From Dyella jiangningensis (GTDB lineage: Bacteria > Pseudomonadota > Gammaproteobacteria > Xanthomonadales > Rhodanobacteraceae), in NCBI RefSeq assembly GCF_003264855.1, contig NZ_NFZS01000005.1, forward strand, positions 124,001 through 188,000: 64,000 bases of DNA. The letters run 5' to 3'. Position 1 is the stretch's first letter; the number at the start of each line of letters is the position of its first letter. Made by a program: the position numbers and the translations under genes. Shown here one piece after another: positions 1 to 64,000 of the stretch. Under the pieces are notes generated by a model that saw only the letters and a list, made by a program, of their open reading frames with translations, searched no databases and was not told the DNA's origin.

Positions 1-162
1 CTTCACGAAGACCGCGACGTCATGGATCACGAGAAGCAAGCCAATGCCTGGCGCTCGCTCATGCGCCTCGGTGGCCCGCTGCTGATGCTCATGTTGCTGC
101 TGCAGGTGCTTACGTTCGGCCGCCTCGAGCAAAACACACGGCAGACCCGGACCGCGAAATAG
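1..162 (+). CDS. C-terminal end of an unidentified membrane protein (5' end outside window)
   Basis: The open frame enters from the left edge and stops with TAG, leaving 53 residues. One strongly hydrophobic Leu/Met-rich segment (about residues 23-38, around GGPLLMLMLLLQVL) is followed by a polar, basic tail. A Met at residue 8 could start a short single-span protein, but the frame is open before it, so a truncated longer gene is equally possible. The family is not recognisable. A strong hairpin follows the stop directly, so the gene ends a transcript. Confidence 0.5.
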   Translation, partial: LHEDRDVMDHEKQANAWRSLMRLGGPLLMLMLLLQVLTFGRLEQNTRQTRTAK

Positions 163-166
163 AAAA

Positions 167-190
167 AGGCCACCTTCGGGTGGCCTGCTT
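167..190. terminator. Bidirectional hairpin terminator between the partial gene and tsaD
   Basis: A perfect 8-bp stem AGGCCACC/GGTGGCCT with a TTCG tetraloop is flanked by an A-run on the left and CTTTT on the right. It lies between two convergent genes, so it can serve both strands. Confidence 0.8.
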
Positions 191-202
191 TTGCGGGCGC
201 CG

Positions 203-1270
203 CTACATCGCCGGTGGCAGCGTTTCCAGATCCCAGCGCGGGAACACCTGCACCGATTCGTCCTGGTGTTGCCCGTGCGCGAGGCGGATGGCGCCGGCCA
301 GCGCGATCATCGCGCCGTTGTCGGTGCAGAACGCCAGGCGTGGGAAATACGCCTTGAAACCGTCCTTTTCACCCGCTGCGGCCAGCTCGGCGCGCAAACG
401 CTTGTTGGCACCCACGCCACCGGCAATCACCAGGCGCTTGGCGCCGGCCGCCTGCAGCGCACGGCGGCACTTGATGATCATGGTGTCGACGATCGCCTCC
501 TCGAAGGCGCGGGCGATGTCGGCGCGGGTCTGCTCGCTCTGGTCCGACTGCTGCCAGGCCAGCAGCACCTGGGTCTTCAGCCCCGAGAAGCTGAAATCCA
601 GGCCGGGTCGGTCGGTCATCGGGCGCGAGAAGCGGAACGCGCCGGGGCGCCCCTGCTCGGCCAGCTTCGCCAGCGCGGGGCCGCCGGGGTACGGCAGGCC
701 CATCAGCTTGGCGGTCTTGTCGAAGGCTTCACCGGCTGCGTCATCCAGCGTGTCACCCAGGATCCGGTACTCGCCGATGCCCTTCACCTCCACCAGCATC
801 GAATGGCCGCCGGACACCAGCAGGGCCACGAAGGGCGGCTCCGGCGGGTCTTCCTCCAGCAAGGGCGCCAGCAGGTGGCCTTCCATGTGGTGCACGCCGA
901 TGGCAGGCACGCCCAGCGCCCAGGCCATGGCCCGGGCCGCCGAGGCGCCCACCAGCAAGGCGCCCACGAGGCCGGGGCCGGCTGTATAGGCCACGCCGCC
1001 CAGATCCGCGGGGGTCAGGCCCGCCTGGGCCAACGCCTCACGCACCAGCGGCAGCAATTTGCGCACGTGATCGCGGCTGGCCAGCTCGGGCACGACCCCG
1101 CCGTATTCCGCGTGGAGCTTGATCTGGCTGTAGAGGGCATGTGAAAGCAGGCCCTCGCCGGGCGCCTCCGGATACCAGCGCAGCAGGGCTACGCCGGTCT
1201 CGTCACAGGAGGTTTCGATGCCCAGCACCGGCTTGGTCAACTGGGACTTTGAAAATGCTGTCGTTTCCAC
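203..1270 (-). CDS. tsaD: tRNA N6-adenosine threonylcarbamoyltransferase TsaD
   Basis: TsaD transfers the threonylcarbamoyl group from TC-AMP to A37 of ANN-decoding tRNAs, together with TsaB and TsaE. The 355-residue length and sequence fit the Kae1/TsaD (formerly Gcp) family: the N-terminal GIETSCDET motif, [16 protein letters not shown], the metal-binding VHHMEGH (HxxxH) and the glycine-rich VSGGHS and [10 protein letters not shown] segments. The chosen ATG adds about 15 residues before the conserved core; an internal TTG just before KPVLGIE is a possible alternative. The gene is divergent from rpsU, a common arrangement in gammaproteobacteria. Confidence 0.97.
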
Positions 1271-1278
1271 GGTATACT
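1249..1278 (+). promoter_or_regulatory. Sigma-70-like promoter of rpsU
   Basis: TTGAAA (1249-1254) and TATACT (1273-1278) are separated by 18 bp and lie about 60 bp upstream of rpsU. The -35 and most of the spacer sit inside the first codons of the divergent tsaD. This is consensus matching only. Confidence 0.55.
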
Positions 1279-1339
1279 TCGCGGCTCACCGTATTCCTAC
1301 GGTCCGTCAAGGCGGGCCAGTCTAACATTTGGAGTCTCC

Positions 1340-1555
1340 ATGCCCAGCGTAAAAGTCCGCGAGAACGAGCCGTTCGAGCTTGCCCTCCGTCGCTTCAAGC
1401 GCACCTGCGAAAAGGCCGGCATCCTGGCCGAAACCCGCAAGCGCGAGTTCTACGAAAAGCCGACCCAGGAGCGTAAGCGCAAGCGTGCAGCCGCGGTGAA
1501 GCGTCACCTGCGCCGTCTCTCGCGCGACACCTCGCGTCGCACGCGCCTGTACTGA
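1340..1555 (+). CDS. rpsU: 30S ribosomal protein S21
   Basis: The 71-residue highly basic protein aligns essentially end to end with Escherichia coli S21, from [18 protein letters not shown] through the EFYEKPT segment to the C-terminal RRTRLY. S21 binds the 30S platform and helps initiation. GGAG lies 6 bp before the ATG. It opens the rpsU-yqeY-dnaG block, a variant of the macromolecular synthesis operon. A strong hairpin follows at 1666, so much of its transcript probably ends there. Confidence 0.98.
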
Positions 1556-1665
1556 GGCCTCCCGTCCGCCCCGCGGACGACTTGAGGCTCTGGCGCTTCT
1601 GGCGCCGCAGGTAGCTTGGCAGCTGGCGCGTCCATCCGCTGCCGCTGACTTTGTAGACCTACACT

Positions 1666-1701
1666 AGCCGGCGTTGCCCAGAGCAACGCCGGCTTTGTGT
1701 G
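1666..1701 (+). terminator. Hairpin terminator or attenuator between rpsU and yqeY
   Basis: A 12-bp perfect inverted repeat AGCCGGCGTTGC / GCAACGCCGGCT with a 5-nt loop is followed by TTTGTGTGTTT. It ends about 17 bp before the yqeY ATG, so it could terminate rpsU mRNA and let only part of the transcription continue into yqeY. Confidence 0.7.
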
Positions 1702-1717
1702 TTTCCGAGGATAGATC

Positions 1718-2164
1718 ATGACTCTCAAGCAGCAGCTCACCGAAGACATGAAGACCGCCATGCGTGGCGGCGACAAGGACCGTCTGGGCGTGATCCGCCT
1801 GATCCTGGCCGCGGTCAAGCAGCGCGAAGTGGATGAGCGCATCGAGCTGGACGATGTCCAGACGCTGGCCGTGCTGGAGAAGATGGTCAAGCAGCGCAAG
1901 GACTCGATCAGCCAGTACGAAGCCGCCAACCGCCAGGACCTGGCCGACGTCGAGCGCGCCGAAATGCGCGTGATCGAAGCCTACCTGCCGGCCAAGCTCA
2001 GCGACGAGGAAGTCGACGCGCTGATCGCCGCGGCGATCGCCGAGACGGGCGCCAGCTCGCCGCGCGACATGGGCAAGGTGGTGGCCGTGGTGAAGGAAAA
2101 GGCCGCCGGCCGTGCCGACATGGGCGTGGTGTCCGGCCGCATCAAGGCGCGCCTCGCCGGCTGA
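1718..2164 (+). CDS. GatB/YqeY domain-containing protein
   Basis: This is a 148-residue stand-alone YqeY protein. The family resembles the tRNA-interacting tail domain of the GatB amidotransferase subunit, but a general molecular role is not settled. Family traits visible are the N-terminal LKQQLTEDMKTAMRGGDKDRL, the central VDERIELDD, and the YLPAKLSDEEVDALI and ASSPRDMGKVV segments near the C-terminus. GAGG precedes the ATG. Its position between rpsU and dnaG is the usual one in xanthomonads. Confidence 0.93.
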   Translation: MTLKQQLTEDMKTAMRGGDKDRLGVIRLILAAVKQREVDERIELDDVQTLAVLEKMVKQRKDSISQYEAANRQDLADVERAEMRVIEAYLPAKLSDEEVDALIAAAIAETGASSPRDMGKVVAVVKEKAAGRADMGVVSGRIKARLAG

Positions 2165-2341
2165 ACACGCTGCCTTCACAAAACTGTCGCGCCGCCAAGG
2201 CGCGGCTGTCTCAAAGGTGAGCGAACTCCACGCTCTGCACGCCACGCGAAGGCTTTTCCTGCAAGACCTTCACGGCCGGCTCCCTACAACCGGCGGTGAC
2301 CCGTCGACGACGGGTCTCTTCCAACGAAAAGGGAGCGACTC

Positions 2342-2512
2342 ATGCTCAAGTGGGCCATCATTTTTGCCATCGTCTCGCTGGTCACAGGCTGGCTGGGTTT
2401 CGGTGCGGTTTCGGGTGTCACCGGCACTATCGCCAAGGTCCTGTTTGCGATCTTCATCATCCTGTTCCTGCTGGCACTCCTCGCGCTGACAGGCATCTTC
2501 CACGCCGTGTAG
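2342..2512 (+). CDS. DUF1328 (YtjA-type) small membrane protein
   Basis: A short gene of 56 residues beginning MLKWAIIFAIVSLVTGWLG and ending LALTGIFHAV. Two hydrophobic segments (about residues 3-24 and 32-54) separated by a short glycine/threonine-rich link match the DUF1328 family of about 55 residues. Function is unknown; relatives are often stress-induced inner-membrane proteins. GGGAG lies 6-7 bp upstream of the ATG. It lies between yqeY and a convergent acetyltransferase gene. Confidence 0.85.
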   Translation: MLKWAIIFAIVSLVTGWLGFGAVSGVTGTIAKVLFAIFIILFLLALLALTGIFHAV

Positions 2513-2518
2513 CGGCGC

Positions 2519-3154
2519 TTAGTCGAGCAGGCGCTCCATGCGGCGGTGATCCGCCACCCGACCGCGTTCGTTGGCTAGATGCGACTTGCGTTCGATGGTG
2601 ACCCGGAAACCGTTGCGCTGGTACAGCGCTTCCGCGCGCGGGTTGCTGGTCGCGACATCCAGGGTGATGCGTCGACGGCCGGCATCCCGCGCCTTTCCGA
2701 TCAGGTGATCGATCAACGCGCGACCCACGCCCCGCCCCCGCAACTCGGGCCGCACGGCCAGATGCGCCAGGTAGTACATATCCCCCTCGGGCGGCCGGAT
2801 CACCGATTCCACGCGTAGTCCGCGAGCAATCACGCCCACGCCGCGCAGCCCGTAGTGGCTGATGATCTGCCTGGCGGCAGCCAGGGTGAACGGCCATTTC
2901 GCCTCGCCGCCATAGCCCGCGCCCACGGCAACCACGCGATCCTCAAGCATGCCCACCCAGTGATTGCGCCAGCCGAATTCGCCGGCGCCGTCGACAAAGC
3001 AGTAGCGCAGGAAGGCCTGCGCATCGCCGCCGTCGCGGGTCATGAATACGTAGTCGAACGCATCCGGGCCGGAGCTGTAGATCAACGGCACCGCGGCATC
3101 GGCATCGCCCGGCGTGGCCGGACGAAAGTGCATCTGCAAACCAGACCGGGCCAT
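2519..3154 (-). CDS. GNAT family N-acetyltransferase
   Basis: The protein (211 residues from the chosen ATG) shows the GNAT fold signature: YLAHLAVRPELRGRGVGRALIDH is motif A with the acetyl-CoA-binding RGRGVG loop, followed by LDVATSNPRAEALYQRNGF, the motif B region. The substrate is not predictable. Three in-frame ATGs are possible (3172, 3154, 3133); 3154 is chosen because GGCAGG precedes it, while 3133 opens directly at the conserved start HFRPATPGDADA. It is transcribed towards the DUF1328 gene and away from dnaG. Confidence 0.8.
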   Translation of the reverse strand: MARSGLQMHFRPATPGDADAAVPLIYSSGPDAFDYVFMTRDGGDAQAFLRYCFVDGAGEFGWRNHWVGMLEDRVVAVGAGYGGEAKWPFTLAAARQIISHYGLRGVGVIARGLRVESVIRPPEGDMYYLAHLAVRPELRGRGVGRALIDHLIGKARDAGRRRITLDVATSNPRAEALYQRNGFRVTIERKSHLANERGRVADHRRMERLLD

Positions 3155-3310
3155 ACCTGCCGGATCCCCCATTTCGCACCCCGAGCGAAACCCTTGTTTC
3201 CGCAGCATAGGCCAGCACCCATGGCCCGCGCAGAGGGACTGTCGGCCGCCGTGGGGGTCGCATCGGCCAGGCATGCTCGGAAGCGCAACACCCTCTAAAC
3301 TGTCGGTCTT

Positions 3311-5101
3311 ATGCGCGGACGTATCCCGGACAGTTTCATCGACGAATTGCTTGCCCGCGTCGACATCGTCGATGTGATCGAGCGGCGTGTGCCGTTGAAG
3401 AAGGCGGGCCGGGAGTGGACCGCGTGCTGCCCGTTCCACAACGAGCGCACGCCCTCGTTCTACGTCAGTCCGGCCAAGCAGTTCTTCCACTGCTTCGGCT
3501 GCGGCGCGCATGGCAGCGCGGTGAAGTTCCTGATGGACTACGAACGCCTGGAATTCCCCGATGCGGTGGAAGAACTGGCGCAATCCGTCGGCCTCACCGT
3601 GCCGCGCGAAGGCGGCGACGATCGCGCGCCGCGCGAAGACAAGACCGATCTCTACGCCATGCTCGACGCCGCCGCGCGCTGGTACGAAAACGAGTTGCCC
3701 AAGAGCGCGGAGGCGAAGGCGTACTGCAAGAAGCGCGGCCTCGATGCACAGACCATCGAGCGCTTTCGCATCGGCTGGGCGCCCGCCGGCTTCGACGGCG
3801 TGATCAAGGCGCTGGGCGGCAGCGACAAGCGCATGCACCTGCTCAACGAAGCCGGCATGGTGGCGAGCAACGAGCGCGGCAATCGCTACGACCGCTTCCG
3901 CGAACGCCTGATGTTTCCCATTCTCGACCGCCGCGGCCGCGTGATCGCCTTCGGCGGCAGAATCATTTCCAGCGCGCCTCCTGCGCGCGAAGGTCAAGAA
4001 GCGGACATCCCGGCCCGCACTCCTCAAAAAGAGCCGGGCCCCAAATACCTCAACTCACCGGAAACGCCGCTGTTCCACAAGGGCCGCGAGCTCTTCGCGC
4101 TGTGGCAGGTGAAGCAGGCGAACCCGAGCCTCGCACGCATCGTGGTGGTCGAGGGCTACATGGATGTCATCGCCATGCACCAGGCCGGCCTGCCGATCGC
4201 GGTGGCCACGCTCGGCACGGCGACCACGCCCGAACACACCGAGGTGCTGTTCCGCGCGGCGCCCGACGTGGTGTTCTGCTTCGACGGCGACCGCGCCGGT
4301 CGCGCCGCTGCATGGAAAGCGCTGGAATCGGCGCTGCCGCGGCTGCGCGACGGACGGCAGGCGTACTTCCTGTTCCTGCCCGACGGCGAAGACCCGGACA
4401 CCCTGATCCGCAAGGAGGGCAAGGACGGTTTCGAGAAGCGCCTGAAGGAAGCGATGCCGCTGTCGGCCTATTTCTTCGGCGAGCTCGCGCACGACGTCGA
4501 TACCGCGAGCCTCGATGGTCGCGCGCGGCTGGCCGAGCGCGCTCGTCCGCTGATCGCACGACTGCCGGACGGCGCGTTCCGCGACCTGATGGCGCAAGAG
4601 CTGGAGAAGCGCACCGGCGCACGTGCGGTGCTCGACGCCGATCCATCGGCGCGACGTGCCGTGCAGCGGCCGATCGTCGTGCAGCGTTCGCTGGTGCGCA
4701 GCGCGATCGCCCTGTTGCTGGCGCAGCCCGGCGTGGCCGATCAGGTGGAGCGTCCTTACGGCTTCCTGCGCATGGACAAGCCGGGCGTCGAACTGTTGGC
4801 CGAACTGATCGACCTCGCGCGCTCGCGGCCGGGCATCAATCCGGCCATGCTGGTGGAACATTTCGCCGAACGTCCCGAATACCCCGCCCTGCAGAAACTG
4901 ATGGCGGCGATGGTGGTGGGCGAACCCGAAACGCAGCGCGCGGAGTTCTTCGATGCGCTGGCCCGCATGGAGGAACAGGCCATCGTCCAACGGCGCGACT
5001 GGCTGACCGCCAAGAGTCGCGAAGGCACGCTGGACAGCGCCGAGAAGGCCGAGTTGCGCGAGTTGTTGGCAGCTCGCGTCGCGCCGGTCAAGGTACCGTG
5101 A
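3311..5101 (+). CDS. dnaG: DNA primase DnaG
   Basis: DnaG makes RNA primers for replication and interacts with the DnaB helicase. The 596-residue protein starts with the classic GRIPDSFIDELLARVDIVDVI and has the CHC2 zinc finger (CPFHNERTPSF followed by FHCFGCGAHG) around residues 38-65. The catalytic core includes the ERFRIGWAPAG region, then the Toprim domain (VVVEGYMDVIAMHQAG, CFDGDRAG) near residues 280-330. The C-terminal third is the expected DnaB-binding region. The expected next gene rpoD is absent; a DedA gene follows after about 225 bp holding only a GGCCGCA/TGCGGCC hairpin. Confidence 0.98.
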   Translation: MRGRIPDSFIDELLARVDIVDVIERRVPLKKAGREWTACCPFHNERTPSFYVSPAKQFFHCFGCGAHGSAVKFLMDYERLEFPDAVEELAQSVGLTVPREGGDDRAPREDKTDLYAMLDAAARWYENELPKSAEAKAYCKKRGLDAQTIERFRIGWAPAGFDGVIKALGGSDKRMHLLNEAGMVASNERGNRYDRFRERLMFPILDRRGRVIAFGGRIISSAPPAREGQEADIPARTPQKEPGPKYLNSPETPLFHKGRELFALWQVKQANPSLARIVVVEGYMDVIAMHQAGLPIAVATLGTATTPEHTEVLFRAAPDVVFCFDGDRAGRAAAWKALESALPRLRDGRQAYFLFLPDGEDPDTLIRKEGKDGFEKRLKEAMPLSAYFFGELAHDVDTASLDGRARLAERARPLIARLPDGAFRDLMAQELEKRTGARAVLDADPSARRAVQRPIVVQRSLVRSAIALLLAQPGVADQVERPYGFLRMDKPGVELLAELIDLARSRPGINPAMLVEHFAERPEYPALQKLMAAMVVGEPETQRAEFFDALARMEEQAIVQRRDWLTAKSREGTLDSAEKAELRELLAARVAPVKVP

Positions 5102-5326
5102 TCACCCTCTCCCGCGTCCGCATCGCCCGTGCCGGCCGCACGCCCATGCGGCCACCCGCATCCCAAAGAACAGCCTTCTAACTTGCCTGACCGCAAGATG
5201 TGCACCCGATGCCCTCCACGGGGTGGAACAAAGCGTCCGTGCGCTGCCGCAAGCGTGCTGACGCCCTCCTATGGGATCATCGGACCTTACTTGTAGGCAT
5301 GGGTGCTTGCCCGGGCATGGATGTAG

Positions 5327-5953
5327 ATGGAACTGCTTGAACGACTGGTGACCCTGTTCGCCGAAAACGGCTACCTCGCGGTGTTCATCGCGTTGTTGCT
5401 GTGCGGCGCGGGCGCCCCCTTGCCGGAAGACATCACCCTGGTCGCCGGCGGTGTCATCACCGGCCTCGGCTACGGCAACGTGCATGTCATGTTCGGCGTC
5501 GGGATGGCGGGCGTGCTGGTCGGCGACGCGGGCATGTTCCTGCTGGGGCACCACTACGGCGCGCGCATTCGCCAGTGGCGACTCGTGGCCCGTGTGCTCA
5601 CGCCCGAGCGCTATGCCAAGGTGCAGGAAAAGTTCGAGCGCTACGGCAACCGGCTCATGTTCATCGCACGCTTCCTGCCGGGCATGCGCACGGCGGTATT
5701 CATCACGGCCGGCTCCACGCATCGCGTGTCGTTCCTGCGTTTCTTCCTGCTCGATGGCAGCGCCGCGCTGATCAGCGTGCCGATCTGGGTCTACCTCGGC
5801 TACTTCGGTGCCAACAACCACGAGTGGCTGGCGATGTGGATCCGTCGCGGGCAGAACGGCCTGTGGCTGTTCGGCGGACTGGTCGTGCTGGTGGTGCTGC
5901 TGCTGTGGTGGCGGCACAGGCGCCGGGTGGCCTGCGAGACGGGGCCACGCTGA
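5327..5953 (+). CDS. DedA family inner-membrane protein
   Basis: This 208-residue polytopic protein carries the DedA/SNARE-associated hallmarks: PLPEDITLVAGGVI in the N-terminal membrane-re-entrant region and the FIARFLPGMRTAVFITAG segment (F-x-x-R-F-x-P-G-x-R) in the second half, followed by two more hydrophobic spans ending WLFGGLVVLVVLLLWW. DedA proteins act as lipid scramblases or flippases, several in undecaprenyl-phosphate recycling; which lipid this one handles cannot be told. It is monocistronic, convergent with the Na/Pi transporter gene. Confidence 0.88.
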   Translation: MELLERLVTLFAENGYLAVFIALLLCGAGAPLPEDITLVAGGVITGLGYGNVHVMFGVGMAGVLVGDAGMFLLGHHYGARIRQWRLVARVLTPERYAKVQEKFERYGNRLMFIARFLPGMRTAVFITAGSTHRVSFLRFFLLDGSAALISVPIWVYLGYFGANNHEWLAMWIRRGQNGLWLFGGLVVLVVLLLWWRHRRRVACETGPR

Positions 5954-6017
5954 GTCCCGCATGCCATGGCTGGGTTGATGCATCGCGCCAGCCATTCGCC
6001 ACTCGCAGTTTCCCCGC

Positions 6018-7667
6018 TCAGGTCGGCGCAGGTTCGCGCACTAGGCGATCCTGCAACATGCCAGCGCGTTCGAGCGGAAGATAAGCCAGCGCCGCCAGGT
6101 GCGAGTGGATGCGCTTGAGGTCGCGCAGGATGCGCAGGTAGATATCCGCGCCACCGCCGCCATCGCGTCGCTCGCGCAGCGCCTTGATGTGCCGCTCGGA
6201 GGCGTCGTTCTCCAGCCGCCACAGCACTTCCTTGCGCGCGACGAGCTGCTGCGCCGCGCGCAGGTCGCCACGCAGGAAAACCGTCAGCCCCAGTCGCAGG
6301 CTCTCCATGACCTGCGCGTGCATCGCGGCGAGGTCCTGGATGTCTTCGGCGGTGAAGTCCTGCCCGGCCTGGGCCTTCTTCGCGGCGAATTCCATCAGGT
6401 TGTTGGCGGTGATGTCGCCGATATGCTCCAGGTTGATCACGAACGCGAGGATCTCCTGACTGCGTTCGCCGTCTTCCTCATTGAGTGCTTCACCGCCAAG
6501 GTCGGCGAGATAGTCGCGAATGGCGACGCCCAGCCGGTCCAGCCACTGGTCGGCACGACCGATTGCCGCCGCGCTCGCGCGATCGTCCTTGCCGAACACC
6601 TTGACCAGACCCTGCAGCATGGCTTCCACCATGTCGGCCATGCGCATCGATTCGCGCACGGCATTGGCCAGCGCCACGTTGGCCGAATCCAGCGCGCCTT
6701 CATCCAGATACATCGGCACGCCGGGATCGTTGGGCTTGGGAGGTTCGGGCAGCAAGCGGACCAGCAAGCGCGCCAGGCCATCGACCGGCCCGATGAACAC
6801 CAGCGCCAGCGCGAGATTGAACGCGGTATGGAAGTTCACCACGATGCGTGCGGCGGTATCGCCCAGCGGCGCCAGCACATGCGCCAGCCACGGCAACAGT
6901 GGCAGGCACACGACGCAGCCGAACGCGCGCACGAGCAGGTTGCCCATCGGCAGGCGTCGCGCCACCGGCGTATGCGCCTCCATCAGCGCGGGAATCGTGC
7001 TGCCGAGGTTGGCCCCCAGCACCAGGGCCAGCGCTCCCGGCGCATTGACCACGCCCGCATTGGCCAGCGACAAGATCAACAGCACGACGGCCACGCTGGA
7101 ATGGCATGCCCAGGTGAGTAGCGCCGCCACCAGCATCGCCAGCACCGGTTCACTGGCCAGGCTCTGCAGGATCGCGCGCAAGACCTGCGCGTTCTCGACC
7201 GGCGCCATCGCGCCCACCAGCAGGTGCAGTGCCAGCAGCATCAGTCCCAGGCCGATCGATACCCGGCCCAGGTTCTCGTAGCTCACGTCGTCGGTGCGGC
7301 GATGGACGGTGAAGCCGATCAGGATCAGCACCGGCGCCACGATGGAAATGTCGAACGACATCACCTGCACGATCAGCGTCGTACCCACGTTGGCGCCAAG
7401 CATCACGGACAACCCCGGTGCCAGGCCGAGAAAGCCGCTCGCGGCGAACGAGGTCGCCATCAGCCCGGTCGCGGTACTGCTCTGCAGGATGGCGGTAACG
7501 CACACGCCAAAACCCAGCGCGGCGGAGCGATGGCCCAGGTAGCGGCCCATCCAGCGGCGCAGCGCACTGCCATAGCCGCGCAGCACGCCGCTGGTGACCA
7601 TATGCGTACCCCACAGCAGCAAGGCGACATAACCGGCGATGTCGAGCAATGCGAAGGTGCCTTTCAT
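6018..7667 (-). CDS. Na/Pi cotransporter family protein with C-terminal PhoU-like domain
   Basis: The protein (549 residues) has two NaPi-type hydrophobic repeats in its first 310 residues. The first repeat has the signature TAILQSSTATGL; the equivalent second position reads CHSSVAVVLL, with His in place of the usual Gln. After residue 330 comes a helical PhoU-like region (ESMRMADMVEAMLQG, then ILAFVINLEHIGDI). The family (YjbB/NptA-like) moves phosphate, in YjbB outward. The ATG at 7667 is chosen because GGAGGT precedes it; an upstream in-frame extension has no such site. Confidence 0.88.
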   Translation of the reverse strand: MKGTFALLDIAGYVALLLWGTHMVTSGVLRGYGSALRRWMGRYLGHRSAALGFGVCVTAILQSSTATGLMATSFAASGFLGLAPGLSVMLGANVGTTLIVQVMSFDISIVAPVLILIGFTVHRRTDDVSYENLGRVSIGLGLMLLALHLLVGAMAPVENAQVLRAILQSLASEPVLAMLVAALLTWACHSSVAVVLLILSLANAGVVNAPGALALVLGANLGSTIPALMEAHTPVARRLPMGNLLVRAFGCVVCLPLLPWLAHVLAPLGDTAARIVVNFHTAFNLALALVFIGPVDGLARLLVRLLPEPPKPNDPGVPMYLDEGALDSANVALANAVRESMRMADMVEAMLQGLVKVFGKDDRASAAAIGRADQWLDRLGVAIRDYLADLGGEALNEEDGERSQEILAFVINLEHIGDITANNLMEFAAKKAQAGQDFTAEDIQDLAAMHAQVMESLRLGLTVFLRGDLRAAQQLVARKEVLWRLENDASERHIKALRERRDGGGGADIYLRILRDLKRIHSHLAALAYLPLERAGMLQDRLVREPAPT

Positions 7668-7946
7668 GGGCGGGACCTCCCTGGCAGGAACGTGATGCGA
7701 AGCATCCACGCACTCCCTTGCGGGAGTCTTTGGACGGATGGATGGCCTGGTCGGCGATCCGTTGGATAGAGGCGCGATTGACGTTGCGGTGCGTCCTTCC
7801 GGCGTAGGACGGATGACGTGCGGACTATGCCTGCCGACGGCCCCTGGCAACGAATCCGCATACATGAAGGCTTGTCGTGACGCACCCAGGGACGCGGGCA
7901 AACAGCGCCCATGCGCCGCCTTCGCGCCAGGATCACGCGTGCAAAG

Positions 7947-7978
7947 GATGCGACGACCGCGCGGGCGTTCGTCGCATC
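7947..7978 (-). terminator. Hairpin just downstream of mgtA
   Basis: A perfect 10-bp stem GATGCGACGA/TCGTCGCATC begins 7 bp after the mgtA stop. It lacks a good U-run (CTTTG follows on the minus strand), so it may work only weakly or protect the 3' end. The rest of the 317-bp gap (7668-7984) shows no gene. Confidence 0.5.
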
Positions 7979-7984
7979 GTCACC

Positions 7985-10654
7985 TCACAACCAGCGACCG
8001 TAGCGCCGGATGTAGATCAGTTTCATCAGCTGCGTGAGCACGCAGTACGTGAGCACCGTCGCCGCCAGCCAGCCGAAATACACGCCAGGCAGGGGCATCA
8101 TGCCGATCTTCGCGCCGAGCCCGGTATACGGCACCAGCATGCCGATGACGATGATGGCGGTGGTGAGCGCCAGCACCGGGGCGGAGGCGAAGCTCTGCAG
8201 GAACGGAATCCTGCGCGTGCGGATCATGTGCACGATCAGGGTCTGCGTGAGCAAACTCTCGATGAACCAGCCCGACTGGAAGAACGACTGATGTTCCGTC
8301 GAGTTGGCGCCGAACAGGTACCACAGCAGCAGGAACGTGGTGATGTCGAAGATCGAGCTGACCGGTCCGATCCACATCATGAAACGGCCGATGTCGCTGG
8401 CGTCCCACTTGCGCGGCTTGCGCAGGTACTCGTCGTCCATGCGGTCGAACGGGATCGACAGCTGCGAGATGTCGTACAGCAGGTTCAGCACCAGGATCTG
8501 CAGCGGCAGCATCGGCAGGAACGGCAGGAACGCGCTCGCCACCAGCACCGAGAACATGTTGCCGAAGTTCGAGCTGGCGGTCATCTTGATGTACTTGATG
8601 ATGTTGCCGAAGGTGATGCGCCCTTCGATCACGCCCTCTTCCAGCACCATCAGGTTCTTTTCGAGCAGGATGATGTCCGCCGACTCCTTGGCGATGTCGG
8701 TGGCGGTATCCACCGAGATGCCCACGTCGGCCTCGCGCAGCGCCGGCGCGTCGTTGATGCCGTCGCCGAGGAAGCCCACGGTATGGCCCTGGCGCTGCAG
8801 CGACTTCACCACGCGCGCCTTCTGCAGCGGCGACATCTTGGCGAATACGGTGGTGCGCCTGACCAGTGCGTCCAGCTCATCGTCGGTCAACGGCTCGATG
8901 TGCTTGCCCTGCGCGGAGTGCTCCACGTCCAGGCCCACTTCACGGCAGATCTTGCGCGTCACCGCCTCGTTGTCGCCGGTGATCACCTTCACTTCGACGC
9001 CATGGTGATGCAGCGCGGCGATGGCGGTGGCCGCGCTGTCCTTCGGCGGATCGAGGAACGCGAGGCAGCCGATCGCGGTGAGTCCGCTCTCGTCCGCCAC
9101 ACCGTAGGCGCGGCCCGCTGGCGGCTGCTGCTTGATGGCGACCACCAGCACGCGCAAGCCGTCTTCATTGAGGCCGCGCGTCATCGCCTTGATGTCGGCG
9201 CGCAGCTCGTCGGTCATCGGCAGGATGTCGTCGCCCGACTTGGCGGACGAGCAGATCGACAGCATCTCTTCGACGGCGCCCTTGCACACCAGCAGCTCGT
9301 GGCCATCGCCATTGCCCAGCACCACCGACATGCGACGACGCTGGAAGTCGAACGGAATCTCGTCGACGATACGGTAGTGCTGCGCGACCTCTTCCAGGTC
9401 GCGATGCGTCAACACCGCCTTGTCCATCAGGTTCTTCAGGCCCGTCTGGAAGCGGCTGTTGAGGTAGCCGTATTCCAGCGCTTCGTCCGACTCCTCGCCG
9501 TACAGATCGAGGTGACGCTCCAGCACGATCTTGTCCAGCGTGAGCGTGCCGGTCTTGTCGGTGCACAGCACGTCCATCGCGCCGAAGTTCTGGATCGCGT
9601 TGAGGCGCTTCACCACCACCTTGCGCTTGGACATCGCCAGCGCGCCCTTGGCGAGATTCGCCGTCACGATCAGCGGCAGCATCTCGGGCGTGAGGCCCAC
9701 CGCCACCGACAGCGCGAACAGGAACGCCTGCAGCCAGTCGTGCTTGTCCAGGCCGTTGATCAGGAAAACGATCGGCACCATCACCGCCATGAAGCGGATC
9801 AGCAGCCAGCTGACGCTGTTCACGCCCTTGTCGAAGCTGGTCTGCACGCGCTGGCCGACGATGGTGCGCGCGAGCGAGCCCAGGTAGGTACGCGAACCGG
9901 TGGACACCACGACCGCAGTGGCGCTGCCGCTCACCACGTTGGTGCCCATGTAGCAGACGGTGGGCAGGTCCAGCGGATTGTCGCCGTGCGCGCCGCCGTC
10001 CAGCTCATCGTCGCGATGGCTGTGCGCGGGCGCGGACTTCTCCACCGGCAGCGATTCGCCCGTGAGGATGGCCTGGCTGATGAAGAGGTCTTTCGCGGAG
10101 ACCAATCGCAGGTCCGCCGGCACCATGTCGCCTGCCGCGAGGTGAACGATGTCGCCGGCCACCAATTCGCCCACCGGCACTTCGATGCGCTCGCTGTGGC
10201 CATCGGACGCGCGACGCGTCACCGTGGCCGTGTTGCGCACCATCGCCTTGAGCTTTTCGGCGGCAAGCGAGGAACGGTATTCCTGCGTGAAGCTCAACAG
10301 CACGCTGATGCCGACCATCACCGCAATGATGATCGGACCGGTGATGTCGCTGGCGTCGGTGGCCAGCTGCACCACGGCCAGCACCAGCAGCACGATGATG
10401 AAAGGGTTCTTGAACGCGCGCAGCAGCTGCACCGACCAGTGCGGCGGCTTCTCGTGCGAGACCTCGTTGAGGCCATCACGATCGAGGCGCTCGGAAATCT
10501 GTTCTTCATTCAGACCAGCCGCGCTGGTATCCAACGCCGCATAAAGCGCTTCGTTGTGGCGGAACGCTTCCTGCGCCACGGCCACGCGCACCGGCGCGTT
10601 GGCGCTCTTGACGGCCGCCTTGCCGGTGACGGTCTGGGTGGAGTGCTTCAACAT
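7985..10654 (-). CDS. mgtA: Magnesium-translocating P-type ATPase (MgtA type)
   Basis: MgtA/MgtB enzymes are P3B ATPases that import Mg2+ across the inner membrane under Mg2+ starvation. The 889-residue length is near that of E. coli MgtA. Visible are TGESLPVEKS in the actuator domain, the phosphorylation site CTDKTGTLT (Asp about residue 365), VKVITGDNEAVTRKICREVGL and the hinge GDGINDAPALREADVGISVD. The last 200 residues hold the C-terminal membrane bundle. The ATG at 10654 fits a GGAAG site; an ATG nine codons upstream is possible. About 165 bp upstream ends a small ORF with a good ribosome site, a possible leader. Confidence 0.95.
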   Translation of the reverse strand: MLKHSTQTVTGKAAVKSANAPVRVAVAQEAFRHNEALYAALDTSAAGLNEEQISERLDRDGLNEVSHEKPPHWSVQLLRAFKNPFIIVLLVLAVVQLATDASDITGPIIIAVMVGISVLLSFTQEYRSSLAAEKLKAMVRNTATVTRRASDGHSERIEVPVGELVAGDIVHLAAGDMVPADLRLVSAKDLFISQAILTGESLPVEKSAPAHSHRDDELDGGAHGDNPLDLPTVCYMGTNVVSGSATAVVVSTGSRTYLGSLARTIVGQRVQTSFDKGVNSVSWLLIRFMAVMVPIVFLINGLDKHDWLQAFLFALSVAVGLTPEMLPLIVTANLAKGALAMSKRKVVVKRLNAIQNFGAMDVLCTDKTGTLTLDKIVLERHLDLYGEESDEALEYGYLNSRFQTGLKNLMDKAVLTHRDLEEVAQHYRIVDEIPFDFQRRRMSVVLGNGDGHELLVCKGAVEEMLSICSSAKSGDDILPMTDELRADIKAMTRGLNEDGLRVLVVAIKQQPPAGRAYGVADESGLTAIGCLAFLDPPKDSAATAIAALHHHGVEVKVITGDNEAVTRKICREVGLDVEHSAQGKHIEPLTDDELDALVRRTTVFAKMSPLQKARVVKSLQRQGHTVGFLGDGINDAPALREADVGISVDTATDIAKESADIILLEKNLMVLEEGVIEGRITFGNIIKYIKMTASSNFGNMFSVLVASAFLPFLPMLPLQILVLNLLYDISQLSIPFDRMDDEYLRKPRKWDASDIGRFMMWIGPVSSIFDITTFLLLWYLFGANSTEHQSFFQSGWFIESLLTQTLIVHMIRTRRIPFLQSFASAPVLALTTAIIVIGMLVPYTGLGAKIGMMPLPGVYFGWLAATVLTYCVLTQLMKLIYIRRYGRWL

Positions 10655-10820
10655 GACTCGCTTCCGTGAAATCGGTGACATCTGGGCCGGACCAGCGAGC
10701 CGGCGGGGTCATCCCGCGCGTGACGCCAAGACCTGCGCTACGGACTTCGTCGCAATCGACGCCACGAGACTGGCGGGGGCCAGCCCTTGGTCGGCATCGC
10801 CTGGCGCAACAAAGCGTTCA

Positions 10821-11054
10821 TCAGTGACTGGATACCAGCTGCAGATGACGATGAGCTTGCGAAGTCGCATGTTCACGGCGACGGGCCTGGTAGGCCTGCG
10901 CGTCATTGGCCTGCTGCGATTCGAGCACAGCCGGGGCCTGGGTTTCGTCCAGGGGAGCGGGGACGGTAATCGTCCAGGAACGTGCGTCTGCACGACGGCC
11001 CGAGACCGAACGTACAGCGGTACGCAGACGGAAGAAATCGCGAAGGAGCTTCAT
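10821..11054 (-). CDS. Hypothetical 77-residue protein or leader ORF upstream of mgtA
   Basis: An Arg-rich 77-residue frame begins MKLLRDFFRLRTAVRS and contains TVPAPLDETQAP. No family is recognised. It is credited because GAGGAG stands 8 bp before its ATG, preceded by a direct repeat of GGCGCCGTT, and because it points at mgtA. Other frames overlap it, and codon evidence was not computed. It could be an ordinary small gene or a regulatory leader comparable in position, not in sequence, to enterobacterial mgtL. Confidence 0.4.
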   Translation of the reverse strand: MKLLRDFFRLRTAVRSVSGRRADARSWTITVPAPLDETQAPAVLESQQANDAQAYQARRREHATSQAHRHLQLVSSH

Positions 11055-11433
11055 GGCCCTTTCTCCTCGTTAACGGCGCCAACGGCGCCATCAGAGGAGG
11101 GCCGGACTTCCCTAGTCGAGGAAAGCGCCAGCCGACCGCAGGCGGTCGCCGCAGCAGATCAGCTTGTTATGCAATGCCGGCACCCGATGCTCGCGGATGT
11201 CGACGTTGCGACTAGGGTAAACGTCCATATGCCTTGGGTTGATAGGACAGAGGCCACTGAGGGCGAAACCGCGCCCGGTGGCGCGCAAATTGTCTTGCTG
11301 CGGTGCGGTAGTGTCAACCCCGTGACGTGGAATTTGGTGGCGAAAGTTGTTGCGTTTAGGGCCGAGACTTGTCGAGCTGGATGTGACGTTGGCGTTATGT
11401 GGCGTGCACGGTTCGCGGCATGCACTCTCCCCT

Positions 11434-11457
11434 TGTAGGGGCGCACCCAGCGCGCGA
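11434..11457 (+). repeat. Single degenerate REP (GTAGGAGCGCACCC family)
   Basis: TGTAGGGGCGCACCCAGCGCGCGA is a diverged copy of the palindromic motif that occurs as complete pairs at five other places in the window. No inverted partner is near. Confidence 0.5.
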
Positions 11458-11527
11458 AAGCCTTTCGCCTCGGTCCTCATCGTCATTGCTGCGAAAGCGG
11501 CAATCGGGCGACTTTCAGCGTTTCTGC

Positions 11528-11617
11528 CGGCGTGCTCGCCTGCGGCGGGCTTTCCGGACCGCTGCCGCGGCCCGGGTCACTTTCTCTTGCTTGCCCAAGA
11601 GAAAGTAACCAAAGAGA
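11528..11617 (-). repeat. 90-bp hairpin repeat, copy 1 (inverted)
   Basis: Read on the minus strand, it contains GTTACTTTCTCTTG, a short loop and CAAGAGAAAGTGAC, then a GC-rich part ending GCCCGCCGCAGGCGAGC. The same layout recurs in plus orientation at 12104-12186 and 51512-51607, so this is a dispersed mobile or structural repeat rather than a gene remnant. Confidence 0.65.
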
Positions 11618-11838
11618 ACGGCACCCCGCGTGGCGCTGGCTGGGCTACGCCCAGCCAGTTCGTGAGGGGCGGCCTGGCTTTTCGACCGGGCTCCTGCCCG
11701 GACGAAAAGTGCCCGACGTCCTTGTCGGGCACCCCTGCGGGGCCTGCTCGTCTGCCCCTCACCGCCACACAGGGGACCCGTGACGGCTCGTGCCGCCGCG
11801 CGGCACATCGCTTCGAGGAGGTGGCGTTCGCCGTTCGT

Positions 11839-11913
11839 TGTGGGAGCACACCCTGTGCGCGACCGCAGAGGTGATGCCCTACGCCGCGGTCGCGCACTGG
11901 GTGCGCTCCTACA
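11839..11913. repeat. REP pair (inverted GTAGGAGCGCACCC palindromes)
   Basis: A left arm TGTGGGAGCACACCCTGTGC and a right arm ending GCACTGGGTGCGCTCCTACA face each other across a short spacer, the layout of a REPIN. The flanking arms carry the GCGACCGC / GCGGTCGC extensions shared by the other pairs. Confidence 0.7.
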
Positions 11914-12005
11914 GGGAGAGAACCCGCTCTGCGCCCTGGCTCTTGACCTCCCCTCCCCTATGGGTGGAGGAACAGCCCGAAGGGTGGCCGGCAGGACGCC
12001 GGCGA

Positions 12006-12040
12006 GTTTGTCGTCAGGACAGGATGTCCTGTCGACAAAC
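12006..12040. repeat. Isolated long hairpin
   Basis: GTTTGTCG pairs with CGACAAAC, and inside it AGGACA pairs with TGTCCT around a 3-nt loop. There is no adjacent U-run and no gene to terminate, so it is listed as a palindrome only. Confidence 0.45.
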
Positions 12041-12103
12041 CCCGCAACCCGCCCGCGGACCTTCCGGGGGATAGCCCGGAAGGCGCGGCATCGGGGTGGC
12101 CTT

Positions 12104-12186
12104 TCTCTTGGTTACTTCTCTTTGGCCACGCAAAGAGAAGTGACCCGCTGCCCGGCAGGGCAGCGGAAGCCCGCCGCAGGCGAGCC
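12104..12186 (+). repeat. Hairpin repeat, copy 2
   Basis: TCTCTTGGTTACTTCTCTTT and CAAAGAGAAGTGACCC form the stem, followed by GC-rich sequence ending GCCCGCCGCAGGCGAGCC. It matches the reverse complement of 11528-11617, so the two copies form an inverted pair about 490 bp apart. Confidence 0.65.
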
Positions 12187-12252
12187 AGGTCGCAATATCG
12201 CTAAAAAGGGCCCGAACAAGGACGGCACAGACAAACGGCGAGGCAAGGTTGG

Positions 12253-12290
12253 CCCCTCACCCCAACCCTCTCCCCGGAGGGGAGAGGGAG
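12253..12290. repeat. CCCTCACCCC palindromic repeat, copy 1
   Basis: A 38-bp unit in which CCCTCTCCCC pairs with GGGGAGAGGG. It differs by one base from the copy at 51294-51331. It sits just downstream of the ctaB stop and may terminate or protect the oxidase transcript. Confidence 0.65.
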
Positions 12291-12303
12291 AAAACGCGTC
12301 CGC

Positions 12304-13215
12304 TCAGATGGAGCGTTCGAACACGAGCCCCTGGTGCTGCATCAGCGGCTCCATCACCCAATGGTCGACGAGCAGGAACGCAAACAGCGCCATCAGGTAC
12401 ACGATGGAATAGTTGAACACCTTCATCGCGAAGAACTCATCCGGCGGATTCAACAGACGGATCGCGTAGTACAGGAACCCCACGCCAAGCACCGCCGCGC
12501 CACCGAGATAGACCATCCCGCTGTAACCCGTCAGCGCGGGCAGCAGCGTCACCAGCACCAGCAGGATCGTGTAGAACAGCACATGCCAGCGCGTGAACAC
12601 CACGCCATGCGTCACCGGCAGCATCGGTACCTGTGCGCGCGAGTAATCATCGCGACGGAAGATCGCCAGCGCCCAGAAGTGCGGCGGCGTCCACACGAAG
12701 ATGATCAGGCACAGCTGCAGCGCAAACGGATGCAGCGAACCGGTGACGGCCGTCCACCCGAGCACCGGCGGAATCGCGCCGGCCAGGCCGCCGATCACGA
12801 TGTTCTGCGGCGTGGCGCGCTTGAGGTAGGCCGTGTAGATCACCGCATAACCGATCAAGCCGCCAAAGGTCAGCAGCGCGGTGAGCGGATTTACCAGCAC
12901 GGCGAGGATGACCATCGACACCGCACCGAGCGCCAACGCGAAGACGAGCACCTGGTGCGGCTTGAGATGTCCCGTTGCAAGCGGGCGATGCGCGGTACGC
13001 GCCATCACCTTGTCGATGCGCTGGTCGATCAGGTGATTGAACGCGGCGGCCGAGCCCGACGCCATCCAGATGCCCAGCGTGCCGAACACCAGCGCGCGCC
13101 ACGGCGGGGTGCCGGGCACGGCGAGGAACATGCCGATGATGGCGCAGAACACCAGCAGCGCGACGACGCGCGGCTTGGTCAGCTCCATGTATTCGTGGAA
13201 ACGGCTCGTCATCAT
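12304..13215 (-). CDS. ctaB: Protoheme IX farnesyltransferase (heme O synthase)
   Basis: This UbiA-family enzyme adds a farnesyl group to heme b to give heme O, the precursor of heme A. The 303-residue protein starts [18 protein letters not shown] and has the prenyl-diphosphate site [20 protein letters not shown], with the spaced Asn/Asp residues and the Arg-Thr-x-x-Arg-Pro-Leu motif. About eight hydrophobic segments follow. Its ATG overlaps the ctaA stop (TGATG), so the two are translationally coupled and supply heme to the oxidase encoded upstream. It is also called cyoE. Confidence 0.96.
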
Positions 13216-14378
13216 CAGTGCCCGAGGGAAAGGAACATCGCGTCGTCGTGACGCTTCTGCGTGCGTGCCAGTGTCGCCAGCAAAGTGAACAGCAACAGCG
13301 CCGCCACACCATTGTGCATGGTCGCCACCGGCAGCGGCAGGCCGAAATGCACGTTGCTGATGCCCAATAGCACCTGCGTGACCAGTACCACCGCGATGAG
13401 CAGGCCCAGCGAACGCAGGCCGCGACGCGACACGCGGTGAGACAGCCAGGCGAGGTAGCAGAACACCACCAGCGCGCCGAAGCGATGCGCGATCTGGATC
13501 GCGCTGCGTGCCGCCATGTCGAGCACGCCGCCTTCATAGTTCACACCGACGCCGCGCCACAGCACGAAGCCCTCGCGGAAATCGGTCGGCGGCATCCATT
13601 GGCCGAGGCATTTGGGGAAGTCCGTGCCGCAGGCGAGCGCCGCATAGTTGGAGGATGTCCAGCCGCCCAGCGCGATCTGCGCGAGCAACAACACGATGCC
13701 GAGCACCACGACCTTGCGCAGGCCGGCATAACTGTCGTCCTGCGCGCCGACGCCGGCAAATCGCAGCGCTGCATAGGCCAGCAGCGCGAACGTGGTGATG
13801 CCGCCCATCAGGTGTCCCATCACCACGATGGGCTTGAGCAGCAACGTCACCGTCCACATGCCGAGCATGGCCTGGAACACCACCACCGCCAGCACCAGCA
13901 CACTGATGCGCCACGCACCAGGACGGTGCAGCCTGATCGCCGCGATCATCGGCAGGCCGATCGCCACGATCGACAGCAGCAACGACCAGTGATGCTCGCC
14001 TCGTATGTACATGCCCACGCCGATCGCCGCGCAGATCGCGCCGACGATCACGGCATGGCGCGCCCAGCGATCACGCCAGCTCGCAACCAGCGCCAGGACG
14101 AACACCAGCGTGCCCAGCGTGCCGGCGAGAAAGCGGTGCACCTGTTCGCGCCAGGCCTTGTGCGTTTCGTACGGGCGATCAGGAAACGCCTGGTTGGCCT
14201 GCGCGATCTCGTGCTGCTGTTCGGGCCAGGTGGCACGGCCGTAGCACGTCGGCCAATCGGGACACGACAGGCCCGCGTTGGACAGCCGCACGAAGGCGCC
14301 AAACATCACCACGCCAAAGGCGAACACCGCAGCGAGCAGCGCAAGTCCGCGCAGCACTCGTGAGGAACGGGCGGTCAT
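13215..14378 (-). CDS. ctaA: Heme A synthase (COX15/CtaA family)
   Basis: CtaA oxidises the C8 methyl of heme O to a formyl group, giving heme A. The 387-residue product has eight hydrophobic spans with conserved His residues: [40 protein letters not shown] and [12 protein letters not shown]. The early [16 protein letters not shown] segment, with its Cys pair, is typical of proteobacterial COX15-type enzymes. The ATG at 14378 overlaps the stop of the gene before it, making a tight ctaA-ctaB tail. Confidence 0.95.
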
Positions 14379-14947
14379 CAGCGAATCACCTTCTGCAGAT
14401 CCTTGCGCAGACCGGAAGGATCGAAACCGGCGGGATACAGCGACAGCGCCGTGCCATCGGACTCGACCAGCAACGCGCTCACGCTGTCGGGCTCCGACGG
14501 GCGAAACGCAGCAAGCGCGTCCTTGCTGTCCTGACCCACCTGCCAATAGTTGGCCATGCCGTTGGTCGCCGCATCTGCCGGAGGTACACCCACGTAAAGC
14601 AGGCGCAGGCGCGTGGCATTGCGATTCAAGGTGATGCGCGCGGCGGCGATCTTGGTCAGCGTGTCCACGCAGTGGGACGCGCAACCAGGACCCGCGACGG
14701 CCACCAGGGTCAACTGCGGCTCGCTTGCGCGCCATGCCCACGGTTTGCCGTCGGCCAGGATCACCTGGAGCTGTTCGTTTGCAAAATTGCGCTGCGGCGT
14801 GATCGGCAGGCCATTGGCCTTGCCGCCCGGCTGCCAGCCCACCGCGGTAAGCACACCGGCGGCAATGATCGGTGCGGCGAACACCAGCATGATCAACAGC
14901 AGTTTCAGACGGCTCGCGCGCATCGCGCGCTGATCGGGTGGGTTCAT
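14378..14947 (-). CDS. Membrane-anchored Sco-like thioredoxin-fold protein of the oxidase operon
   Basis: A 189-residue protein with one N-terminal anchor (LKLLLIMLVFAAPIIAAGVL) and a periplasmic domain. GPGCASHCVDTL gives a CxxxC pair spaced as in Sco copper chaperones (CxxxCP), and LLVESDGTALSLYPAGFD resembles the Sco C-terminal strand. The metal-binding His expected just before that strand is not present (PDSVSALLVE). It may be a reductase or a degenerate Sco rather than a full copper donor. It overlaps SURF1 upstream (ATGA) and ctaA downstream. No standard Sco gene is in the locus. Confidence 0.7.
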   Translation of the reverse strand: MNPPDQRAMRASRLKLLLIMLVFAAPIIAAGVLTAVGWQPGGKANGLPITPQRNFANEQLQVILADGKPWAWRASEPQLTLVAVAGPGCASHCVDTLTKIAAARITLNRNATRLRLLYVGVPPADAATNGMANYWQVGQDSKDALAAFRPSEPDSVSALLVESDGTALSLYPAGFDPSGLRKDLQKVIR

Positions 14948-15684
14948 GACCTGTCCAACGGTTTGGAGGGGCGGCGACGATGCAGCACCAGCAGGATCAC
15001 CACCGCCGCCACGGCGAAGGTGAACCACTGGAACGCATAGGCCCGATGTCGGGCGGGCGGCATCGAGGAGAAATCGATGGTGTGTTCGCGCACATAGATC
15101 GACGCGGGGTCGGCGTCCAGCGCCAGCACTTGCGGGTAAAGCGTGGCGCCGAGGTCGGCGGCCACTTGTGGCAGTTCGAGATAGACGGTGGTCTTGGGCC
15201 AACGTGCCTGGCGCGCCAGGGCGTTGCCGCCCATCTCGAAACCGACACCGGGCGCGGGTACATACAAGCCCTGCAGCACCTGTTTGCCTGTGGGAAGCGG
15301 AGGCAGCTGAGGGGGCTGATCCGTGCCATTGCCGGGCAGGAAACCCAGATCCACCAGCAGCAAGCGATCGGCGTGCTGCGGACGGAAAGGCGCATAGACT
15401 TCCGCACCGCCGCGCTGGTCGTGCTTGGGGTTGTCCAGGAGATACAGGCGATCGGGCACGTACTCGCCCTGCACGCTCACGCGCGCAAACGCATCGATGG
15501 GGGGCTTTGCGGCCACCGCGGAAAAATCGCGTGGCGCAGCGTTTTCCGCTGCGGCATACCGTCGCAGAATTTCTTCCTTTTCGTTCGCGCGATGCAACTG
15601 CCACACGCCCAAGCGTATGAACAGCAAGGCACCTGCCGCCGTCAGCAGCAAGGCGAACCACGACGGACGGCGCAACCACTTCAC
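14944..15684 (-). CDS. SURF1 family cytochrome oxidase assembly protein
   Basis: SURF1 proteins help insert heme a into subunit I. The 246-residue protein has the family topology: an N-terminal span (FALLLTAAGALLFIRLGVWQLHRANEKEE), a periplasmic middle with GEYVPDRLYLLDNPKHDQRGG and VDLGFLPGNG, and a C-terminal span (YAFQWFTFAVAAVVILLVL) beginning with the typical H-x-x-Y-x-x-Q-W-F block. Its stop overlaps the next gene by four bases (ATGA), so it heads the SURF1/Sco-like/ctaA/ctaB group. Confidence 0.93.
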   Translation of the reverse strand: MKWLRRPSWFALLLTAAGALLFIRLGVWQLHRANEKEEILRRYAAAENAAPRDFSAVAAKPPIDAFARVSVQGEYVPDRLYLLDNPKHDQRGGAEVYAPFRPQHADRLLLVDLGFLPGNGTDQPPQLPPLPTGKQVLQGLYVPAPGVGFEMGGNALARQARWPKTTVYLELPQVAADLGATLYPQVLALDADPASIYVREHTIDFSSMPPARHRAYAFQWFTFAVAAVVILLVLHRRRPSKPLDRS

Positions 15685-15743
15685 GCAGTGGCACCACGCA
15701 CGGCCGCTATACTGCGGATGTCAAAAACGTTCGGACCAATCAC

Positions 15744-15959
15744 GTGGAAACCATCTACAAATATGCGCTGGTGATCCTGCTGCTGGTGGTGCTGTTCAAC
15801 CTTGGTCAGGCCCTGTTCTTCATGATGACCGACAAGGACGGCAGCAAGCGCACGGTATGGGCGTTGACCCGCCGCATCGGTTTGTCCGTCCTGCTCATCC
15901 TGATGGTCGTGCTCGGCATCTGGATGGGCTGGCTGCACCCGCACGGCGTGGGCCAGTAA
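15744..15959 (+). CDS. DUF2909 twin-transmembrane protein
   Basis: A 71-residue protein with two hydrophobic helices (YALVILLLVVLFNLGQALFFM and GLSVLLILMVVLGIWMGWL) joined by a basic loop DKDGSKRTVWALTRR. This is the DUF2909 pattern, regularly found beside cytochrome oxidase genes; its exact role is unknown, probably oxidase assembly. It starts with GTG; no good ribosome site is visible. It is the only plus-strand gene inside the minus-strand oxidase locus and ends in its own terminator. Confidence 0.85.
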   Translation: METIYKYALVILLLVVLFNLGQALFFMMTDKDGSKRTVWALTRRIGLSVLLILMVVLGIWMGWLHPHGVGQ

Positions 15960-16011
15960 TTGTAGCGTTATGGGGCGTTCGGCGCCCCAGTTGCGACAAC
16001 CGGTTTGAGCG

Positions 16012-16040
16012 AAGGCCCGCCATTGGCGGGCCTTTGTTTT
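16012..16040 (+). terminator. Rho-independent terminator of the DUF2909 gene
   Basis: A perfect 10-bp stem AAGGCCCGCC/GGCGGGCCTT with an ATT loop is followed by TGTTTT, about 50 bp after the stop. Confidence 0.85.
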
Positions 16041-16061
16041 GGACGGCCCTCATCGCTCTTC

Positions 16062-16151
16062 TGTAGGAGCGCACCCAGTGCGCGATCGGCCTGTCTCGAA
16101 CACCAGAGGCAGAATGACAGTCTGCGGTCGCGCACTGGGTGCGCTCCTACA
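16062..16151. repeat. REP pair between DUF2909 and ctaE
   Basis: TGTAGGAGCGCACCCAGTGC and GCACTGGGTGCGCTCCTACA are perfect reverse complements about 50 bp apart, with GCGA / TCGC extensions. It sits between two terminators of convergent genes. Confidence 0.8.
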
Positions 16152-16163
16152 AAGTAACGGCAC

Positions 16164-16195
16164 AAAAAAACCCGCCTTTCGGCGGGCTTTTTGCT
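16164..16195 (-). terminator. Terminator of the ctaE transcript
   Basis: CCCGCC/GGCGGG with a TTTC loop is flanked by seven A on the left and CTTTTT on the right, giving a U-run on either strand. It lies about 17 bp after the ctaE stop. Confidence 0.8.
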
Positions 16196-16211
16196 GCGAC
16201 GCGCGAGCGCC

Positions 16212-17099
16212 TCAGAGGATGTAGACGAACATGAAGAGGCCGAGCCACACCACGTCGACGAAGTGCCAGTACCAGGCCACGGCTTCGAAGGCGAAGTGGT
16301 GGTCCTTGCTGAAGTGGCCCTTGGCCACGCGCAGCCAGATGATCGCCAGCATGATCGTGCCCAGCGTCACGTGCATGCCGTGGAAGCCGGTGAGCATGAA
16401 GAAGGTCGAACCGTACACGCCGCTCTGCAGCGTCAGGTTGAGCTCCTTGTAGGCTTCCATGTACTCGTGCGCCTGGAAGTACAGGAACGTCGCGCCGAGC
16501 AGCACGGTGAGCGCCAGGAACACCAGGATCTTGCCGCGATGGCCGGCCTTCAGCGCGTGGTGCGCGATGGTGACGGTCACGCTCGAGGTGAGCAGGATCA
16601 GCGTGTTGAGCAGCGGCAGGCCCCACGGGGCAACCGTCTGGAAATCGCCGCCGATGTGCTCCGGACCACCGCCGCCGGCCGAGCCCCACGAAGCGGAGTA
16701 ATCGCTCCACAGGAACTGGTGGGTCAGCAGGCCATGGCCTTCGCCACCGAGCCACGGCACCGCGTACATGCGGGCGTAGAACAGGGCGCCGAAGAACGCC
16801 GCGAAGAACATCACCTCGGAGAAGATGAACCACATCATGCCCATGCGGAACGAGCGGTCCACCTGGCTGTTGTAGCTGCCCGCGAGCGATTCGCGGATCA
16901 CCGAGCGGAACCAGCCGAAGAACATCAGCAGGATGCCGACGAAGCCGACGGTGATCACGGTCTTACCGAAGCTCGCCTCGCCCGGAGGCGCGTTGAGCCA
17001 GTGCGCGGCACCGAACACGGTGACGAACATGACGACCGCGGCCACGATGGGCCAATAGCTCTTGGTCGGTACGAAATAAGCGCCTTGCTGCTGACCCAT
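16212..17099 (-). CDS. ctaE: Cytochrome c oxidase subunit III
   Basis: Subunit III supports proton uptake and stability of the aa3 oxidase. The 295-residue protein has seven predicted spans and family motifs: FRMGMMWFIFSEVMFFAAFFGALFYAR (with the conserved membrane Glu), HHALKAGHRGKILVFLALTVLLG, YMEAYKEL and the C-terminal GFHGMHVTLGTIML and AVAWYWHFVDVVWLGLF. The ATG at 17099 (MGQQQGAYFVPTKSYWP) is the usual start; an upstream extension lacks family sequence. Directly upstream lies a 42-residue gene where ctaG would normally also be found. Confidence 0.96.
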   Translation of the reverse strand: MGQQQGAYFVPTKSYWPIVAAVVMFVTVFGAAHWLNAPPGEASFGKTVITVGFVGILLMFFGWFRSVIRESLAGSYNSQVDRSFRMGMMWFIFSEVMFFAAFFGALFYARMYAVPWLGGEGHGLLTHQFLWSDYSASWGSAGGGGPEHIGGDFQTVAPWGLPLLNTLILLTSSVTVTIAHHALKAGHRGKILVFLALTVLLGATFLYFQAHEYMEAYKELNLTLQSGVYGSTFFMLTGFHGMHVTLGTIMLAIIWLRVAKGHFSKDHHFAFEAVAWYWHFVDVVWLGLFMFVYIL

Positions 17100-17207
17100 G
17101 GTGCGACCCCGTGGATATCTCTGTTTGCTTCCACTCCCGGTTTTCCGGGAGCTACAACCCGCATGCCTGATCATCGGCTCACGGACGGATACTGCGACGA
17201 AAACGCG

Positions 17208-17336
17208 TCAGGAGTACTTCAGTCCCTGCAGCAACGACAGCAGAAAGATCGCGATGGCGATGGCGCCGAACACCGTGACGGTGCGTCGCACACCCTTCTT
17301 GCGCATCTTTTCGATCATTGCCTTCGACTGCTTCAT
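17208..17336 (-). CDS. Cytochrome oxidase small assembly-type membrane protein (42 residues)
   Basis: A 42-residue frame begins MKQSKAMIEKMRKKG and ends LLSLLQGLKYS, with one hydrophobic helix (VTVFGAIAIAIFLLSLL) after a basic head. Very small proteins of this make-up lie between ctaD and ctaG in many beta- and gammaproteobacteria and are annotated as small assembly proteins of the oxidase. The length and context support the call; the biochemical role is not established. Confidence 0.7.
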   Translation of the reverse strand: MKQSKAMIEKMRKKGVRRTVTVFGAIAIAIFLLSLLQGLKYS

Positions 17337-17388
17337 CCGACTCGCTTCCACACGCTCCGGCACGAGACCGGAGCGGTTGAACATGGCA

Positions 17389-19005
17389 TCAATCTTCGAC
17401 GTGGCCGTGGGCCAGTTCTTCGTCGTGGATCACCGGCGGCAGCTCGAAGGTATGGAACGGCGCCGGCGAAGGCACGGTCCATTCCAGGCCCTTGGCACCT
17501 TCCCACACGCGGTCCGGCGCCTTCTTCTTCGAGAACCACACCGCGTGGATGATCACGCCCACGAAGATCAGCTGCGAGGCGCCAAACAGGAAGCCGCCGA
17601 TCGAGCTGATCATGTTGAAGTTGGCGAACGCCACGTTGTAGTCCGGGATGCGGCGCGGCATACCGGCCAGGCCCAGGAAGTGCTGCGGGAAGAACAACAC
17701 GTTCACCCACACCACGCTGTTCCAGAAGTGCACCTTGCCCCAGAACTCGCTGTACATGTGACCGGTCCACTTCGGCAGCCAGTAGTAGGTGCCGCCGATG
17801 ATCGCGAACACCGCACCGGTCACTAGCACGTAGTGGAAGTGAGCCACCACGAAGTACGAGTCGTGGTACTGGAAGTCGGCCGGAGCCAGCGCCAGCATCA
17901 GGCCGGAGAAGCCGCCGATGGTGAACAGGATGACGAACGCGATGGCGAACAGCATCGGCGTTTCGAACGTCATCGAGCCGCGCCACATCGTGCTGACCCA
18001 GTTGAACACCTTCACGCCCGTCGGCACCGCGATCAGCATCGTCGCGTACATGAAGAAGAGCTGGCCGGTGACCGGCATGCCCGTGGCGAACATGTGGTGC
18101 GCCCACACGATGAACGACAGGAAGGCGATCGACGCGATCGCGAACACCATCGCCTTGTAACCAAAGATCGGCTTGCGCGCGAAGGTCGGGATGATCTCGG
18201 ACACCAGGCCAAAGGCCGGCAGGATCATGATGTAGACCTCGGGGTGGCCGAAGAACCAGAAGATGTGCTGGAACAGCACCGGGTCGCCACCGCCAGCCGC
18301 ATTGAAGAAGCTGGTGCCGAAGTACTTGTCGGTGAGCAGCATGGTCACTGCACCCGCCAGCACCGGCATCACCGCGATCAGCAGGAACGCCGTGATCAGC
18401 CAGCTCCACACGAACACCGGCATCTTCAAGAGATCCATGCCCGGCGCGCGCATGTTGAGGATGGTCACGATGATGTTGATCGCGCCCATGATGGAGCTGA
18501 TACCCATCAAGTGGACGGCGAACACCAGGTAGGCCACCGAGTCACCCTGCAGCGACAGCGGCGGGTACATCGTCCAGCCACCGGCCGGGCCACCGCCGGG
18601 CAGGAACAGCGTGGACAGCAGCAGCGCGAAGGCGAACGGCAGGATCCAGAACGACAGGTTGTTCATGCGCGGCAACGCCATGTCCGGCGCACCGATCATC
18701 AGCGGGATCATCCAGTTGCCCAGGCCCACGAAGGCCGGCATCACGGCGCCGAAGATCATGACCAGCGCATGCATCGTGGTCATTTCGTTGAAGAAGTACG
18801 GCTGCACCAGCTGCAGGCCGGGCTTGAACAACTCCGCGCGAATGACCATCGCGAAGCTGCCGCCGATGAAGAACATCAGCAGCGAGAACACCAGGTACAG
18901 CGTGCCGATGTCCTTGTGGTTGGTGGACATGCACCAACGCACGAAGAAGTTGCTCGGCGCACCGTGATGATCGTCGTGGTGATCGTGGGTGGCGTCGTGG
19001 GCCAT
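17389..19005 (-). CDS. ctaD: Cytochrome c oxidase subunit I
   Basis: This is the catalytic subunit with heme a and the heme a3/CuB centre. All key elements of an A1-type oxidase are visible in the 538 residues: MTTMHALVMIFGAVMP with a low-spin heme His, the D-channel glutamate and CuB His-Tyr pair in FFGHPEVYI, IVWAHHMFATGM with the two further CuB histidines, the K-channel lysine in VPTGVKVFNW, and VAHFHYVLVTGAVF with the remaining heme ligands. It lies between ctaC and the small assembly gene. Confidence 0.98.
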   Translation of the reverse strand: MAHDATHDHHDDHHGAPSNFFVRWCMSTNHKDIGTLYLVFSLLMFFIGGSFAMVIRAELFKPGLQLVQPYFFNEMTTMHALVMIFGAVMPAFVGLGNWMIPLMIGAPDMALPRMNNLSFWILPFAFALLLSTLFLPGGGPAGGWTMYPPLSLQGDSVAYLVFAVHLMGISSIMGAINIIVTILNMRAPGMDLLKMPVFVWSWLITAFLLIAVMPVLAGAVTMLLTDKYFGTSFFNAAGGGDPVLFQHIFWFFGHPEVYIMILPAFGLVSEIIPTFARKPIFGYKAMVFAIASIAFLSFIVWAHHMFATGMPVTGQLFFMYATMLIAVPTGVKVFNWVSTMWRGSMTFETPMLFAIAFVILFTIGGFSGLMLALAPADFQYHDSYFVVAHFHYVLVTGAVFAIIGGTYYWLPKWTGHMYSEFWGKVHFWNSVVWVNVLFFPQHFLGLAGMPRRIPDYNVAFANFNMISSIGGFLFGASQLIFVGVIIHAVWFSKKKAPDRVWEGAKGLEWTVPSPAPFHTFELPPVIHDEELAHGHVED

Positions 19006-19054
19006 AACCTTACACCTCTACCTTAAAGCGGAAACGTTTGGACGAGCTGAGTAA

Positions 19055-20008
19055 TCAGCCCTGATGGCCCTGCGAAACGGGTGCGTCGGTGGCCTGGGCC
19101 GTGGCAGGTGCTGCGGCGGTGGAAGCCGCAGCCGGCGCCGGCTGCTTCGCCTGCGCCTCCTGGTCAGCCAACCACTTCTCGAACTCGGCCTTCGGCAACG
19201 CCTTGACCACGATCGGCATGAAGCCGTGGTCCTGGCCGCACAGCTCGGCGCACTGGCCGCGGTACTCACCCGGCTCCTTGATGTTGGTCCAGGCGGCGTT
19301 GACGATGCCCGGGATGGCATCGATCTTCCAGCCCAGCGCCGGCACCCACCAGGAGTGGATCACGTCGCCCGCGGTGATCACGAAACGGATCTTGGTGCCG
19401 ACCGGTACCACCAGCGGCTTGTCCACGTTGATCAGGTAGGTGTTGTAACCGTCGACCTGCACGGCGCGCGGGTCAAGGCCCGAATTGAGCTGGCGGGTCT
19501 CGTCGCTCTCGTGGTCGAGCTTGGACATGAAGCCGACCTTCTCGATCGCCTTGCCCTTGTAGTCGACGTAGTCGTAACGCCACTTCCACTGGTAGCCGGT
19601 GACCTTCACGGTCATCTCCGAGCCGGTGGTATCGGCGAAGGTGCGCAGGCCGCCCGTGGCGAGATAGGCCAGCACGATGAGGATGATCACCGGAATGGTG
19701 GTCCACACGATCTCGAGCAGCGTGTTGTGCGACCACTTCTCGGCCACCGCGCCACGCGATTTGCGGAAGCGGAACATGGCGATGAACATCGCGCCGAACA
19801 CCAGGATGCCGATGACGACGCAGACGCCCAGGGCGACGTTGTTGAGGAAGTACGCCTCGGGCGACCACTCGGTCACGCCGCGCGTCATGTTCAACTGTCC
19901 TGGCTGCGGATTGGCGAATGCCGCGCCGCCGAACATTGCGAGAGCGAAGAGCGCGCATGCCGCGACTGCTCGCTTGATACTGCCAGGCCTGATGCCGCCA
20001 GATGTCAT
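19055..20008 (-). CDS. ctaC: Cytochrome c oxidase subunit II
   Basis: Subunit II carries the binuclear CuA centre that takes electrons from cytochrome c. The 317-residue protein has a signal peptide ending around GGAAFA, two membrane helices and a cupredoxin domain. CuA ligands are visible: the His of GDVIHSWWVPALGWKIDAIPG and the block GQCAELCGQDHGFM with two Cys, Glu, His and Met. The C-terminal 30 residues are an Ala/Gln-rich tail; no fused cytochrome c domain. The ATG at 20008 has AAGG at suitable spacing; a GTG three codons upstream would overlap that site. Confidence 0.97.
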   Translation of the reverse strand: MTSGGIRPGSIKRAVAACALFALAMFGGAAFANPQPGQLNMTRGVTEWSPEAYFLNNVALGVCVVIGILVFGAMFIAMFRFRKSRGAVAEKWSHNTLLEIVWTTIPVIILIVLAYLATGGLRTFADTTGSEMTVKVTGYQWKWRYDYVDYKGKAIEKVGFMSKLDHESDETRQLNSGLDPRAVQVDGYNTYLINVDKPLVVPVGTKIRFVITAGDVIHSWWVPALGWKIDAIPGIVNAAWTNIKEPGEYRGQCAELCGQDHGFMPIVVKALPKAEFEKWLADQEAQAKQPAPAAASTAAAPATAQATDAPVSQGHQG

Positions 20009-20028
20009 GTCTTGCACCTTTGTTGAAC

Positions 20029-20514
20029 CTACTTGCGCTGCTTTTGGTTGAGCTCCGCCAGCAACACCTTGAGTTTCCTTGACAGCTCGGCGCGCTCCTC
20101 TTCACCGAGAAACGCCCCGATTTCCAGCTCCTTACCGTGCGACGTCAGCAATAGACGATCCCTTCCTTGACTGGCCTGCAGCTGCACGCGCACCCAATAC
20201 GTCTGAAAGCGCGCACTGCGCCGACCTGGCAGGGATTGCACCTCCAGCGACGATTCGTCGAGGGTGATGCGCTCGCTGCGGTCGCCGGCCCGCCAGGCCA
20301 CGCCAAGGGCGATAGCCACCGCGGAAGACTCGACCAACGCAAACAGCGGAGCGAAGACATTCCCCTGCCACGCCCCCAGCACGGCCGTCGTCAGTGCCAG
20401 CGCCGCCAGAACTCCGATCAATCGACGCAGGTCGCGACGGCTGAGGGCACGATTGGGCTTGAGCCACATGGTCGCGCACGGCAAGCCGGCAGCAGCTGGT
20501 CGAAGCACGATCAT
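20029..20514 (-). CDS. DUF2244 domain-containing membrane protein
   Basis: A protein of about 161 residues with the DUF2244 pattern: LKPNRALSRRDLRRLIGVLA at the N-terminus, two hydrophobic helices, then a soluble part with ITLDESSLEVQ, FQTYWVRVQL and LLLTSHGKELEIGAFLGEEERAEL. Function is unknown, but the family sits upstream of ctaC in many proteobacteria. Two starts are possible: 20514 (taken here for length) and 20469, which opens at MWLKPNRA; neither has a clear ribosome site. It is the first gene of the oxidase locus. Confidence 0.8.
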   Translation of the reverse strand: MIVLRPAAAGLPCATMWLKPNRALSRRDLRRLIGVLAALALTTAVLGAWQGNVFAPLFALVESSAVAIALGVAWRAGDRSERITLDESSLEVQSLPGRRSARFQTYWVRVQLQASQGRDRLLLTSHGKELEIGAFLGEEERAELSRKLKVLLAELNQKQRK

Positions 20515-20968
20515 GAGAACCCGGCGTGCCTGGAACCCGGGCATGATAGGCCGCGACGGTGTCGATGGGCAAGAATGCCGCACCCCCTTGATTTGAAGCG
20601 CGCATGAATAGGTGCGTGCACAGGTCGCACAACGCGGGAAACACGCACGCTGCGCCGATTCTTTTGCGCGCCATGGGTTTGGGACGCGCGGAAACGACGA
20701 CACCGTGAGCATGCCTGACGCTTGACGCAGGGGTGCGACCGTTTGCCACGGTCCGCCGCGACCGCGAGCCGACGACGGCGACGGTTCGCCCGATCCGCTC
20801 GGCCAATCGATCGTCTTGAACCGCCACTGGGGCCGGCCGGCCTCGCACATATATATGTAGCGACCGGCGACGGCGCCTGCCGCACCGCAACACCCCATAC
20901 GGGTGCGTGCGCCCTACCCCGCGCGTACAATTCCGCGATTCCCCACCTGTCCTTTCGGCTACACCTCT
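20515..20968. promoter_or_regulatory. Divergent control region between the oxidase locus and putA
   Basis: About 450 bp without a gene separates two divergent operons. The most distinctive element is a perfect 12-bp palindrome ACATATATATGT at 20847-20858, AT-only at its centre within otherwise GC-rich sequence and about 110 bp before putA. It could be an operator or part of a promoter. No consensus -35/-10 pair was identified with confidence. Confidence 0.4.
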
Positions 20969-23900
20969 GTGACCCAGCCCATTCTCAGCCCCGAACTCCC
21001 GACCGGCGTCGAACCGGCGCGTGCGCGCATCACGGCCAACTGGCTGCGCGACGAGACCGAAGCGGTCAACGACCTGCTGGCGCAAGCCACGCTGCCGCCC
21101 GTCGAACGCGAAAAGGTCATCGACCTCGCCGCCGACCTGGTGACCCGCGTGCGCGCCCGCGCCAAGGACCAGAGCGCGGTCGAGTCCTTCATGCGCCAGT
21201 ACGACCTGTCGTCGGAAGAAGGCGTGCTGCTGATGTGCGTGGCCGAAGCGCTGCTGCGCATCCCCGACAAGAGCACCGCGGACAAGCTGATCCGCGACAA
21301 GCTGGGCGATGCCAACTGGAAGAAGCATCTCGGCCAGAGCGAGTCGCTGTTCGTCAACGTGTCGACCTGGGGCCTGATGCTCACCGGCAAGCTGGTGACG
21401 CTGTCGGAGGAAACCCGCCACGACTTCACCGGCGCGCTGCGCCGCCTGGTCGGCCGCGCGGGCGAGCCGGCGATCCGCCTCGCGGTGCGCCAGGCCATGC
21501 GCATCATGGGCCACCAGTTCGTGATGGGTCAGACCATCGGCGACGCGCTGGACCGCTGCGCGCAGAAGGAATACGCGGTGTATCGCTATTCCTACGACAT
21601 GCTGGGCGAATCGGCACTCACCAGCGAAACCGCCGAGCGCTACCAGCAGGATTACCGCAACGCGATCGCTTCGATCGGTTCACGCGGCCCGTTCGCCAAC
21701 CACACCGATGCGCCGTCGATCTCGGTGAAGCTCTCGGCGCTGCACCCGCGTTACGAAGTGGCCAAGCGCGAGATCGCCCGCCGCGATCTCACCGCCAAGC
21801 TGCTGGAGCTGTCGCAGCTGGCGATGAAGCAGGGCATCGCGCTCTCCGTCGACGCGGAAGAAGCGGACCGTCTCGAACTCTCGCTCGACATCATCGGCGA
21901 CGTGTTCGCGCATCCCTCGCTGGAAGGCTGGAACGGCCTGGGCATCGTGGTGCAGGCATACTCCAAGCGCACGCCGTTCGTGATCGACTGGCTGATCGAA
22001 ACCGCGCGCGCCACCGGCCGCCGCTGGTACGTGCGCCTGGTGAAGGGCGCCTACTGGGATGCCGAAGTGAAGCGCGCCCAGGAGAACGGCCTCGCCGGCT
22101 ATCCGGTGTACACGCGCAAGCCGAACACCGACGTGTCCTATCTCGCCTGCGCGCGCAAGCTGTTCGATGCCGGCGTGGAGCTGATCTACCCGCAGTTCGC
22201 CACGCACAACGCGCACACCATCGCCGCCGTGCATCACCTGGCGCAGGGCCGTCCGTATGAGTACCAGCGCCTGCACGGCATGGGCACCGATCTCTACGCC
22301 GAAGTGATCGGCAAGCAGAACCTCAACGTGCCGTGCCGCGTGTACGCGCCGGTGGGTACGCATGAAGACCTGCTGCCCTACCTGGTGCGCCGCCTGCTCG
22401 AGAACGGTGCCAACACCAGCTTCGTCAACCGCGTGGTCGACGAAACACTGCCGGTGCGCGAACTGGTCGCCGATCCGTGCGAGACCGTGCGCGCCTTTGC
22501 CTCCATCCCTCACCCGCGCATCCCGCTGCCGGTGAATCTCTACGGTGAACTGCGGAAGAATTCCATGGGCGTCAACTTCTCCAACGACAATGAACTGAAG
22601 GCCCTCGCCGAGGCTGTGCAAGCCAAGTCGGGTCCGTGGACCGCCGAGCCGCTGGTGCCGGGCGCCAAGAGCACGGGCGCCACCGTGGCGGTAACCAATC
22701 CGGCGGATCGCCGCCAGTCGGTGGGCAGCTATGTCGCCGCCGACAGCGCCACCGTGGAGAAGGCCCTGGCCAACGCCGTCGCCGCACAGCACAACTGGGA
22801 TCGCCTGCCGGCCGCCAGCCGCGCCGCGATCCTCGAGCATGCGGCGGAACTGCTGGAAGCACGCCGCGGCGAGTTCATCGCGCTGTGCGTGCGTGAAGCG
22901 GGCAAGAGCCTGCCGGACTCGATCGCCGAGATCCGCGAGGCCGCCGACTTCCTGCGCTACTACGCCACCATGGCGCGCCGCCTGTTCGGCCATCCGGAAC
23001 AGCTGCCCGGCCCCACCGGCGAGAGCAACCAGCTGTTCTTGAACGGCCGCGGCGTGTTCGTCTGCATCAGCCCGTGGAACTTCCCGCTGGCGATCTTCCT
23101 GGGACAGGTCAGTGCCGCGCTCGCCGCCGGCAACGCCGTGATCGCCAAGCCGGCCGAGCAGACCAGCCTGATCGGCTACGCCGCGGTGAAGCTGCTGCAC
23201 GAAGCCGGCGTGCCGGCCGAGGTGCTGCAGTACCTGCCGGGTGACGGCGCCACGGTCGGTGCCGCACTCACCAAGGATCCGCGCGTCGCGGGCGTCGCCT
23301 TCACCGGATCCACCGAGACCGCGTGGGCGATCAACCGCGCTCTCGCGGCGCGCAACGCGCCGATCGCCGCACTGATCGCCGAGACCGGCGGCCAGAACGC
23401 GATGATCGCCGACTCCTCCGCGCTGCCCGAGCAGATCGTCAAGGACGTGGTCGCCTCCGCCTTCCAGTCCGCCGGCCAGCGTTGCTCGGCCGCGCGCGTG
23501 CTGTTCGTGCAGGAAGACATCGCCGACAAGGTGTGCGAGATGCTCGCCGGCGCCATGGCCGAGCTGAAGGTTGGCGATCCGGGCCAGCTCTCCACCGACG
23601 TGGGCCCGGTGATCGACGAGGATGCCAAGAAGATCCTGGTCGACCATGCCGCGCGCATGGACAAGGAAGCGAAGAAGATCGGCGAAGTGACGCTCGACGC
23701 CGCCAACACCGGCAACGGCACCTTCTTCGCGCCGCGCGCCTACGAGATCCCGGGCCTGTCGACGCTGACCCGCGAAATCTTCGGTCCGGTGCTGCACGTG
23801 ATCCGCTGGAAGGCGGACGAACTGCCCAAGGTGGTCGAGGCGATCAACGCCACGGGCTACGGCCTCACGCTCGGCATCCACAGCCGCATCAACGACACCG

Positions 23901-24124
23901 TGGACTACATCCAGAGCCACGCGCGCGTGGGCAACTGCTACGTCAACCGCAACCAGATCGGCGCGGTGGTCGGCGTGCAGCCGTTCGGCGGCGAGGCGCT
24001 GTCGGGCACCGGCCCGAAGGCAGGCGGCCCGCACTACCTGCTGCGTTTCGCCGGCGAGCGCACACTCACCATCAACACCACGGCGGCCGGCGGCAACGCT
24101 TCGCTGCTGACCATCGGCGAGTAA
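20969..24124 (+). CDS. putA: Bifunctional proline dehydrogenase / glutamate-semialdehyde dehydrogenase PutA
   Basis: PutA oxidises proline to glutamate using FAD, then NAD+. The 1051-residue protein has the PRODH barrel (SISVKLSALHPRYE, VRLVKGAYWDAEVKRAQ, FATHNAHT, YEYQRLHGMG) in its first half. The aldehyde dehydrogenase domain follows with SPWNFPLAIFLGQ, the general base Glu in LIAETGGQNAM and catalytic Cys in SAGQRCSAARV. The N-terminal ribbon-helix-helix repressor domain of enteric PutA is missing, so it should be an enzyme only. Start taken as GTG (VTQPILSP); no strong ribosome site is seen. Confidence 0.96.
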   Translation: MTQPILSPELPTGVEPARARITANWLRDETEAVNDLLAQATLPPVEREKVIDLAADLVTRVRARAKDQSAVESFMRQYDLSSEEGVLLMCVAEALLRIPDKSTADKLIRDKLGDANWKKHLGQSESLFVNVSTWGLMLTGKLVTLSEETRHDFTGALRRLVGRAGEPAIRLAVRQAMRIMGHQFVMGQTIGDALDRCAQKEYAVYRYSYDMLGESALTSETAERYQQDYRNAIASIGSRGPFANHTDAPSISVKLSALHPRYEVAKREIARRDLTAKLLELSQLAMKQGIALSVDAEEADRLELSLDIIGDVFAHPSLEGWNGLGIVVQAYSKRTPFVIDWLIETARATGRRWYVRLVKGAYWDAEVKRAQENGLAGYPVYTRKPNTDVSYLACARKLFDAGVELIYPQFATHNAHTIAAVHHLAQGRPYEYQRLHGMGTDLYAEVIGKQNLNVPCRVYAPVGTHEDLLPYLVRRLLENGANTSFVNRVVDETLPVRELVADPCETVRAFASIPHPRIPLPVNLYGELRKNSMGVNFSNDNELKALAEAVQAKSGPWTAEPLVPGAKSTGATVAVTNPADRRQSVGSYVAADSATVEKALANAVAAQHNWDRLPAASRAAILEHAAELLEARRGEFIALCVREAGKSLPDSIAEIREAADFLRYYATMARRLFGHPEQLPGPTGESNQLFLNGRGVFVCISPWNFPLAIFLGQVSAALAAGNAVIAKPAEQTSLIGYAAVKLLHEAGVPAEVLQYLPGDGATVGAALTKDPRVAGVAFTGSTETAWAINRALAARNAPIAALIAETGGQNAMIADSSALPEQIVKDVVASAFQSAGQRCSAARVLFVQEDIADKVCEMLAGAMAELKVGDPGQLSTDVGPVIDEDAKKILVDHAARMDKEAKKIGEVTLDAANTGNGTFFAPRAYEIPGLSTLTREIFGPVLHVIRWKADELPKVVEAINATGYGLTLGIHSRINDTVDYIQSHARVGNCYVNRNQIGAVVGVQPFGGEALSGTGPKAGGPHYLLRFAGERTLTINTTAAGGNASLLTIGE

Positions 24125-24131
24125 TCGCATC

Positions 24132-24159
24132 ACGGGCCGGTGCCAATGCGCCGGCCCGT
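24132..24159 (+). terminator. Hairpin after putA
   Basis: ACGGGCCGG pairs perfectly with CCGGCCCGT across a 10-nt loop, 8 bp after the putA stop. There is no U-run and the next gene starts 17 bp later, so it may be an attenuator or 3'-end stabiliser. Confidence 0.5.
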
Positions 24160-24175
24160 TGCGCCTGGAGGACGC

Positions 24176-24913
24176 ATGCGGATCGCCCGGCTCCTCGCAC
24201 TGGCCTTCCTCGCCTGCACGTTCGCGCTGCACGCGCAGCCGCAGGACACCGGGCTTACCGATCCCGCTCAGCTCGGCGCCACTGCCAACACACGCTATCT
24301 CGACGCGGCCGGGCGCCCGCTCGACGTCGGGTCGTTCATGCGGCAGGTCAACGAAGGCAAGCGCTACAGCCGCACGCGCGACACGCAGGCCGGCGCGGCC
24401 ATGCTGCGCATCACGGGGCCTGCGCCCGGGCATCGCGGCATCCGTCTCGCCTTTGGCCGCGGCGACCGCTTTCCGCCATTCGAACTGCCCTCACTCGATG
24501 GCGACACGAAACGCTTGGGCGATTGGCACGGCCGCTATACGTTCGTGAGTTTCTACTTCGCCGACTGCGCGCCATGCATCGCCGAAGCACCGGTGCTGAT
24601 GGCGTATGCACGCGAACATCCCGACATGAACTTCGTGGCGATCACCTACGAGGACGCCACGGATGCGAAACGCTTCGCCACCGACCGCCATTTCGACTGG
24701 CCGATACTGCACGATGGCCAGGGCCTGATCGACGTACTCGGCGTGAGCGTGTATCCGACGCTGATGCTGATCGATCCGGACGGCCGCATCGCAGGCGCCG
24801 CCGTGGGCATGGCGATGCGCGACGATCAAGCCAAGCGACTGGCGGATCTCACGGGATGGATCGAGCAGTGGAAGCGCGTCGAGCCGGCCTCGCCGCCTAA
24901 CGGAACGCGCTGA
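24176..24913 (+). CDS. Secreted or periplasmic thioredoxin-fold (TlpA-like) protein
   Basis: A 245-residue protein with a signal peptide (MRIARLLALAFLACTFALHAQ) and a C-terminal thioredoxin domain: FPPFELPSLDGDTKRLGDWHGRYTFVSFYFADCAPCIAEAPVL has the CxxC pair CAPC, and VSVYPTLMLIDPDGRI carries the cis-proline strand. Residues 25-100 form an extra N-terminal region without a recognised family. It probably acts as a thiol-disulfide reductase outside the cytoplasm. GGAGG lies 4 bp before the chosen ATG. It follows putA closely and could be co-transcribed with it. Confidence 0.8.
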   Translation: MRIARLLALAFLACTFALHAQPQDTGLTDPAQLGATANTRYLDAAGRPLDVGSFMRQVNEGKRYSRTRDTQAGAAMLRITGPAPGHRGIRLAFGRGDRFPPFELPSLDGDTKRLGDWHGRYTFVSFYFADCAPCIAEAPVLMAYAREHPDMNFVAITYEDATDAKRFATDRHFDWPILHDGQGLIDVLGVSVYPTLMLIDPDGRIAGAAVGMAMRDDQAKRLADLTGWIEQWKRVEPASPPNGTR

Positions 24914-24914
24914 T

Positions 24915-26423
24915 TCAACGCGAAGGCACCGCGAACGGTGGCGCCTCCGGCGCGACGGCCAGGCGATCCAGCTCCAGTGCGACATCCGCCACGGGTTGCC
25001 GCAACAACAGGTCGCAGTCGCGCTCGTAGTTGTTGAGCACGCGCCACGGCACCTCACGTCCCTGCCGCGGCAGCACGGGTGCGCCACGCTGCACGTAGCC
25101 CGAGGTCAGCGAACCCATGATGGTTTCGTCCTGTCGCTCGCCCATGGGAGCGCGCGGGGTGACGACCTCCACGCCGTGACTCGCCATGTAGTCGAACAGG
25201 CGGCAGAGGTAGCGTGCGGCAATGTCGGCCTTCAACGTCCATGGCGCATTGGTATAGCCAAAGATGCAGCCGAAGTTCGGCGTGTCCTGCAGCAGCACGC
25301 CCTTGTAGGTCACCAGTTCGCCCATCACGCGCGGCTCGCCATCCACCTGCAGGCTCATGCCGCCGAGCGTCTGCATTTCCAGTCCGGTGGCCGTGACGAC
25401 GATGTCCGCCCGCAAGTCTTCACCCGACTGCAGACGGATGCCTTGCTCGGTGAAGCTCGCGATGCGATCGGTCACCACGGAGGCCTTGCCGCTCTTGATC
25501 GCCTCGAACAGATCCGCATCCGGCACCACGCACAGGCGCTGGTCCCACGGCTGGTAGTCCGGCGTGAAGTGCCGCATGTCGGCATCCGCGGGCAGGTGCT
25601 TGCGCGCGCCACCGATGAGGAACGCACGCACCTTGTCCGGCCACCGGCGCGCGGCCTTGTAGATGAGTCGGGTGAGGAAGATGTTGCGCCGTCGCGCCAT
25701 GCGGAACACCAACGACTTCGGCAGGAAGCGCCCAAGCACCTCGGATATCTTGTCGAAGCGCGGCAGCGAGAGGATGTAGCTCGGTGAACGCTGCAACATG
25801 GTGACATGCGCGGCGTCGACCGCCATCGCCGGCACCAGCGTCACGGCGGTCGCACCACTGCCGATGATGACCACGCGCTTGCCTCGGTAGTCGAGGTTTT
25901 CGGGCCACTGCTGCGGATGCATGCGCAGGCCGCGGAACTGTTCTTCGCCGGGAAAACTCGGCAGATGACCGCGGTCGTAGTTGTAGTAGCCCGTGCAGAC
26001 GATCAGGAAACGGCAGATGAAGTCGCGCGTTTCGTTGCGCGATTCGTCGAGCGCATGCACGGTCCAGCGGCGCTCGCGACTGGACCACGACGACGACACG
26101 ACCTTCAGGCCGTAGTGGATGTTTCCGTCGACGCCGTACTGCTGCGCCGTCTCCATCACGTAGTTGCGGATGGACGCACCGTCCGCCATGACATCCAGCG
26201 CATGCCAAGGCCGGAACGCGTAGCCAAAGGTGAACATGTCCGAGTCCGAACGCACGCCGGGATAGCGGAACAGATCCCACGTGCCACCCATGGCGGTGCG
26301 GCGCTCGATCAACGCCACGCGCAGCCGTGGATGCTCCATCGCAAGATGGCAGGCCATGCCGATGCCTGACAGGCCGGCACCGATGATCAACACGTCGCTT
26401 GCAGACGAAGCATCCTGGTTCAT
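24915..26423 (-). CDS. Flavin-containing (Baeyer-Villiger-type) monooxygenase
   Basis: A 502-residue class B flavoprotein. The FAD site is VLIIGAGLSGIGMACHL near the start, the BVMO fingerprint F-x-G-x-x-x-H-x-x-x-W-P is seen in FRGLRMHPQQWP, and the NADP site is VVIIGSGATAVTLVPAM. TATGLEMQ is the typical downstream element. Such enzymes insert oxygen next to a carbonyl or oxidise heteroatoms using NADPH and O2; the substrate is unknown. GGGGA precedes the ATG (MNQDASSASD). It is convergent with the thioredoxin-fold gene, one base apart. Confidence 0.88.
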   Translation of the reverse strand: MNQDASSASDVLIIGAGLSGIGMACHLAMEHPRLRVALIERRTAMGGTWDLFRYPGVRSDSDMFTFGYAFRPWHALDVMADGASIRNYVMETAQQYGVDGNIHYGLKVVSSSWSSRERRWTVHALDESRNETRDFICRFLIVCTGYYNYDRGHLPSFPGEEQFRGLRMHPQQWPENLDYRGKRVVIIGSGATAVTLVPAMAVDAAHVTMLQRSPSYILSLPRFDKISEVLGRFLPKSLVFRMARRRNIFLTRLIYKAARRWPDKVRAFLIGGARKHLPADADMRHFTPDYQPWDQRLCVVPDADLFEAIKSGKASVVTDRIASFTEQGIRLQSGEDLRADIVVTATGLEMQTLGGMSLQVDGEPRVMGELVTYKGVLLQDTPNFGCIFGYTNAPWTLKADIAARYLCRLFDYMASHGVEVVTPRAPMGERQDETIMGSLTSGYVQRGAPVLPRQGREVPWRVLNNYERDCDLLLRQPVADVALELDRLAVAPEAPPFAVPSR

Positions 26424-26520
26424 GCATCGTTCCCCGTGGCCGCCCATACGGGATGAGCGCGGCTAGCTTACGCCCTGTGCGGCAGCGACATGACCAGCAG
26501 GAAATTGCGTGGCATGGGTC

Positions 26521-26784
26521 TCACCAGGCAATGCGCCGTGCGAGCACGTGGCAACCCAATGCATAAGCGGCGGTGACGCCTGCGGCCGAGGCGAGTATCA
26601 GCATCATCCAGGCGAGCGGATCGGTAAGCACGCGCCAGAGGCTCCACTCGGCCGACGCCATCATGGCGATGAAGGTTGCAGCCGCGAACAGCACGCCAAC
26701 GTAACGCGCCCACAGGCGCAGCCTTCTCGGAACGGGTGGATAAAGGCAGCTTGGCTTACCTGGAGACGTGGAATGGGAGCTCAT
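26521..26784 (-). CDS. Small membrane protein, two predicted spans
   Basis: An 87-residue protein: a polar head with PPVPRRLRLWARY, then two hydrophobic stretches (YVGVLFAAATFIAMMASA and LAWMMLILASAAGVTAAYALG). No family is recognised. It is on the same strand and about 100 bp upstream of the monooxygenase gene, so a shared transcript is possible. A second frame overlaps part of it, but it lacks coherent membrane segments. Confidence 0.5.
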   Translation of the reverse strand: MSSHSTSPGKPSCLYPPVPRRLRLWARYVGVLFAAATFIAMMASAEWSLWRVLTDPLAWMMLILASAAGVTAAYALGCHVLARRIAW

Positions 26785-26973
26785 GCGAACGGGCTGACAC
26801 AGGCAATCGATGGGGAGCCGATAGCCTAGAAATCAGCGAAGTCCGACAACATCAGACAAATCCGATATTCCACTACTGGTCGCACCTACAGGGTGCCCAC
26901 CCTTGGTCCGGCGTGACACGGCGGCGGCATACCCTTCCACCAAGCCTGGGATGGCGCTCGCCATCCGTCAGGA

Positions 26974-27780
26974 TCAGTAGGGCGTGGTCTCGATCAAGGC
27001 CTTCTCCGCCGCACACTGCGGACCGGCGCCAGCGGTGTTCGACTGGCGATAGGCATCCAGTTCGCGGCGGGCATCGCCCAGGCCGGCCTGGAACGACGGC
27101 GAGGCGTGCAGGACCGCGACGACGGCCGCGCCGTTCATGGCGCCGGCCTCGATCGCGCTGAGATTGTGCACGCCGCACACCACGCGGCTGTCGCCGAACG
27201 CACGTGACCGCAACAGCAGATCGGTGGCCCGGTCGGGCGCGAGTTCCGTGAGCACCAGGCCCACCGCCCAGCCGCGGGCGGCGTGGCCCGAGGGATAGTC
27301 GAAGCTGCGCGACAGCTGCAGCGTGGATTGGCACGTGGCGCCGGAGTCGATCAGGAACGGACGCTGGCGCTGATTGGCCTTCTTCGCGGGGCTGGTGGAG
27401 GCGTCTGCCGCCTTGCTGGCCAGGTCCACCAGTGCCGCCAGTTTCGGCAGACGCGCCGCGTCGAGCGGGACGCCCATCGCACAGCTGAAGTCCGCCATCA
27501 GCTTGGGCGTGGCGTAGTCCACATCCTGCTGGGCCAGCAGCCAACGCGGCGAACCCTCCAGGGCGCGGGTGGCGCGGAAGACACCTCGATCGGCCTCGTA
27601 GCGCGGCGAACCGGCCTTGGGCGCCGCAGGCAGCAACACGGCGGTCTGCAATTCGGCGGTGGCCGTGGCCACCGCCGAGGCAGATGCGCTCGTGGTGGTT
27701 TTTGTCGGCGCGCAGCCGGCAGCAAGCAGCAGCGCGAGCAAAAAACCGGCATGCGCGACAGGGATCATGGCTCTGTTCAC
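26974..27780 (-). CDS. PAP2-family class A acid phosphatase-like lipoprotein with altered active site
   Basis: The 268-residue protein has the PhoN-type phosphatase motifs: KKANQRQRP (K-x6-RP), YPSGHAARG (PSGH) and SRVVCGVHNLSA. The last normally reads S-R-x5-H-x3-D; here the final Asp is Ala, though the catalytic His is present. The N-terminus ends LLLAAGC, a plausible lipobox, implying anchoring to a membrane facing the periplasm. A GTG start at 27780 is preferred because GGAGGGGGAG precedes it. It is divergent from the AraC regulator gene. Confidence 0.8.
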   Translation of the reverse strand: MNRAMIPVAHAGFLLALLLAAGCAPTKTTTSASASAVATATAELQTAVLLPAAPKAGSPRYEADRGVFRATRALEGSPRWLLAQQDVDYATPKLMADFSCAMGVPLDAARLPKLAALVDLASKAADASTSPAKKANQRQRPFLIDSGATCQSTLQLSRSFDYPSGHAARGWAVGLVLTELAPDRATDLLLRSRAFGDSRVVCGVHNLSAIEAGAMNGAAVVAVLHASPSFQAGLGDARRELDAYRQSNTAGAGPQCAAEKALIETTPY

Positions 27781-27907
27781 GTGGCTCCCCCTCCTACTCG
27801 GCTGGGTCCGGGTCGTGGTGCATTGCATAAGGTGATTCGTCGTTCGCCATGATATAGATCAAATCCACGTCCGATCTTTCCGACGTGAGGGGATGGGAGC
27901 AGCCACG

Positions 27908-28984
27908 ATGACGTCCGTATCCACGGGCCATCCAATCGATGACACGGTGACGGCGCTGCTGAGTGCCGACCCGCGCTACACGGCGGCCGAAACCCCGCCG
28001 AACGTCCTCGTGCACCTCACCCAGCTAGCGTTGGCGCGCGGCATCCGCTGCGATGAGTGGTTCGCCGGATCGGGCCTGACCCGCGAGCAGCTCAACGATC
28101 CGACCCTGCGGGTGAGCTACCGGCAGACGCGCTCGGTCATCCGCCGTGCGCTGCTGGCCACCGGCGAGGCCGGCCTGGGCCTGGCCGTGGGGCGTCGCGA
28201 GACGCTCGGCAGCTTCGGCCTGCTCGGCCTTGCCATGATGACCTCGGCCACCTTCGGCGATGCCATGAAGGTGGGCATCACCCATCACCGGGTGAGTGGC
28301 AGCCTGCTGGACGTGACCTTCGAGGAAGTGGGCCCGCGCGAGGTGGCATTGGCGGCCTGGCCGCGCTTCAACGACGCCCCCTTGCTGCCCTTCCTGTGCG
28401 AGGAGCTGTTCGCGAGCGCGCTGGCCATCGCCCGCGAATTGCTGGGCCGTGCGTTCAATCCGTCGCGACTGGAAGTGACGTATGCCCGTCCGGCGTACGC
28501 CGACGCGTATGCCGATTATTTCGGCTGCGAACTGGCGTTCGGCGCGCGCTACAACCGCGTCGTGCTCGACGTGTCGTGGCTCGCCCAGCCGCTGCCCACG
28601 CACAACCCGCTCACCGCCCAGCAGTCGCTGGCCCTGTGCATGCAGCAGTACGACGCCAGCGGCGTGCAGCAGGAAATCGTCGCCTCGGTGGAACGGCTGC
28701 TGCGCAGCCATCTGCGCCAGCAACCGCGCCTGCCGGACGTGGCGCGCATGCTCAACATGAGCGAGCGCTCCCTGCGTCGGCGTCTTGCCGAGAGCGGCCG
28801 CATCTTCCGCGAGATCCACGATCGCGTGCGTGCCGAGCGCGCACTGGAACTGCTCCACGGCGGCACGCTGAGCGTGGCCGAGATCGGCCTGGAAATCGGC
28901 TTCAGCGATCCTCGCGAATTCCGCCGCGCCTTCAAGCGGTGGACCGGCATGGCCCCGCGCAGCGCGCGCCAGCACGCCGCCTGA
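27908..28984 (+). CDS. AraC family transcriptional regulator (arabinose-binding-type N-domain)
   Basis: A 358-residue regulator. The C-terminal 80 residues are a double helix-turn-helix AraC domain (LPDVARMLNMSERSLRRRLAESG, then TLSVAEIGLEIGFSDPREFRRAFKRWTGMAPRSAR). The N-terminal 200 residues match the sensory domain typical of OruR/ArgR-like regulators (LGSFGLLGLAMMTSATFGDAM, then RLEVTYARPAY). The ligand is unknown. The second of two in-frame ATGs is taken because GGGAG lies 8 bp before it. Possible targets are the divergent phosphatase gene or the downstream receptor. Confidence 0.9.
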   Translation: MTSVSTGHPIDDTVTALLSADPRYTAAETPPNVLVHLTQLALARGIRCDEWFAGSGLTREQLNDPTLRVSYRQTRSVIRRALLATGEAGLGLAVGRRETLGSFGLLGLAMMTSATFGDAMKVGITHHRVSGSLLDVTFEEVGPREVALAAWPRFNDAPLLPFLCEELFASALAIARELLGRAFNPSRLEVTYARPAYADAYADYFGCELAFGARYNRVVLDVSWLAQPLPTHNPLTAQQSLALCMQQYDASGVQQEIVASVERLLRSHLRQQPRLPDVARMLNMSERSLRRRLAESGRIFREIHDRVRAERALELLHGGTLSVAEIGLEIGFSDPREFRRAFKRWTGMAPRSARQHAA

Positions 28985-29071
28985 GCGCCCTCACCCGATG
29001 ACCTCTTCCGCCTCGCCAGACGGGGTGTGGCCTGCGCCTGCCCGGTCGATTTGACGCAGGCCCTTTGAGCG

Positions 29072-29090
29072 GACAATAAGAATCATTATC
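29072..29090 (+). promoter_or_regulatory. Fur box upstream of the siderophore receptor
   Basis: The 19-bp site GACAATAAGAATCATTATC matches 16 of 19 positions of the classic Fur consensus and lies 69 bp before the receptor ATG. It predicts repression by Fe2+-Fur and expression under iron limitation. Confidence 0.8.
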
Positions 29091-29158
29091 ATTCCGTTAT
29101 TCGATGGGCGCGCCGGCAGGCTGCGGACCATTGCCGCTCCGCTGTAGGGAAACATCAC

Positions 29159-31258
29159 ATGCCCGCCCTTTTGCCCAGAACCGCGCTTCTGGTTGCCATC
29201 TCGCTCGCCCTGTCCGGTCCGGCCTTTGCCGCGGCGTCCAGCGACACGGCCACGAAAACCGACGACACCACCGAAAAGAACAGCGTCAATCTCGAAGCCG
29301 TCAACGTCGTCTACTCCACCACCAAGACCGAAACGCCCGCGGTGGAGATTCCCCAATCCGTCAGCAGCATCACGCCGGACCGCATGCAGCTTTACGGCGT
29401 GCAGGGCCTGGACGAAGCGGTGCGCTATCTCGCCGGCGCCGTCGGCGGCAGCTATGGCGCCGACCCGCGCAGCGACTGGATCCTCGTGCGCGGCTACGAC
29501 CCGGCCAAGTTCCTCGACGGCCTGGCGCTGCCCAACGGCGACTGGACGGCCGATTCGCGCATCGAGCCCTACGGCCTGGAGCGCGTGGAAGTGAACAAGG
29601 GCCCGTCGTCGGCGATGTACGGCCAACTGCCGCCGGGCGGCATGATCGACATGACCAGCAAGCGTCCAAGCCTGGAGGCCCCGCACGAAATCGAGGCCAC
29701 CGTGGGCAGCTTCAACCAGAAGCAGCTGGCCGGCGACACCGGCGGGCAGCTCGACAACGACGGCCACTGGTTGTGGCGCATCGTGGCGCTCGCTCGCCAG
29801 GGTGACTCCAACATCAAACACTCGAAGGACGATCGCTACTACTTCGCGCCCAGCCTGACCTGGCAGCCGGACGACAACACCTCCCTCACCCTGCTGCCGC
29901 GCTACCAGCGCACGCTGTCCGACGGCGTGGGCGGTTTCCTGCCGTCGCAGGGCACGCTGTATCCCAACCCCAACGGGCAGATTCCGCGCGACGTGAATCC
30001 GGGCGAGCCGGGTTACGACCACTACTGGAAGACCGACGAGTCGATCGGCTACGCCTTCAACCACCGCTTCAGCGACGTGTGGTCGTTCCGTCAGGACCTG
30101 CGCCTGCAGAACACCAAGGTGGACCACCGCTCGATCGGCAGCCTGGGTCTTGAGGACGACCTGCGCACGCTCGATCGCTACAACTATCCGCTGGTCGACC
30201 ACGCCAACCTGTTTGCCGTGGACAACCAGGTGGAAGCGAAATTCGACCAGGGCAGCGTGCAGCACAACGTGCTGATGGGCGTGGACTACCTGCATAGCCA
30301 CAACGACTACAAGTCGGGCTTCGGCTCCGCCGCGCCGATCGACATTTTCGATCCCGTCTACGGCCAGCCGATTCCGCCGGCGCCGTTCACGTACCACACC
30401 AACAGCCTGCTCGAGCAACTGGGCGCGTACGTGCAGGACCAGGTCACCCTTGGCAAGTGGGGCATCGTCGCCAGCGGCCGACAGGACTGGGTGAGCAACG
30501 ACGTGAAGGACCTGATCGCCGGCACGCGCCGCAAGCAGGACGACAACGCGTTCTCCGGCCGCCTCGGCATCAACTACACCACCGATATCGGCCTGGTGCC
30601 TTACGTCGCCTACTCCCACTCGTTCAAGACCACGGTGGGCACCACGTTCGACGGCAGCGCCTACAAGCCGATCACCGGCGACCAGTACGAGGGCGGCCTC
30701 AAGTACCAGACGCCGGATGGCCGTTCGCTGATCACCGGCGCTGTCTACCAGCTCACGCAGAAGAACGCGCTCACGGTCGACCCCGATCACCTGTTCTTCT
30801 CGCTGCAGCAGGGCCAGACGCGTACACGCGGCGCGGAGCTTGAAGCGAACGTGGCGGTCACCGATCACCTCGACATGACTGCCGCTTACGCGTACACCGA
30901 CGCGAAGGTGACGCACGCCAATGACGCCACGCTCGGCAAGCAGGTCGCGCTGGTACCCAGGCAGCAGGCATCTGTCTCCGCGGATTACACGGTGCACGAA
31001 GGCACGCTCGCAGGCCTGGGCTTTGGCGGCGGCGTGCGCTTCATCGGCGAGCACTACGGCGACGCGAACAACCAGTTCCGCACCGGTGGCTACACCTTGT
31101 TCGATGCCCACGCGCATTACGACATCGACCACTGGCGCTTCCAGGTCACGGCCGCCAACCTGTTCGACCGCGAATACGTCAGCGCCTGCAACAGCGCGAT
31201 CTGGTGCTACTACGGTTACCCGCGCGAGATCACGGTGTCGGCACGCTACCGCTGGTGA
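29159..31258 (+). CDS. TonB-dependent siderophore receptor
   Basis: A 699-residue outer-membrane receptor. The signal peptide ends near GPAFA; LEAVNVVYS is a likely TonB box. The plug domain has VEIPQSVSSITPDRM, VRGYDPAKFLDG, RVEVNKGPSSAMYGQLPPGGMIDMTSKRP, all typical of the FhuA/FoxA ferric-siderophore class. The barrel ends in VSARYRW with the terminal aromatic residue. A Fur box precedes the gene. No siderophore synthesis or TonB-ExbB genes lie beside it, so a xenosiderophore receptor is likely. Confidence 0.93.
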   Translation: MPALLPRTALLVAISLALSGPAFAAASSDTATKTDDTTEKNSVNLEAVNVVYSTTKTETPAVEIPQSVSSITPDRMQLYGVQGLDEAVRYLAGAVGGSYGADPRSDWILVRGYDPAKFLDGLALPNGDWTADSRIEPYGLERVEVNKGPSSAMYGQLPPGGMIDMTSKRPSLEAPHEIEATVGSFNQKQLAGDTGGQLDNDGHWLWRIVALARQGDSNIKHSKDDRYYFAPSLTWQPDDNTSLTLLPRYQRTLSDGVGGFLPSQGTLYPNPNGQIPRDVNPGEPGYDHYWKTDESIGYAFNHRFSDVWSFRQDLRLQNTKVDHRSIGSLGLEDDLRTLDRYNYPLVDHANLFAVDNQVEAKFDQGSVQHNVLMGVDYLHSHNDYKSGFGSAAPIDIFDPVYGQPIPPAPFTYHTNSLLEQLGAYVQDQVTLGKWGIVASGRQDWVSNDVKDLIAGTRRKQDDNAFSGRLGINYTTDIGLVPYVAYSHSFKTTVGTTFDGSAYKPITGDQYEGGLKYQTPDGRSLITGAVYQLTQKNALTVDPDHLFFSLQQGQTRTRGAELEANVAVTDHLDMTAAYAYTDAKVTHANDATLGKQVALVPRQQASVSADYTVHEGTLAGLGFGGGVRFIGEHYGDANNQFRTGGYTLFDAHAHYDIDHWRFQVTAANLFDREYVSACNSAIWCYYGYPREITVSARYRW

Positions 31259-31358
31259 TGCGCGCGGGTCCGGTCAGCCGACAGGCGGCCGGCACGATGG
31301 ACGAACGGCGCCCATGGCTGAAACTCGCCCAGTCACGCATCGATACCGCGGCCATGCA

Positions 31359-31400
31359 GATGGCCGGCAGACCATCATCATGCGATGGCCTGCCGGCATC
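31359..31400. terminator. Long hairpin between convergent receptor and DUF2334 genes
   Basis: GATGGCCGGCAGACCATC and GATGGCCTGCCGGCATC pair over about 17 bp with one bulge and one mismatch around a 7-nt loop. It lies in the 147-bp gap between convergent genes and probably blocks read-through in both directions, although no U-run follows. Confidence 0.45.
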
Positions 31401-31405
31401 GACGC

Positions 31406-33187
31406 TCAATTGCCCTGCTTGATCGAGCGTGAGGTCACGAACGTGTAGCCCATGCCCTGCACGCCTTCGACGATCTGCTTCAGGTAGCTGATGTCGAGAT
31501 ACGGGTGGAAGAAGAAGCTCAACACGCCGTCCTGGACCACCGTGTTGCAGTTGGCGCTGTACAGGATGTCGGCGGGGAAGCGCGCCGGGTTGTGGTTGAA
31601 CGGAACCAGCTCGACGTTGCCGAGTTCTTCCGGGATCACGATGGTGCCGAAGATGTCGCGCACCACATAGGTGTAGTACTGCCCGTAGATCTTCGTGTAA
31701 TCGGGCGTGCCCGCACCGCATGCCCCCTTGGGACACCAGCCACTGGCGAACAGTCCGCGGTCGTAGCGGGCGTTGAACTGGGAATCGAAGGCCTGGTAGT
31801 CGAGCGCGGAGCCCGCGTAATGCGGCGGCACGAAGAAGTTCGGCCAGTTGAAACCCGCCAGGTCGAATTCATTGAACCCGTTCTGGATGCGCCCGAGTGC
31901 CCAGTCGATGGAGTCTTCGGCCACCGGCGTGTCGTAGACCACGTAGTTGTCCGGGCTGATGTGCGCGCGATAGAACTCGAAGTCGTCGCCGGTGACGCCG
32001 CTATACGGATTGGCGACGCTCGAGTACTGGTGCGTGTAGCCGTGCATCACGATCAGCCCGCCCTTGGAGACCATGTACTTCAACGCGCTGATGACGGCGG
32101 GCGTCTGGCTGAGGCGCTTCGTGAGCGGCACGCCGTTGTTGTAGTAGCCCTTCGGGTCGACGTAGACCGGAATGACCGCGACGCTGAAGGGCACCTGCCT
32201 GCTGTACAGGTAGTCGGCGACCGCGCGCAGCTCGGTGGGGTCGGCCATGGGGTCGACGTCCTCGATACGTACCAGTGCGTGCTTGCGGGCCAGCATCGCC
32301 GGGTTGGAGACCTTGCCGATCAGGTCCACCGCGGCCAGATAGCGATCGTTCGGGCCGACATAGCTGAAGGGAATCTCGCCGATGTAGGTGAGGTTGCCGC
32401 CTTTGGTCGCCCAGTTGACGATGCCGCCGGTGCCATTGGTGGCGAAGGCGAGCACCTGTGCCTTGGCGGGGTCGTTGATCACCGTCTGCAGCAGGCCCGA
32501 AGGCACTGAGTTCGGATCGCGCTGCAGCGCCACGCCCTTGTAGGTCACCTTCAGCGTGTTGCTGAAGTCGAAGTACATCGGGGTGAATCCGTACTTGCCG
32601 GCGAAGTTCGCCGAACGTGCGGAGAGCTGCCAGATGTTGTCGTTGATCCACAGCACCGGCTTGGTCGTCGCCAGCACGTCGTCGAGCATTTCCACCGGGA
32701 TGGGCTCGTTGTAGGCCGAGCCGACGTAGATCATGCCGGTGAAGTAACTGAGATCACCGGAGGCATAGTCCACCGCACGCTCCAGCGTGTACTGGCTGCC
32801 GTGGCTGGCCAGGTTGGCGGCCATAACCGCGTAGGCCTCGCCCAGCCAGCCGTAGGGTCCGGTGCTGTCGTAGACCACCAGCGTCTTCTGATTTGGGTTC
32901 GATCCCGGCGCCCCGGTGTATCCGTTCGATGGGACGGGGGGAACGTAGGTCAGGCTGGCCGCATGGATCCTCGTCGCGTGGACCACGTTCAACGTCGTCG
33001 GCAGGGCCGCGCTGGGCGGCTGCGGCGGCGCGGGCAGCATGCGCCGGTCATGGCCGTGGTTGGTGGACGACGCCGGCTGCACGGCGTCGGCAAGGGATAC
33101 GAATCCGAACGCCGCCGAAAACGCCAGCAGGGTGCGGAAAAGGCAGGACTTGAGCCCGGGCGGCCCCATCGAGATTGACCTGGTCAT
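31406..33187 (-). CDS. Secreted DUF2334 (polysaccharide-deacetylase-like) protein
   Basis: A 593-residue protein with a signal peptide (LLAFSAAFGFVSLADA) and a Pro-rich linker. The first half reads like a class I amidotransferase-like region (KTLVVYDSTGPYGWLGEAYAV, IPVEMLDDV). The second half has the DUF2334 deacetylase-like motifs: LVRIEDVDPMADP (metal-site Asp pair), VIPVYVDP and VMHGYTHQYS. A role in exopolysaccharide processing or binding is inferred from the fold only. The ATG at 33187 has GAGG upstream. It faces away from the beta-helix gene. Confidence 0.75.
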   Translation of the reverse strand: MTRSISMGPPGLKSCLFRTLLAFSAAFGFVSLADAVQPASSTNHGHDRRMLPAPPQPPSAALPTTLNVVHATRIHAASLTYVPPVPSNGYTGAPGSNPNQKTLVVYDSTGPYGWLGEAYAVMAANLASHGSQYTLERAVDYASGDLSYFTGMIYVGSAYNEPIPVEMLDDVLATTKPVLWINDNIWQLSARSANFAGKYGFTPMYFDFSNTLKVTYKGVALQRDPNSVPSGLLQTVINDPAKAQVLAFATNGTGGIVNWATKGGNLTYIGEIPFSYVGPNDRYLAAVDLIGKVSNPAMLARKHALVRIEDVDPMADPTELRAVADYLYSRQVPFSVAVIPVYVDPKGYYNNGVPLTKRLSQTPAVISALKYMVSKGGLIVMHGYTHQYSSVANPYSGVTGDDFEFYRAHISPDNYVVYDTPVAEDSIDWALGRIQNGFNEFDLAGFNWPNFFVPPHYAGSALDYQAFDSQFNARYDRGLFASGWCPKGACGAGTPDYTKIYGQYYTYVVRDIFGTIVIPEELGNVELVPFNHNPARFPADILYSANCNTVVQDGVLSFFFHPYLDISYLKQIVEGVQGMGYTFVTSRSIKQGN

Positions 33188-33681
33188 GGGAGTGCCTCGC
33201 ACACATGGGTGGAATCGAAGCGCGCCAGACGAAGTGGGCTGACGTGCACCGTACCGGAGTGCGATCTACATCCCGAATAGGCAGGCCCTGTTCCCGCGAA
33301 GGGAAAGCCTCGCCTCCAACGAGGGAGTCTACGCTCCGCCCGGCCATCTGCTTCCCTGTCAGAGGAGGTATGGCTTTCAGCGCGACGTCAGCGAGGCCAG
33401 TCAAGCGAACACACACGGGCTCCGGCGAGACGCGCTGCCGCGTCCGCTCACGGATGCCCCACAGCGTGCGACCACCCTGCCTCCTGTCGGGCTGCCGCAT
33501 CATCGAACCTGGACGGGGTGGCGCCGCCGCGCTCCGAAGAGCAACGGCTCGGGGAAATTCAAACGCTTGTCACACTGGCCGAATTACCCCCCTTCGCCGC
33601 CACTGCCGCCCTCCCCAGCCCGTCAACAATTCGTGACAGTGGCTCGTCACGCAATCAACCGCTACTGGGGAGTAAGCGACC
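33188..33681. other. 494-bp divergent intergenic region
   Basis: No gene is supported. A frame starting at 33370 follows AGAGGAGGT with no spacer and encodes Arg/Cys-rich sequence without homology. The region must hold the promoters of the DUF2334 and beta-helix genes; GGGGAG before 33682 is the ribosome site of the latter. Confidence 0.5.
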
Positions 33682-34920
33682 ATGCGCAGGACCCTTCTGT
33701 TTCTTGCTTTGCCGTTGGCGTTGGCTGCCTGCAACCACGAAGCACCGCCGGCGCAGAACAGCGCCGATGCCACGTTCGAATCCAAGCTCCAGCAGCAGTT
33801 CCTGGATGCCAAGCCGGGCACGGTCATCGAGATTCCGGCCGGCCACTACCACCTCACGCGCGGCCTGAGCCTGCGCACCGACGGCGTGACCATCAAGGGC
33901 GCCGGCATGGACAAGACGGTGCTGTCCTTCAAGGGACAGGTGGTCGGCCCGGAGGGCCTGCTGGTCAATGCCAATGACTTCACCATCGAGAACCTGGCGT
34001 TCGAGGACACCAAGGGCGATGCGCTGAAGATCAACCAGGGCAAGAACATCACCATCCGCGGCGTGCGCGTGGAATGGACCGGTGGCCCCAAGACCACCAA
34101 CGGCGCCTACGGCCTGTACCCGGTGAAGACGCAGAACGTGCTGGTGGAAGACTCCGTGGTGATCGGCGCCTCCGATGCCGGCATCTACGTGGGCCAGTCC
34201 AACAACATCATCGTTCGCCGCAACCGCGCCGAGTACAACGTGGCCGGCATCGAGATCGAGAACTCGGTGAACGCCGACGTGTACGAGAACACCGCCACCA
34301 ACAACACCGGCGGCATCCTCGTGTTCAACATGCCCAACCTCTCGCAGGCGGGCCACAGCACGCGCGTGTTCAAGAACAAGACGTTCGCCAACAACACCGA
34401 CAACTTCGCCGCCAAGGGCGCGGCGGTGGCCAGCGTGCCGCGCGGCTCGGGCGTGGTGGTGAACTCCAACGACAAGGTGGAGATCTTCGACAACGACATC
34501 GCCGACAACCAGACGGCGAACGTGATCATCTCCAGCTACTTCTCCACCAACTACTACAACACCAAGGGCGTCGCGGCCGATTACAACCCCTATCCCAAGG
34601 GCATCTTCATCTATGACAACCGCTTCAAGGGCGGCGGCGATTCGCCGGACGGCTTCAAGCTGAAGACCCTGAAGACCGCGGTGTACGGCCTCAGCGGCAA
34701 GTTCCCGGACATCCTGTGGGACGGCTATGTCGACGAGAAGAAACTGGTGAATGGCCTGCCGCCGGCGGAAGACCGTTTCTGCATCCAGAACGGCGACGTG
34801 GGCGTGATCAACGCCGATGGCCCGCACGACTACAAGAACCCCAGCACCGACACCAAGGCGTACCAGTGCACGCTGCCGAAGCTGCCGCCGGTTGTGCTCG
34901 ATCCCGAACCGAAGGCTTGA
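33682..34920 (+). CDS. Parallel beta-helix repeat lipoprotein
   Basis: A 412-residue protein with a lipoprotein signal (LLFLALPLALAACN). The body is a right-handed parallel beta-helix with repeated units such as GVTIKGAGMDKTVLSF, NFTIENLAFEDTKGDAL-like, NITIRGVRVEW, NVLVEDSVVIGASDAGIYVG and NIIVRRNRAEYNVAGIEIENS. It resembles the beta_helix_1 family (TIGR03805, from memory), whose gene is habitually paired with an SO2930-type cytochrome, as here 13 bp downstream. Substrate and activity are unknown; no lyase catalytic pattern was recognised. Confidence 0.82.
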   Translation: MRRTLLFLALPLALAACNHEAPPAQNSADATFESKLQQQFLDAKPGTVIEIPAGHYHLTRGLSLRTDGVTIKGAGMDKTVLSFKGQVVGPEGLLVNANDFTIENLAFEDTKGDALKINQGKNITIRGVRVEWTGGPKTTNGAYGLYPVKTQNVLVEDSVVIGASDAGIYVGQSNNIIVRRNRAEYNVAGIEIENSVNADVYENTATNNTGGILVFNMPNLSQAGHSTRVFKNKTFANNTDNFAAKGAAVASVPRGSGVVVNSNDKVEIFDNDIADNQTANVIISSYFSTNYYNTKGVAADYNPYPKGIFIYDNRFKGGGDSPDGFKLKTLKTAVYGLSGKFPDILWDGYVDEKKLVNGLPPAEDRFCIQNGDVGVINADGPHDYKNPSTDTKAYQCTLPKLPPVVLDPEPKA

Positions 34921-34933
34921 GGTGCGCGTGTTG

Positions 34934-36076
34934 ATGAAGTCCTGCCTGCGTTTGCTGTTGTTGTCCCTGGCATTGCTGGCGGCTGGATGCCACCGCGATC
35001 TCGATCCGGTGGCGTTCCATGCCGATGGCCGTCCACCGCACCTGAGTGACTGGCACGTGGTGGAAGTGCGTGGCGGCAAGCTGGTGTTGAACCAGGGCGT
35101 CGTGCCGTACGACTTGAACACGCCCTTGTTCACCGACTACGCGCACAAGCTGCGCACGGTCTGGATGCCCAAGGGCGTATCGGCCAAATACGACCCGACC
35201 GACACGTTCGATTTTCCGGTGGGCACCATCATCAGCAAGACCTTCTACTACCCGCGTTCGGGCACCGGGAAGTTCAGCGACGTGGCGCGCACGTACGACA
35301 GTTCGCACGACTTCGCCGGCGAAGGTCTGGACCTGGCGAACGTGCACCTGATCGAGACGCGCATCCTGGTGCATCGCGAATCAGGCTGGGCGGCGATCCC
35401 GTATGTGTGGAAGGACGACCAGAGCGATGCGGAACTGGCGCGCACGGGTGCCGTCATTCCGCTGACCCTGGTCGCCGACAACGCCGACCGCGAAGACTTC
35501 AACTACGTCGTACCCGACGAAAGCCAGTGCTCGAGCTGCCACGCGCAGGACTGGGTGACGCGCAAGATCCATCCGATCGGACCGAAGGCGCGCCATCTCA
35601 ATCGCGATTACCACTACGCGACCGGCGAAGAAAACCAACTCGCGCACCTGATGAAGGCGGGCTACCTCGCGGGTGCGCCGGAACCGGGGCAGGCCCCGCG
35701 CAACGCGAACTGGATGGATGAGCAGGCGTCGCTCGACGCCCGCGCGCGCGCCTACCTCGACATCAACTGCGGTCACTGCCACAACCCGAAGGGTGCAGCC
35801 AACACGACCGGGTTGACGCTCGACGTGAGTGTTCCGGAAGACCGCCACCTGGGCGTCTGCAAGCCGCCGGTCGCGGCGGGACGTGGTACCGGCGACCATC
35901 TGTTCGACATCGTTCCCGGTTTGCCGGAGGACTCCATCCTGCCGTATCGCATGGATTCCGCCGACCCGGGCGTGATGATGCCGGAGTTGGGCCGAAGTAC
36001 GGTGCATCGAGAGGGTGTTGCACTGATCAAGGCATGGATTGCGGCGCAGTCGGGGGGCTGCGTCGCGATTCACTAA
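34934..36076 (+). CDS. SO2930/HNE_0200-type diheme c-type cytochrome lipoprotein
   Basis: A 380-residue exported protein with lipobox LLAAGC. Two heme-binding CxxCH motifs are visible, CSSCH (in DESQCSSCHAQDW) and CGHCH (in DINCGHCHNPKGAANTTGL), both in the C-terminal half, with several Met in MMPELG as possible ligands. The N-terminal half (VPYDLNTPLFTDYAHKLRTVWMP) is the conserved family domain (TIGR03806, from memory). It probably moves electrons in the periplasm for an unknown oxidation. It is coupled to the beta-helix gene and ends at a strong terminator. Confidence 0.85.
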   Translation: MKSCLRLLLLSLALLAAGCHRDLDPVAFHADGRPPHLSDWHVVEVRGGKLVLNQGVVPYDLNTPLFTDYAHKLRTVWMPKGVSAKYDPTDTFDFPVGTIISKTFYYPRSGTGKFSDVARTYDSSHDFAGEGLDLANVHLIETRILVHRESGWAAIPYVWKDDQSDAELARTGAVIPLTLVADNADREDFNYVVPDESQCSSCHAQDWVTRKIHPIGPKARHLNRDYHYATGEENQLAHLMKAGYLAGAPEPGQAPRNANWMDEQASLDARARAYLDINCGHCHNPKGAANTTGLTLDVSVPEDRHLGVCKPPVAAGRGTGDHLFDIVPGLPEDSILPYRMDSADPGVMMPELGRSTVHREGVALIKAWIAAQSGGCVAIH

Positions 36077-36085
36077 GGAAGCACC

Positions 36086-36118
36086 AAGCCGCGACCCCAA
36101 GGTCGCGGCCTTTTCTTA
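36086..36118 (+). terminator. Rho-independent terminator after the diheme cytochrome gene
   Basis: A perfect 9-bp stem GCCGCGACC/GGTCGCGGC with a CCAA loop is followed by CTTTTCTT. It starts 11 bp after the stop and separates the beta-helix/cytochrome pair from the next receptor gene. Confidence 0.85.
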
Positions 36119-36137
36119 TTCGAGGGGAGATCTGGTG

Positions 36138-38612
36138 ATGATGATTCATCCGCGTCCGCTGTCCGTCTGTCTGCGCCGCCTGTTGCTCGGCAGTTCCGTG
36201 TTGATCGCCGGCGTCCCGCTTGGCGCCTTCGCCGCCGAAGCATCACCGAGCGGCACACAAGACAGCAGCGCCAGCAGCAGTAGCACACAGGCCGATCCCG
36301 AGAAGGCCAAGCTGCTCGGCAACATCACCGTGACGGCGCAGAGCCGCACGCAGGAAGTGCAGTCGGTGCCGATTCCGGTGCAGATCGTGACGTCCAAGCA
36401 GATCGACACGCTGGCCGCCACCGACCTCAGCAAGATGGACATCTTCGTGCCGGGCCTGGTGATCGGCGCCGAGCAGCCCACGCAGCCGACCTACGAGCTG
36501 CGCGGCATCGCCACCAGCAACTTCGGCATCGGCACCGAATCGGCCGTGGGTGTCTATATCAACGGCGTGTACGCCGCGCGCTCCGGCGGCTCGCTGCTGG
36601 CCTTCAACGACATCGCGCGCATCGAAGTGCTGAAGGGACCGCAAGGCACGCTGTTCGGCCGCAACGCGGCGGCAGGTGCGATCTCCATCGTCACCAACGA
36701 ACCGACCGACAAGTTCGAAGGCAAGGGGCGCGTGCGCGTGGGCAATGACGGCCGCCGCTACGCCGATGCACTGGTGAATATTCCGATCAACAAGGACATG
36801 GCGCTGCGCCTGAGCGTCGTCGACAACCAGAGCGACGGCTGGATCAAGGATGCCGCCACCGGCAAGGAATACGGCAAGGACAACGACTGGGGCACCCGCG
36901 CGGTGTTCCGCTGGAACGTCACCGACAACACGCGCGTGCTTCTGTCATGGGACCACGAGAAGCTCAACCAGCCGCCACAGCCGGCGATCGGCCTGGTGCC
37001 GCTGTCCAACGACACCAATCAACGCGCGCCTTTCCCCGCGGATCCGTCGACGTACTACAACCCGCTGCACGCGCCGCTCTACAACGACACCGTCGGCGGC
37101 AAGGAGACGCGCCGGTTCGACGATGGCACGCTGCAGATCGACCACGCGTTCTCCTGGGGCGACCTCGTGTCGACCACTGCCTGGCGCGGCTTCGACACGT
37201 TCAACAAGGGTGACTACGACGGCACCAACCACATCGTGACTTACCTCGATACTGCCAACATCGAGCACAACAACAGCTGGTACCAGGAGTTCAAGCTCTC
37301 CGGCAATACGGACCTGATGGACTGGGTCGGGGGCGTGAGCTACTACCAGGAGCAGGCGCGCCAGACCAGCCAGACCAATGTCTTCACGGACAGCCTCGAT
37401 ACGCTGGCGCAGAACGTCATGGGCGTAGGCACGCCGCTCACCGACATCGGCAATGCGATCACGGCGATGGGGCTGCCGGTATCGCTGCTGGGCGATCCGT
37501 GGCACGAGGGCATCAGCAATGACGGCAACTTCAAGGCCTATGCCGCGTTCGGCGACGTGATCTGGCACATCTCCGACCGCTTCGACCTGACCACCGGCCT
37601 GCGCTACACGCGCGACAAGAAGGATTTCAGCTGGTACACCATGCCGCGCAGCGCGCCGCAGTTCGATGCGACGATCGCCGGCCTGCAGGGCCTTGGCATC
37701 GTCGACATGCTGCCGCCGGAAGCGCAGATGGCGCTGGCCGCGTTCGGCGGCAACGTGATCTTCCCCAACGCCGTGGGCGAGCACATCAAGGCGAGCAACA
37801 CGTGGAACAACGTGAGCCCGCGCGTGGTGGCCAGCTACAAGTTCACGCCTGACGTGATGGGCTACTTCTCCGTTACCAAGGGCTACAAGGCGGGCGGCTA
37901 CAACAGCGTGCAGGTGGGTTCGGAGTTCGCGCCGGAAAAGGTGATCAACTACGAAGCGGGCATCAAGACGCTGTTCCCCGAGCACAACCTGCTGCTCAAC
38001 GCCTCGACGTATTACTACCGCTACGACAACAAGCAATCGCTGCAGCTCGATCCGAACTACAGCGGCTCGGGCGTGCCGATCTACATCGTCAACAGCACCG
38101 ACCAGGAGGCCAAGGGCCTGGAGCTTGAAGCGCAGTGGCAGCCGGTCGACAGCCTGCGCCTCAGCTTCATGGGCGCGTATATCGACTCGACCTATCGCAA
38201 GGGCGTCGCGCCGGACGGCATCGTGCTCACCGGCCAGCCCACCGGCACGCCGAAGTTCTCCGGCACGGCATCGCTGGCCTACACTTGGCATCAGGTGTTC
38301 AACGGCGACCTGGAGTTCGACGTGGCGCAGGCCTACCGTGGCAAGTCGCGCTGCAACAACGACTCGGAGTTCCAGGGCGAGTGCGTGATCAGCCCGAGCT
38401 TCAAGGTCGGCACCAGCCAGCAGCGGACCGATGCGCGCCTTGACTGGCACGCGCCGGGCGACCGCTGGGGCGTCGCGCTGTATGGCACCAATGTCTTCAA
38501 CAAGCGTTACGTGACCGGCGTGAACAACATCACCACCACCGTGTTCGGCACACCGTTCGCGTCCATCTCTCCGCCCCGCATGTGGGGCCTCGAACTGCGC
38601 GCGAAGTTCTGA
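36138..38612 (+). CDS. TonB-dependent receptor (substrate unknown)
   Basis: An 824-residue outer-membrane receptor with signal peptide ending GAFA and a Ser-rich stretch after it. ITVTAQSRTQEVQSVPIPVQIV is the start of the plug and TonB-box area; RIEVLKGPQGTLFGRNAAAGAISIVT is the diagnostic plug motif of the broad CirA/BtuB-like class. The barrel ends MWGLELRAKF. No Fur box is visible, unlike the first receptor, which argues for a carbon source rather than iron. GGGGAG precedes the ATG. The aldehyde dehydrogenase gene starts two bases after its stop. Confidence 0.9.
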   Translation: MMIHPRPLSVCLRRLLLGSSVLIAGVPLGAFAAEASPSGTQDSSASSSSTQADPEKAKLLGNITVTAQSRTQEVQSVPIPVQIVTSKQIDTLAATDLSKMDIFVPGLVIGAEQPTQPTYELRGIATSNFGIGTESAVGVYINGVYAARSGGSLLAFNDIARIEVLKGPQGTLFGRNAAAGAISIVTNEPTDKFEGKGRVRVGNDGRRYADALVNIPINKDMALRLSVVDNQSDGWIKDAATGKEYGKDNDWGTRAVFRWNVTDNTRVLLSWDHEKLNQPPQPAIGLVPLSNDTNQRAPFPADPSTYYNPLHAPLYNDTVGGKETRRFDDGTLQIDHAFSWGDLVSTTAWRGFDTFNKGDYDGTNHIVTYLDTANIEHNNSWYQEFKLSGNTDLMDWVGGVSYYQEQARQTSQTNVFTDSLDTLAQNVMGVGTPLTDIGNAITAMGLPVSLLGDPWHEGISNDGNFKAYAAFGDVIWHISDRFDLTTGLRYTRDKKDFSWYTMPRSAPQFDATIAGLQGLGIVDMLPPEAQMALAAFGGNVIFPNAVGEHIKASNTWNNVSPRVVASYKFTPDVMGYFSVTKGYKAGGYNSVQVGSEFAPEKVINYEAGIKTLFPEHNLLLNASTYYYRYDNKQSLQLDPNYSGSGVPIYIVNSTDQEAKGLELEAQWQPVDSLRLSFMGAYIDSTYRKGVAPDGIVLTGQPTGTPKFSGTASLAYTWHQVFNGDLEFDVAQAYRGKSRCNNDSEFQGECVISPSFKVGTSQQRTDARLDWHAPGDRWGVALYGTNVFNKRYVTGVNNITTTVFGTPFASISPPRMWGLELRAKF

Positions 38613-38614
38613 CC

Positions 38615-40027
38615 ATGAAAGAGCCCAGCCCCTCCCTGCACGCCACGCTGTTGCGGTTGCGCGAAGCGCAGGCGCGCGATCCCATGCCCAGCTGGGATAC
38701 GCGCGCCACGCGCCTTCGTTCACTGGAAAAGCTGCTGACGGAACAGCGAGGGGCTTTCGCCGAGGCGATCAACGCCGACTTCGGCCATCGCCCGGTGGAG
38801 GAAACCGAGCTGCTGGAGCTCTATCCCAGCATCTCGAACCTGCGTCACTCGCTGAAGCATGGCAAGCGCTGGATGCGCGCCAAGCGTGGCCTCGCCAACC
38901 TGGTGTTCCTGCCGGCGCGCACCACGCTCATGCCGCAACCGCGCGGCGTGGTGGGCATCATCGTGCCGTGGAACTATCCGCTGTTCCTCGCCGTGGGCCC
39001 GTTGATCGACGCACTCACCGCGGGCAACCGCGTGATGCTCAAGATGAGCGAATACACGCCGCGCTTCTCGGCGCTGTTCGCCGAACAGGTATCGCGTTAC
39101 TTCACGGCCGACGAGGTGGTGGTGGTCACCGGCGACGCCGAGGTCGCGCAGGCGTTCTCCGCCTTGCCGTTCGACCACTTGCTGTTCACGGGCTCCACCG
39201 CCGTAGGTCATCACGTCATGCGCGCCGCGGCCGCGAACCTGACGCCCGTAACGCTGGAACTGGGCGGCAAGTCGCCCGCGATTGTCGGTCCGGGCGCGCG
39301 CCTGGACCATGCGGCCGAACGCATCGTGCTGGGCAAACTGGTCAACGCAGGACAGACGTGCATCGCGCCGGACTACGTGCTGGTTCCGCGCGGGCGCATG
39401 GCCGAGTTCATCGATACCGCGCGCGCCACGGCATCACGCCTGTATCCCTCGCTGGGCAAGCAGGAGCAATACGCTTCGGTCATTTCCGACCGTCAATACG
39501 AGCGTCTGGCCAGGCTGCGTGACGGTGCGCTTGCCGCCGGCGCGAACATCGTGCCGCTGAGCGAAGCGCAGGACATCCCGGCAAAGCGCCTGCTCGCGCC
39601 CGTCATGCTGACCGGCGTGAACGACGACATGGCGGTGATGCAGGAAGAGATCTTCGGCCCGCTGCTGCCCGTGCTGCCCTACGACTCGCTGGACGAAGCG
39701 ATCGGCTACGTCGCCGCTCATCCGCAGCCGCTTGCGCTCTATCTGTTCGAACAGGATGGTGCCGCGATCGATCGCGTGCTGTCGCGCACGCATGCCGGCG
39801 GCGTCACGGTCAACGACACGCTGTACCACATCGCCCAGCACGGCCTGCCATTCGGCGGCGTGGGGCCATCGGGTATCGGCGGCTATCACGGCGAGGCGGG
39901 CTTCCGCACCTTTTCGCACATGAAGCCGGTGTTCCATCAATCGCGCATCAACGGCGCCGGCATGCTCAACCCGCCTTACGGCGCGCAGTTCAAGCGGATG
40001 TTGAAGCTGCTGATGCGGCTGGGTTGA
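38615..40027 (+). CDS. Coniferyl-aldehyde-dehydrogenase-type NAD(P)-dependent aldehyde dehydrogenase
   Basis: A 470-residue ALDH lacking the long N-terminus of classical enzymes, as in the CalB group. Motifs: PRGVVGIIVPWNYPLFLAVGPL, LLFTGSTAVG (cofactor), catalytic Glu in TLELGGKSPAIVG, catalytic Cys in NAGQTCIAPDYVLV and the C-terminal NDTLYHIAQHGLPFGGVGPSGIG. It should oxidise an aromatic or aliphatic aldehyde. The start lies two bases after the receptor stop, so uptake and oxidation are probably co-expressed. Confidence 0.9.
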   Translation: MKEPSPSLHATLLRLREAQARDPMPSWDTRATRLRSLEKLLTEQRGAFAEAINADFGHRPVEETELLELYPSISNLRHSLKHGKRWMRAKRGLANLVFLPARTTLMPQPRGVVGIIVPWNYPLFLAVGPLIDALTAGNRVMLKMSEYTPRFSALFAEQVSRYFTADEVVVVTGDAEVAQAFSALPFDHLLFTGSTAVGHHVMRAAAANLTPVTLELGGKSPAIVGPGARLDHAAERIVLGKLVNAGQTCIAPDYVLVPRGRMAEFIDTARATASRLYPSLGKQEQYASVISDRQYERLARLRDGALAAGANIVPLSEAQDIPAKRLLAPVMLTGVNDDMAVMQEEIFGPLLPVLPYDSLDEAIGYVAAHPQPLALYLFEQDGAAIDRVLSRTHAGGVTVNDTLYHIAQHGLPFGGVGPSGIGGYHGEAGFRTFSHMKPVFHQSRINGAGMLNPPYGAQFKRMLKLLMRLG

Positions 40028-40045
40028 GGCAAGCAGTGCCTCTTA

Positions 40046-40128
40046 TGTAGGAGCGCACCCAGTGCGCGACCGCAGAGCAACGGCGTCACCGCTCCGTAGG
40101 CTTTTCGCGCACTGGGTGCGCTCCTACA
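40046..40128. repeat. REP pair after the aldehyde dehydrogenase gene
   Basis: TGTAGGAGCGCACCCAGTGC and its exact reverse complement face each other across about 45 bp, with GCGACCGC / TCGC extensions. It lies in the gap between convergent genes. Confidence 0.8.
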
Positions 40129-40143
40129 AAAGAAGACGGGCAA

Positions 40144-40175
40144 GAAAAAAGCCACCCCTCGCGGGGTGGCTTTCG
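40144..40175. terminator. Bidirectional terminator between ALDH and fadL-type genes
   Basis: An 8-bp GC-rich stem GCCACCCC/GGGGTGGC with loop TCGC is flanked by AAAAAA on the left and TTT on the right. It serves the minus-strand porin gene and possibly the ALDH transcript. Confidence 0.8.
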
Positions 40176-40197
40176 TTCTTCTACGTCGCTCGCGCGA

Positions 40198-41637
40198 TCA
40201 GAACTTGTACTGCGCCGACAGGCTCAGCAGGTTGCCGTAGTCGTCCGAGCTGCCGGTGATCACGTCGCCGGTCGAGCTCGCCACGTTCATGCGCGCGCTG
40301 TTCACGAAGATGTGCGCGTACGACGCGTTGATCACGAAATGCTCGCTGGCCTTGTAGCCCACGCCAAAGCTCACCAGCTGGCGGGTGCCGTCAGGCACGC
40401 GCGGGTCGCGGGTGGAGGTCTGGGTCGGCGTGGTGTCGAGCGCGAGACCGCCGCGCAGGGTCAGCTTGTCGTTGACGTAATAGTCGCCACCGATGGAGAC
40501 GTACCAGCTGTTCTTCCAGTTGAACGCTTCGGTGGTGGTCGGCTGGGCCGGGTTGGCGTAGTACACGTTCAAGTTCTTGAACACGTCCCACTTGGTCCAG
40601 GCTGCATCGATACCCAGGCCGAACTTCTCTTCCTGGTGCCAGTAGCTGGCCGTGGCCACCGCCGGGGTGGTGAACGGCGCGGTGCCGTCGGTATGCGTGA
40701 ACGGCACGCCGCCCGCACCGGCCAGCAGCGCGGCCACGGTCGGGTTGGACAGCAGGGCCTGCACGTTGGCCGGCACGGTGAAGTTGGCGGTGCCTTCCAG
40801 CGTGTGCGCGATCTTCGAGCGGTAGCTCAGCGCGAACTTGTCCTTCGGCGAGAGCTTCCAGAATGCGCCGACCTGCCAGCCATAGGCCCAGTCGTCACCC
40901 TTGATGCGGGCGAGGCCGTCCGAGCCCGGCGGCACGATCGTGTTGACCTGGCCAGCAAGCTGCGCACCGGCGGCCGGCGGAATCGCGCCAGCGCCAACCG
41001 CCTGCTGCACCAGGCCCAGGCCCACGGCGTTGTAGTTGATGGCGGACGTCAGCTCGGCCGAGGTCTTCTGCGCAATGCCGCTGACGCCCAGCGAGAAGGT
41101 GTCGGTGACGTCGTAGGACAGCGACAGCGTGCCGTCCAGCGATTCGAACTTGGACTTGATGGCGTTGTAGCGGCCCTTCCAGTTCGAGTCGTACTCGGTC
41201 TGGAAGCCGAACGGCACGGTGAAGCCCGCACCGAAGTGCCACTTGTCGGCGAACTGGGTGGCGAAGAACAGCGCCGGCACCGGCATGGTGGTGCCCGCAT
41301 CGCCACCGTTGCCGCCGCTGATCGGGCGACCCAGTGCGTCATGGGCGGTACCGCTGAAGGTGGTGCCGAAATTGATCGCGGTGACGTCAGCCTGCAGATA
41401 GGTGCCCTGCAGCTCGGTCATGGCGGCCGGGTTGTTCACCACCACCGACACGTCGCCACCCGCGGTGGCCGAACCGGCGTAGGCGCGGCCCATGGCGGCG
41501 GCGCTGTTTTCGTGCAGCTGGAACGCGCTCGCCTGGGCGCTCTGCGGCGCAGCAAACGAACCGAGGATCGCCAGACTCAGCGCGGCGAGCGCGAGCGGAC
41601 GGCCCGTACGGGAAAAGGGGCGGAAAGACATCTGCAT
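40198..41637 (-). CDS. FadL/TodX family outer-membrane transporter
   Basis: A 479-residue beta-barrel protein for uptake of hydrophobic compounds such as long-chain fatty acids or aromatics. A signal peptide ends near QSAQA, and the mature N-terminus SAFQLHENSAAAMGRAYAGSA is typical of FadL, followed by VVVNNPAAMTELQG with the conserved NPA kink motif. The C-terminus SLSAQYKF ends in Phe as outer-membrane barrels do. AGGAG lies 7-8 bp before the first of two nearby ATGs. It faces the ALDH gene across a terminator. Confidence 0.92.
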   Translation of the reverse strand: MQMSFRPFSRTGRPLALAALSLAILGSFAAPQSAQASAFQLHENSAAAMGRAYAGSATAGGDVSVVVNNPAAMTELQGTYLQADVTAINFGTTFSGTAHDALGRPISGGNGGDAGTTMPVPALFFATQFADKWHFGAGFTVPFGFQTEYDSNWKGRYNAIKSKFESLDGTLSLSYDVTDTFSLGVSGIAQKTSAELTSAINYNAVGLGLVQQAVGAGAIPPAAGAQLAGQVNTIVPPGSDGLARIKGDDWAYGWQVGAFWKLSPKDKFALSYRSKIAHTLEGTANFTVPANVQALLSNPTVAALLAGAGGVPFTHTDGTAPFTTPAVATASYWHQEEKFGLGIDAAWTKWDVFKNLNVYYANPAQPTTTEAFNWKNSWYVSIGGDYYVNDKLTLRGGLALDTTPTQTSTRDPRVPDGTRQLVSFGVGYKASEHFVINASYAHIFVNSARMNVASSTGDVITGSSDDYGNLLSLSAQYKF

Positions 41638-41940
41638 CTGCGTGCTCCTGCTTATCGTTGGTCTGCTCGGTGTGTAACAGGGACTTGACGAGCGCGCTTG
41701 ATTTTCATACGCGCGTTTGACACCCCAGGGCGAGACTGTGCCCACTCGCTGCGGGGCTTGCAAGTGCGGCCGCAGCAAAAATTTCACATCTCGCCGCCCG
41801 GTTCCATGACGATCGTCGATAAATGGCGAAGATGAGACCCACTTGCGAACCGGGACTCGTCGGTGTCGGGCTGGTAACCTTGTCTACCCGCGCCGTGCCC
41901 GTGCGCCCTCCTCTTCCGAAGCAACCGACGGGGTGTCGCT
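41638..41940. other. 303-bp divergent intergenic region
   Basis: The gap separates the porin and ycgL-type genes. Nothing beyond expected promoter space is seen; it has a few short AT-rich patches (AAAAATTTC near 41777, GATAAATGG near 41817) that could be promoter parts, but no consensus pair is clear. Confidence 0.4.
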
Positions 41941-42228
41941 ATGCACTGTTACGTTTATGCAAGCCAGCGCAAGCCCGACAGCTACCTGTGGCTGCGCGAA
42001 CGCGACGATTTCGCCTGCATCCCCGCCCCGTTGGCGCTGATGCTCGGCGACCTGCGGCTGGCGCTCGAAGTGGAACTGACCGGGCAGCGCAAGCTGCCGC
42101 ACGAAGACCCGCAGGTGGTGCTCGACCATCTCGAAGGACAGGGCTGGCACCTGCAGCTGCCGCCGCAGGAGACCTTGGCCTCGGCCAACCATCCTGAGTA
42201 CAAGAGCAAGCCGCACGGCGACCAATGA
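41941..42228 (+). CDS. YcgL domain-containing protein
   Basis: A 95-residue protein with the YcgL (DUF709) pattern: CYVYASQRKPDSYLWLRERDDFACIP at the N-terminus, LGDLRLALEVEL in the middle, and GWHLQLPPQETLAS near the end, closely matching E. coli YcgL in layout. Function is unknown. The frequent neighbour rnd (ribonuclease D) is absent. It is followed after 70 bp by the ankyrin gene. Confidence 0.9.
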   Translation: MHCYVYASQRKPDSYLWLRERDDFACIPAPLALMLGDLRLALEVELTGQRKLPHEDPQVVLDHLEGQGWHLQLPPQETLASANHPEYKSKPHGDQ

Positions 42229-42297
42229 TGTTCCCGCGGGGCCGCGGTTAACACGGGATTACCGTCTGGCGCCATCACGATTCCTATACTTCGCGCC

Positions 42298-45200
42298 ATG
42301 GCCTATTCAAAAACGCGTCGCCCGCCTCCGTTCCTGCAAGCCCTCGCCTGGTTCATCCCTGGTCTCGTCGCCACGGCGATCGCGGCGCTCGGTGCGCATC
42401 CGCTCGCGCTGATCCCCCTGCTGGTCGCCAATGCGCTGACCATGGCGGCGGTGTGCCACGCGATCGGTTTCGATCCGGAACCGCGTTTCGGCCGCACCGT
42501 GCTGCGTCGTGGTGCGGCCTACCTCGTGATGTTCACCGGCTACGTGGTGCTGGTGTTCGCGCTGGTGGCCTGGCCGATGCTGCGGCTCAACCAGTCGCCC
42601 AGCCTGGGCGCCGCGCTGCTGCTGGCGGGTGCGCTGGTGGTCGCGCTCGCGGCCTTGTGGCGCGTGTGGCCGGCGTTCGGCCTGGTCTACGTATGGGATG
42701 ACGCCTATCCGGCGCAGAGCGACGGTTCGTGGATCTTCACCGCCACTGCGCGCAGCCTGGCGTTCGGTCGCCATCTTTCCCGCGAAGAACGCTTTTTCAC
42801 CCATTTCCTGCCGGCGGCCTTTTCACTGCTGGTGCTGGCCTTCATCGGCATCGCGCTGACCGGGCTCTACGGCGTGATGCCATCCGAGCTGCGCACGGCT
42901 GCGCTTGTCGTCTATGGCGTGCTGCTGATGCCGCTCGGCTGCCTGGTCATCGCCAACCGCACGCTGCGCGCCCTGCTCTGCGAAAGTCGCCGCCCCAGCC
43001 GCCAGCCTGCTGCCGGCGTGGTCGAGCCGGCGCCCGCGCCGAAGCCCAGGCCCGCGCCGCAGCTGAGCGAACAGGAACGCATTGCCGGCACGCCCGAGCA
43101 GGCGCAGGCATTGCTCGCGGCCACGCGCGACGGCGACATCGAGCGCGCGCTCGCCCTGGTGGAAGCCGGCGCCGATCCCAATACCGCGCCGGCCCATGGC
43201 GATCGTGACCAGCGCCCGGTGCTGATGCTCGCGGCCCTGCTGCCCGACACGCGACTGCTGCGCGCGCTGATCGCCAAGGGCGCCGACGTGAACCGTGCCA
43301 CCGGCGGCCTCACGCCGCTGCTCGCCGCCACGCGCGACAGCTGGCATGGCCGTGCCGAAGCGGTCATGACCCTGCTCGCCAACGGCGCCAACGCGCTGGC
43401 CACCGATGCCGAGGGCAACACGCCGCTGCATGGCGCCGTGCTGAGCGGTGAACCCATCGTGGCGGCGATGCTGCTGGATGCAGGCGCACCGATCAACGCG
43501 CTCAACAAGACGCGCCTCAGTCCGCTGACCGTCGCCTGCCGCGCCGCCAACTGGTCCGTGGCGAAGTTCCTGCTGGAGCGCGGCGCCAAGCCCGCGCCGG
43601 CTGACGGCGAACCCGCACTGGTGGCCGCTGCGGGCGTCACCGACGACGACGTGGAAGGCATCAAGCTGCTGCTCAAGCATCGCGCCTCGGTGAACGCCGT
43701 CGATTCGCGCCACCGCAGCGCGCTGATGGCCGCCTGCTCCGAAGGCCACGAGCAGATCGCACGCGCGTTGCGCGCAGCCGGCGCCGACGTGAACCTGCTC
43801 GATCGCCATGGCAGCACGGCGCTGATGGAGGCCGCCCGCGCCGGCGCTGTCGGCATCGTGAAGCTGCTTGCCGAAGCGCAGCCGGACGCGCGCATGCGCG
43901 ACAGCCACGGCCGCGATGCGCTCACGCTCGCCTGCCAGTCGCCGCGTGCGCATGCCGAGATGGTGCGTGCGCTGCTCGCGCTCGGCGCCGAGCCCAAGAC
44001 GCCGGGCAGCGACGGCCGCAGCGCCCTCGACCATGCCGCTGCCGCCGGTCGTTGGGATCTGGTGGCGCTGCTCGATCCGGAAACGCCACTGCCGGCCAGC
44101 CTCAGCCTCGACGCGCTGCCCGAAGGCGCGGACACGCCGGCCCATCTGCTCGACGCGCTGCGCTTCGGCCACTGGGCCATCGTCTCCACCTTCGCCGTGC
44201 GGGTACGCGAGTGGCCGCAGGCGCAACTCGCCCAGCTCTATCTCGACCTCGCCACGCCAGGCCTGGGCGCCGCTCGCCGCTGGTTGCTCGATCACGCACT
44301 CGAACCCGAAGCGCGCCTCCAACCGCAGCTGGTGGATGACGCCGACGTCGACGAACCACGCGAAGCGCAGCTGCCGCCGCTGGGTCGTCGCCTGTTCGAT
44401 GCGCTGCTGCAGCAGTTGCCCGCCGCCACCGAAGCGGTGGAAGACCTGCTGCAGGCCGGCGCCACGCCCGCCGGTGCCGGCCTGCTGACGCAGGCGCTGC
44501 TGCGCCTGGAAGACAGCGTGCAAGGTGCCGGGCTGCCGCTGGCGATGCTGGAGCGCGGCGCCGATCCGTTCGGTGCCGACGCGCGCGAGCGCACGCCGGT
44601 GCACCTGGCCGCCACGTTCGGCCACCTGCCGCTGCTGCAGACGCTGCTGTCGCGTGGCTGCGATCCCAACACCCGCGACATCAACGGCCGCACGCCGTTG
44701 TTCGCCGCGCTCGAACACGGCGAACTCGCGCTACCGCTGGTCCGCGCGCTGGTGGCGCATGGCGCCGATCCGGAGGCAATCGATGCCAACGGCGAGACGC
44801 CGCTCGGCCTCGCGCTGGAACACGATGCGGTCGAGCGTTGGTTGAACTGGGGCGAGTGGAAGCGTCCCGCTCGCCCGGTGCGGGCCGACGACCTGCCGCA
44901 TGCCGCGGCAGCAGGGGCGCTTACCGCGGTGGACCGCCTGCTCGAACTCGGCTTCGCGGTGGATACACGCGATCACCAGGGAGCGACGGCGCTGTTGCAT
45001 GCCTGCGGCGCGGGACATCGCGACGTCGCGGCACTGCTGCTGGAGAAAGGCGCCGACGCCACGCTCGCCGCCAACAACGGCATCACGCCGCTCGCCGCCG
45101 CGGTGAGCGCGCGACGCGAAGCGCTGGTGGCCTTGCTGCTGCAGCACGGCGTGGCCGTCGACCAGCGATTGCCCGGTGATGCCACCGTTCTGATGATCGC

Positions 45201-45762
45201 CTCCGCCATGGGCTATCCGGAGATCGCCGAGCAGTTGCTCGATGGCGGCGCCGATGTGAACGCGGTGGACGCGCGCGGCCATGCCGCACTGCATGCCGCC
45301 GCGCAGTACGGCTTCGACCACAACGACAGCCTGCGTGCGCGTCGCCTGTTCGACGCCTTGCTCAAGCGCGGCGCCGACGTGAGCGTGGCCGACAAGGAAG
45401 GCAAGACGCCGTTGCTGCTGTTGCTGGGCGCGCACCTGCGACCGGGCAGCGAATGCGACGCCACGCATATCGGCGCGCTCGTGCCGGTGCTGCTCGACGC
45501 GGGCGCATCGCTCGAACACGCCGACCAGCGCGGCGTCACCGCGCTGCATGCATGCGCGATGCATGCACTGCTGGCGCCGGCCCGCGTGCTGTTGGCGCGT
45601 GGCGCCGACCGCCAGGCCGCCGACGCCTTCGGTCGTACCGCCGCTGACGTGGCGCGCACCATCGGTTATGTCGATATCGCGCACGAACTGGCGGCACGCA
45701 GCACCGGCGCCATACCCAGCGTGCGGCAGATGCTACGGCAACCGGCGCAGCCGGCGGACTGA
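42298..45762 (+). CDS. Large membrane-anchored ankyrin-repeat protein
   Basis: A 1154-residue protein. Residues 1-225 hold about six hydrophobic segments (among them FLQALAWFIPGLVATAIAAL, YLVMFTGYVVLVFALVAWPML and LVVYGVLLMPLGCLVIA). A Pro/Ala linker near 240 is followed by a long ankyrin solenoid of at least fifteen repeats to the C-terminus, for example GNTPLHGAVLSGEPIVAAMLLDAGA, STALMEAARAGAVGIVKLLAE and RTPVHLAATFGHLPLLQTLL. The repeats should face the cytoplasm and bind protein partners. No enzymatic domain was found. It is monocistronic and ends at a terminator. Confidence 0.88.
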   Translation: MAYSKTRRPPPFLQALAWFIPGLVATAIAALGAHPLALIPLLVANALTMAAVCHAIGFDPEPRFGRTVLRRGAAYLVMFTGYVVLVFALVAWPMLRLNQSPSLGAALLLAGALVVALAALWRVWPAFGLVYVWDDAYPAQSDGSWIFTATARSLAFGRHLSREERFFTHFLPAAFSLLVLAFIGIALTGLYGVMPSELRTAALVVYGVLLMPLGCLVIANRTLRALLCESRRPSRQPAAGVVEPAPAPKPRPAPQLSEQERIAGTPEQAQALLAATRDGDIERALALVEAGADPNTAPAHGDRDQRPVLMLAALLPDTRLLRALIAKGADVNRATGGLTPLLAATRDSWHGRAEAVMTLLANGANALATDAEGNTPLHGAVLSGEPIVAAMLLDAGAPINALNKTRLSPLTVACRAANWSVAKFLLERGAKPAPADGEPALVAAAGVTDDDVEGIKLLLKHRASVNAVDSRHRSALMAACSEGHEQIARALRAAGADVNLLDRHGSTALMEAARAGAVGIVKLLAEAQPDARMRDSHGRDALTLACQSPRAHAEMVRALLALGAEPKTPGSDGRSALDHAAAAGRWDLVALLDPETPLPASLSLDALPEGADTPAHLLDALRFGHWAIVSTFAVRVREWPQAQLAQLYLDLATPGLGAARRWLLDHALEPEARLQPQLVDDADVDEPREAQLPPLGRRLFDALLQQLPAATEAVEDLLQAGATPAGAGLLTQALLRLEDSVQGAGLPLAMLERGADPFGADARERTPVHLAATFGHLPLLQTLLSRGCDPNTRDINGRTPLFAALEHGELALPLVRALVAHGADPEAIDANGETPLGLALEHDAVERWLNWGEWKRPARPVRADDLPHAAAAGALTAVDRLLELGFAVDTRDHQGATALLHACGAGHRDVAALLLEKGADATLAANNGITPLAAAVSARREALVALLLQHGVAVDQRLPGDATVLMIASAMGYPEIAEQLLDGGADVNAVDARGHAALHAAAQYGFDHNDSLRARRLFDALLKRGADVSVADKEGKTPLLLLLGAHLRPGSECDATHIGALVPVLLDAGASLEHADQRGVTALHACAMHALLAPARVLLARGADRQAADAFGRTAADVARTIGYVDIAHELAARSTGAIPSVRQMLRQPAQPAD

Positions 45763-45766
45763 AACG

Positions 45767-45794
45767 AAAGGGCCCGCGCAAGCGGGCCTTTTCA
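45767..45794 (+). terminator. Terminator of the ankyrin gene
   Basis: GGCCCGC/GCGGGCC with a GCAA tetraloop is followed by TTTT, a few bases after the stop. Confidence 0.85.
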
Positions 45795-45811
45795 TGTTCG
45801 CACCGCTCAAC

Positions 45812-45928
45812 TGTAGGAGCGCACCCAGTGCGCGATAAGCCTACAGCGCAGTGAAACGATGACGTGGCAAGGGCCGAAGGGCTCTGAACACTGCAGCGCC
45901 GCGGTCGCGCACTGGGTGCGCTCCTACA
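45812..45928. repeat. Long REP pair, first of a tandem duplicate
   Basis: Arms TGTAGGAGCGCACCCAGTGC and GCACTGGGTGCGCTCCTACA enclose an unusually long spacer of about 75 bp. That spacer, including ACACTGCAGCGCC, recurs in diverged form in the next pair. Confidence 0.75.
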
Positions 45929-45959
45929 TATGCAGTGCAGGACTATTTTGTGCGCGCTC

Positions 45960-46076
45960 TGTGGGAGCGCACCCTGTGCGCGACGAGCCGACAGAGCGGG
46001 GAGGCGATGGCGTGGCGAAGATCCATCGGCTCTGCACACTGCAGCGCCACGGTCGCGCACTGGGTGCGCTCCTACA
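45960..46076. repeat. Long REP pair, second of a tandem duplicate
   Basis: The same length and arrangement as 45812-45928. The left arm is the TGTGGGAGCGCACCCTGTGC variant. The spacers agree at GGCTCTG and CACTGCAGCGCC and differ elsewhere, so the duplication is not recent. Confidence 0.75.
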
Positions 46077-46094
46077 GGAGGGTGCGTCGCCGGA

Positions 46095-47936
46095 TCAGCG
46101 CGTCACGTCCTCATCGTCCGGCGTCACGTCCGTCGGCTTCTCGCGCTCGCGTTCGGCTTCGGGCGAGGCGTCGGCCTGGAACAGCTGGTCGAGGTCGGCC
46201 AGTGCTTCGCGCGTGGTCTGCACGATGCGGGCATCGTCGTCGTACACGAGGTACTGGCGCTTGAGCAGTTCGGCGTCCTGGCGGCGGAAACGCTCCACGT
46301 GATCGGCGGCCATTTCGGGCGACAGGCCAATGGCCTCCAGCGTCTGCCGCGTCATCTTGAGGCTGGAATACAGGGTCTCGCGCACCGGCATGTCGACGCC
46401 CAGGTCCATCAGTCGCCACACATGCTGGCGGTTGCGCGCACGCGCGATGATCTTCAGGTTCGGATAGATGCGGCGCACCACGCGCGCGGTGCGCAGGCTC
46501 GCCTCGGCATCGTCCACCGCGAGCACGAACACCTCCGCCTGGTCGGCCTGCGCGGCACGCAGCAGTTCCGGGCGCGCCGGGTCGCCGTAGAAGATGTTGT
46601 TCTGCACGCCGAACCGTTGCACCAGATCGATCTGCTCCACCGAATGGTCGAGCGCCACGAACGAGATGCCCTGCGCGCGCAGCACGCGCGCCACGATCTG
46701 GCCCATGCGTCCATAGCCAGCGATGATCACGCGCGGCGAGTCGGCGACGATGGTGTCGAATTCGCGCGTCTTCTTGGGCTTGGCGCCCAGCGCGCGGCCA
46801 AGCAGCGCCACCAGCAGCGGGGTCAATGCCATCGACAGCGTGATGGCGAGCACCTGCAGGCCATGTTGTTCGCTGGTGATGAGGTCCTGCTCGCGCGCGA
46901 GCTTGAGCACGACGAAGGCGAACTCGCCGCCACACGCAAGCAGCACGGCCAGGCGCAGCGCGTCGCGCCGATCCAGCCCGCCCACCACGCGGCCCAGCGG
47001 CCACAGCAGGGCGCCCTTGATCAGCAGCAGGCACGCCACCAGCATCAGCACGCGCTGCGGCTGGTCGAACAGCAGCGTGATGTCCATCGACATGCCGACG
47101 CTGATGAAGAACAGGCCGAGCAGCAGGCCCTTGAACGGTTCGATGTGCGATTCCAGCTCGTGCCGGTATTCCGAATCGGCCAGCAGTACGCCGGCAAGGA
47201 ACGCACCCAGCGTGGACGAGAGGCCCACCATTTCCATCAACCATGCCGTGCCCATCACCACCAGCAGCGCCGTGGCGGTGGACACTTCCACGCTGTCGGT
47301 GCGGGCGACGAAACGGAATACGGGGCGCAACAGGTAACGGCCGCCCACCATCACCGCAACGATGGCGCCACCGGTGCGCAGCACCGCGTACAGGTCAAAA
47401 CCATGCTTGCCCGATGCGCTGGCGAGCAGCGGCACCGCGGCAATCAGCGGAATGGCGGCGAGATCCTGGAACAGCAGGATCGCGAACGCCTGGCGCCCGT
47501 AGCGCGATCCGGCTTCCTTGCGTTCGGCCAGTATCTGCAGGCCGAACGCCGTCGACGACAAGGCAAGACTGCCACCGACGATGGTGGCTGCATTCACCGT
47601 CAAGCCGAACAGGTAATAGGCCGCCGCGCCAATCACCAGGCTGGTCGCCAGCACCTGCAGCAGACCGGTGCCGAACACTTGCTTGCGCATCACCCACAGG
47701 CGCTGCGGCGAAAGCTCCAGGCCTATGACGAACAGCATCAACACCACGCCGAATTCGGAGATCGTGCTGACGCCGGCGGTGTCGTTCACCAGCCCCAGCT
47801 CCTTCGGGCCGATGACGATGCCGGCCAGCAGATAGCCCAGCACCGAGCCCAGCTTGAAACGCTTGGTGAGCGGCACTGCGATGACGGTCGCCACCAGGAA
47901 TACCAGCGCCGTCTCCAGAAAATGGTGGCTATCCAC
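46095..47936 (-). CDS. Kef-type monovalent cation:proton antiporter (CPA2) with RCK domain
   Basis: A 613-residue transporter. The first 390 residues hold about twelve spans with GYLLAGIVIGPKELGLV, ISEFGVVLMLFVIGLELSP, the ion-site region FAILLFQDLAAIPLI, and GLLLGLFFISVGMSMD. The RCK/TrkA-N domain follows with the Rossmann motif VIIAGYGRMGQIVARVL. A short acidic tail ends the protein. KefB/KefC-type proteins exchange K+ for H+ under electrophile stress. The GTG at 47936 is chosen because GGAG lies 7 bp before it; a GTG two codons upstream is too close. Confidence 0.93.
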   Translation of the reverse strand: MDSHHFLETALVFLVATVIAVPLTKRFKLGSVLGYLLAGIVIGPKELGLVNDTAGVSTISEFGVVLMLFVIGLELSPQRLWVMRKQVFGTGLLQVLATSLVIGAAAYYLFGLTVNAATIVGGSLALSSTAFGLQILAERKEAGSRYGRQAFAILLFQDLAAIPLIAAVPLLASASGKHGFDLYAVLRTGGAIVAVMVGGRYLLRPVFRFVARTDSVEVSTATALLVVMGTAWLMEMVGLSSTLGAFLAGVLLADSEYRHELESHIEPFKGLLLGLFFISVGMSMDITLLFDQPQRVLMLVACLLLIKGALLWPLGRVVGGLDRRDALRLAVLLACGGEFAFVVLKLAREQDLITSEQHGLQVLAITLSMALTPLLVALLGRALGAKPKKTREFDTIVADSPRVIIAGYGRMGQIVARVLRAQGISFVALDHSVEQIDLVQRFGVQNNIFYGDPARPELLRAAQADQAEVFVLAVDDAEASLRTARVVRRIYPNLKIIARARNRQHVWRLMDLGVDMPVRETLYSSLKMTRQTLEAIGLSPEMAADHVERFRRQDAELLKRQYLVYDDDARIVQTTREALADLDQLFQADASPEAEREREKPTDVTPDDEDVTR

Positions 47937-48036
47937 TCGCACGCTCCATTCGGGGAACGATCATTATTCCACGCGACCGCTGCCATGGGCCGGTCGACGT
48001 CGGCCATCGGCGTCGACGCGCGTCACACCCGTTGCA

Positions 48037-48921
48037 TCAGGCAGCCACCGACAGGCCCTGCCATTGCTGCGCGAGCAGGGTCGCCAGTCGCTGCACCGGC
48101 GCTGACGATTCGGCTTCGGCGCGATGCAGGCACAAGCCCAGGCTGCCAAGCGCGGGCAGCGGTGTTTCGTGGGGCGAGAGCGCCTGCACCGTCGTTGGCA
48201 GGCCCAGCGGCGTGCGCAGCGATACGCCCAGTCCCGCCGCCACCGCGGCCCAGGTGCCCGCAAGGCTGGCGCTGGTGAACGCAATGCGCCAAGGCACATG
48301 GGCGCGATCGAGCGCGGCGGTGGCGGCGCTGCGCATCATGCATGGCGCCTCGAGCATCACCAGCGGCAGCGGCTCATTCGCCGGCCAGGGCATGCCGGCA
48401 CCCGCGGCCGAAATCCAGCGCAACGGCACTTCGCCCAGGCGGTCGACGTGTGGGCTGAGCACGCCGGCGTCCCATGCAAGCGCCAGATCGAGGCGACCGG
48501 AGGTCACCCGCTCCAGCAGCTCCGTGTTGCGCGCGATACGCACCTCCACCCGCACGCGCGGATGAGCGCGCGCGAAGCGGCCCAGCACGTCGGTGAGCAG
48601 GCTTTCGCCGAAATCCTCCTGCAGGCCGAGGCGAACCCATCCCTCCAGTTCGGTCCCATGCAGGGCCGCGGCGGCTTCGTCGTTCAATTCAAGCAGGCGA
48701 CGGGCGTAGGCGAGCATTGTCTCGCCCGCCTCGGTCAGCACCATGCCGCGCCCGGACTTGCGCAGCACGGGCGTGCCCGCCTGCTCCTCCAGCTTCTTCA
48801 GCTGGGCGCTGACTGCCGAGGTGGAACGGCCGAGCCGGTCAGACGCCTTGGCGTAGCTGCCCAGCTCGATGCCCGTGACAAACGTGCGCAGCACGTCGAG
48901 ATCGAAGTTTACGCGTCGCAT
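48037..48921 (-). CDS. LysR family transcriptional regulator
   Basis: A 294-residue LTTR. The N-terminal winged HTH is VLRTFVTGIELGSYAKASDRLGRSTSAVSAQLKKLEEQAG; the co-inducer domain includes GRLDLALAWD and the usual C-terminal beta-alpha pattern. It is divergent from the carboxymuconolactone decarboxylase/DUF4865/tautomerase operon and very likely controls it. The ATG at 48921 starts the conserved NFDLDVLRTF segment; an ATG three codons upstream is possible. Confidence 0.92.
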   Translation of the reverse strand: MRRVNFDLDVLRTFVTGIELGSYAKASDRLGRSTSAVSAQLKKLEEQAGTPVLRKSGRGMVLTEAGETMLAYARRLLELNDEAAAALHGTELEGWVRLGLQEDFGESLLTDVLGRFARAHPRVRVEVRIARNTELLERVTSGRLDLALAWDAGVLSPHVDRLGEVPLRWISAAGAGMPWPANEPLPLVMLEAPCMMRSAATAALDRAHVPWRIAFTSASLAGTWAAVAAGLGVSLRTPLGLPTTVQALSPHETPLPALGSLGLCLHRAEAESSAPVQRLATLLAQQWQGLSVAA

Positions 48922-48940
48922 GGTAACCATCCGGCTTTTT

Positions 48941-48955
48941 GGGACCATTAGTCCC
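48941..48955. promoter_or_regulatory. Candidate LysR operator
   Basis: GGGAC-CATTA-GTCCC is a perfect 5-bp inverted repeat with a 5-bp centre in the 104-bp space between the LysR gene and its divergent operon. It contains the T-N11-A spacing expected for LTTR sites only loosely. Confidence 0.45.
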
Positions 48956-49025
48956 ATATTTTCCGATTTTCAGAATGGTACTGTCCGCCCTAGGCTGGCG
49001 ATCGTCAACCCACCCGAGGTTCCCC

Positions 49026-49349
49026 ATGACGCCCCCTTCCGACCAGGGCCAACGCAGCGTTGGCGATGTCGCGCCCACCTTGGCCGAACTTACCGACCGC
49101 GTACTGTTCGACCGCATCTGGCAGGATCCCTCCCTGTCGCCACGCGATCGCAGCCTCGCCACGGTCTCGGCGCTCATCGCTCTCGGCCGCACCGAGCAGT
49201 TACCCTTCCACCTGCAGCATGCGATCGACAACGGCCTGTCGCATGACGAGCTGGCGACGCTGATCACCCATCTCGCGTTCTACGCCGGCTGGCCCGCGGC
49301 GGCTTCCGCCGTTCCCCGGCTGCGCGAGCTGGCGAGGAACGCGACGTGA
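49026..49349 (+). CDS. Carboxymuconolactone decarboxylase family protein
   Basis: A 107-residue all-helical protein: RDRSLATVSALIALGRTEQLPFHLQHAIDNGLSHDELATLITHLAFYAGWPAA matches the CMD/AhpD-like fold, including the central Arg, the H-x-x-x-A-x-x-x-G segment and the YAGWP signature. No CxxC is present, so it is not an AhpD-type peroxidase partner but closer to a decarboxylase or unknown CMD. GAGG precedes the ATG. It is the first gene of a three-gene operon. Confidence 0.88.
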   Translation: MTPPSDQGQRSVGDVAPTLAELTDRVLFDRIWQDPSLSPRDRSLATVSALIALGRTEQLPFHLQHAIDNGLSHDELATLITHLAFYAGWPAAASAVPRLRELARNAT

Positions 49350-49897
49350 TCGCCATGCAATACAGCTTCACCCTGCCGGCCGATTACGACATGGCCATCA
49401 TCCGGCGACGTATCGCCGAGAAGGGCCCGAGCCTCGACCACTTCGACGGCCTGCACCTGAAGGCGTACCTGCACGCGACGGCCGGCGAACACGCCCGCGA
49501 CAACCTCTATGCGCCCTTCTATGTCTGGCGGGACAGCGAGGCCATGCAGCGCTTCCTCGGCAGCGCGGGTTTCCAGTCGCTCACGCAGGCCTTCGGCTGG
49601 CCATCGATCCGCTGCTGGCAGGTATGGGACGCCTACCTGCCTCCGCATGCGCGGCAGGCACGCTTTGCCTCGCGCGACATTCATCCCATCGTTCCGCATA
49701 CCGCGCTGGATGCGTTGCGCAACGTTGCGCGCGACGCACTTCAACATGACGTGGAACACCGGGCGCTCGCCGGCGTCACCGCATTCGAACCGACCACCTG
49801 GAGCTGGATGAGCTTCCGCCTGTTCGACGAAACGCCATCCTTTGCCGCCGCTAATGCCCGCCAGTGGTATGGCGTCGGCCACGTCTCCCAACCCTGA
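49346..49897 (+). CDS. DUF4865 family protein
   Basis: A 183-residue protein starting MIAMQYSFTLPADYDMAIIRRRI, with GLHLKAYLHA, NLYAPFYVWRD and FGWPSIRCWQVWD. It matches the DUF4865 family, of unknown function, which regularly accompanies CMD and tautomerase genes. The GTG start overlaps the preceding stop by four bases (GTGA); an ATG three codons later is an alternative. Small and dimeric ferredoxin-like in look. Confidence 0.8.
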   Translation: MIAMQYSFTLPADYDMAIIRRRIAEKGPSLDHFDGLHLKAYLHATAGEHARDNLYAPFYVWRDSEAMQRFLGSAGFQSLTQAFGWPSIRCWQVWDAYLPPHARQARFASRDIHPIVPHTALDALRNVARDALQHDVEHRALAGVTAFEPTTWSWMSFRLFDETPSFAAANARQWYGVGHVSQP

Positions 49898-49915
49898 CCC
49901 CACGGAGCGCTTCCC

Positions 49916-50296
49916 ATGCCCCTCGTCCGCATTTCCCTTCGCCGCGGCAAGTCCGCCCAGCACATCGCCGCCATTCGCAACGGCATCTATCGCGCGATGA
50001 CCGAGAGCTTCAACGTACCGCAGAACGATCGCTTCATCCTGGTGCACCAGCACGATGCGGAAGAGTTCGACTACGACCCGAACTATCTCGACATTTCGCG
50101 CACCGACAACCTGGTGATCATCCAGGTCGCCTGCAACAACACGCGCACGGTGGCGCAGAAGCAGGCGTTCTACCAACGCACGGCCGAATTGCTCAGCAAG
50201 GACCCCGGACTGCGGCCGGAGGACGTGCTCATCAATTTGCTGGAGACGGGGAAGGAGAATTGGTCGTTCGGCAATGGAGTGGCGCAATACGTCTGA
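49916..50296 (+). CDS. Tautomerase family protein
   Basis: A 126-residue member of the tautomerase superfamily. After loss of Met the catalytic Pro1 would be exposed (MPLVRISLRRGKSAQHIAAIRNGIY). RFILVHQHDAEEF and VIIQVACNNTRTVAQKQAFYQRTAELL repeat the beta-alpha-beta layout of 4-oxalocrotonate tautomerase twice in one chain. It likely isomerises a keto-enol intermediate of an aromatic-type pathway. It is the last gene of the LysR-linked operon. Confidence 0.9.
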   Translation: MPLVRISLRRGKSAQHIAAIRNGIYRAMTESFNVPQNDRFILVHQHDAEEFDYDPNYLDISRTDNLVIIQVACNNTRTVAQKQAFYQRTAELLSKDPGLRPEDVLINLLETGKENWSFGNGVAQYV

Positions 50297-50355
50297 GCGC
50301 ATCCATCGCTGATGCAGGTGCGCGCCCGAAAGGCAAACCCCGGGGCGGATTCGCC

Positions 50356-50868
50356 TTACCGCGTCGCTGGCTTCTTGCGCACCGGACGCGCTTTGGCGGT
50401 AGCCGCCTCTACCAGCAGACGTCGCGGTCCCGCGCCCTCATCGGCCAGCCTGTCGTAGGGATTGCGCAGTCGACAGCGGTCGATGGAGAGACAACCACAG
50501 CCAATGCAATCGTCCAGCGTGTCGCGCAGTTTCTTCAGCTGCGCAATGCGCTCGTCGAGATCGGCACGCCATGCGGTGGACAGTCGCGCCCAGTCTTCCC
50601 TGCCCGGCGCCGCCGTGACGGGCAAGGTGGCGAGTGCTGCCGCAATGTCCGACAGCGAGATTCCCACGCGCTGCGCCACACGGATGAACGACACGCGGCG
50701 CAGCACTGCGCGCGGGTAGCGTCGCTGGTTGCCTGCGGAACGTTCGCTGCGGATCAATCCCTTGGCTTCATAGAAATGCAGCGCCGACACCGTCACACCA
50801 CTGCGGCGCGCAACGTCACCTACGGTGAGCATCGAAGGCATGCCGACCGGACCTGGCAGCTTGTCCAC
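50356..50868 (-). CDS. soxR: Redox-sensitive transcriptional activator SoxR
   Basis: A 170-residue MerR-family activator: LTVGDVARRSGVTVSALHFYEAKGLI is the winged HTH; CIGCGCLSIDRC holds the four cysteines (C-x2-C-x-C-x5-C) that bind the redox-active [2Fe-2S] cluster; RNPYDRLADEGAGPRRL follows as in E. coli SoxR. A GTG start at 50868 is chosen because GAGGG precedes it and the resulting MDKLPG aligns with MEKKLP of E. coli. The Ala/Lys-rich tail is longer than usual. Confidence 0.95.
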   Translation of the reverse strand: MDKLPGPVGMPSMLTVGDVARRSGVTVSALHFYEAKGLIRSERSAGNQRRYPRAVLRRVSFIRVAQRVGISLSDIAAALATLPVTAAPGREDWARLSTAWRADLDERIAQLKKLRDTLDDCIGCGCLSIDRCRLRNPYDRLADEGAGPRRLLVEAATAKARPVRKKPATR

Positions 50869-50877
50869 GGAACCCTC

Positions 50878-50908
50878 TTGACCTCAAGTTAAGTTGAGGT
50901 CGTAGAGT
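50878..50908 (+). promoter_or_regulatory. SoxR-activated promoter with SoxR box
   Basis: TTGACC (50878-50883) and TAGAGT (50903-50908) are separated by 19 bp, the overlong spacing of MerR-type promoters. The 18-bp palindrome CCTCAAGTTAAGTTGAGG (50882-50899) differs by one base from the E. coli soxS operator. It drives the downstream monooxygenase-type gene and lies 14 bp from the soxR start. Confidence 0.85.
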
Positions 50909-50938
50909 GCCACGAAACGTGCCCACGGAGCTTCCCCC

Positions 50939-51256
50939 ATGTCAGCCCAAGCCATCTACCGCATCGATCGCTTCAACGTGCCCGCACAGGCCCTGCCCGC
51001 CTTCATGGAACGCGTGCGCTACACGCAACGCACCCTCAATGAACTGCCCGGCTGCCGTCAGAACCTCGTGCTTGCTCAGCCGGATCTGGCCGGCGAGTAC
51101 AACGTGATGACCGTGGTGGAATGGAGCGACGAGCAACACGTCGCCGCCGCGAAATCATTCATGCAGAAGCTGTATGAAGAGGAACGTTTCGACCCCGCCG
51201 CTTTCATGCATGGCCTGGGCGTAAAGGCGGATTTGGGGGTTTATCGGCAGGCGTGA
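50939..51256 (+). CDS. Antibiotic biosynthesis monooxygenase (ABM) family protein under SoxR control
   Basis: A 105-residue ferredoxin-like dimeric alpha-beta barrel protein: YRIDRFNVPAQALPAFMERV, LNELPGCRQNLVLAQ and NVMTVVEWSDEQHVAAAKSF match the ABM pattern. Members act as quinol or heme monooxygenases or have no known activity. The strong SoxR box just upstream marks it as a SoxR target, suggesting a role in handling redox-cycling compounds such as quinones or phenazines. Confidence 0.85.
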   Translation: MSAQAIYRIDRFNVPAQALPAFMERVRYTQRTLNELPGCRQNLVLAQPDLAGEYNVMTVVEWSDEQHVAAAKSFMQKLYEEERFDPAAFMHGLGVKADLGVYRQA

Positions 51257-51293
51257 CGCTGCTCGCGGTAGGCAACGCCACCGCGAGCACCCG

Positions 51294-51331
51294 CCCCTCA
51301 CCCCAGCCCTCTCCCCGGAGGGGAGAGGGAG
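51294..51331. repeat. CCCTCACCCC palindromic repeat, copy 2
   Basis: Nearly identical to 12253-12290 (one base differs). CCCTCTCCCC pairs with GGGGAGAGGG. Confidence 0.65.
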
Positions 51332-51511
51332 ATGGCGCGCGGCGCCCATGCACTCTTCGCCATTCACCAAAGCCGCTTTAAGTCCTCTCCGCTACGGCGC
51401 GTTGCGGTGTAGCCGCTCCGTTCGAGGTAGTAACGAGCGCATCAATGCTGGCCTCGGTCGCCCGACGCTTCTATTCCACATATCGCTACGAGCCTTGGCT
51501 CTGAAGGCCGT

Positions 51512-51607
51512 TTTCTTTGGGTTACTTTTCTTTTGGGCCAGCAAAAGAAAAGTGACTCGAGCTCCGGCAGGAGATCGAAACGCCCGCCGCGTAGGCGGCA
51601 TGCTCGC
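51512..51607 (+). repeat. Hairpin repeat, copy 3
   Basis: GTTACTTTTCTTTTG and CAAAAGAAAAGTGAC form a 15-bp stem with one mismatch, followed by GC-rich sequence with CGCCCGCCGCGTAGGCGGCATGCTCGC. Same layout as 12104-12186 and the inverse of 11528-11617. Confidence 0.65.
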
Positions 51608-51677
51608 TGAAGCACGGCAACCGAAGGCCAAACCGCCTCACAAAAGCAGCAACCATGCAGACCGGCGCGAAAGACTG

Positions 51678-51701
51678 TCGCGCACAGGGTGCGCTCCTAC
51701 A
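51678..51701 (-). repeat. Single REP near hemB
   Basis: TCGCGCACAGGGTGCGCTCCTACA is one arm of the common palindrome; the opposite arm is not recognisable. Confidence 0.6.
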
Positions 51702-51750
51702 GGTGGGGTGGGAGCGCGAGGCCGCTAACGCCTCGCGCCCAGCGCCACCC

Positions 51751-54481
<2,731 letters not shown>

Positions 54482-54490
54482 TCGTTTTTT

Positions 54491-54572
54491 TGTGGGAGCG
54501 CACGCTGTGCGCGACAGCCGAGCGCGGTGGTTGGTCAATGCCCTGCGGTCGCGCACTGGGTGCGCTCCTACA
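54491..54572. repeat. REP pair after the S53 peptidase gene
   Basis: Left arm TGTGGGAGCGCACGCTGTGC and right arm GCACTGGGTGCGCTCCTACA with GCGA / TCGC extensions, spacer about 40 bp. Seven T residues precede the left arm, so it may double as a terminator. Confidence 0.75.
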
Positions 54573-54590
54573 GTGGAAAAATCGCGTTTG

Positions 54591-54891
54591 TCACATCTCG
54601 TCGACCACGGTATTGCGCAGCGTGCCGATGCGTTCGATCGTTACTTCGCACACATCGCCGGCCTTCATGTAGACCGGCGGCTTGCGGCCGTAACCCACGC
54701 CCGACGGCGTGCCCATCACCAGCACGTCTCCCGCTTCCAGCGTCATCGCCTCACTGAGCAAGGCGATGGTGCGGGCCACGCCGAACATCGCCCGGATACC
54801 GCGCGTCGTCGTCGAAGCGCGCGCAAAAACCATCACCGGTATCCACCGCCAGACCCGCGCGGTCGCCTTGCTGGAAGCGCAGGAATCGCAT
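54591..54891 (-). pseudogene. Remnant of a fumarylacetoacetate hydrolase (FAH) family gene
   Basis: Two pieces of one gene are fused. The start, with GGAGGG before the ATG, reads MRFLRFQQGDRAGLAVDTGD and continues to about residue 33, as in the N-terminus of FAH proteins. The second piece, in another frame, reads FGVARTIALLSEAMTLEAG, VLMGTPSGVGYG and ends IGTLRNTVVDEM, the FAH C-terminus. The middle, with the metal ligands, is gone and the frame changes at the joint, so the first frame stops after 46 residues. An internal deletion is the simplest explanation. Confidence 0.8.
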
Positions 54892-54973
54892 ATCGCCCTC
54901 CAGGCACGCGGGTGACCGAGGCGCCCGCCATGATCGGGTCCGACGAGCTTACTACGCGTGCGCGCTGGCCCCG

Positions 54974-55414
54974 TCAGCGACCGGCGCAGGCCATCGGCGA
55001 CGTCAACACACCGTTGGGCTCGCACGCGACAGGTTCGGCGCCGGGCTCCGGCATGGGCATGCCTGGCCGGTACGACGCATAGGAAGGGGCCGGCACCGGG
55101 TTGGCTGTTCCCGTACGCATCGCTGCCAGGGAAAACGCCGCCTTGGCCGCAAACCCAAGCGCGGTTGCCGATGCCTGCTCGGCAGGCGTAAGCCCATGAG
55201 GAAAGGCCGGTACAGGGCCATGTGGCATGGCCGGCGGCGGCTCGTTCGCCAGGGCAACGCTTCCGGCGAGCGGCTCGCGGTAACCCGCGCTGGACGGGTG
55301 GTCGTGCATCGCCGGCACTGGCGAATGCCCCATCGGCAGGCTTCCCTGCTGCGCGAACACGGGCGACGCCGCCAGACACGCCGCTCCAAGGAAAAACGCC
55401 AGGCTGCGCATCAT
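54974..55414 (-). CDS. Secreted Met/His/Pro-rich hypothetical protein
   Basis: A 146-residue protein with a clear signal peptide (MMRSLAFFLGAACLAASPVFA) and no recognised family. The mature part has loosely repeated His/Pro/Met patches: MGHSPVPAMHDHP, AMPHGPVPAFPHG and GMPMPEPG. Such composition could bind copper or other metals, but this is inference. An Ala-rich helix (EQASATALGFAAKAAFSLAAM) separates the patches. It is divergent from the borosin methyltransferase gene. Confidence 0.6.
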   Translation of the reverse strand: MMRSLAFFLGAACLAASPVFAQQGSLPMGHSPVPAMHDHPSSAGYREPLAGSVALANEPPPAMPHGPVPAFPHGLTPAEQASATALGFAAKAAFSLAAMRTGTANPVPAPSYASYRPGMPMPEPGAEPVACEPNGVLTSPMACAGR

Positions 55415-55620
55415 CTATCGCGTCTCCTCTTCATCCGTGGCAGGGAACCGATCCTGGCCGCGACTGTATCCGGTCGACCGCGTGCGCTCCACCGGGGTCG
55501 CGAGCCAGACCCTGCGATTCGTTCATGCCGCTGGCGGCCTGCGGAGCGCCGCCCTTATGCTGCGGCCGTCGGCTGACCTCGCCGCCGTCCCAGTCATTCG
55601 CGATCATGGAGCACAAGGCA

Positions 55621-56427
55621 GTGAACACCCCCTCCTCGACCGGCAGCCTCGCCTGCGTGGGCATCGGCATCACCCTGGGATCCCACATCAGCGCGCTGGC
55701 GCGCAGCCACATCGAGAAGTCCGACGTGGTGTTCACGGCCGTGTCCGACGGCATCGTCGAGCTGTGGCTCAAGGAAATGAACCCCGACGTGCGCAGCCTC
55801 CAGCCTCTCTATGCCGAGGGCAAACCGCGCCCGCAGACCTACCGCGAAATGGTGGAAGTCATGATGGCCGAGGTGCGCGCGGGCAAGCGCGTCTGCGGCG
55901 TGTTCTATGGCCATCCGGGCGTATTCGCGTGGGCGCCGCACCGGGCGATCAAGGTGGCGCGCGAAGAAGGCTACCCCGCGCACATGGAACCGGGCATTTC
56001 CTCCGAGGACTGCCTGTACGCGGATCTCGGCGTCGATCCCGGCAGGGTCGGCTGCCAGCATTTCGACACCACCCAGTTCATGCTGTTCCGCCGAAACGTC
56101 GACCCGAGTGCTTGGTTGATCCTGTGGCAGGTGGGACTGGCGGGCGAACAGACAGGGCGCCGGTTTGCCACGGGGCCGGCCTATCGCCAGGTCCTGGTGG
56201 ATGTCTTGCTACGCCATTACCCCGCCGACCACGAAGTGACGGTCTACCGTGCCGCCACCTTGCCGCTGCAAGCTCCGCGTATGGAGCAGCTGCCGATTTC
56301 GGGCTTGCCTGATATCGATCTCAGCATGTCAGATACCCTCGCGGTGCCGCCTTGCCGTGAGCTGGAGGTCGATGACGACATCCGGAATCGATTGACGGCG
56401 CTGGACGAAGCTATCGTGGCCGGCTAG
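55621..56427 (+). CDS. Borosin peptide backbone alpha-N-methyltransferase (SonM/OphMA-like)
   Basis: A 268-residue protein of the tetrapyrrole-methylase fold. It follows bacterial SonM and the catalytic domain of fungal OphMA along its length: SLACVGIGITLGS, LQPLYAEGKPRPQTYREM, VCGVFYGHPGVFAWAPHRAI, AHMEPGISSEDCLYADLGVD and LILWQVGLAGEQ. The OphMA catalytic Tyr66, Arg72 and Tyr76 correspond to Tyr64, Arg70 and Tyr74, and the GHPGVF Tyr is kept. It should use S-adenosylmethionine to methylate backbone amides of a partner peptide. No core peptide is fused. GGAG favours the GTG at 55621; an ATG at 55606 is possible. Confidence 0.93.
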   Translation: MNTPSSTGSLACVGIGITLGSHISALARSHIEKSDVVFTAVSDGIVELWLKEMNPDVRSLQPLYAEGKPRPQTYREMVEVMMAEVRAGKRVCGVFYGHPGVFAWAPHRAIKVAREEGYPAHMEPGISSEDCLYADLGVDPGRVGCQHFDTTQFMLFRRNVDPSAWLILWQVGLAGEQTGRRFATGPAYRQVLVDVLLRHYPADHEVTVYRAATLPLQAPRMEQLPISGLPDIDLSMSDTLAVPPCRELEVDDDIRNRLTALDEAIVAG

Positions 56428-56577
56428 CCGACCGCCATCGGCGACAGGTGTCATCTAGACATTTTTGCCTTAAAACAGAGCTATGATCGCTTTCTCCCAG
56501 TACTCCCCGGGGAGAGGGGAACGGCAAGTCGGAGGGGGGTGCGTCGCACTACACGACCATCAGGGGAAATCAAAGCC
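56428..56577 (+). promoter_or_regulatory. Leader region of the candidate borosin precursor
   Basis: A 150-bp gap between methyltransferase and precursor genes, long for an operon. It contains TAGACA (56456-56461) and TATGAT (56482-56487), a weak promoter pair with a 20-bp spacer, then a 12-bp palindrome CTCCCCGGGGAG near 56502-56513. The precursor may thus have its own promoter or an attenuating hairpin, which would raise precursor over enzyme. Confidence 0.35.
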
Positions 56578-56889
56578 ATGTCGAGCGTCATCGAGTTCTT
56601 GGAACGCCTGGGTACGGACGCGCTGCTGCGCCACGCGTCGCAGGAAGATATCGCCGTAGCACTGGAAGAGTCGCGGGTCGACGCCGATGTCGGCGCCGCC
56701 ATCATCGCGCGCAGCACGTCTGAGCTTTACGCGTTGCTGGGCCAGCGTCCGATGTTCCATGTGCAGAACAATCCGGGCCGCGAAGAGGAAGAGGAAGAAG
56801 AAGAAGGCGAGGAAGACGAGGAAGCACCGTCGCAGCGCAAGCTGGCGGGGCTGCCTTCCGCACGACGCACCGCGGTCGCGCAGGGTTAA
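56578..56889 (+). CDS. Candidate split-borosin precursor peptide
   Basis: A 103-residue protein next to the methyltransferase gene. Residues 1-54 (MSSVIEFLERLGTDALLRHA to SELYALLGQ) are helical and resemble the leader or borosin-binding domain of Shewanella SonA, including the starting MS, the F-x3-LG-x-DA-x-L spacing and a final L-x-x-L-x-G. The SonA core position corresponds to PMFHVQNNPG (58-67). Then comes a tract of eight Glu, Gly and five Glu/Asp, and a basic tail (QRKLAGLPSARRTAVAQG). The tract and tail have no SonA counterpart. AGGGGA precedes the ATG. Confidence 0.8.
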   Translation: MSSVIEFLERLGTDALLRHASQEDIAVALEESRVDADVGAAIIARSTSELYALLGQRPMFHVQNNPGREEEEEEEEGEEDEEAPSQRKLAGLPSARRTAVAQG

Positions 56890-56897
56890 CTCTTCCC

Positions 56898-58724
56898 GTG
56901 CCTCGGCAAGGCCAAACATGCCGTTGGACAGCCGTGGCAATGCTGCTGCTTGGCATGGTCGTGGGCGTGGCGAATGCCACGCCTGCGACGGACGTCCCCG
57001 ATCAACAGCTGAAGCGCGCCGACGCGATCAAGACCGCCGACCATGGCGCGTTCCTGAAAATCCTCCAGCAACTTGACCAGAATGCCGCCGACCTGCCCAT
57101 CGACGAGCAGTGGAAGCTGCGCTATCTCAATGCGTGGCAATTCGCCTTCGATGGCAACTATCCGCGAGCGACCTCTTCGCTGCGCACCATCGTCGAGCAG
57201 GCACCCGACAAGGCGCTTCGCCTGCGCGCGATCGGCACGCTGATCAATATCCTCGGCTTCGGCCACCGCTATGAAGAAGCCTTTATCCAGCTGAATCAGC
57301 TGTCGGAGCTGCTGCCGCAGATCACCGACAAGGAAGCGCGCTACGCAGCCATGGCGGATGTGGCGCAGTTTCTCATCATCGCCCGGCAGTACGAACAGGC
57401 GGTGGAATACGCCGACCAGATGATGAAGAGCGTGCCCGAAGGCATGAACGAATGTCGGGCCGTGTATTTCAAGCTTCATGCACTTTTCCACGGCAAGATG
57501 GTGCGGCTTTCGCAGGGCCAGCTGCAGGAAGGTGTCGATCTATGCATGAGCGCCAACGAATCGCTGTTGGCCAATGCCATGCGCACGGACATGGCTACGC
57601 TTGAGATTGAGCAGGGACGCCCGGCCGAGGCGGTACGCCTGCTGGAAGAGCATTACGCCGAAGTGCAGGGGTACGAGTACCCCGCGTTGATGCAGTACTT
57701 CAACGTGCTGCTCGCCAAGGGGTATTACCGCCTGGGCGATCTGGCGAAGTCCCGTCGATATGCGCTTGCCACCATCGCCAGCGCCGTGGAAAACGAGATC
57801 AGCGAACCGTTGGGACAAGCGTACGACCTGCTCTATCGCATCGAGAGCCAGCAAGGTCACGCGACGGAAGCACTCGCGTATCACGAGAAGTACATGGCGG
57901 CGGACAAGGGTTACCTTACCGACGTCAGCGCGGGTGCGCTGGCCTACCAGGCCGTCAAACAGCAGGTGCAGACCAAGAAGAACGAGGTCGACACGCTCAA
58001 CCGCCAAAACCAGATCCTGCAGTTGCAGCGCGAGCTCGACCACAAGGCGATGGAAACCAGCCGCCTGTACATCGCGCTGCTGCTGACCGTACTCGTTTCG
58101 GCCGGTTTCTGGCTGCTGCGCACCAAGCGCTCGCAATTGCGCTTCAAGCGACTGGCCACGCAGGACAGCCTCACGCATATCTGCAGTCGCCAGCATTTCG
58201 TCGACGAGGCGGAGCAGGTGCTGCGGCAGGCGGCGCGTACGACGCGCAGCGTCTCTCTGGTGTTGATGGATCTGGATCATTTCAAGCTGGTCAACGATAC
58301 GCATGGACACGTCATCGGCGACCTGGTGCTCAAGCGCGCCGTGGCGGCGTGCCAGCAGCACCTGCGGCGCAACGAGCTGTTCGGGCGCCTGGGCGGCGAG
58401 GAGTTCGCCATCCTGTTCCCCGAGTCCACGGCCGCGCAGGCGCAGGAGCGTTCGGAGCGGATCCGCCAGGCCATCGCCGCCACGCCGCTGTGGGGCGAGA
58501 CGCGGCACGTGGTGATTTCGGCCAGCTTCGGCGTGGCCTGCACCGACCGCAGCGGATACGAGCTGCGCCAGCTGATGATCGATGCCGACAACGCGCTCTA
58601 TCGCGCCAAGCGCGACGGACGCAACCGCGTGATCTACGGCGACGACATGGACGCCGCCGAGCTCGAAGCAAACGCGCTGCGCGAAGCCGCGCCCCGCGAA
58701 CGCCTGGCTGATCTGCCGCACTGA
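56898..58724 (+). CDS. Membrane diguanylate cyclase with periplasmic TPR-like sensor
   Basis: A 608-residue protein. A signal sequence or first span (TAVAMLLLGMVVGVANA) is followed by about 350 helical-repeat residues in TPR style, then a coiled coil (QVQTKKNEVDTLNRQNQILQLQRELD), one span (LYIALLLTVLVSAGFWLL) and a GGDEF domain. VLMDLDHFKLVNDTHGHVIGD and RLGGEEFAIL show an intact GGEEF active site, so it should make cyclic di-GMP. Start taken as GTG, eight bases after the precursor stop; they may share a transcript. Confidence 0.92.
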   Translation: MPRQGQTCRWTAVAMLLLGMVVGVANATPATDVPDQQLKRADAIKTADHGAFLKILQQLDQNAADLPIDEQWKLRYLNAWQFAFDGNYPRATSSLRTIVEQAPDKALRLRAIGTLINILGFGHRYEEAFIQLNQLSELLPQITDKEARYAAMADVAQFLIIARQYEQAVEYADQMMKSVPEGMNECRAVYFKLHALFHGKMVRLSQGQLQEGVDLCMSANESLLANAMRTDMATLEIEQGRPAEAVRLLEEHYAEVQGYEYPALMQYFNVLLAKGYYRLGDLAKSRRYALATIASAVENEISEPLGQAYDLLYRIESQQGHATEALAYHEKYMAADKGYLTDVSAGALAYQAVKQQVQTKKNEVDTLNRQNQILQLQRELDHKAMETSRLYIALLLTVLVSAGFWLLRTKRSQLRFKRLATQDSLTHICSRQHFVDEAEQVLRQAARTTRSVSLVLMDLDHFKLVNDTHGHVIGDLVLKRAVAACQQHLRRNELFGRLGGEEFAILFPESTAAQAQERSERIRQAIAATPLWGETRHVVISASFGVACTDRSGYELRQLMIDADNALYRAKRDGRNRVIYGDDMDAAELEANALREAAPRERLADLPH

Positions 58725-58790
58725 TCGAGCAGGTTTTCCTGCTTGCCGTTGCCGTGCCGCCGTTGACTCTTGTGCGGTCGGATCCGCGCC

Positions 58791-60410
58791 TTACTCGGCG
58801 GGCGGTGGGGCCAGTCGATCAAGCAGCGCCGCGTTGGCCTCGACCACCGGCGAAGGCATCAAGCCCACCCAGCCGTTGGCGAGCCTGACGGCGTTCTGCG
58901 TTCCTTCCGGCGCTGATCCGCGACCGGCATACGCCAGCAGGATGCCGTCGGGGTGCGCCTTGGCCCAGGCAGAGGGCTGGGTCGCCTCCGGTAACGGCGC
59001 GGGCAGCTGCGCGAGGAAGGTGATGACGCCCGGATCGTTGGGTATGCGCGCCACCGGCACGCCTTGCGCCTGCAGTTCGACCACGCGGCGCGCGACCTCT
59101 CGCGCATCCAGGGCCCCCAGCGCCTGCAGCCTCACCAGTGGCAGCAAGGCCATCGCCAGCAGCAAGGCCGCCAACGACGCGCGCTGCTCGGCGCGCAGGC
59201 CGCGGCTGGTCACGAGGAAAACGATGACCGCGAGCAGCAGGCCCGCGGCCAGCAGGTAGAGCCACACCACCGTGTGTCGCTGCAGGATGCCACGGCCGAT
59301 GGGTTCGGGGCCAAACATCGCCCACGCCAGCACGCCCGCGACCAAGGCGATCATGATGCCCATGCGTCGGATATCCAGCAGGCCCGGCTCGCTTCTCAGC
59401 CAGGCGCCCAGCAGGATGGCCGTGCCCGGCATCAGCGGCAGCAGGTAATGCAGCTGCTTGCCGCTCACCACGCAGAACGCGAGCAACGCCGGTACACAAG
59501 CGCATGCGCCGAAGCGCGCGGCGCGCGAGAGCCGTGCGCCGCGCATCGCGTTCGGCAAGCGGCGCCAACGCAGCAGCACGGGCCATGGCAGCAACAGCAC
59601 GGGCACCCATGGCAGGTACCACCAGACCGGGCGGTTGTGCGCAAAGCTCTGCACTACCCGACCCGCGGTCTGCCGCAGCAGCAGGTTATTGGCATCCGCG
59701 GCGCTGAGATGATGGACCGCGGCCCACGCCCAACCGAGCACCGGCAGCGCGCCCAGCACGGCCGTAAGCAACATCGCCAGCACGCGGCGCCATGAAGCGC
59801 GCTGCCCTTGAGCTGACCACCATGGCGCCAGGATGATGGGGCCGGCCAGGTGCAGCAGCATCACCGGACCCTTCGCGAGCAGGCCAAGCGCGCTTGCCGC
59901 GAACAGCAGCCACAACGCGGCCGGCCGCCCTTCGCTCACGTAATCCGCGATCGCCACGAAGCCGAGCAGCACGCACAGGCACAGCAACACGTCGAACATC
60001 ACCACGCCGGAGAACAGCACCAGGAAAATCATGCCCAGCAGCATCCAGGGCGCTTGTCCGTTGTCTGCGGGGGAAAGCCGCTTTTCCAGCCGCTGGCACA
60101 AAGCCACGCAGCCGAGGCCGCACAACGCCACCAGCGCGCGCGAGGACCACAGCGAAACGCCCAGCACGCTCCAGGCGAGGTTCAACAGCCAGAACAGCAG
60201 CGGCGGCTTGTCGAAGTAAGGCGTGCCGTTGAGATGCAGCGTGATCCAGCTGCCGGTCTGGCGCATCTCCCACGCGATGCTCAGGTAACGCGTTTCATCG
60301 ATGGGCACCGGCGGCAGCACGACGAGCAGCGGCAGCAGCGCGAGCAGCCACAGCGCCGGCGGAATCTGCAGCTGACCGTCACGACGAAACCGGAAGTCCA
60401 TGTCGTCCAT
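58791..60410 (-). CDS. ArnT-like glycosyltransferase family 39 membrane protein
   Basis: A 539-residue polytopic protein of the GT-C class. The first periplasmic loop has the acidic catalytic motif IDETRYLSIAWEM, followed by GTPYFDKPPLLFW, both typical of ArnT/PMT-like transferases that move a sugar from a polyprenyl phosphate to lipid or protein. About twelve spans follow; the C-terminal 100 residues are soluble. Acceptor and sugar are unknown. It is convergent with the cyclase gene; the gap has only a weak AGCAGG/CCTGCT hairpin. Confidence 0.88.
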   Translation of the reverse strand: MDDMDFRFRRDGQLQIPPALWLLALLPLLVVLPPVPIDETRYLSIAWEMRQTGSWITLHLNGTPYFDKPPLLFWLLNLAWSVLGVSLWSSRALVALCGLGCVALCQRLEKRLSPADNGQAPWMLLGMIFLVLFSGVVMFDVLLCLCVLLGFVAIADYVSEGRPAALWLLFAASALGLLAKGPVMLLHLAGPIILAPWWSAQGQRASWRRVLAMLLTAVLGALPVLGWAWAAVHHLSAADANNLLLRQTAGRVVQSFAHNRPVWWYLPWVPVLLLPWPVLLRWRRLPNAMRGARLSRAARFGACACVPALLAFCVVSGKQLHYLLPLMPGTAILLGAWLRSEPGLLDIRRMGIMIALVAGVLAWAMFGPEPIGRGILQRHTVVWLYLLAAGLLLAVIVFLVTSRGLRAEQRASLAALLLAMALLPLVRLQALGALDAREVARRVVELQAQGVPVARIPNDPGVITFLAQLPAPLPEATQPSAWAKAHPDGILLAYAGRGSAPEGTQNAVRLANGWVGLMPSPVVEANAALLDRLAPPPAE

Positions 60411-60511
60411 CTTGCGTGGCGTTGCTTACGGGATTCTTAGGTTCACGCGTCATGCCCGCCGCCTCGCGCCGTCGACCGATGAAGGCCACGCGAAGCGACG
60501 GCGACGTGCCC

Positions 60512-63500
60512 TTACTGAAACCCCTTTGTCACACGCCCATCATCAGGTTGGTGTGAACGGCGCGAGGCAAGTCCGATCAGGGTGGGCAGCACCAGCAGCA
60601 CCAAGGGGTATTGCAGCGTGAGGCCCGCGATGATGGCGATGGCGAGCGGCTGCTGGATGCCAGCGCCCGCGCCCAGTGCGAGCGCCAGCGGCAGCAAGGT
60701 GAGAATCGCCGCCAGCGTGGTCATGGTGATCGGGCGCAGGCGATCGCGGCTCGCCGTGCGCAAGGCCTGGTGCAAGGGCATGGTGCGAGCGAGCGTCACG
60801 TATTCGGACACGAAGAAGATGGCCATCTCGGTGCCCATGCCGATGATCATGGTCATGCCCATCATCGCGGTGATGTTGAGGTCGACGCCGCACAGCCACA
60901 GCGCGATGAACACCGCCGTGGCCGAGAACAGCGAGCACGCCATCACGATGACCGCCAGCCCCGGCCGTCCATACAGGAACAGGAGAAGTACGAATTCGGC
61001 CACCAACGCCAGCAGGAACACCTTGGTGAGCCCGACGAACGCGATCTGCTGTTGCTGGTAGAGCCCGCCGAGTTCGTAGCGCATGTCCGCATCCAGCATG
61101 CCGGGACGAGCCAGCAGCTTCTTCACGTCGGCGACGGCCGCGCCCATGCCGCGGCCTTCGATGCGCGCGGTGACGGCCACCATCTGCTGCAGGTTCTCGC
61201 GCGAGATCTGGGGCTGGCCGTTCTCAGTGGTGATCGTGGCGACGCGGCTGAGCGGAAACACATGGCCGTCCGGCGCACGGATCGGCAAGGCGAGCAATTG
61301 CGGCAGGCGCCACTGCATGGCATCAGGCATGCGCACGCGCACGCCCACGCTCTTGGTCGCCTGCGGCAGCTGCGTCGCGACGACGCCGGCGAGCGCGTTG
61401 TTCACCGCCTGCGTGATGGCGCCCACCGTCATGCCTTCGACGGTGGCCTTGTCCGCATCGACCTGCACGTTCAACGCATCGCCGGCCAGTTGCACGCCGT
61501 CCTTGATTTCCACCACGCCGGGAATGTCGGCCAGCGCCTTGGCAATCTTCTGCGCCTGCGGCACGAGCTGCGTGGGATCGACCGCGTACAGCTTGATCTC
61601 GATCGGCTGCGGCACCGCGGTGAGATCGCCGATGAGGTCTTCCATCAACTGCGCCAGCTCCACCTGCACGCCGGGGACTTCGCTCTCCACATGCTGGCGC
61701 ACGTCGCTCATCACGTCCTCGGTGGCACGCGCATGATCGGGCTTGAGCCGCACGAAGAAATCGCCGTGGTAGGACTGCCCCAGGTCACCGCCGAGGCCAG
61801 TGCCCAGGCGGCGCGAGAACGTGTCCACTTCCGGCATGCTGCGCAGGATGCCTTCGACCTGGCCGATCTGCCGCGCGGTTTCAGGCAGCGAGGTGCCGGG
61901 CTTGGTGTAGTAGTCCATCACGAAGCCGCTTTCGTCGACGGCGGGCATGAAGCCGGTGGTCACGTGCGTGTAGGCGATGGCGCCGATCACCAGCAACGGG
62001 GTGACGATCAGCAACAGCCATGCGGGCCGACGCGACAGCCCGTCATACAGCCGGCCGTGCCAGCGCGACAGCCACTGGTCGTGCGTGAAGCCCGGATCGT
62101 GCCAGCGCTTGAAATCCACCAGCCAACGCAGCAGCGGCGGCACCACCCACGCGCTGGCTAGCCAGGACACGGTGAGTGCGGCGGCCATGGTGAGCGACAA
62201 CGCCTTGGAGAACGATCCGGTCACGCCGCTCAACAGGCCCAGCGGAATGAACACGATCAGCGTGGCCAGGCTCGATCCGGTGAGCGGTGCGAGAAATTCG
62301 CGCGCCGCCGGCAGCACCGCTTCCTCGCCACCGCCTTCGGCGGCGCCGGCGCGACGGGCCACGTGCTCCACCATCACGATCACGTCGTCGATCACCAGAC
62401 CCACGGCGGCGGCGATGCCGCCGAGCGTCATGATGTTGAAGCTCATGCCGAACACTTGCAGCAGCAGCACGGTGACCGCGAGCGTCAGCGGCACCACCAC
62501 CATCGCGATCAGCGTGACGCGCAGGTTGCGCAGGAACAGCAGCAGCACCGCGGCAGCCAGCAGCAGGCCGATCAGCACGGCGTCGCGCACGCTGTGCGCG
62601 GACTCCACCACCAGCTCGCTCTGGTCGTACCAGTTCTTCAGCCTGACGCCGGCAGGCAGGCGGAACGCCGCCAGCTTTTGCCGCACCGCGGCGGCGATCT
62701 GCACGGCATTGCCATCCGGCTGCTCGTAGACGTTGAACAGCACGGCGGGCTTGCCGTCCTCGCTTACCTTGACCCATTGCGGCACGTAGCCCGCATGGAT
62801 ATCGGCGACATCGCCAAGGCGCACCCAGCCGTGCGGATCGTTCTTCACCACGATCTTGCGCAGCGCCTCGATGTGCTGCAGCGAATGATCGGCCACCACC
62901 AGGTACAACTGGTTGCGATCCTGCAGGCGCCCCACGGCTTCGAGCTGGTTGGCACCGGACAGCGCCGACACCAGGTCATCCAGACCGAGGCCGTATTGCG
63001 CGAGCTTGCGCGGATCGGCATCCACCTGCAGTTCGGCGGTCTCGCCGCCCTGCACGTCCACACGCGCCAGTCCATCGACCGACGCCAGCAGCGGCACGAT
63101 CTGGTATTGCGCAAGATCGCGCAGGGCCACCGGCGACAGGCTGTCCGACTGCAGCGCATACGAGATGATCGGGAACACCGTGGGATCCATGCGCCGCACG
63201 TTGTACGTGGCGCCGGGCGGCAGGCTGGGCAGCACGCGTGCGATGGCCGCATCGACCTGCAGGGTGGAGGCGATCATGTCGCGCCCCCAACCGAAATCGA
63301 CCGAGATCTGTGCCGAACCGCGCGTCGTATCCGAACGCACATTGGCCACGCCGGGCACGGTACGGATGGCTTCCTCGACGGGGCGCGTCAGCAGCAGCGC
63401 CGTCTGGTCCGCCGGACGATCGCCGGCATCCAGGTCGACCACCACGCGTGGAAACGACACCTGCGGGAACAGCCCCACCGGCAGCGTGAACGAACTCGCC

Positions 63501-63577
63501 AGACCCGCCAGCGCCAGCGCAAAGGCCACGATGACGATGGCACGCGCGTGCCTGGCCAGGAACGACGGCATGCTCAT
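60512..63577 (-). CDS. RND family efflux transporter permease
   Basis: A 1021-residue inner-membrane proton antiporter of the AcrB/CzcA superfamily: LPVGLFPQVSFPRVVVDLDAGDRPAD at the first periplasmic loop, GGIAAAVGLVIDDVIVMVEHVARR in TM4 with the proton-relay Asp pair, and GMGTEMAIFFVSEYVTLARTM near TM10-11. It is shorter than AcrB and its export substrate is unknown. Its ATG overlaps the stop of the adaptor gene (ATGA), so the two form an operon. Confidence 0.93.
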   Translation of the reverse strand: MSMPSFLARHARAIVIVAFALALAGLASSFTLPVGLFPQVSFPRVVVDLDAGDRPADQTALLLTRPVEEAIRTVPGVANVRSDTTRGSAQISVDFGWGRDMIASTLQVDAAIARVLPSLPPGATYNVRRMDPTVFPIISYALQSDSLSPVALRDLAQYQIVPLLASVDGLARVDVQGGETAELQVDADPRKLAQYGLGLDDLVSALSGANQLEAVGRLQDRNQLYLVVADHSLQHIEALRKIVVKNDPHGWVRLGDVADIHAGYVPQWVKVSEDGKPAVLFNVYEQPDGNAVQIAAAVRQKLAAFRLPAGVRLKNWYDQSELVVESAHSVRDAVLIGLLLAAAVLLLFLRNLRVTLIAMVVVPLTLAVTVLLLQVFGMSFNIMTLGGIAAAVGLVIDDVIVMVEHVARRAGAAEGGGEEAVLPAAREFLAPLTGSSLATLIVFIPLGLLSGVTGSFSKALSLTMAAALTVSWLASAWVVPPLLRWLVDFKRWHDPGFTHDQWLSRWHGRLYDGLSRRPAWLLLIVTPLLVIGAIAYTHVTTGFMPAVDESGFVMDYYTKPGTSLPETARQIGQVEGILRSMPEVDTFSRRLGTGLGGDLGQSYHGDFFVRLKPDHARATEDVMSDVRQHVESEVPGVQVELAQLMEDLIGDLTAVPQPIEIKLYAVDPTQLVPQAQKIAKALADIPGVVEIKDGVQLAGDALNVQVDADKATVEGMTVGAITQAVNNALAGVVATQLPQATKSVGVRVRMPDAMQWRLPQLLALPIRAPDGHVFPLSRVATITTENGQPQISRENLQQMVAVTARIEGRGMGAAVADVKKLLARPGMLDADMRYELGGLYQQQQIAFVGLTKVFLLALVAEFVLLLFLYGRPGLAVIVMACSLFSATAVFIALWLCGVDLNITAMMGMTMIIGMGTEMAIFFVSEYVTLARTMPLHQALRTASRDRLRPITMTTLAAILTLLPLALALGAGAGIQQPLAIAIIAGLTLQYPLVLLVLPTLIGLASRRSHQPDDGRVTKGFQ

Positions 63578-64000
63578 GGCTTGGCATCCGGCGCCGAGGT
63601 GCGCACGGCCATGCCGTCATCGAGTTGGGTGGCGCCGGTGGTCACCAGCGGCCGATGCGCATCGAGCGCGCCGCTGACCACGCTCACGCTGTCCGATTCG
63701 CCGAGCACCTTCACCGGCACGCGCACGGCCTTGCCGTCCGCCACCTGGAAGACCAGGCGTTGGGCATCGTCGCCCTGCAACGCGTCGCGCGGCACCAGCC
63801 AGCCCTGCCATTGGCCGACGGTGATGTCCGCGCGGAAGCTTTCGCCGTTCACGGGCTCGCCATCGGGCACCACCTCGACGTCCAGTTGGTGAGTGTGCGG
63901 ATTCAACGCGCGCGCCACGCGACGCACGGTGCCGTGCATCGGCGCGGAAGCATCCAGCGGCGTCAGCGCGACGGCCGCGCCGGAGGACACGCGTCCCATC
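63574..64000 (-). CDS. RND efflux periplasmic adaptor, C-terminal part (5' end outside window)
   Basis: About 142 residues of a membrane-fusion protein reach the right edge. GTVRRVARALNPHTHQLDVEVVP and GESFRADITVGQWQGWLVPRDALQGDDAQRLVFQVADGKAVRVPV are the beta-barrel and membrane-proximal domains of HlyD/AcrA-type adaptors. The N-terminal lipoyl and hairpin domains lie outside. The stop overlaps the permease start by four bases. Confidence 0.88.
   Translation of the reverse strand, partial: MGRVSSGAAVALTPLDASAPMHGTVRRVARALNPHTHQLDVEVVPDGEPVNGESFRADITVGQWQGWLVPRDALQGDDAQRLVFQVADGKAVRVPVKVLGESDSVSVVSGALDAHRPLVTTGATQLDDGMAVRTSAPDAKP

Follow-up and report, generated by a model that had tools for sequence, protein, structure and literature searches.

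A split borosin locus of Dyella jiangningensis adjoins a TPR-GGDEF sensor gene and may encode a peptide signal together with its receptor

The window analysed here is a stretch of 64,000 nucleotides of Dyella jiangningensis DNA, to whose positions the window coordinates below refer. A sequence-only reading of this DNA had proposed that an N-methyltransferase gene and a small precursor gene lie side by side in it, and both are found where they had been placed, the enzyme at 55606-56427 (+) and the precursor, a separate gene 150 bp downstream of the enzyme, from an ATG at 56578 to a stop at 56889. Absent from that reading was a third gene, 56898-58724, which begins 8 bp past the precursor stop. 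The start codons used are choices, and the open frames reach further upstream, to 55222 for the enzyme and 56539 for the precursor. The features of the locus are as follows.

55606..56427, + strand: SonM/OphMA-type peptide backbone alpha-N-methyltransferase, 273 aa, assigned by homology and intact Y69, R75, Y79 and Y101
56578..56889, + strand: borosin precursor, 103 aa, assigned by homologues, recurrence at loci and a SonA profile match
56578..56742, + strand: leader, the borosin binding domain, residues 1-55, five predicted helices
56749..56778, + strand: predicted core PMFHVQNNPG, residues 58-67, placed from the SonA position and conservation
56782..56823, + strand: Glu/Asp-rich stretch, residues 69-82
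56898..58724, + strand: TPR-GGDEF protein, 608 aa, with signal-like N-terminus, TPR sensor, TM helix and diguanylate cyclase domain
56979..58052, + strand: predicted extracytoplasmic TPR sensor, residues 28-385 approximately
57453-57455 and 57543-57545, + strand: invariant Cys186 and Cys216, within the TPR sensor
58065..58118, + strand: predicted TM helix, residues 390-407
58392..58406, + strand: GGEEF motif of the GGDEF domain, residues 499-503

The enzyme had been said to match SonM over its whole length, and a phmmer search against PDB sequences bore this out (E 2.5e-76 over residues 13-259), with dbOphM (5.5e-48) and OphMA (about 1.4e-45) as further matches. The Tyr-x5-Arg-x3-Tyr set and the Tyr preceding GHPGVF, both named in the sequence-only reading, are present as Y69/R75/Y79 and Y101, and all four residues are identical in 101/101 aligned enzymes. 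They are the equivalents of the SonM active-site residues Y58, R67, Y71 and Y93, whose roles are given in the available part of PMC8429565. The Pfam family of the enzyme is TP_methylase (tetrapyrrole methylase), and among NCBIfam models, none of which reached its cutoff, YabN came first at 4.6e-9, far below the cutoff; both points favour a cobalamin- or other tetrapyrrole-type methylase lying next to an unrelated small ORF. The top cobalamin methylase in the phmmer search, however, reached an E-value of 0.012, so that the profile comparison named in advance as able to overturn the borosin reading came out far on the side of SonM and OphMA. No diphthamide model appeared among the NCBIfam matches at E<=1. 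Given this gap in scores, the invariant borosin catalytic set and the SonA-type leader in the adjoining gene, we rejected the tetrapyrrole methylase identity, which we regard as hardly credible.

The precursor leader is predicted by AlphaFold2 to form helices at residues 2-13, 15-18, 22-31, 36-43 and 47-54. The single precursor searched against the PDB returned no relevant match, SonA not being found, and a profile of 13 mostly close-relative precursors likewise did not find SonA, giving weak low-complexity-like matches only. A profile of 26 precursors, SonA excluded, matched SonA with an E-value of 1.8e-14, in agreement with the SonA-like helical leader that had been claimed. Foldseek placed SonA chains at the top of its ranking for the precursor, yet with an E-value of 0.98 and with no match at E<=0.001. 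A chance small ORF was rejected on the profile match, on the 42 proteins homologous to the precursor, and on the presence of a leader-bearing ORF at 92 of 101 loci (the window and 100 loci of relatives). The predicted core lies at the SonA core position, and P58, F60 and P66 are identical in 43/43 similarity-selected homologues. The precursor lacks a signal peptide, and precursor and enzyme are both devoid of export signals. Elsewhere among the related precursors, long lysine-rich tails replace the acidic ones (L181:6414-6845 and L211:6467-6898), and segments repeated internally after the leader may represent several cores (L095:7361-7780 and L204:5569-6129).

The proposal of a split borosin system, with methyltransferase and precursor encoded separately, is supported by these SonM and SonA matches. 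By homology, enzyme and precursor add one more member to the known family of type IV split borosins; backbone N-methylation by the enzyme is likely, in the short stretch of the precursor that comes after the leader. That bacterial examples are few, as had been stated, did not hold: the enzyme is encoded in 75 of the 119 genomes of our relatives search, and at least 6994 proteins reach E<=1e-20 among the best 7999 matches listed. Imani 2022 and Cho 2022 are reportedly the genome-mining papers on borosins. Bacterial borosin types IV-X are covered in the consulted portions of two reviews (PMC11285071, PMC11395268).

The third gene encodes a GGDEF domain (Pfam 7.8e-42; NCBIfam TIGR00254 6.1e-45), and GGEEF is intact in 106/106 full-length sensor ORFs. 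By domain and signature motif the protein is a putative diguanylate cyclase that would synthesise c-di-GMP. Its signal-like N-terminus ends in ANA. We aligned 125 sensors, 93 from the 101 loci and 32 added later (29 from L221-L249, two from L220 and one from L212); by hydropathy, a hydrophobic N-terminal segment occurs in 111/125 and a TM segment in 125/125. The TPR region was modelled with a mean pLDDT of 93.5 as a TPR superhelix, a fold that resembles peptide-bound Rap, NprR, PlcR and AimR, with APPBP2 and APC/C chains ranking higher. In the 125 sensors, twelve positions of the stretch 28-385 show conservation of 90% or more. Among them are C186 and C216, identical in 125/125, which likely form a periplasmic disulfide.

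The linkage of the three genes was followed through 103 enzyme matches in the 75 genomes, the window's own included. Two of these matches share one locus (L068) and one (G079:C32, at L220) lies outside the set, giving the 101 loci. A full-length TPR-GGDEF gene is present at 93/101; eight lack a full-length sensor, one of them (L041) ending at a contig end. Precursor and sensor occur together at 85 loci, on the same strand in every case, and the coordinates of the precursor stop and the most upstream possible sensor start differ by a median of 11. The order at these loci is enzyme-precursor-sensor in 75, precursor-sensor-enzyme in six, and other or unresolved in four. In the best 80 of 567 loci, a set that overlaps the 101, the leader was found in 78 and the sensor in 73. 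Counted by genome, 69 of the 119 have enzyme and sensor, six the enzyme only, two the sensor only and 42 neither; the corresponding Fisher P of 3.6e-23 is nominal and overstates independence, because the genomes are related. The six enzyme-only genomes are those that fail the E<=1e-10 cut for the TPR part, and some of their loci do carry a TPR-GGDEF gene by full-length comparison. Among ORFs of at least 110 aa at the 101 loci we found no further conserved gene, the largest other family reaching 13/101 with overlapping frames set aside, and no recurring exporter or protease.

In the window's own genome, 19 proteins match the 608-aa protein and 17 of these matches cover no TPR part, leaving only two proteins that share it, one at each of two borosin loci. 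The second borosin locus lies about 90 kb downstream (G000:C5:270623-271402; L002, L032); its enzyme shares 62% identity with the first, and it has a precursor of its own, differing in the core, and a TPR-GGDEF protein of its own. Within the order, one locus (L125:4195-6771) holds TPR, GGDEF and methyltransferase naturally fused in a single 859-aa frame, which is preceded by a precursor leader. Three other genes near the operon may be mentioned. Upstream, at 52928-54481 (+), lies an ORF resembling a serine protease, in which Pfam finds a pro-kumamolisin activation domain (4.1e-10); it was left out of peptide maturation because a similar-looking family recurs at only 11/101 loci. A fumarylacetoacetate hydrolase domain is represented at 54594-55379 (-) by its C-terminal portion alone (Pfam 1.2e-18, matching profile positions 151-214 of 214), which may reflect a frameshift or the remnant of a gene. 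An RND efflux transporter is encoded at 60512-63577 (-) (Pfam ACR_tran 1.3e-202).

Turning to the sensor, 101 of its 132 matches have an enzyme match no more than 10 kb away. The remaining 31 form 29 loci, 27 of which hold a full-length TPR-GGDEF gene. Seventeen of these 27 orphan-sensor loci have no enzyme but keep a leader-bearing precursor, encoded upstream of the sensor in the same orientation; at the other ten the precursor was not detected. Since so many orphan sensors keep a precursor in this way, precursor and sensor are the most persistent unit of the system. The genomes of all 17 pairs encode the enzyme, according to the enzyme list of the 119-genome search. At one orphan TPR-GGDEF gene, itself intact, a truncated precursor-like ORF lies upstream (L227:4388-4663).

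Beyond the order, the enzyme was found in 10/369 sampled genomes of the class and 15/398 of the phylum. A TPR-GGDEF or TPR-kinase gene adjoins it at 13/20 loci, and neither neighbours it at the other seven (L214-L219, L261). Of the 13 TPR-bearing loci, nine have a precursor leader at E<1e-3, three a weak one and one none; at L252 the enzyme gene runs in the opposite direction. At four loci (L212, L213, L259, L260) the TPR region is joined to HisKA, HATPase and receiver domains, as in a hybrid histidine kinase, and L212 has a TPR-GGDEF protein besides; the TPR match is weak, 44 to 61 bits, at L213, L259 and L260. In L254 the gene order of the window is reproduced by relatives of SonM (1.2e-138) and SonA (6.7e-26) followed by a TPR-GGDEF gene. 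GGEEF is exact in 9/11 TPR-GGDEF proteins outside the order. The Cys pair is present in 12/15 of the sensors there, one of which (L212) is also among the 125, and is absent from the kinases of L213, L259 and L260.

Covariation gives a further view of the pairing. Distances between cores correlate with distances between TPR domains (partial r 0.30), but hardly with those between GGDEF domains (0.04). A clock effect may account for part of this covariation, given that control segments follow the TPR as well (0.18, 1/500; 0.14, 0/500) and that no such relation holds between core and enzyme (-0.14). The leader also co-varies with the sensor (partial r 0.54 given GGDEF), in a set that included 17 additional pairs, 16 of them orphans and one from L220.

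The reading we favour, with a probability of roughly 0.55, is that the peptide behind the leader is methylated by the enzyme and, once released, binds the neighbouring TPR sensor and changes c-di-GMP output. The three genes would be carried on one transcript; a sigma-70 promoter scan of 55400-58900 gave no site, so transcription as an operon is not supported by the scan. Methylation would fall on the core within residues 59-65, leader and tail would be removed by one or more unspecialised proteases, and PMFHVQNNPG or a similar peptide would be released. It would then pass to the periplasm, perhaps, to speculate, eased by its N-methylated backbone, a modification that can increase membrane permeability (PMC8429565, in the section available). 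There it would bind in the groove of its own TPR sensor and control the cyclase, altering c-di-GMP output, or phosphorelay output at the kinase loci. Where no methyltransferase adjoins the pair, the modification would be supplied in trans by an enzyme from another part of the genome. Transport is the weak point of this signal model: the precursor has no signal peptide, no exporter recurs, and the sensor is predicted to be extracytoplasmic. Also counting against the model are the ten orphan-sensor loci at which the precursor was not detected, the eight enzyme loci lacking a full-length sensor, the seven loci beyond the order with no TPR neighbour, and the rank of APPBP2 and APC/C chains above the peptide receptors. 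More broadly, and more tentatively, at somewhat less than even odds, the loci could constitute a Gram-negative pheromone system in which a ribosomal peptide is N-methylated, each precursor has its own extracytoplasmic TPR receptor, the outputs (diguanylate cyclase or hybrid histidine kinase) are interchangeable, and backbone methylation allows the membrane to be crossed without an exporter. If this is true, borosins of the SonM/SonA type would be c-di-GMP or phosphorelay signals, not antibiotics.

Other explanations have to be weighed against the favoured one. The locus could be an ordinary split borosin pathway making a secreted or intracellular metabolite, with the TPR-GGDEF protein coupling production to another stimulus and binding no peptide. 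Regulators are common in biosynthetic loci, and the adjacency of the TPR-GGDEF gene also fits a regulator; the precursor-sensor pairs kept at 17/27 loci without a nearby enzyme, and a core segment that tracks the sensor more than it does the GGDEF domain, are harder to accommodate, and we consider this account unlikely. It is quite improbable that the modified precursor acts whole, leader and charged tail included, as a partner of the sensor or the cyclase with no small peptide being released. This would sit well with the leader's covariation with the sensor and with the want of a recurring protease at the loci, and the accessible part of PMC12282931 describes a TPR-GGDEF cyclase under the control of a neighbouring gene's protein. 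The TPR domain is, however, predicted to lie outside the cytoplasm while precursor and enzyme carry no export signal, and the leader resembles the enzyme-docking domain of SonA.

The invariance of C186 and C216 is also what one would expect if the sensor read redox state or another small ligand through the Cys pair, with the borosin as an output or a bystander of the operon. A structural disulfide accounts for the pair equally well, though, and such a role would leave the orphan precursor-sensor pairs unexplained; nor does it agree with the three TPR-kinases at borosin loci that lack the pair, and we hold it to be very improbable.

Among the closest known systems is SonM-SonA of Shewanella oneidensis, a type IV split borosin (PMC8429565, as partly consulted), with which it shares separate enzyme and precursor, full-length enzyme homology, a five-helix leader and the Tyr/Arg/Tyr set. 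The spacing differs, Y-x5-R here versus Y58-x8-R67 in SonM, and the passages of PMC8429565 available to us do not discuss a TPR-GGDEF neighbour. The precursor differs from SonA in its core, its Glu/Asp-rich tail and its length (103 aa versus about 71). In fungal OphMA and dbOphMA the methyltransferase domain is homologous (E of about 1e-45 to 5e-48) and fused to its peptide, whereas here the precursor is a separate gene; according to the sequence-only reading, the Tyr-x5-Arg-x3-Tyr spacing of OphMA is that of the window's enzyme. A 2023 paper reportedly ties a split borosin pathway to a final product. As of 2021 none had been so linked, according to the part of PMC8429565 at hand, and no biological role was found stated in the borosin literature as partially available. 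A search for borosin together with GGDEF returned only PMC11395268 with both words. The Figure 1 legend of that review, the part seen, names a GGDEF-sequence-containing domain in a borosin architecture, possibly of the same kind as the L125 fusion, with the type unspecified, no TPR sensor named and no role proposed; part of the borosin-GGDEF link may therefore already be known. Titles and abstract openings in the literature on RiPPs with c-di-GMP or diguanylate cyclases, and on pheromones with tetratricopeptides and c-di-GMP, held nothing on such a pairing.

Among TPR proteins, the RRNPP receptors Rap, NprR, PlcR and AimR share the TPR superhelix with the sensor. RRNPP receptors are cytoplasmic and are not known to have a GGDEF domain, whereas the sensor is predicted to be extracytoplasmic and membrane-anchored. 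Judged by its predicted N-terminal and TM segments, it is not a cytoplasmic, unanchored protein and is not classed as an RRNPP receptor. In the RcbAB operon of Vibrio vulnificus, the product of the adjacent gene controls a TPR-GGDEF cyclase by way of its TPR domain (PMC12282931, in the portion seen). RcbB, however, is predicted to be cytoplasmic, and it is partnered by a TPR protein instead of a RiPP precursor. TPR-GGDEF proteins thus occur outside borosin loci too (PMC12282931), which counts against the signal model. Taken together, type IV split borosins are a known kind, from which this system departs by its pairing with a putative receptor. What this analysis contributes are the counts of paired genes, the orphan precursor-sensor loci, the exchange of cyclase for kinase and the hypothesis of a receptor, none of them claimed as a proven first. 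A partnership with a TPR sensor feeding c-di-GMP or a phosphorelay would name a receptor, predict a ligand and explain precursors without a nearby methyltransferase; if this is so, bacterial peptide signals would gain a further chemical class, and with it a kind of receptor open to direct test.
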